Shown one piece after another: positions 1-22,629 of a stretch of 22,629 nt of DNA. Position numbers and translations under genes: made by a program. The stretch lies in the IMG/VR virus record IMGVR_UViG_3300048508_000227, positions 1-22,629 of that record; one strand, 5' to 3'. The notes under the pieces were generated by a model. The model had not been told where the DNA came from. It searched no databases and was given only the letters and a program-made list of their open reading frames with translations. The first letter of the stretch is position 1, and each line of letters begins with the position of its first letter. Source of the DNA: a virus.

Positions 1-2514
1 ATCAGATATCTCTATGGAAGAGAAATCGGTCAAATCTTAAACATCTATGATTTTACACAAGACACATATTACGTAAAAAGTAGTGTAGAGCTACAAACAA
101 CATCAGGAGCCGCTACTTTAGTAGAAGGTTTATGGGCTGGAAAATATAATGGCAATACATTACATGCTTGGCAAATTAATTCAAATGGAACTAGAAACAT
201 TATTGGAGAGGTACTCGAAATTGTTGCTACTGGAAATGTTTTAAATTTAAATGTATACGGCATGAAGTGTGAGTTACTACAAGGAGAACCAGTAGTATTC
301 TCAATTAAAGGTCAATATAGTGTCAATTACACAGTTCCACTTGCATCTACTGGATCTACTCTAACATATGATGTTGATGATAAGGGAAGATTACTACTTT
401 CAGATAACTTAAATGATTGGAAAGGATCAATTATAAGAAAGTCATACAAAAATCCTTTTGTAAGTCTATCAGATAATGATTTTATTCGAGTTGAAGGTGA
501 GTCAAGATTCAGAAAAATCAAAAAATTACCTCAAATTGTAGGGACAAGAGAAGAGAGATTACAAAAAGGATCTACAAACTCTGTATTTGGTACAGTAGAA
601 GTAGAGACTTATAGTGGTGTTACTAGAGGAGAAGGATTATCTGTCGTTGCTGTTGTCGAAAATGGTTCTGTTGTAAGACTCGATTGGAATCAACGCAGCT
701 ATGATCCATTAACTCAACCAACTGCATATCAATATTATACACCCCCTGTATTAAATTTTGTCCCTCAAAATGGTAACGGTGGTGGAGCAAAAGCAGTTGT
801 TCTTGTAAGCAAAGGTCAAGTTGTTAGTGTAGAATTAATCGATGGTGGTACTGGATACACTGAAGCACCATTAGTTCGAGTTTCTCGAAGATATGATTTA
901 AAAAAGGAAAGAGGAATTGGTGTTTCTCTAATTAACCTTAAAATGAATCCATATGTAGACACTGCTGGCATGACAGCTATATCTACTATTGATATTTTGG
1001 GAAGTCAAGTTTCTGGAGTAAATTCGTTTACTTCTGTTTTCTTCGATAGTCCTGTTGATACAGATAGACAAATTAACGCTCAAATTCAATTAGTTGAAGA
1101 AACTGGAGAAGATCTAGATGCTGGATTGGTGGAACATCTTTCAACTGTTACCAGTGAAAGAGACACAGCACTAATTGATACAGAACATGAAATTACTGAA
1201 ATTAATGTTTATATTGAGACTCCTTACATTGTTAATATTGATGCTCTGTCAACGCTAACTCTACAGAGTTCTAATAGAGAAATTACCAATTCTGTAAGTA
1301 ACGTTATTAATAACACTGCGTTATCTAATGTCAACTACTATGAAATTGCAGCATATTTACAAGTAGATGCCGATCCAACAGATAGCATCATTTATATTGC
1401 AGACACCAGTAAATTCAAATCAACTGGTTATCTATTAGTTGGAAAAGAGGTTGTCAGATACTTCCTTAAGTTTGGTGATAGATTCCTTAAAGTTAAGAGA
1501 GGAGTAAACAATACCACAGCTCAGTTCTGGTCTGCAGGAACATATATTAGACAGATCCCAGATCCAGTATCTATTGCATACGGTGGTGTTTCCACAATCG
1601 AGTCTCAGAGTAGTCTTGTTTCTGTTAAAGGTGGTGCTGAAGTAGGTCTCACAGAAAGAGAAACTGAAAGATTGATTATTACTCCAGACGTAAGTCCTAA
1701 GACTTCCACCAGAGTTATTACAACTGCAGTTCAACCACAACTAAACGTTCAATCAATTAGTCAGATTTCTTCAAAAGTTGTATATAGACTAGAACCTCCT
1801 GCAGGAAGTATTCTTTCATTCAACACTACACGAAAAGAGACATCAGTTCGATCTGTAGTACAAACAGTACATAGTGAATTTGTAATTAAAAAAGAATCCA
1901 CCGAATTTTTAATCTTTACTCCACCTGGAGGTGTTGTTGATGGTTACGAAGAGAGTGCATTTATTGATGATCCAATTAAAACTAGATTGAATGGAATGGT
2001 AGATCTTTTGGATGATTATGGCGTAGTTCAACGTAACGGAAATACTATATTTGTTAAAAATTCCATTTTCAGTACATTTAATCAATATGTTGGAAACTAT
2101 AAGAAAACTAATGTTGGTTATGTATTAAAACATTTTGATGGATTGTTTGATGATGGTACTGCAAATGTATCTGGTTATACACTTGCTGATGTTGAGTTCT
2201 ATTTCCCTTCATTATCCATCAGAGATTTTATCGAAAGAGGAGAGTCTCAATACACACTAGGAGGAGAAAAATTCAATATACTACCACCATCTATTCAAAA
2301 CCCAGTTGCTATTAGTTCTTCTGTGGGAACTATTGGCGGAGCAATTATTGTACAAGATACAACATCATTCCCAAGTTCCGGATTCCTATTTACCTCATCT
2401 GGATCTGTCATTGAATACACAAGTAAAACCACAAATAGTTTTGAAGGTTGCACTTTAACTAGAGGTCCAAACTCTATTGTTAGCGGAGATGAGTTGATTC
2501 CGTTTTCAAATTAA
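1..2514 (+). CDS. Baseplate/tail structural protein, 3' part (gene 7 position)
   Basis: The frame is open from base 1, so the gene begins upstream; 837 residues are visible. The methionine at 262 lies inside the open frame and is not the likely start. The protein is rich in beta-forming, Thr/Ser/Val-rich sequence with no membrane segment or catalytic motif that I can see. A GxGY module (GGTGYTEAPLV) lies near 840-885. Two copies of a 'DTS.F.SSG.L' module lie at about 1381-1510 and 2341-2475; the second is close to the C-terminus. T4 gene order is 6-7-8, and the next gene here is a clear gp8, so this is the gene 7 position (baseplate wedge). That assignment comes from synteny; I did not recognise convincing T4 gp7 sequence. 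Arginine codons are mostly AGA. The alternative is a cyanophage-specific virion protein without a T4 counterpart. A virion role is likely; the exact name is uncertain. Confidence 0.6.
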   Translation: MRYLYGREIGQILNIYDFTQDTYYVKSSVELQTTSGAATLVEGLWAGKYNGNTLHAWQINSNGTRNIIGEVLEIVATGNVLNLNVYGMKCELLQGEPVVFSIKGQYSVNYTVPLASTGSTLTYDVDDKGRLLLSDNLNDWKGSIIRKSYKNPFVSLSDNDFIRVEGESRFRKIKKLPQIVGTREERLQKGSTNSVFGTVEVETYSGVTRGEGLSVVAVVENGSVVRLDWNQRSYDPLTQPTAYQYYTPPVLNFVPQNGNGGGAKAVVLVSKGQVVSVELIDGGTGYTEAPLVRVSRRYDLKKERGIGVSLINLKMNPYVDTAGMTAISTIDILGSQVSGVNSFTSVFFDSPVDTDRQINAQIQLVEETGEDLDAGLVEHLSTVTSERDTALIDTEHEITEINVYIETPYIVNIDALSTLTLQSSNREITNSVSNVINNTALSNVNYYEIAAYLQVDADPTDSIIYIADTSKFKSTGYLLVGKEVVRYFLKFGDRFLKVKRGVNNTTAQFWSAGTYIRQIPDPVSIAYGGVSTIESQSSLVSVKGGAEVGLTERETERLIITPDVSPKTSTRVITTAVQPQLNVQSISQISSKVVYRLEPPAGSILSFNTTRKETSVRSVVQTVHSEFVIKKESTEFLIFTPPGGVVDGYEESAFIDDPIKTRLNGMVDLLDDYGVVQRNGNTIFVKNSIFSTFNQYVGNYKKTNVGYVLKHFDGLFDDGTANVSGYTLADVEFYFPSLSIRDFIERGESQYTLGGEKFNILPPSIQNPVAISSSVGTIGGAIIVQDTTSFPSSGFLFTSSGSVIEYTSKTTNSFEGCTLTRGPNSIVSGDELIPFSN
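1381..1510 (+). repeat. 'DTS.F.SSG' protein module, copy 1
   Basis: The translated segment reads IIYIADTSKFKSTGYLLVG followed by EVVRY and a KVKRG ending. It matches the layout of the C-terminal segment of the same protein at 2341-2475: hydrophobic strand, DT(S/T).F, SG, hydrophobic strand, (I/V).Y, then a 'RG' turn. It is a protein-level repeat, not a DNA tandem repeat. Confidence 0.5.
2341..2475 (+). repeat. 'DTS.F.SSG' protein module, copy 2
   Basis: The translation reads AIIVQDTTSFPSSGFLF, then SVIEYTSKT and GCTLTRG, close to the C-terminus of the first gene. It aligns by eye with the copy at 1381-1510. This short beta module ending in a 'CT.TRG'-like turn appears to be reusable structural material in this protein. 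Confidence 0.5.
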
Positions 2515-2538
2515 TAAATAACGGTATAAATATAAATA
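2514..2538 (+). promoter_or_regulatory. Iterated T4-type late promoter boxes ahead of gene 8
   Basis: The gap between the first gene and gene 8 holds ATAAATA at 2514-2520 and two perfect TATAAATA boxes at 2525-2532 and 2531-2538 that overlap by two bases. TATAAATA is the T4 late promoter consensus, read by host polymerase with gp55 and gp33, and needs no -35 element. The last box ends 33 bases before the gene 8 ATG. Which copy is used cannot be told from sequence. Confidence 0.75.
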
Positions 2539-2571
2539 ACACAGGCACAAACACTACGTCGGAACAAACTA

Positions 2572-4380
2572 ATGGCTGCTATTATATCTGATAAGTTTAG
2601 AATTTTTAATGCGAAGCAATTCCTGGAATCGCTATCGGAAACTCCTAGTACGAACATGTACTTTTTCGTTGGTCGTCCACAACCATGGAAGGCGTACTTA
2701 GAAGTATATTCAAAGTCTTCAACTAATTTTACTGTCGGAAATGAAGTGTTTGTTGGAACATATGGTTCCACTGCTTTCCGTGCTACTGTTTCTGCTGTTT
2801 ATGATGGTGCCCTTCTTCTGACCGACGTTTTTGGTAGTAACGGTATTAATTCTGTTCCACCAACTGGCAGCACTTTATTAGAAACTGCAGATGGCGGTTC
2901 TAATACAACATTAGCTACAGCAACTACTGGTGTTTATCGCTACGGTACTGAGGACATTCCACCTCTTCCTCTCGACAACCAAAGAGAGAAAATGTCTCTC
3001 TATGATGAAATTATCGCTGCCAAACGTATTACAACCGATCTAGCAAGAACGGTTATTCGTCGTTACAACTGGGACGTTGTTGCGAACCCATTCTTTGATA
3101 TGTGGAAACCTGATTACTCTGCTACTCCAGCAGGTGGAGGTCAAGTTGGTAAGCAAACTGCAACTAATGTTTCTGCAATTGCAGATGCTAAGTTCTATGT
3201 AATGAATACAAACTATGAAGTATTCAAATGTCTATACAACGGTCAGTCTCCTGCAAATCCAAATGGCGTAAATGCATCTGAAGAACCATCTACTTCTGGT
3301 GGTAACTATAATTCATCTACAGGCATCTACACAGAGACCACCGGAGGTCTTTATATTTGGAAGTACGTATATACTATTCCAACTGATGATGTTCTTAAAT
3401 TCTTGTCTTCGGACTTTATGCCTATTGTATTGGCATCAGAATCTACTCGTCAAGCAGTAGAAGCTCTTGTAGTTGATGGATCACTTGATGTTGCTGTTAT
3501 TGAAGATGCAGGATCAAACTTTACAGACGGAACTGTTTATACTAGTGTTAAAGGTGACGGAACTGGTGGTGTTGTAGAACTAACAATTAGTGGCGGTGCA
3601 ATTACTGCTGCTAGCGTCTGGTCTCGTGGATCAGGTTATAGTTATGCTAATGTCCTCCTAGGAAATGGCAACCTCTTCTCTGATAGTGCATTAACATCTG
3701 CAGTTGCAACTCCCGCTAATGCCACTGGTGCTATTGAAATAGTTCTTCCCCCACAAGGCGGTCACGGTTCCGATATGGAGCTAGAACTCAATGGTAAGCG
3801 TGTAATGACTAACATTCGCCTTACATATGCAGAAGGTTCTGGTGACTTCCCTGTCGATAATGACTTCCGTCGCATTGGTATTATTAAAGATCCTCTTCTA
3901 ACTGCTACAAATGCTGCTGCAACAGAATCTACTTATTCTGGTCTAAAAGCAATTAAAGTTAATCTCAATGGTGGATCTGGAGATTATGTTCCAGACGAAA
4001 GAATCACTCAGACTGTAACTGGTGGTACTGCATATGGAACCGTAGTTTCTTGGGTTCTTGATAGTGGTTCGACTACTTCGGGTGTTCTTAAGTATATTCA
4101 AACTAATGACGCACATACCGATCAAGGTATTGTAAGAGATTTTGAGAGCAATGGTTCTAACGCAGTTTCAGGAGGTCAGTCTTCTGCTGCTGGTGTAGTT
4201 GACACTGCTTACAATACTGGCGGTGCAGTTCTTCCATTACTAGGTCATACGTTTACTTCTGGTCTCTCTCCCTCAGAGATTAAGAACAATTCTGGTGATG
4301 TAATCTATGTAGAGAACCGTCGTCTAATTACTCGTGCTCCCGACCAGATTGAAGATATCAAACTAGTCATCGAATTCTGA
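2572..4380 (+). CDS. 8: Baseplate wedge protein gp8 (enlarged)
   Basis: This is the baseplate wedge subunit gp8, which in T4 is a dimer in each of the six wedges. It is 602 residues against 334 in T4. Conserved blocks, compared with T4 gp8 from memory, run in order: ISDKFR at the N-terminus; VGRPQPW near residue 34; a helical block from LYDEI (144) to RRYNWD; NYEVFKCLY (214); LYIWKYVYTIP (about 260); FRRIGIIKDPL (432); and SGDVIYVENRR (574) with DQIEDIKLVIEF at the C-terminus. The extra length falls into three insertions, at about 40-143, 285-430 and 445-570, made of Gly/Thr-rich beta modules. They include a GxGY module (3583-3665) and two 'GE/DE.I' modules. The start is well placed: CGGA lies 8 bases upstream and the N-terminus matches the family. 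Arginine codons are mainly CGT/CGC (15 of 20), unlike the AGA-rich neighbours. It has its own late promoter and a terminator follows. Confidence 0.93.
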   Translation: MAAIISDKFRIFNAKQFLESLSETPSTNMYFFVGRPQPWKAYLEVYSKSSTNFTVGNEVFVGTYGSTAFRATVSAVYDGALLLTDVFGSNGINSVPPTGSTLLETADGGSNTTLATATTGVYRYGTEDIPPLPLDNQREKMSLYDEIIAAKRITTDLARTVIRRYNWDVVANPFFDMWKPDYSATPAGGGQVGKQTATNVSAIADAKFYVMNTNYEVFKCLYNGQSPANPNGVNASEEPSTSGGNYNSSTGIYTETTGGLYIWKYVYTIPTDDVLKFLSSDFMPIVLASESTRQAVEALVVDGSLDVAVIEDAGSNFTDGTVYTSVKGDGTGGVVELTISGGAITAASVWSRGSGYSYANVLLGNGNLFSDSALTSAVATPANATGAIEIVLPPQGGHGSDMELELNGKRVMTNIRLTYAEGSGDFPVDNDFRRIGIIKDPLLTATNAAATESTYSGLKAIKVNLNGGSGDYVPDERITQTVTGGTAYGTVVSWVLDSGSTTSGVLKYIQTNDAHTDQGIVRDFESNGSNAVSGGQSSAAGVVDTAYNTGGAVLPLLGHTFTSGLSPSEIKNNSGDVIYVENRRLITRAPDQIEDIKLVIEF

Positions 4381-4397
4381 TTTCAATTTACAAGATT

Positions 4398-4427
4398 AAT
4401 CCCTCCAGCAATGGGGGGATTTTTTTT
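4398..4427 (+). terminator. Intrinsic terminator after gene 8
   Basis: A 9-bp stem AATCCCTCC / GGGGGGATT with one U-G wobble and a 6-base loop (AGCAAT) is followed by a run of T to 4427. It starts 17 bases after the gene 8 stop. It should end the gene 8 transcript just before the next late box at 4435, so the two units can be expressed independently. Confidence 0.88.
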
Positions 4428-4434
4428 ATGTCTA

Positions 4435-4441
4435 CTAAATA
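4435..4441 (+). promoter_or_regulatory. Late promoter box CTAAATA
   Basis: CTAAATA (in the context ACTAAATAA) lies between the gene 8 terminator and the next gene. It ends 36 bases before the ATG, almost the same spacing as the late boxes ahead of gene 8 (33) and the last gene (35). It is a variant of the T4 late consensus TATAAATA. Confidence 0.65.
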
Positions 4442-4466
4442 ATATGAGGAAGACCATAGTATTATT

Positions 4467-4473
4467 GGCGGAG
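4467..4473 (+). promoter_or_regulatory. Ribosome binding site for the DUF4815 gene
   Basis: GGCGGAG lies 4 bases before the ATG at 4478 and supports that start. A second purine run, GAGGAAG (4446-4452), lies further upstream and is probably too distant. Confidence 0.6.
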
Positions 4474-4477
4474 TACG

Positions 4478-7400
4478 ATGCCACAGCAGACTAACTTAAA
4501 CGTTTCTCCTTATTACGAGGACTTTGACGCAAGCAAGAATTTTTATAAGATTCTCTTCCGTCCTGGGTATTCCATTCAGGGAAGAGAACTAACACAACTC
4601 CAATCGATTCTTCAAAGTCAAGTTGAATCGTTTGGTAAGTTTGCCTTTAAACAGGGAGATTTAGTAATTCCTGGAGAAGTAGGTCTTAATACAAAATTAG
4701 ACTATGTAAAGCTATCTTCTGTATCAGAAGTTGCTGTTAATGAAGACAATAATATCGTATATAAAAAATATGATATTACTCAATTAGTAGGTCAAACATT
4801 ACGAGGTCTTTCTTCTGGTGTTGACGCTATAGTTTTGTCCACAAAGTTGTCTACAGAATCTTCTGCTGATACTGTATTTGTCAATTATATTAACAGTGGT
4901 AACTCCAGCACAGAACTCTCATTCAGACAGGGAGAAACATTAGAAGTAGTTGATGGTGTTAATACACCATTATTGGTTGTAGGAACTGACGGAAGTGTTC
5001 TACCAACTAGCATCAATGTAACTAATCCTGATACTGGGGAAGTAACTTCACTAGAAAGTCCCGCAATGGGATATGGTTCTGCTATTAAAGTAGAAGAAGG
5101 AATTTACTTCATAAATGGATTTTTTGTTCGCAACAAAGAAGAACTTTTAGTAATTGAAGAGTATTACGATAAGCCAACTGCTAAAGTTGGATTTACAATT
5201 ACAGAAAAAATTGTAACACCCGAAGAAGATTCTTCTTTATATGATAATGCAATTGGATCATCTAACTATACTGCTCCTGGTGCAAATAGACTTAAAATTG
5301 AATTAAACTTAAAAGAATTTGAAATTGATGCAATTGCAGATAAAAATTTCATACAACTTATTACTGTTGTAAAAGGAGCAGTACAAAGAAGAGTAAAACC
5401 AACAGATTATAATTTACTAGAGCAAACTCTAGCAAGAAGAACTTTTGATGAGAGTGGAGATTATGTAGTTGACAACTTCTCTGTTGATGTTAGAGAATAC
5501 GCACAGAGAGATGGTAATAGAGGACTCTATGCAATTTCAGATGATGGATCATTTAACGGATTGAATGCTGGCGATGCATATCGCAAAATGATTGCTAGTG
5601 TAGGTCCTGGTAAAGCGTACATTAAAGGATATGAGATTGTCAATAAAGAAACTAAGTACTTAGAAATTAATAAAGCTAGAGAAAATCTTGCAAGTGATAA
5701 TGTAACTTTAAAGAGTAGAGGACTACCATCACTGAATATTACTAATGTGTATGGCAGTGTTCCTTTAAACAAGGAAGGATCTGATTTAACAGCATACCCA
5801 GAAGTATTTGTATATTCTACTTTTAATGATGGTTCTATCGGTTTAAACAATACTGAAGATAGCACTAGCTTAAAACAGACAGTTAGTAGAAGAGGATTAA
5901 TATTTGATTCTAATATTGGTATTAAAACTTTAACAATCGAAATTTCTAGTACCACAAATACTTTATCTACTATTACCGATAGTACGTTCCAAACTACATT
6001 TAAAGATTTACATTTTATTAGAACCAGAGACGCCCAAGGAGCAGTTGTATCTACAAGTAGTGTACAAACATTATCATACTCAATAATTAATCGTCCAGAA
6101 ATTAATAGTTCATCAGGAGTTCAGTTTTTTGAAGTAACAGTATTTGGTGACAAAAGTGAAGTAGAACTTCTCCTAACTGACTATGATGCAGGGGACAGTA
6201 GTTACAGAAGACAACTATATCTTTCTGTATCTGATCTATCTAATGATGTCAAATTTGGAACTATTGTTGATTACGGAGAAACATTTACTCCTGTTATTGG
6301 TAAAGTAAAACCAAATAACTTTTATCTAGAATCTAGAGGTGCTGGATTTGATGATGATTCGGATATTGTTATTTCAAAAGGACGTTTGCCTCAAGGAACT
6401 AGTTCCTATAATACTATTTTTGGATTGTCATATTTTGATCCACAATTTTTTACAAAACTTCTTCTAAATTCAACTCCACCAGATGGATCTTTTAGTGAAG
6501 GCAAATACGTTTATGGTCTGGATAGTGGCGCATATGGGGTTGTGGAAGGTGAATCTAATGGTACATATTCTACATCCAACATTTTGTTTGTCAAGACTAT
6601 TTCAGGTAAATTTATAAGTGGAGAAACACTCAGAGACGAAGATCGTAATTCTGTAAAAATTGCAAAAGATAATACTATCTCCCATTTTATTGTAAGAAAT
6701 AGGGGAATTGGTTATAGTCAAAGTTCAAAACTTTTAATTAATGGTGTTGAATACGACGGATCAAAAATTAACTTAGAATTTACTGCTATAGGAAATGTAC
6801 TAAGAGCAGGAATCAACGACAGATCTGCTGTTTCTATTGAATATAGTCAACCACCTGCTGTATCTGTTATACAACCAGCTGGTTCTGGATCCCCATCAGA
6901 AATTGCAAATGTTGTACCAATTCTATTTAAAAATAGTGTAACTACATACACTCCACAAAATATTAAGTCTGTTGGTTGTAGGTATGGATCTGGAAATGCA
7001 AACACATTTTCTGCAGATATAGTTATTGATAGTCAACAATATTCCGAAATTAAATCTGTAACAGATTTTACGTTTTTTGGAACAAAGGGAACTCTTTTCT
7101 TAGAATCCACAAGTTTCAGTGCAGATGCAAGTGAATTCTTAATTCAAGGAGATATTATTCAATTTTCCGATGAAGATAATAACGTAGTTCGCACAATCGT
7201 ACAAAAATCTACAAAACAAGAAGGTTCGGTAAAAACTAGAATTTATCTAGATTCTGCTCTACCAGGAAATGTTTCTAACACTAGTGTTGTTCGTCTTCGT
7301 CCTAAAACAGTAAACCCAAATTCTGGAACATTACTTTACCCAACTGGTAGCAGGCAAGTTAAAAAAATCTCTGCTGGAGGCGATGAAACAAAAATTAAAT

Positions 7401-10400
7401 ATTATTTCAGAAGAGATTTTGTTACTACAGCTTCTTCTGGTGGTGGCAAGATTACTTTTGCGGCACAACTTCCATTTGGTACACAAAGATTTACAGCATT
7501 TTCAGAAAGAAACTATATTATTACTGTATTAAATCCGGGTGATGCGCCAGATATTGAAACGGGTGATATCATTTATGTTGATCCAGATAATGTAAACATT
7601 AGTTCTGCTACTGATACTGCAAGTGGTCTAACTTCAGGTAGTATTAGTTTAGATCTTCCATCAACTTATTTTGGAAACATTCCATCAAATGGAACTTTCC
7701 CTAAGTTAAAATTGACTTCTACTCTTGAAGTAACAAATGCTAAACCAAGACTCAAAACTTCTGTAGAAAATAAGAGAATTGTAGTTTCTTCTTCTGGGGA
7801 TAGAGTTATTCCATTCAGAGGAACTGATTATGATAGTGAAGTTGTTGAAAGTTTATCTTATTCTGATGCTTATAGATTGAGATATGTTTATGAAGGAACT
7901 ATCTCAAAAGCACCTGATGTAGATACTGCCGGTAATTTGATCACAGGTAAAGACGTTACTGAAAGATTTACTTTTGATGACGGACAGAGAGATACGTTAT
8001 ATGACGTATCTAGAATTGTTTTAAAACCAGGATTTGAAAATACTTCGGGGCAATTAGTAATCGCATTTGATTATTTCGAGCATTCTCAAGGAGATTTTTG
8101 TACCATTGATAGTTACCTCCATGAAGCAGGTGTTGTTGAAGATCTAATTCCAGATTTTAATTCTAACGTTCATGGAATTATTGAGTTAAAAAATGTTATT
8201 GATTTTAGACCAAAAGTAGATAGCAATACTATTATTCCTGGATATCAAGATACTTCTTCCCTATCAGAGGCAACTAGTCAGTTTGCTGGTCCTGGATCAG
8301 TAATTACAAGTTCTCCTGCTCCGGATTCAAATCTGGAATTCACTATCTCATTTAGTCAGGTTCAATATCTCAGTAGAATTGATGGCATCTTCTTAAATAA
8401 GACTGGAGAATTTATTATCAAGGAAGGTAATTCATCTCTCAATCCAACAAAACCAGATCCTGTAGATGATGCAATTGCGCTTTTCTATGCTTATGTACCT
8501 GCATACACACAAAGCAGCAAAGATGTAAGAATTACGCCCGTAGATAATCGCCGTTATACAATGCGCGATATCGGTAAACTAGAAAAACGTATTCAACGCC
8601 TTGAGTATTATACCACTCTTAGTATTCTAGAGCAACAAGCTCTCAATATGCAGGTTAAAGATTCTATCGGATTAGACAGATTTAAAAGTGGTTTCTTAGT
8701 AGATAATTTTGAGGAGCATAGAGTTGGTAATCTAAAATCTATTGATTACGTTTGCTCTATCGATAGTCAACAATCTGTATTGAGACCACAATCAAATGAA
8801 GATTCATTTGCTTTGATGGAAGTTAATACTAGAGAAGATCAAAGGTCTGTTGCTGGATATCAAAAATCTGGAAATATTATTACTTTACCTTATTCTGAGT
8901 TAAATTTAATTTCAAATTCTTCTGCTTCTAAGACTTTAAATCCAAATCCTTTTGTTGTTATTCAATATGTTGGAGACGGTGAGATTTCTCCATCTATCGA
9001 TCAGTGGTATGACAAAAGTGTAGAACCTCTTATTGTTGACACTAATACAAGTTTATATTCTATTTTCTTAGCAAAGGAAAACACCAAAGAAAGTTATTCG
9101 AGTTTACACAATTCATTCTTAATTAACTGGGTTGGAACATCACCATCGTTTGTTGCTATCAACTCCTTAGGAGAATCTTCTACAAAAAATGCAGTTTCAT
9201 CTGTTGGATCAGCATCTGTGGGAAGTTCCTCAAACATTAGTCCTCAAAATAATGAAATTGGAAAAGGTATTGTAAGCAACAATATTGGTGAAAGATTAGT
9301 TTCTTCTTCTATACAATTTTATGCTAGAAGCATTCCTGTAAAATTTGTTATCAAAAGACTAAAACCAAATACAACTGTTAACGTCTTCATGGAAGGCAGA
9401 AATATTAACAGGTGGGTAAATCCAGATTTAAGATTTACTGGAATGGCAGGTAACTCACTATCCACATTTGGTGGGGTTGTGGTAACTGATGAAAGCGGAT
9501 CTGCTAGTGGTATTATTTTAGTGCCAGCAGGGGCACCCCCAACAGAAAACACTACTTGGACTGGGGATATCAATACCGTAAGCTATGATGCATCAGGAGA
9601 AGAAATTAGAATTGCTACTGGTGTAAAAACTATTAGATTTACTTCTAGTGCTACTGATGAAAGTAAAGAAAAAGTTGCTTCTTATGCAGAAGTAAAATAT
9701 TATGCTACCGGTATTTTACCACAAAATCCATCTAGTATTGTTTCAACAAAACCATCTTACTTCAAATCCAACGAAGGAGTTCAATCTGTTAATAGCAATA
9801 CAGACAATCCATTAAAACCAAATCCTGTAGCTCAGATTATCAAGATTGAAAATTATGACGGTGGAGTGTTTGTCACTGGTTTAGATCTATTCTTTAGTAA
9901 AAAGAGTGATACTATTCCACTGAGAGTTTATTTGACTAATATCGATTCAGACAAACCAGCAAAAAATATTCTTCCCGGAACAGAAAAAACTCTTTCACCG
10001 AATACTTACCTAAGATGTTATACAAATGGTAATGTTTCTGTAACTAAAGGAGAATTTATAACGGGAGTGTCAACTGCTGCCTCTGGTCCTATTTCCAAAA
10101 TCATTGATAAGAACGGTGTAGAGTTAACACCATCTACTACTGGAATCTTTGCATTAACAAACGATCAAGTATATACAATTGTGCTTGACAATCATAATGG
10201 TAAATCTTTTAGACCCAATGAAGATTTATCTATTCCTTCAGTTACTAATGCAAATGCAACTGGTGGAACAGATTTAAAATTAACGATTGCTAAAGATAGT
10301 GGAAAGATTTCAGATATCAAAATTGTCAATACAGGTCAAAATTACGACAGTGCAATTTTGACAATTGAAAGCCCACAACTTCCTGGAGGATCATCTGCTA

Positions 10401-12574
10401 CTGCTCGTGTGGAAGTTTCTGATGGTAAAATTTACAATGCAGAAATTTCTTTAAGTGGTATTGGATATACAGAACCGCCTTCAGTAGTCATCAGAGGTGT
10501 CGGAAATGGGGCAGGAGGTTGTGTAATCCAAACCTTAATAGAAATTGACACACCTGCAGTCAGAATGGGCGTAGCGGTCGATAGAGATGGAGTTACAAAC
10601 TCCACGACACCAACTAAGTTTAAATTTGACTATCCAGTATACTTACAGAATGATACAGAATATGCTTTAGTTGTAGAGACAGATTCAACCGATTATGAAT
10701 TATGGGTTTCGGAACTTGGATCTAGTGATATTTCCACAAGTAGTATCATTACATCACAACCATCTTTAGGTTCTCTATACAAATCACAAAATACTGATAT
10801 TTGGACGGAAGATTTAGATCTAGATTTGAAATTCAATCTCTATAGAGCAGAGTTTGATATTAGTAGACCATGTGATCTTTTACTTACGAATAAAAATTTA
10901 GGATATGAATTACTAGACAAAAATCCTATAGAGACAAATGCTGGATCTGATACAAATGCTACATCAACTTTATATAAGAGTAATAATAGCATTGTAAAAG
11001 TATCCCATAGAAATCATGGGTTTGATAGTTCAGAAAAATCTTATGTTTTCTATAAAGGAGCTTTAGAAACGGGAGGAATTACTGCCGATATTATTAACAC
11101 TAATCTTTTTAAAGTTACAAACATAGGTATCGATCAGTACAATTTAACTTCAACAAACCAAGCATCTGGCAATAGTGTTGGTGGTGGCGATAGTGTTTAT
11201 GCAATTTTCAACAGAAAATATGAAACTCTTTATCCACAAATTAATTACCTCACATTTAGTGATACTAAACTAGAAAGTTTCGTATCAACTACTAATGCTG
11301 TTCCTGTAGACTCTTCAACTACAAATTATACATCATATTCTCAGACAGAATATGAAAAAACTTTCTTAAATGAATCGCATTTCTTTACAAATCAAAAATT
11401 AATTGCTTCTCGTATTAATGAGACTTTGAATAACTTGGAAAGATCTCTTACATATAAGATGTCTCTAAGTTCCACAAAATCAACTTTATCACCTGTAATT
11501 GATTTATCAAGTGCTTCTGTGAAAACAGTAACTAATAGAATTGAAAATGCAAAAGGAAAAGAAGACAGATTTGGTTCTAGAAATCAAATCATCAAATTCT
11601 TTGACGTTTATACTTTCCAATTAACAGGACAAGCTGGAATTGGTATTACTGAAAATCAGACAATTAAGGGTGCTACTTCAAAGGCAGCAGGAACTATCGC
11701 AAGAGTTGATGGAAGCACTGTTGTTGTCAGAGTAAAAACAAAACAAACTTTTACTGCTGGAGAATTGGTTGCTTTTGCAGAGCAAACATCATTAACTTCT
11801 GTTACTGTTGATGGAGCTCCATCAAAGGTAAATCTTTCTATCGAAGATGGTGCAACTATCACTGCAAGAAATCCAAGTAATATTACTGGAGATACTTACG
11901 ACAATATTATTTTTGGTAAAACTGTTTCTTGGAATAACCAAACTGAAATATTAACTTTAAAGAATGACAATAGACCAATCGTAGATGATTATACTGGAAG
12001 AATTCAGGATAATCCAGAAGCATTTAATAGAAATGCAGTTATTGGAGATCAAGGTCGCGACATTTTTAGAGTTGGAGATTTTATCAGTTATGCAGATCAA
12101 TCAGATACACAAGCTGCATACTGGGAAATTGGATCAGTCACATATTCAAATGGAACTGAATTTGTTGCTGAAGACACCTCCAAAAATAGTTCTTCCGTTG
12201 CAAAATATATAACTAAAGAAATTTCAATTTCAAATCCAGGAACTTCAATTGACGTTCATCTTTTAATGAATGCTAAAGAAATTTCTGATATTGAAGTTCT
12301 TTATAAGTTCAAAAAAGCATCCAGTCAAGATAACTTTGATGATATTGATTGGGAATACTTTAATGGAAACGGTCAACCTGATGTTGCAGAAATTGCAACT
12401 CCAGAAAATACTATTTCTAGTGCTGTCGAGAAACAATCATCTTACCAAGATTTAAAGTATAGTGTATCCAACTTACCTGAATTTTCTACTTTTGCAATCA
12501 AAATTGTTATGAAAAGTGTAGACCCAGCATTTGTGCCAAAAATTCAGGATATTCGTGCTGTAGCATCATTCTAA
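4478..12574 (+). CDS. Giant DUF4815-type virion structural protein
   Basis: This 2698-residue protein begins with the N-terminus I associate with DUF4815 phage proteins: NLNVSPYYEDFD, then FRPGYSIQGRELTQLQSIL (residues 1-50), then an 'IPG' strand. Other blocks recalled from cyanophage homologues are GYEIVNKE (about 385), FDDGQRDTLYDVSR (about 1168), VIDFRPKVD (about 1240), a coiled coil starting RRYTMRDIGKLEKRI (1360-1400), IPVKFVIKRLKPNT (about 1612), GLDLFFSKKSDTIPLRVYL (about 1800), YPVYLQNDTEYALVV (about 2055) and a C-terminal part with AKYITKEISISNP. The coiled coil suggests an oligomeric fibre or baseplate-attached component. Extra beta modules are spliced between these blocks: 'GE..I.G' modules at about 4787-4970, 6490-6645, 10036-10110 and 11650-11790, and GxGY modules at 6679-6930 and 10294-10560. 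The biochemical role is unknown. It sits where T4 has genes 9 and 10 but I see no direct T4 match. Confidence 0.85.
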   Translation: MPQQTNLNVSPYYEDFDASKNFYKILFRPGYSIQGRELTQLQSILQSQVESFGKFAFKQGDLVIPGEVGLNTKLDYVKLSSVSEVAVNEDNNIVYKKYDITQLVGQTLRGLSSGVDAIVLSTKLSTESSADTVFVNYINSGNSSTELSFRQGETLEVVDGVNTPLLVVGTDGSVLPTSINVTNPDTGEVTSLESPAMGYGSAIKVEEGIYFINGFFVRNKEELLVIEEYYDKPTAKVGFTITEKIVTPEEDSSLYDNAIGSSNYTAPGANRLKIELNLKEFEIDAIADKNFIQLITVVKGAVQRRVKPTDYNLLEQTLARRTFDESGDYVVDNFSVDVREYAQRDGNRGLYAISDDGSFNGLNAGDAYRKMIASVGPGKAYIKGYEIVNKETKYLEINKARENLASDNVTLKSRGLPSLNITNVYGSVPLNKEGSDLTAYPEVFVYSTFNDGSIGLNNTEDSTSLKQTVSRRGLIFDSNIGIKTLTIEISSTTNTLSTITDSTFQTTFKDLHFIRTRDAQGAVVSTSSVQTLSYSIINRPEINSSSGVQFFEVTVFGDKSEVELLLTDYDAGDSSYRRQLYLSVSDLSNDVKFGTIVDYGETFTPVIGKVKPNNFYLESRGAGFDDDSDIVISKGRLPQGTSSYNTIFGLSYFDPQFFTKLLLNSTPPDGSFSEGKYVYGLDSGAYGVVEGESNGTYSTSNILFVKTISGKFISGETLRDEDRNSVKIAKDNTISHFIVRNRGIGYSQSSKLLINGVEYDGSKINLEFTAIGNVLRAGINDRSAVSIEYSQPPAVSVIQPAGSGSPSEIANVVPILFKNSVTTYTPQNIKSVGCRYGSGNANTFSADIVIDSQQYSEIKSVTDFTFFGTKGTLFLESTSFSADASEFLIQGDIIQFSDEDNNVVRTIVQKSTKQEGSVKTRIYLDSALPGNVSNTSVVRLRPKTVNPNSGTLLYPTGSRQVKKISAGGDETKIKYYFRRDFVTTASSGGGKITFAAQLPFGTQRFTAFSERNYIITVLNPGDAPDIETGDIIYVDPDNVNISSATDTASGLTSGSISLDLPSTYFGNIPSNGTFPKLKLTSTLEVTNAKPRLKTSVENKRIVVSSSGDRVIPFRGTDYDSEVVESLSYSDAYRLRYVYEGTISKAPDVDTAGNLITGKDVTERFTFDDGQRDTLYDVSRIVLKPGFENTSGQLVIAFDYFEHSQGDFCTIDSYLHEAGVVEDLIPDFNSNVHGIIELKNVIDFRPKVDSNTIIPGYQDTSSLSEATSQFAGPGSVITSSPAPDSNLEFTISFSQVQYLSRIDGIFLNKTGEFIIKEGNSSLNPTKPDPVDDAIALFYAYVPAYTQSSKDVRITPVDNRRYTMRDIGKLEKRIQRLEYYTTLSILEQQALNMQVKDSIGLDRFKSGFLVDNFEEHRVGNLKSIDYVCSIDSQQSVLRPQSNEDSFALMEVNTREDQRSVAGYQKSGNIITLPYSELNLISNSSASKTLNPNPFVVIQYVGDGEISPSIDQWYDKSVEPLIVDTNTSLYSIFLAKENTKESYSSLHNSFLINWVGTSPSFVAINSLGESSTKNAVSSVGSASVGSSSNISPQNNEIGKGIVSNNIGERLVSSSIQFYARSIPVKFVIKRLKPNTTVNVFMEGRNINRWVNPDLRFTGMAGNSLSTFGGVVVTDESGSASGIILVPAGAPPTENTTWTGDINTVSYDASGEEIRIATGVKTIRFTSSATDESKEKVASYAEVKYYATGILPQNPSSIVSTKPSYFKSNEGVQSVNSNTDNPLKPNPVAQIIKIENYDGGVFVTGLDLFFSKKSDTIPLRVYLTNIDSDKPAKNILPGTEKTLSPNTYLRCYTNGNVSVTKGEFITGVSTAASGPISKIIDKNGVELTPSTTGIFALTNDQVYTIVLDNHNGKSFRPNEDLSIPSVTNANATGGTDLKLTIAKDSGKISDIKIVNTGQNYDSAILTIESPQLPGGSSATARVEVSDGKIYNAEISLSGIGYTEPPSVVIRGVGNGAGGCVIQTLIEIDTPAVRMGVAVDRDGVTNSTTPTKFKFDYPVYLQNDTEYALVVETDSTDYELWVSELGSSDISTSSIITSQPSLGSLYKSQNTDIWTEDLDLDLKFNLYRAEFDISRPCDLLLTNKNLGYELLDKNPIETNAGSDTNATSTLYKSNNSIVKVSHRNHGFDSSEKSYVFYKGALETGGITADIINTNLFKVTNIGIDQYNLTSTNQASGNSVGGGDSVYAIFNRKYETLYPQINYLTFSDTKLESFVSTTNAVPVDSSTTNYTSYSQTEYEKTFLNESHFFTNQKLIASRINETLNNLERSLTYKMSLSSTKSTLSPVIDLSSASVKTVTNRIENAKGKEDRFGSRNQIIKFFDVYTFQLTGQAGIGITENQTIKGATSKAAGTIARVDGSTVVVRVKTKQTFTAGELVAFAEQTSLTSVTVDGAPSKVNLSIEDGATITARNPSNITGDTYDNIIFGKTVSWNNQTEILTLKNDNRPIVDDYTGRIQDNPEAFNRNAVIGDQGRDIFRVGDFISYADQSDTQAAYWEIGSVTYSNGTEFVAEDTSKNSSSVAKYITKEISISNPGTSIDVHLLMNAKEISDIEVLYKFKKASSQDNFDDIDWEYFNGNGQPDVAEIATPENTISSAVEKQSSYQDLKYSVSNLPEFSTFAIKIVMKSVDPAFVPKIQDIRAVASF
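8554..8670 (+). other. Conserved coiled-coil segment in the DUF4815 protein
   Basis: The translation RRYTMRDIGKLEKRI continues as QRLEYYTTLSILEQQALNMQ. Hydrophobic residues at heptad-like spacing (M, I, L, I, L, Y, L, I, L) are mixed with charged residues. It is the only clear long helix in an otherwise beta-rich chain and likely mediates oligomerisation. Confidence 0.6.
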
Positions 12575-12583
12575 TTTCCGCGT

Positions 12584-12790
12584 ATGTCTTATATTAAAGT
12601 TTCCGGGCATGATGGTCTTGTCAGAGACGAGACCACAGGTGCCATCTTGAATCACGATGATTCTGCTATACAAGCAAGACGTAAACAAAGACAGTTAAAT
12701 TCCGCGTTGGACGACATAAATATGTTGAAGAATGAAATCTCGGAAATTAAATTCCTACTTAGAGAGTTAGCAAAAAATGTCAGCAGTTAA
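12584..12790 (+). CDS. Small coiled-coil structural-cluster protein
   Basis: This is a 68-residue protein starting 9 bases after the DUF4815 gene. The N-terminal half, MSYIKVSGHDGLVRDETTGA, matches small proteins I recall at this place in marine T4-like phages ('GH..LVRD..TGAI'). The C-terminal half (about residues 30-65) is a predicted coiled coil with L/I/M at heptad positions (LNSALDDINMLKNEISEIKF). No function is established. Its place between two giant virion proteins, and the 14-base overlap with the next gene in a different frame, point to coupled translation. A role as adaptor, assembly chaperone or small virion part is inference only. No strong Shine-Dalgarno sequence is visible, so ribosomes may arrive from the upstream gene. 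Confidence 0.82.
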   Translation: MSYIKVSGHDGLVRDETTGAILNHDDSAIQARRKQRQLNSALDDINMLKNEISEIKFLLRELAKNVSS

Positions 12791-15700
12791 TGTAGCACGT
12801 ACTGATACCTTTGAACAACAGAGGGTCAAAATTAATACGATTAGTACAGCATTATTTAATGTCACTTCTGGTGGTTCTGATCTATCTACTGGCAATTTAA
12901 AATTGGGGGATGGAACACTAGGTGCTCCATCTCTAGCATTTGTAAACGAAGACAATTTAGGTATTTACCGACCAGCAATTTCCACTTTTGGATTTGCTGC
13001 AGGTGGAAAAAAGATTACCGATATTGGACTGTCTAGTATCACATCTTTTCAAAATATTATTGTTCAACAGAAAAAACTTCTTCAAAGTGGAATAAGTATC
13101 CAATCTGTTGGGTCGAATTACGATACAGGAAGTTATACTGATATTGCTATTGTAGGTGGTAGCGGACAATTTGGTACTCTTGATATTGAAGTAACTGCTT
13201 GGAATGGAGCAGTTACGAATCTCGGTAGTCAATACTACAATGGCAGTTTCACATCAGTTCCTTTACTTGGTGGTAATGGCAATGGTGCTACAGCAAACTT
13301 TGAAGTAGACCCAATTGATGGTACTATTGATGATGGCGGTACTGCATATAAACCAGGAACTTATACTGGTGTTCCTCTAACTGGTGGTAACGGATCCGGA
13401 GCAGAAGCAACTGTTGATATCCAGGGCGGAGCATCTCTTAGTGGTACTATTACTCAGGGTGGTACTGGTTATGTTGATGGAAACTATGCATTCGTTCAGT
13501 TATTCAATACTCCAACACAAACTTTTGTAGTTACTGCGATTGCCAATCCAAATGCTGGTAATCCTGGTGAACCAAATTACATTTATGCAATTGATGGAAA
13601 TACCCAACCATCATTGACAATGGTTGAAGGTAACACATATCGTTTTGATATGTCTGATACTAGCTTAGATCCTTCTAATGGTGCAGATGCTGGTGCTAAT
13701 CATAGAATGACATTTCAGATGGCAGATGGATCTTCGCCTGATGTAAATGAATATGAATTTTTTGTTAAGGGTGCTATAGGAACTACTGGTGCATTCCAAG
13801 ATTTAATTGTAAAACCTGGAGCTACAACTGGCACCAATGCTATCAGATATGACTGTGCCAATCATCAGAATATGGCACCTGCGGGTGGAAACATTACAGT
13901 CAATACTGGTGCTGCAGGAAGTCATGGTGTTAGTGCATATGCTGATATTACTATTAGCGGTCAGGCAGTAACAAATATTGTATTCATTGCAGATGGTAGT
14001 GGTTATAAATCAGGTGATGTATTACAAATTTCAAATCTTGATGTTGGCAATGCTGGATCTGGATTTGAATTTACAGCATCTGGAATTGTATTAACAGGTG
14101 TTGTAACAACTGTTACTATTACACAAAGTGGAACAGGATATCAAACTAACGATGTCCTAGGTATAAATGATTCGGATGTTGGATCTGGCGGTACTGGTTC
14201 TGGATTCCAATATACTATAACATCTCAACCAGGGATAATTAAGAATTTTGCTCCAGCACAAAAAGGCACTGGATATCAAGTAGGAGATGTCCTTTCTTTA
14301 GGTCAAGGTGTTACTAACATCTCTGCATATGCTCCAGGACAGTCTATTTCTTATGCCACCACACTCTCTATTAGTAGCGCATCGTTTACAATTTCTGACA
14401 CTTCTGCGTTGCAAGTTGGCATGTATGCTGCTTCTAGTGCAGGAGATACAGGATCTCTTGATCCAGTATCAACTATTCAGAGCATTGATAGTGCAACACA
14501 AGTTACTTTGGATATTGTACCGTTAGGTGGTGGTACAGCAAACATTGTATTTACAACTCAAAATTTATTCCAAGTTACTGTTCCAGACACCACTGGAATG
14601 AATATTGACGATATCGTCGAAAAAGTTTCTGGTGCAGGTATACTCGATTCAGGAACAACAGTTGCTAATGTTGATGATGCTACGACTATTACACTATCAT
14701 CTCAACCAACCACCGCTGGTCCTATTGTACTGAGTGTTCTTCCTCCATATGGAAATCCAGCAGATGACTTTGAATATACAATCAATAGTCTTGGTGCTAT
14801 CGATACTATAACAATCAATGGATCTGGTAATGGATATGCTATCGATGATATACTAAGTGTTTCTCCATCAGATTTAACACAACCACTAACTATACTAGTA
14901 ACAGCAAAATACGTACAAACTGTATCATTTACTCAAACTATCGCTTCTGGATGGGTTTCTGCCGGAGATAGCATCAAGGAAGTTGATGGAGTAGCTACTG
15001 GAGTAACTGCAGTCACTACTCCAGATAAAGCACCAGATGTAACTGGTCCACTTACTGCTACATTGAATAGTGGAAGTGCTGTTGTAACTCTATCGTCAAC
15101 AACTGGAATTAATATTGGCGACATTATTTCAGAAAACGCTAGTGGTAATATTCCTGTTGATCCAACAGTTGTGAGCGTTGATAGCGCGACACAAATTACA
15201 ATGAGTGCTCCTGCATTACAGACAGCAACTCCAAGTCTATCATTTACATCAGATGAAGCAGCGACATATTCTGATTTAGCAACAACAGGTGGCACTGGTA
15301 GCGGATGCACTGTAGATGTAACTAGAAATAGTCTGGGACAAGTAACACAAGTTGTAGTAAATCAAGGTGGTGTAGGATATACTGCTGGAGAAACTTTAAC
15401 GGTATCTGGTACTTTAACTGGTGGAACTTCTCCAACACATGATATTACAGTAGATGTTGCTGGTGCAACTAGCAGCACTCCAGGTGAAGTAATTTCTGTA
15501 ACAGAATCTGGTGGTAATATTACATCGATTTTGGTAGAAACAGACCAGGGTTCTCCTTATGCTAGCGCACAATCAATTATAAAATCTGGAACAACAAGTC
15601 CAATATACACAATTGATACTGCTTCATCAACTAGTGTCAGGTTCTATATTGATCCAGATGGCAATGGCGCACAACTAACACCAAACTTAACTCTATACGC

Positions 15701-18179
15701 AGGATCTACATACAGGTTTGATTTATCAGATCAATCTTTATCTGGAACACAGTTTAATGTTAGTACATTTGCTGATGGTTTTAACTCACCATCCCGCGTA
15801 GCAGCAGTATCGACATCTTTAGATAATACTTCTAGAGTTATTACAGTTGCGAGCACGGCAGGAATTGCTGTGGGAATGATTCTAACTAAAGATAGTGGAG
15901 ATGGTGAGTTAGAATCTGATACCAGAGTAGAAAGTGTTGATAGTTCTACACAGATTACCTTAACACAGATTCCAACAACTTCTGGTGCTACTGTAGTAAC
16001 ATTTGCTGGCGCTCCATATACAGATGGTGTGACAACTGGAGCCGGATTCCTTGATTTAAAAATTACTAATAGTACACCGTCACTATATTACTTTGATAAT
16101 GGGTTATTTCAGAATGCTGGCGGCGCAGATGGAAATGAAGCAGTAATTACTATAGATCCAAATAACCCAAAAGTATTTGGATCTGGATTCCAATTGAGAG
16201 TTGTCGCAATTCAAGAATCTGATGTTATCACCAGTAATGTATTGGATGGAACATTATCAGCTGTTAAAGTTGTTGCAACTACTGGTGAAATTGACTCAAT
16301 TATTGGAACAGACATTAGTGTTTCCACTACCGAATCTAGTGTCAGTGTTACAACTCCACTTGTAACAAATAGTACAACAGGACCATTAACTTTAACTGGA
16401 ACATCTATTGATACTACAAATAATTTTACAGTTGGGTTATTTTCAGTAGATCATGCAACTGGAGATGTTCTCACATCAGGAGAACTACAAGCATTAACTA
16501 GGTTAAATGTCAACAACAAATTGTTTATTACCGATAATGTAATTTCAACTGATGCATCTTCCGACTTAATATTAACTGCTCCCACAGGAAGAGTAACACA
16601 AGTTACTGGATTTGGAGCACTTACTATTCCTTCTGGTAATACAACTCAGCGTCCGAGTGCTGCAACTAATGGATCTATTCGATTTAATACTCAAACAAAT
16701 CAGTACGAAGGTTATAGTGCAGGAACATCATCATGGTCTTCTCTTGGTGGTGTAAGAGACCTAGATGGCAATACTTATATCTTAGCAGAAAAAACTGTAG
16801 GTGCCAATGATAACACACTGTGGTTCTACAATGATGATGTAAATACGATTAAAGTAACACCATCATATTTTGAGCTTGCAAGTGTTAAGAAAATTAGATC
16901 TCTTAACACAACAGCTCCTGCATTTACCGAATGGTCTGCAAATACTCCGGTACTAGTTGGTGACTACATCAAATACAAAAATAACTTATATGAAGTAACA
17001 ACTAGTGGCGGTAGCGCAGGCGATCCTGGTGGTACAACTGCTTCTTCTGGAAATGAACCAACACACACCTCCGGTGTAGCACCAAATGGTACAACAGAAC
17101 TTACTTGGTCTCAATTAGCAGTTGATTCAATTACATTTGAAGATGTATCCGAAATTCGTGTCGGTCCCCAATCAGAACTTTCTTTATCGATTAATAATGA
17201 TCTCCGGTTTGCAAATAATGTTATCTCTAGTGACATTAGCGATCTTCTAATCCGTCCAAACTCCGGTAAAAAAATTATTTGCGATTCTGCAACTTCTTTG
17301 GTTGTTCCTGCTGGAGCAGATGCTGATAGAGGAGTTGCAATCCAAGGTTCTGTCAGATTTAGTTCCACATCATCTCAGTTTGAAGGTTATGACGGAGCAA
17401 ACTGGGGATCTTTAGGAGGTGTTAAAGATGTAGATCAGAATACTTATATTATTCCAGAAACTTCTCCCGGTGCCAATGAAAATACTTTATATTTTTACAA
17501 TGACGGCGCTAAAACTTTAGAAGTAACTACAACAGCTTTAGATTTCTATGGTATTGATACTATTAGATCGGTAACTTCAGATGAATTAGAAATTACCGCC
17601 TCACTATTAACTTTTGATTCTGGAACTTCTACATTTGATAACACACAAGCAGATAGAACTTTCTTACATACAACTAAGCAGTATTTCGACTTAGGTCTTT
17701 CTGCTGGTTTAACTACAGATCCTGTACTAAGACTAGACGACCAGGGAGATGTATTCCTTAACGTTGGATTCGGATCAGGTAATCTTGATCTAGTCAAAAT
17801 TTTTGATGGAGACCTAAAAGAGTTTGAACTTGCTGATGTAAGAGTGTTATCAGAAAAATTATCTCTTGTGAAAGGAACTACAAACAATGGAAGTTCTGAG
17901 TTGTATCCAGTTGCCAGTAATGTAGGTTGCAAAACAACTGTTATCGCTCACAACACTGTAACTCAAGACAAAGAATTCTTTGAATTTGGTGTACTAGATG
18001 ATGGTACAAATATATTCCACACAACTTATGGAAATATTAGAACAGGTATTCAACTAATCATTCCAACATTTGAAGTTACTGGAACTGGTGCCGCTAGACT
18101 AAATATTGAATTAGGTGCTGATGTCAATGCGACTGATACTGTGACTATTACAATTGTGTCAAACGTTACTAAGAAATAA
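12777..18179 (+). CDS. Modular tail-fibre-like protein with cupredoxin-like domains
   Basis: This 1800-residue protein starts with a block typical of cyanophage fibre proteins: RTDTFEQQRVKINTIS, SGGSDLSTGNLKLGDGT and LGIYRPAISTFGF (residues 8-75). Then follow GxxY/GGNGxGA repeats (105-240), a cupredoxin-like domain with candidate copper ligands (268-380), 'GTGY..DVL' repeats (385-525), two 65-residue 'VDSATQIT' modules (527-658), a third (759-825), a GGVGY module (840-905), a second cupredoxin-like domain with a fourth 65-residue module nested in it (943-1122), a fibre shaft-like stretch, two copies of a 'FEGY..WGSLGGV' repeat (about 1275-1372 and 1498-1595) with a binding-type module between (1386-1445), and a separate C-terminal domain from about 1700. 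No signal peptide or membrane segment is visible. The start overlaps the small gene's end. An in-frame TAG at 12768 limits any earlier start. Host-receptor or particle-surface binding is plausible but not shown. Confidence 0.85.
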   Translation: MSAVNVARTDTFEQQRVKINTISTALFNVTSGGSDLSTGNLKLGDGTLGAPSLAFVNEDNLGIYRPAISTFGFAAGGKKITDIGLSSITSFQNIIVQQKKLLQSGISIQSVGSNYDTGSYTDIAIVGGSGQFGTLDIEVTAWNGAVTNLGSQYYNGSFTSVPLLGGNGNGATANFEVDPIDGTIDDGGTAYKPGTYTGVPLTGGNGSGAEATVDIQGGASLSGTITQGGTGYVDGNYAFVQLFNTPTQTFVVTAIANPNAGNPGEPNYIYAIDGNTQPSLTMVEGNTYRFDMSDTSLDPSNGADAGANHRMTFQMADGSSPDVNEYEFFVKGAIGTTGAFQDLIVKPGATTGTNAIRYDCANHQNMAPAGGNITVNTGAAGSHGVSAYADITISGQAVTNIVFIADGSGYKSGDVLQISNLDVGNAGSGFEFTASGIVLTGVVTTVTITQSGTGYQTNDVLGINDSDVGSGGTGSGFQYTITSQPGIIKNFAPAQKGTGYQVGDVLSLGQGVTNISAYAPGQSISYATTLSISSASFTISDTSALQVGMYAASSAGDTGSLDPVSTIQSIDSATQVTLDIVPLGGGTANIVFTTQNLFQVTVPDTTGMNIDDIVEKVSGAGILDSGTTVANVDDATTITLSSQPTTAGPIVLSVLPPYGNPADDFEYTINSLGAIDTITINGSGNGYAIDDILSVSPSDLTQPLTILVTAKYVQTVSFTQTIASGWVSAGDSIKEVDGVATGVTAVTTPDKAPDVTGPLTATLNSGSAVVTLSSTTGINIGDIISENASGNIPVDPTVVSVDSATQITMSAPALQTATPSLSFTSDEAATYSDLATTGGTGSGCTVDVTRNSLGQVTQVVVNQGGVGYTAGETLTVSGTLTGGTSPTHDITVDVAGATSSTPGEVISVTESGGNITSILVETDQGSPYASAQSIIKSGTTSPIYTIDTASSTSVRFYIDPDGNGAQLTPNLTLYAGSTYRFDLSDQSLSGTQFNVSTFADGFNSPSRVAAVSTSLDNTSRVITVASTAGIAVGMILTKDSGDGELESDTRVESVDSSTQITLTQIPTTSGATVVTFAGAPYTDGVTTGAGFLDLKITNSTPSLYYFDNGLFQNAGGADGNEAVITIDPNNPKVFGSGFQLRVVAIQESDVITSNVLDGTLSAVKVVATTGEIDSIIGTDISVSTTESSVSVTTPLVTNSTTGPLTLTGTSIDTTNNFTVGLFSVDHATGDVLTSGELQALTRLNVNNKLFITDNVISTDASSDLILTAPTGRVTQVTGFGALTIPSGNTTQRPSAATNGSIRFNTQTNQYEGYSAGTSSWSSLGGVRDLDGNTYILAEKTVGANDNTLWFYNDDVNTIKVTPSYFELASVKKIRSLNTTAPAFTEWSANTPVLVGDYIKYKNNLYEVTTSGGSAGDPGGTTASSGNEPTHTSGVAPNGTTELTWSQLAVDSITFEDVSEIRVGPQSELSLSINNDLRFANNVISSDISDLLIRPNSGKKIICDSATSLVVPAGADADRGVAIQGSVRFSSTSSQFEGYDGANWGSLGGVKDVDQNTYIIPETSPGANENTLYFYNDGAKTLEVTTTALDFYGIDTIRSVTSDELEITASLLTFDSGTSTFDNTQADRTFLHTTKQYFDLGLSAGLTTDPVLRLDDQGDVFLNVGFGSGNLDLVKIFDGDLKEFELADVRVLSEKLSLVKGTTNNGSSELYPVASNVGCKTTVIAHNTVTQDKEFFEFGVLDDGTNIFHTTYGNIRTGIQLIIPTFEVTGTGAARLNIELGADVNATDTVTITIVSNVTKK
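13089..13515 (+). repeat. Tandem G..Y/GGNG.GA protein repeats
   Basis: Three full copies and one partial copy of a roughly 40-residue unit are visible: SNYDTGSYTDIAIVGGSG, SQYYNGSFTSVPLLGGNGNG, TAYKPGTYTGVPLTGGNGSG and then GTGYVDGNYAFVQL. Each has an aromatic pair around a Gly, a strand ending V/I-P/A-L/I, and a Gly-rich turn. The copies have diverged, so this is ancient protein-level repetition and not a DNA satellite. Confidence 0.75.
13578..13917 (+). other. Cupredoxin-like domain with full candidate Cu ligand set
   Basis: Within the 1800-residue protein this segment reads YIYAIDG, a strand ending GNTYRFDMSD, NHRMTFQMADG, GAFQDLIV, then IRYDCANHQNM and GNITV. This follows the strand order of small blue copper proteins. 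Candidate ligands are His309 (codon 13701), Cys360 (13854), His363 (13863) and Met366 (13872). The C-x2-H-x2-M spacing matches that of amicyanin, as known for that family. Similar domains occur in other marine phage proteins as I recall. Copper binding itself is inference. Confidence 0.65.
14355..14556 (+). repeat. 65-residue 'VDSATQIT' module, copy 1
   Basis: The key parts are FTISDTSALQVGMYA, then IQSIDSATQVTLD and a closing IVFTT strand. It is the first of four related modules in this protein (14355, 14562, 15051, 15798). Confidence 0.75.
14562..14750 (+). repeat. 65-residue 'VDSATQIT' module, copy 2
   Basis: The key parts are VTVPDTTGMNIDDIVEK, SGTTVANVDDATTITLSS and a closing IVLSV strand. 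It follows copy 1 almost directly and is the most diverged at the VDDATTIT core. Confidence 0.7.
15051..15250 (+). repeat. 65-residue 'VDSATQIT' module, copy 3
   Basis: The key parts are VVTLSSTTGINIGDIIS, DPTVVSVDSATQITMS and a closing LSFTS strand. It is very like copies 1 and 4 in layout. Confidence 0.75.
15603..16145 (+). other. Second cupredoxin-like domain, ligands lost, with nested module
   Basis: The segment has YTIDTA, a strand with GSTYRFDLSDQSLSGTQF, then NVSTFADG, an interruption, then TTGAGFLDLKI, LYYFDNGLFQNA and EAVITI. This parallels the domain at 13578-13917 strand by strand, but the His, Cys and Met ligand positions are not kept. The interruption (about 15798-16004) is a full 65-residue 'VDSATQIT' module lying between the FADG strand and the GAGF strand. 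Confidence 0.6.
15798..16010 (+). repeat. 65-residue 'VDSATQIT' module, copy 4 (nested)
   Basis: The key parts are RVITVASTAGIAVGMIL, TRVESVDSSTQITLTQ and a closing VVTFAG strand. Unlike the other three copies it lies inside another domain, the second cupredoxin-like one. Confidence 0.7.
16600..16890 (+). repeat. 'EGY..W.SLGGV' fibre repeat, copy 1
   Basis: The protein pattern is LTIPSGNTTQRPS, GSIRFNTQTNQYEGY, SSLGGVRDLDGNTYI, GANDNTLWFYNDD and IKVTPSYF. The same order recurs at 17270-17560. The 'RP...G.IRFN..T..FEGY' motif is common in phage fibre and whisker-like proteins. Confidence 0.75.
16920..17115 (+). other. Binding-type 'N.YEV..GG' module
   Basis: The translation has W(S)ANTPVLVGDYIKYKNNLYEV, Gly/Thr-rich turns, EPTHTSGVAPNG and TWSQLA. 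The layout (Trp, Gly-Asp, aromatic-Asn-Leu-Tyr, PTHTSG, Gly-Thr, Trp) resembles small carbohydrate-binding modules seen in phage tails. A sister copy occurs in the last gene near 19300-19460. Confidence 0.5.
17270..17560 (+). repeat. 'EGY..W.SLGGV' fibre repeat, copy 2
   Basis: The pattern is SLVVPAGADADRG, GSVRFSSTSSQFEGYDG, WGSLGGVKDVDQNTYI, GANENTLYFYNDG and LEVTTTALDF. It repeats the unit at 16600-16890 about 670 bases downstream, and the binding-type module sits between the two. Confidence 0.75.
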
Positions 18180-18181
18180 AA

Positions 18182-18682
18182 ATGGCAACAACAATCGAAA
18201 AATTTGATTCTACTGGTGGATTTTCTATTGATAGAACTACTGTTGTAGATGAATCAAGAAATGCAAAAGATCTCAATACTATTGAATTAAAAAATAGTAA
18301 TTACACAGATAGTAGAACCACTAACTACATCTTAAGAGGTCTTAATACATCTACATTAGACTTAGATGGTCTGGGAACACAAATTCCAATCTTAAATAAT
18401 ACAATCAATTTTATTACAGGTCACATTGTTGCTGTTAATGATACAGGAACCGTATATACAGTAAAATTTGAGTCTTCAGTTATTTGCAATGGTGTTGGAA
18501 ATACCACCGTTCAGTCTACTTTTCAAACAGTAATTAAAGATGATATTCCAAGTGGAGAAACATGGTTTGTTCAACCAGTTGGGGCATTGAATAGATTTAG
18601 TTATACTACTACTAGAGCAGGAACAACAGCGACAATTAAATGGATCGCCAAAACAGAAGTAGTAAGTATTGATTGGGCTTGA
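18182..18682 (+). CDS. Small virion-cluster protein of unknown function
   Basis: This is a 166-residue protein whose ATG follows the previous stop after two bases, so translation is probably coupled. It is rich in Thr and Asn, appears all-beta, and has no signal or membrane segment. Landmarks are MATTIEKFDSTGGFSIDRTT, SRTTNYILRGLNTSTLDLDG (residues 41-60) and the C-terminal RFSYTTTRAGTTATIKW block, which I recall from equivalents in marine T4-like phages. No enzymatic motif is visible. Given its place directly after a long fibre-like gene, a fibre tip, cap, chaperone or small structural partner is possible. None of these is supported by sequence alone. No terminator follows. Confidence 0.8.
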   Translation: MATTIEKFDSTGGFSIDRTTVVDESRNAKDLNTIELKNSNYTDSRTTNYILRGLNTSTLDLDGLGTQIPILNNTINFITGHIVAVNDTGTVYTVKFESSVICNGVGNTTVQSTFQTVIKDDIPSGETWFVQPVGALNRFSYTTTRAGTTATIKWIAKTEVVSIDWA

Positions 18683-18684
18683 TG

Positions 18685-18691
18685 CTAAATA
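18685..18691 (+). promoter_or_regulatory. Late promoter box CTAAATA
   Basis: CTAAATA lies 2 bases after the stop of the 166-residue gene and ends 35 bases before the next ATG. Sequence and spacing match the box at 4435-4441. The weak ribosome site AAGGA (18710-18714) is 12 bases from the ATG. Confidence 0.65.
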
Positions 18692-18726
18692 TATTATAGG
18701 AAAAAAGTCAAGGATACGACAGCGCC

Positions 18727-21700
18727 ATGAGTTTTCATATTAATTCCGATAAAGAAAAAATTAGAGGCGTTGGTCCTAAATTTATCGGTGATAATGAAGT
18801 AACTATCAGGACTGGTAGTGGGTCTGGAGAAAAAGAAATTCTCCGAGCTCAACTAGATTCCCAGACTGCATTACCTCGTGTTGGTATCAACAGAACTGGC
18901 AATAGAGTCAATAATATTGTTATTGATACTGGTGGTTCTGGATATACTGTCAATCCAACAGTAACAATTGCAGCTCCAAATGAACCAGGTGGTGTTCAAG
19001 CTCTCGCGTCTGCCTTTATTTTCAATGGAAAAGTTGTATCTATTGCTGTTAACGAACAAGGTAGTGGATATACAGTTGCTCCTGCTTTAAGCATTACAGA
19101 AGGTGGTGGTGCGGGTGCTACTGCTACTGCTGTTCTTGATACTGTTGACTTTGAACTAGATATTAACGGTGCTATTAGAACATCTACGTCTATCATTTCT
19201 GATACGGCAAGAATTCTAAACCTAGATATTGACAACTTTGTTACGCCAAACATGGCGTTCAGAGGACCATCTCTAAAAACTTACGTCAATAATACTGGTA
19301 CGCTATGGTCTTCTGGTGTTATTCTCCAAAAAGATTCCTACAGATACTTTGGTGCTAATGTATATCAAGCAGTAAATACAGGTCAGACAGGTTCAGATGC
19401 ACCGGAACACCAGGATGGAACTGAACTAAACGGAGAAGTACAATTAAAGCATATCGGTTTCCGTGTAGTAGACCAGAATGCATATAAGTTTGGCGAAACT
19501 GGTCCATCTGGAGAGTTCCCTCGTTCTATTACTCCTCTACTAGGAGATAGATCAGATAAGATTGCTACTACAGAATACGTCCTCAACCTAGCAACGAATG
19601 ACGTTGGTGGTCGTATCTATGTTTCTCAAACAATTGGTAGTGATCTAAATGATGGTCGTTCTGCAGTAAACCCAGTTCGTTCTATCAAGAAAGCGGCACA
19701 GCTTGCATGGGCGACTCCTGGTGTCAAGGAGACTCTTATTGTTTCTGGTGGTGACTATGTAGAAGATAACCCAATTTCTTTGCCGCCCGATGCATCGGTT
19801 GTTGGTGATAACCTTCGTCTTGTAATTATTAGACCTGCAAATGCTGGTAAGCACATCTTCAAGTTTGGTGATAAGAACTATGTAACTGGTGTTACATATA
19901 GAGACCAAATTGATTCCAATGGTGACTCTGTTGAGACCTGGGATTTTGCTATGGTCTTTGACGACAAGCAAAGAATTATCATTGACAAAGAAGCAAATGG
20001 TGACTTTGGAACCGATTTTCCAATCGGTCATCAAATTTTTGGACCACAACAGTTCAATGTTCTATTCCAAAATAATACAGGTCTCTCGACTTTACAAACA
20101 GGGTTAACAGTAAAGGGTATTAATACTGGCGCTAGAGCAAAAATTATTGGTGTTAATTTTAACACAACTACTGGAGCTAGCGCATTTGTAACTGGTGATA
20201 TTAACGTCCAATTGATTGGCGGTTCTTTCGTTGAGGGTGAGAGATTTGAATATATTACTTCCGCAGGTGCGGGTTCTTCACTTTCTCTAACAGTAACACA
20301 ACAACAGGGCGACAACAAACTCAGGTTAACTACTGATCCAACATCGGTTATTCCTCCAGGAACTTTTATTCAAATTGTAGCTACTCCATCTAGTGGTGCT
20401 CCATTTACAGGATTTTATGAAGTAGAGTCTATTGATAGCACTCTTTCTGCTAACAATATTTGGGATGTAACATTCTTCCCTATTCTAAATGCTCCAACAT
20501 GGAGTGGAGATGGTGTTGGTGGTAGTTATACAATTAACTCTGCTACTCCTGTTAATGAATCAATTGATACTACTTCTATCAAGTCGATTCGTGCTGAAGG
20601 TGAGGTTGTTTCTGTTGACGAAGACTATACTACAACTCTGCCAATTGTAAGACTTGATTTTTCTTTACAAGGAGATCCTAGTATTACTACAGGAGGATTC
20701 CAAGAAGAACAATTTGGTAGTGCAGAAGATATTGGCGGTGTTGTTTTCTATACTAATGCTCTTGTAGGTAGAACAAACACTCACGAATTTAAGGAGGGTC
20801 AGGAGATTTTAATTGAAGGTCTCCCAACTTCTTCTCCCGATCTTTCAGTACTTAACGGAAAACAAAGAATTTACAAAGTTCTAGATGACGCTGATGGTCG
20901 TGCTAGAAGATTTGTTATTCCCAAAAAAATGCCGGGAGTTACAGACGCCAATTTTGATCCAGGTGGATTTGCTGTAGCTAAAAATTCTTCAAAAGTAGTT
21001 ACTTTATCTCTACTCAACTCTCCAAACACATTCCCTCTTGCTACTCCAGTAGAGAGAAGATTCCAAGATGCATGTGTATTTTTAAGAAACAACATCGACT
21101 TTATTGCTGATGAAGTTGTTGGAATTATTAATTCGGAATTTAAAACAGATCATTATTCTGCATACAATATTAGTGGAAATTCATTTGATATCTACCTAGG
21201 TCAAACTACAGCAACACATACTTATATCTCAGGTGGCACTGTAACATTTGGAGGAACAACTTATAACATCAGTGGATTTACTTACGATAATATTGTAACT
21301 GGTGTTGCAACCGTCACAACATCTACTTCAGTAGCAGGTTTAGCAGAAGATAGTATTGTAAAACTAGCAGATATTCTACTAGAATGTGATACAGGACAAA
21401 AAATATATCCTTCATACAGTTCTCCTGATAGCACAGGCAACGATGGAGACGAACAATGCCGTGAAGACACAAGGCATTTTATTAATGCTCTAATCAGAGA
21501 CCTCGAATTTGGAAGCAACCATAACATTATTGAAGCAGCACAGAAGTATGTTGTTAATGATGAAATCGCATTTATTCAAGATGAAATTATTCAATGTGTT
21601 CGTGCCATTGAATATGCTAGAGAACTAGCAGTTTATGCTATGCGAAATTGGAGAATTGGCAATGGTACTGTCAATGACACAATTTATGTTCCTCGCCATT

Positions 21701-22629
21701 CTAGTGTAACAAGATATTTTGATGATACAGTAATCACATCTACATCACTCTTAAACGCTGACGGAACAGCAAACAATACTGGATTTGCTTGTAATGATGT
21801 AAGAGCTGCAATTGATACCCTTTCATTCCTCTGGGTTGATGTTATTTCCAAGAATCAATCTGGAACATACTTAGATGCTGCATATTTAATAGCTAGAAAC
21901 AAAGATCTTATTGCAGATCAAGCACTTGCAGATACAGAAACACAATATCCTTCCTTAGGTCTTTCTGATATTAACCAAAGAAAGTGCCGTAGAGATGTCA
22001 GACTTGTTCTTGATGGACTTATTAAGGATTTGGTATTTGGTGGAAACAAAGGAATTGTAGAAGTTGCCGAACTATATTTCACAGGAACTCAATTAACTGG
22101 TATCCCAGAAGCACAACGTGCCGAAACAGTTTATGCTTTCCAAAGAGTTAAGCAATATGCACAAGACGCTGTACGTAACTGGACTGGTGGTGATGTAATT
22201 AGCACAACACCAACTGGAGCAACCTATGATGCAAGTGTTGGTACTGTAACTGTAACGTTCCCAGACCCATCTACAATACCAACTACTAGCGATAGAATTG
22301 CTTTTGCAGAAGAAGCACTTACGTTTAGTTGTACTTTTAATGGAGTACCTGACGATCATGCAAGTCCTCTTAGGTTTGATTCCAACTACGGTCAAAGTTA
22401 TGCTATCAGCAATGTATCTTCTAGTGGTGGTGCTACAACCGTAACATGTCTTGTACCAAATGCTGGTGCTGCATCTGGATCCACACATGCTTTCTCAAGT
22501 GCGAAATCTGATGCTACCATTCTCATCTACGATCCTGTAACACTTACATCGCCAATTCCTAAATTTGAAGATTGGAATATTCTTCTTTATGGATCACAAC
22601 CTCTTTGTACTAATGTTACATCTTCAATC
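18727..22629 (+). CDS. Long tail-fibre-like protein with beta-helix segment, 5' part
   Basis: The frame is open from ATG 18727 to the window edge (1301 residues), so the 3' end is missing. The N-terminus, MSFHINSDKEKIRGVGPKF followed by TIRTGSG, looks like a family start. In order there are two GxGY modules (residues 59-135), an NTGTLWSSGVI..YRYFG..VYQAV..GQTGSDAPEH binding-type module (about 190-245), a TEYV...ATNDVGG linker, and a pectin-lyase-like start (IYVSQTIGSDLNDGRS, then P.RSIKKA, from residue 294) that suggests a right-handed beta-helix. Beta modules follow. From about residue 776 there are alternating helical repeats beginning with a conserved Cys (DACVFL, QCREDT, ACNDVR, KCRRDV), then a beta module with FSCTFNG and THAFSSA. 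No catalytic residues were identified. A fibre or baseplate-surface role is likely from context; the receptor or partner is unknown. Confidence 0.83.
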   Translation, partial: MSFHINSDKEKIRGVGPKFIGDNEVTIRTGSGSGEKEILRAQLDSQTALPRVGINRTGNRVNNIVIDTGGSGYTVNPTVTIAAPNEPGGVQALASAFIFNGKVVSIAVNEQGSGYTVAPALSITEGGGAGATATAVLDTVDFELDINGAIRTSTSIISDTARILNLDIDNFVTPNMAFRGPSLKTYVNNTGTLWSSGVILQKDSYRYFGANVYQAVNTGQTGSDAPEHQDGTELNGEVQLKHIGFRVVDQNAYKFGETGPSGEFPRSITPLLGDRSDKIATTEYVLNLATNDVGGRIYVSQTIGSDLNDGRSAVNPVRSIKKAAQLAWATPGVKETLIVSGGDYVEDNPISLPPDASVVGDNLRLVIIRPANAGKHIFKFGDKNYVTGVTYRDQIDSNGDSVETWDFAMVFDDKQRIIIDKEANGDFGTDFPIGHQIFGPQQFNVLFQNNTGLSTLQTGLTVKGINTGARAKIIGVNFNTTTGASAFVTGDINVQLIGGSFVEGERFEYITSAGAGSSLSLTVTQQQGDNKLRLTTDPTSVIPPGTFIQIVATPSSGAPFTGFYEVESIDSTLSANNIWDVTFFPILNAPTWSGDGVGGSYTINSATPVNESIDTTSIKSIRAEGEVVSVDEDYTTTLPIVRLDFSLQGDPSITTGGFQEEQFGSAEDIGGVVFYTNALVGRTNTHEFKEGQEILIEGLPTSSPDLSVLNGKQRIYKVLDDADGRARRFVIPKKMPGVTDANFDPGGFAVAKNSSKVVTLSLLNSPNTFPLATPVERRFQDACVFLRNNIDFIADEVVGIINSEFKTDHYSAYNISGNSFDIYLGQTTATHTYISGGTVTFGGTTYNISGFTYDNIVTGVATVTTSTSVAGLAEDSIVKLADILLECDTGQKIYPSYSSPDSTGNDGDEQCREDTRHFINALIRDLEFGSNHNIIEAAQKYVVNDEIAFIQDEIIQCVRAIEYARELAVYAMRNWRIGNGTVNDTIYVPRHSSVTRYFDDTVITSTSLLNADGTANNTGFACNDVRAAIDTLSFLWVDVISKNQSGTYLDAAYLIARNKDLIADQALADTETQYPSLGLSDINQRKCRRDVRLVLDGLIKDLVFGGNKGIVEVAELYFTGTQLTGIPEAQRAETVYAFQRVKQYAQDAVRNWTGGDVISTTPTGATYDASVGTVTVTFPDPSTIPTTSDRIAFAEEALTFSCTFNGVPDDHASPLRFDSNYGQSYAISNVSSSGGATTVTCLVPNAGAASGSTHAFSSAKSDATILIYDPVTLTSPIPKFEDWNILLYGSQPLCTNVTSSI
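19606..19910 (+). other. Pectin-lyase-like (right-handed beta-helix) segment
   Basis: Residues 294-395 carry IYVSQTIGSDLNDGRS, VNPVRSIKKAAQLA and ETLIVSGGDYVEDNPISLP, then SVVGDNL. This 'YVs..GsD.nDG....P..Ti..A' arrangement is typical of the first turns of pectin-lyase-fold proteins in phage tailspikes. No active-site residues can be assigned, so it is more likely structural. Confidence 0.6.
21052..22182 (+). repeat. Cys-initiated helical repeats in the last protein
   Basis: Four helical units are visible. They begin near 21067 (DACVFLRNNIDFIADEV), 21454 (QCREDTRHFINALIRDLEFG), 21787 (ACNDVRAAIDTLSFL) and 21979 (KCRRDVRLVLDGLIKDLVFG). The second and fourth continue into matching NH/NK-x-I-x-E-A/V-A segments and both end with an Arg-Asn-Trp (MRNW, VRNW). 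A beta segment with THTYISGGTVTFGG interrupts units one and two. Confidence 0.7.

Follow-up and report, generated by a model that had tools for sequence, protein, structure and literature searches.

The window, by which we mean the whole stretch of 22,629 nt analysed here, is a 22.6-kb IMG/VR virus fragment carrying the baseplate/tail gene module of a marine phage of the T4-like type (Table 1), and it shares its gene order with the cultured Synechococcus phage S-MbCM7 (the baseplate wedge initiator gp7, T4-GC_112, T4-GC_350, T4-GC_512 and gp14) and with phage Syn1. Separated from the 2698-aa DUF4815 protein by a 68-aa ORF, the central 1800-aa protein matches the PHROG 6005 profile with an E-value of 0 and 1798 bits, most strongly over residues 824-1800. 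It is syntenic with S-MbCM7_081 (T4-GC_350) and Syn1_099 (T4-GC_1069), and the Syn1 protein at the equivalent position is annotated as a virion structural protein. Searches of the 1800-aa chain, which has four Cys and nine His in all, gave no match to PF07880 (T4 gp9/10) and no export signal or signal peptide. The sequence-only reading of this locus had spoken of a phage fibre-like protein; the gene order shared with virion and baseplate genes of cyanophages supports the assignment to a virion tail protein, for which we prefer "baseplate/tail-associated virion protein" to "fibre".

Table 1. Coordinates of genes, domain copies and putative ligand residues in the window
Feature	Position	Strand	Basis
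gp8-like baseplate wedge protein	2572..4380	+	PF09215
2698-aa DUF4815 protein, in the place of the cyanophage "gp7 / virulence associated" baseplate protein	4478..12574	+	synteny
1800-aa virion structural protein bearing both domain copies	12777..18179	+	PHROG 6005; synteny
Domain copy 1, residues 247-381 (~135 residues), cupredoxin-like beta-sandwich with full putative ligand quartet	13515..13919	+	AF2, Foldseek, profile E 2e-54
His309, putative N-terminal copper ligand, directly ahead of a strand	13701..13703	+	
Cys360, putative thiolate ligand, end of model strand 111-119	13854..13856	+	
His363, putative ligand, loop following the Cys strand	13863..13865	+	
Met366, putative axial ligand	13872..13874	+	
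Domain copy 2, about residues 941-1128, all ligands lost, small inserted beta-domain at about 15810-16010	15597..16160	+	profile E 3.6e-9; alignments
166-aa virion structural protein, position and size as T4-GC_512	18182..18682	+	phrog_5449
Tail-fibre-type protein, start only, runs off the contig end	18727..22629	+	phrog_5342

The first of the two domain copies had been placed at 13578-13917, which is the right location with limits that are too narrow, the domain being somewhat longer with its first strand starting near 13515. Residues N308-H309 (codon 13701), C360 (13854), H363 (13863) and M366 (13872-13874) all lie at the codons previously assigned to them, and the C-x2-H-x2-M motif, 51 residues past H309, occurs once in the 1800-aa protein against 1.1e-4 occurrences expected from composition. 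The amicyanin-like spacing attributed to this motif is correct, the ligand loop of amicyanin being C92, H95 and M98. A Tyr-rich strand ahead of the Cys, also part of the earlier description, is pronounced in the relatives (LYYYC) and weak in the window itself (IRYDC). Variants of copy 1 in the loci L027-L053 (e.g. L028:6001-6300) have a loop longer by one residue, C-x2-H-x3-M (CSTHGRVM, CTQHGQSM).

An AlphaFold2 model of copy 1, for which the input was an alignment of 102 sequences drawn solely from the window and fetched viral loci (A2), is a nine-strand beta-sandwich with a mean pLDDT of 87.9 and a pTM of 0.84. In this model H309 is located just before the strand 70-74, C360 at the end of its strand, and H363 and M366 in the loop preceding the last strand; plastocyanin and amicyanin display the same cupredoxin placement of ligands relative to strands. 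Foldseek searches against the PDB returned, in the first nine places, eight rusticyanin entries (E 8e-4, probability 0.98) and a domain of the Hyphomicrobium copper nitrite reductase (probability 1.00, TMq 0.50), with amicyanin, other nitrite reductases and multicopper oxidases in lower places, mixed with some unrelated proteins. The TM-scores to solved cupredoxins are modest, mostly 0.35-0.50, and hence support the cupredoxin fold class short of proof at the atomic level. The domain combines a Greek-key beta-sandwich of about eight strands (nine in the model, with the modest TM-scores just given) with a His and a Cys-xn-His-xm-Met arrangement in which the Cys ends a late strand and the His and Met occupy the next loop, and by fold and ligand set its resemblance to the type 1 copper cupredoxins is supported, a class whose blue copper proteins serve photosynthesis and respiration. 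The predicted fold also matched entries in BFVD described as "Beta-sandwich proteins" of Pithovirus LCPAC / Marseillevirus LCMAC (A0A481Z6J5, A0A481Z7Q7, A0A481YVH3), which, going by the model, are possibly cupredoxin-like proteins of giant viruses.

With the window domain as query, sequence searches of Pfam, NCBIfam and the PDB yielded no cupredoxin and no match above threshold. The PF00127 (Copper-bind) model, with a cut-off of 21.2 bits, did not match in the window and reached 15.7 bits for the best relative. Profile searches started from A2 recovered sub-threshold matches headed by plastocyanins and aligned at the Cys-His loop, those from A1 gave noise only, and those from A4 gave antibody chains; in an hhalign comparison of the profile with one phage plastocyanin the probability was 5%, the C/H loop nonetheless being aligned. 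On these results homology to cupredoxins is unproven by sequence alone, and the domain belongs to an unnamed family that is covered by neither a Pfam nor an NCBIfam model. Three more specific identities were considered and rejected: membership of the plastocyanin/azurin family (PF00127) by score, amicyanin by context, as the domain lies inside an 1800-aa virion protein lacking a signal peptide, and the phage plastocyanin PetE by the presence of a separate PetE in Syn9, S-SM1 and Syn1.

We then considered the conservation of the putative ligands. The only invariant columns in A2 are H309, Y358, C360 and H363, M366 is present in at least 90% of the 102 sequences, and the quartet is conserved across 21-88% identity. 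As many rows of A2 were found or filtered through the C-H-M motif, we compared sets chosen by other criteria, and these agree. Among 107 domains picked by an N-terminal motif alone, 92 have the two halves of the site and 15 lack them both (14, together with L030, in which what looks like a half-site is a His outside the ligand positions); the halves are about 50 residues apart, yet they are retained or lost jointly. Conversely, of 76 loci picked up with the C-terminal motif YYYCxxHxGMGG alone, 74 have the upstream HP, and ten further cyanophage gp9 C-terminal domains, taken down the record ranking, all possess HPF and C-x2-H-x2-M. The proposed check of the four residues in homologues has come out positive in A2 and in the sets chosen by other criteria alike, and the sequence-only reading of a cupredoxin-like domain with all type 1 ligands gains support from the AlphaFold2 fold, the Foldseek matches, this conservation and the all-or-none loss of ligands.

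The same pattern bears on the possibility that copy 1 is a purely structural beta-sandwich, in which a captured cupredoxin fold acts as a spacer or adhesion domain and the residual ligands no longer hold a metal. Copy 2 speaks for this possibility by retaining the strand pattern without any ligand, implying that the fold can do without metal, as do ligand-free copies in Syn9 and S-SM1; the S-SM1 protein concerned (S-SM1_102, T4-GC969) was found in purified virions (PMC3037559). In copy 1, however, the four residues rank with the best-conserved positions down to 21% identity and are either all retained or all lost, which counts against a structural relic because drift would leave half-sites, and we regard this explanation as unlikely. 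The earlier suggestion of a relic of a captured fold does not fit copy 1 but does suit the ligand-free copy 2, which the sequence-only reading had not included.

Copy 2 itself displays the same signature as copy 1 (AGSTYRFDLSD ... SLYYF). Its AlphaFold2 model has a pLDDT of 74 with the first 35 residues poorly modelled, and a fold search with this model, including that poorly modelled N-terminal part, gave no match at E <= 0.001. Its relatives, 79 distinct sequences gathered without any ligand requirement, comprise 60 with the first His and C-xn-H-x2-[E/M], 16 with none of these and three with the first His alone; the C/H pair without the first His was seen in 0 of 79. On their tree there are 5-6 changes of ligand state, one pair of them on well-supported branches, and with so few events a sign test falls short of significance. 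Even so, the two site halves behave as a single unit, as a shared metal would impose. The axial place, occupied by Met in copy 1, is taken by Glu in 51 of the 60 ligand-bearing copy 2 domains (C-x5/6-H-x2-E), a variant that to our knowledge is found in no characterised cupredoxin. A few copy 2 domains have C-x2-H-x2-M or C-x6-H-x2-M, and insertion-split examples occur in L015, L018, L059, L078 and L093, among other loci.

Across 50,697 phage records the domain was detected in 358, at 699 places. The carrier phages infect Synechococcus, Prochlorococcus, Pelagibacter or Methylophilales, or are labelled marine, two records being uninformative by name, and the carrier proteins include gp7, gp9, tail fibres (also those of pelagiphages) and other virion proteins. 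In cyanophage gp9, the connector between baseplate wedge and tail fibre, the domain forms the C-terminus, and in Syn9, S-SM1 and one pelagiphage the carrier protein has a PF07880 N-terminus. Adjoining gp9, S-SM1_104 (L369:15618-19778) combines a single domain of this kind with a second, degenerate one and with a YHYH domain (PF14240, function unknown). A scan of 84,980 species (A4) recovered 50 loci from cellular genomes, nearly all in records whose names mark them as marine MAGs or single cells; many of these look like phage genes, and some are clearly cellular. An example of the latter is a SAR86 protein of 161-167 aa with a lipoprotein signal, a Gly linker and mainly this domain, flanked by metabolic genes. 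We describe an unnamed marine domain family that occurs in phage virion proteins, cell-surface lipoproteins and large proteins of marine bacteria.

Several carrier types from the cellular genomes deserve mention in their own right. Small lipoprotein-type carriers were seen in marine genomes of SAR86 (L268:4803-5288, L258, L274), in L250 and L251, and in L257, a MAG labelled Euryarchaeota; a poly-Gly linker is found in the SAR86 versions, a cadherin domain in L251 and a collagen-like repeat in L257. A recurrent type of mostly 220-280 aa (MARFASGRKTYGISDRSGFRYRL...), some members of which have a CDRCGF motif, is present in L233, L234, L236, L242, L265 and L266 and is probably a protein of phages that was binned with marine MAGs. 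Single-cell contigs titled Prochlorococcus (L271, L273, L275, L276, L278, L279) encode the domain with intact C-H-M, two of the proteins exceeding 2000 aa.

Based on the sequence, the conservation, the all-or-none loss of ligands, the predicted fold and the genomic context, we propose that copy 1 is probably a cupredoxin-like module with an intact putative type 1 copper site carried by a virion protein associated with the baseplate of a T4-like marine phage, most likely binding one copper and serving as a metal-locked, host-facing surface module. Copper as the metal, the time of its loading and a role in host contact are what we infer beyond these data. The putative H309/C360/H363/M366 site would take up a single copper ion, most likely upon lysis or later, given that assembly of the virion takes place inside the host, in a cytoplasm poor in copper; the absence of an export signal on the 1800-aa protein, together with the scarcity of copper in the cytoplasm, counts against this proposal. 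Once loaded, the domain would form a metal-locked module on the surface of the particle's host-facing end, with a role in host contact or in the rigidity of the host-facing apparatus as the simplest guess. As copy 2 suggests that the fold can exist without the site, keeping the fold together is probably not the metal's only task.

A site for a different metal, such as zinc, iron or nickel, is conceivable in light of the iron-binding HxH motifs reported for phage tail fibres, including those of T4 (PMC11705849), and of the ability of Cys/His sites to accept zinc. We consider it quite improbable: copper is favoured by the precise C-x2-H-x2-M loop, by the match to a cupredoxin-type fold and by the soft Met ligand that has been retained, and copy 1 contains no HxH motif. 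Electron transfer is what type 1 sites are tuned for; this, together with the lipoprotein nature of some cellular relatives, might point to a redox-active virion site that transfers electrons or senses redox state by reacting with the host surface or with periplasmic electron carriers. Such a role seems very unlikely, given that the window contains neither a partner nor a further redox centre and that the domain is found in phages of very different hosts.

If the putative copper site of copy 1 does bind copper, a blue copper protein would sit where baseplate and tail fibre join in most marine T4-like cyanophages, a group that ranks with the most common of known viruses, and would make metalloprotein particles of them; many virus particles in the ocean may then contain copper. 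Copper would also become a factor whose influence on the adsorption of phages and on their stability at sea can be tested, the unnamed domain in hundreds of "hypothetical" or "structural" genes would receive a name, and natural ligand-free and Glu-axial variants would be supplied for bioinorganic work.

Compared with known systems, the window domain shares with amicyanin the C-x2-H-x2-M loop, the N-terminal His ahead of a strand and a cupredoxin fold match, whereas their sequence similarity is not above threshold and amicyanin is a small secreted electron carrier with methylamine dehydrogenase as partner, genes for which are absent from the window, rather than part of an 1800-aa virion protein. 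Rusticyanin and the Hyphomicrobium nitrite reductase cupredoxin domain are the best PDB matches by Foldseek, yet identity is about 14-19% with modest TM-scores, and the ligand loop of rusticyanin is longer. Cyanophage plastocyanin (petE, PF00127) is likewise a blue copper protein from the same kind of phages, but it is a metabolic gene used inside the host, has a C-x2-H-x4-M loop and is detectable with PF00127, whereas the window domain lies among virion genes and has no PF00127 match. The likeness to T4 gp9/gp10 (PF07880) consists in the cyanophage and pelagiphage gp9 proteins, in which the PF07880 N-terminus is followed by this domain; the PDB matches of the Syn9 protein to T4 gp9 and gp10 are restricted to that N-terminus. 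A literature search, mostly of papers outside subscription, found no description of a cupredoxin domain in phage virions, and the closest idea is that of iron in tail fibres (PMC11705849). The HxH tail fibres of T4 gp37 and Alteromonas phage R22Y, to which the Ferrojan horse hypothesis relates, similarly place a metal on the host-facing part of the virion (PMC11705849), but as iron sites of fibre trimers in another fold and protein, as opposed to a putative cupredoxin site within one chain. More tentatively, and with considerable doubt, we suggest that this class of marine phages might present natural type 1 copper sites on baseplate/tail proteins, along with an axial-carboxylate variant in the copy 2 relatives, that would be filled from seawater after lysis and aid recognition of, or locking onto, the host surface, as a copper counterpart of the iron tail fibres.
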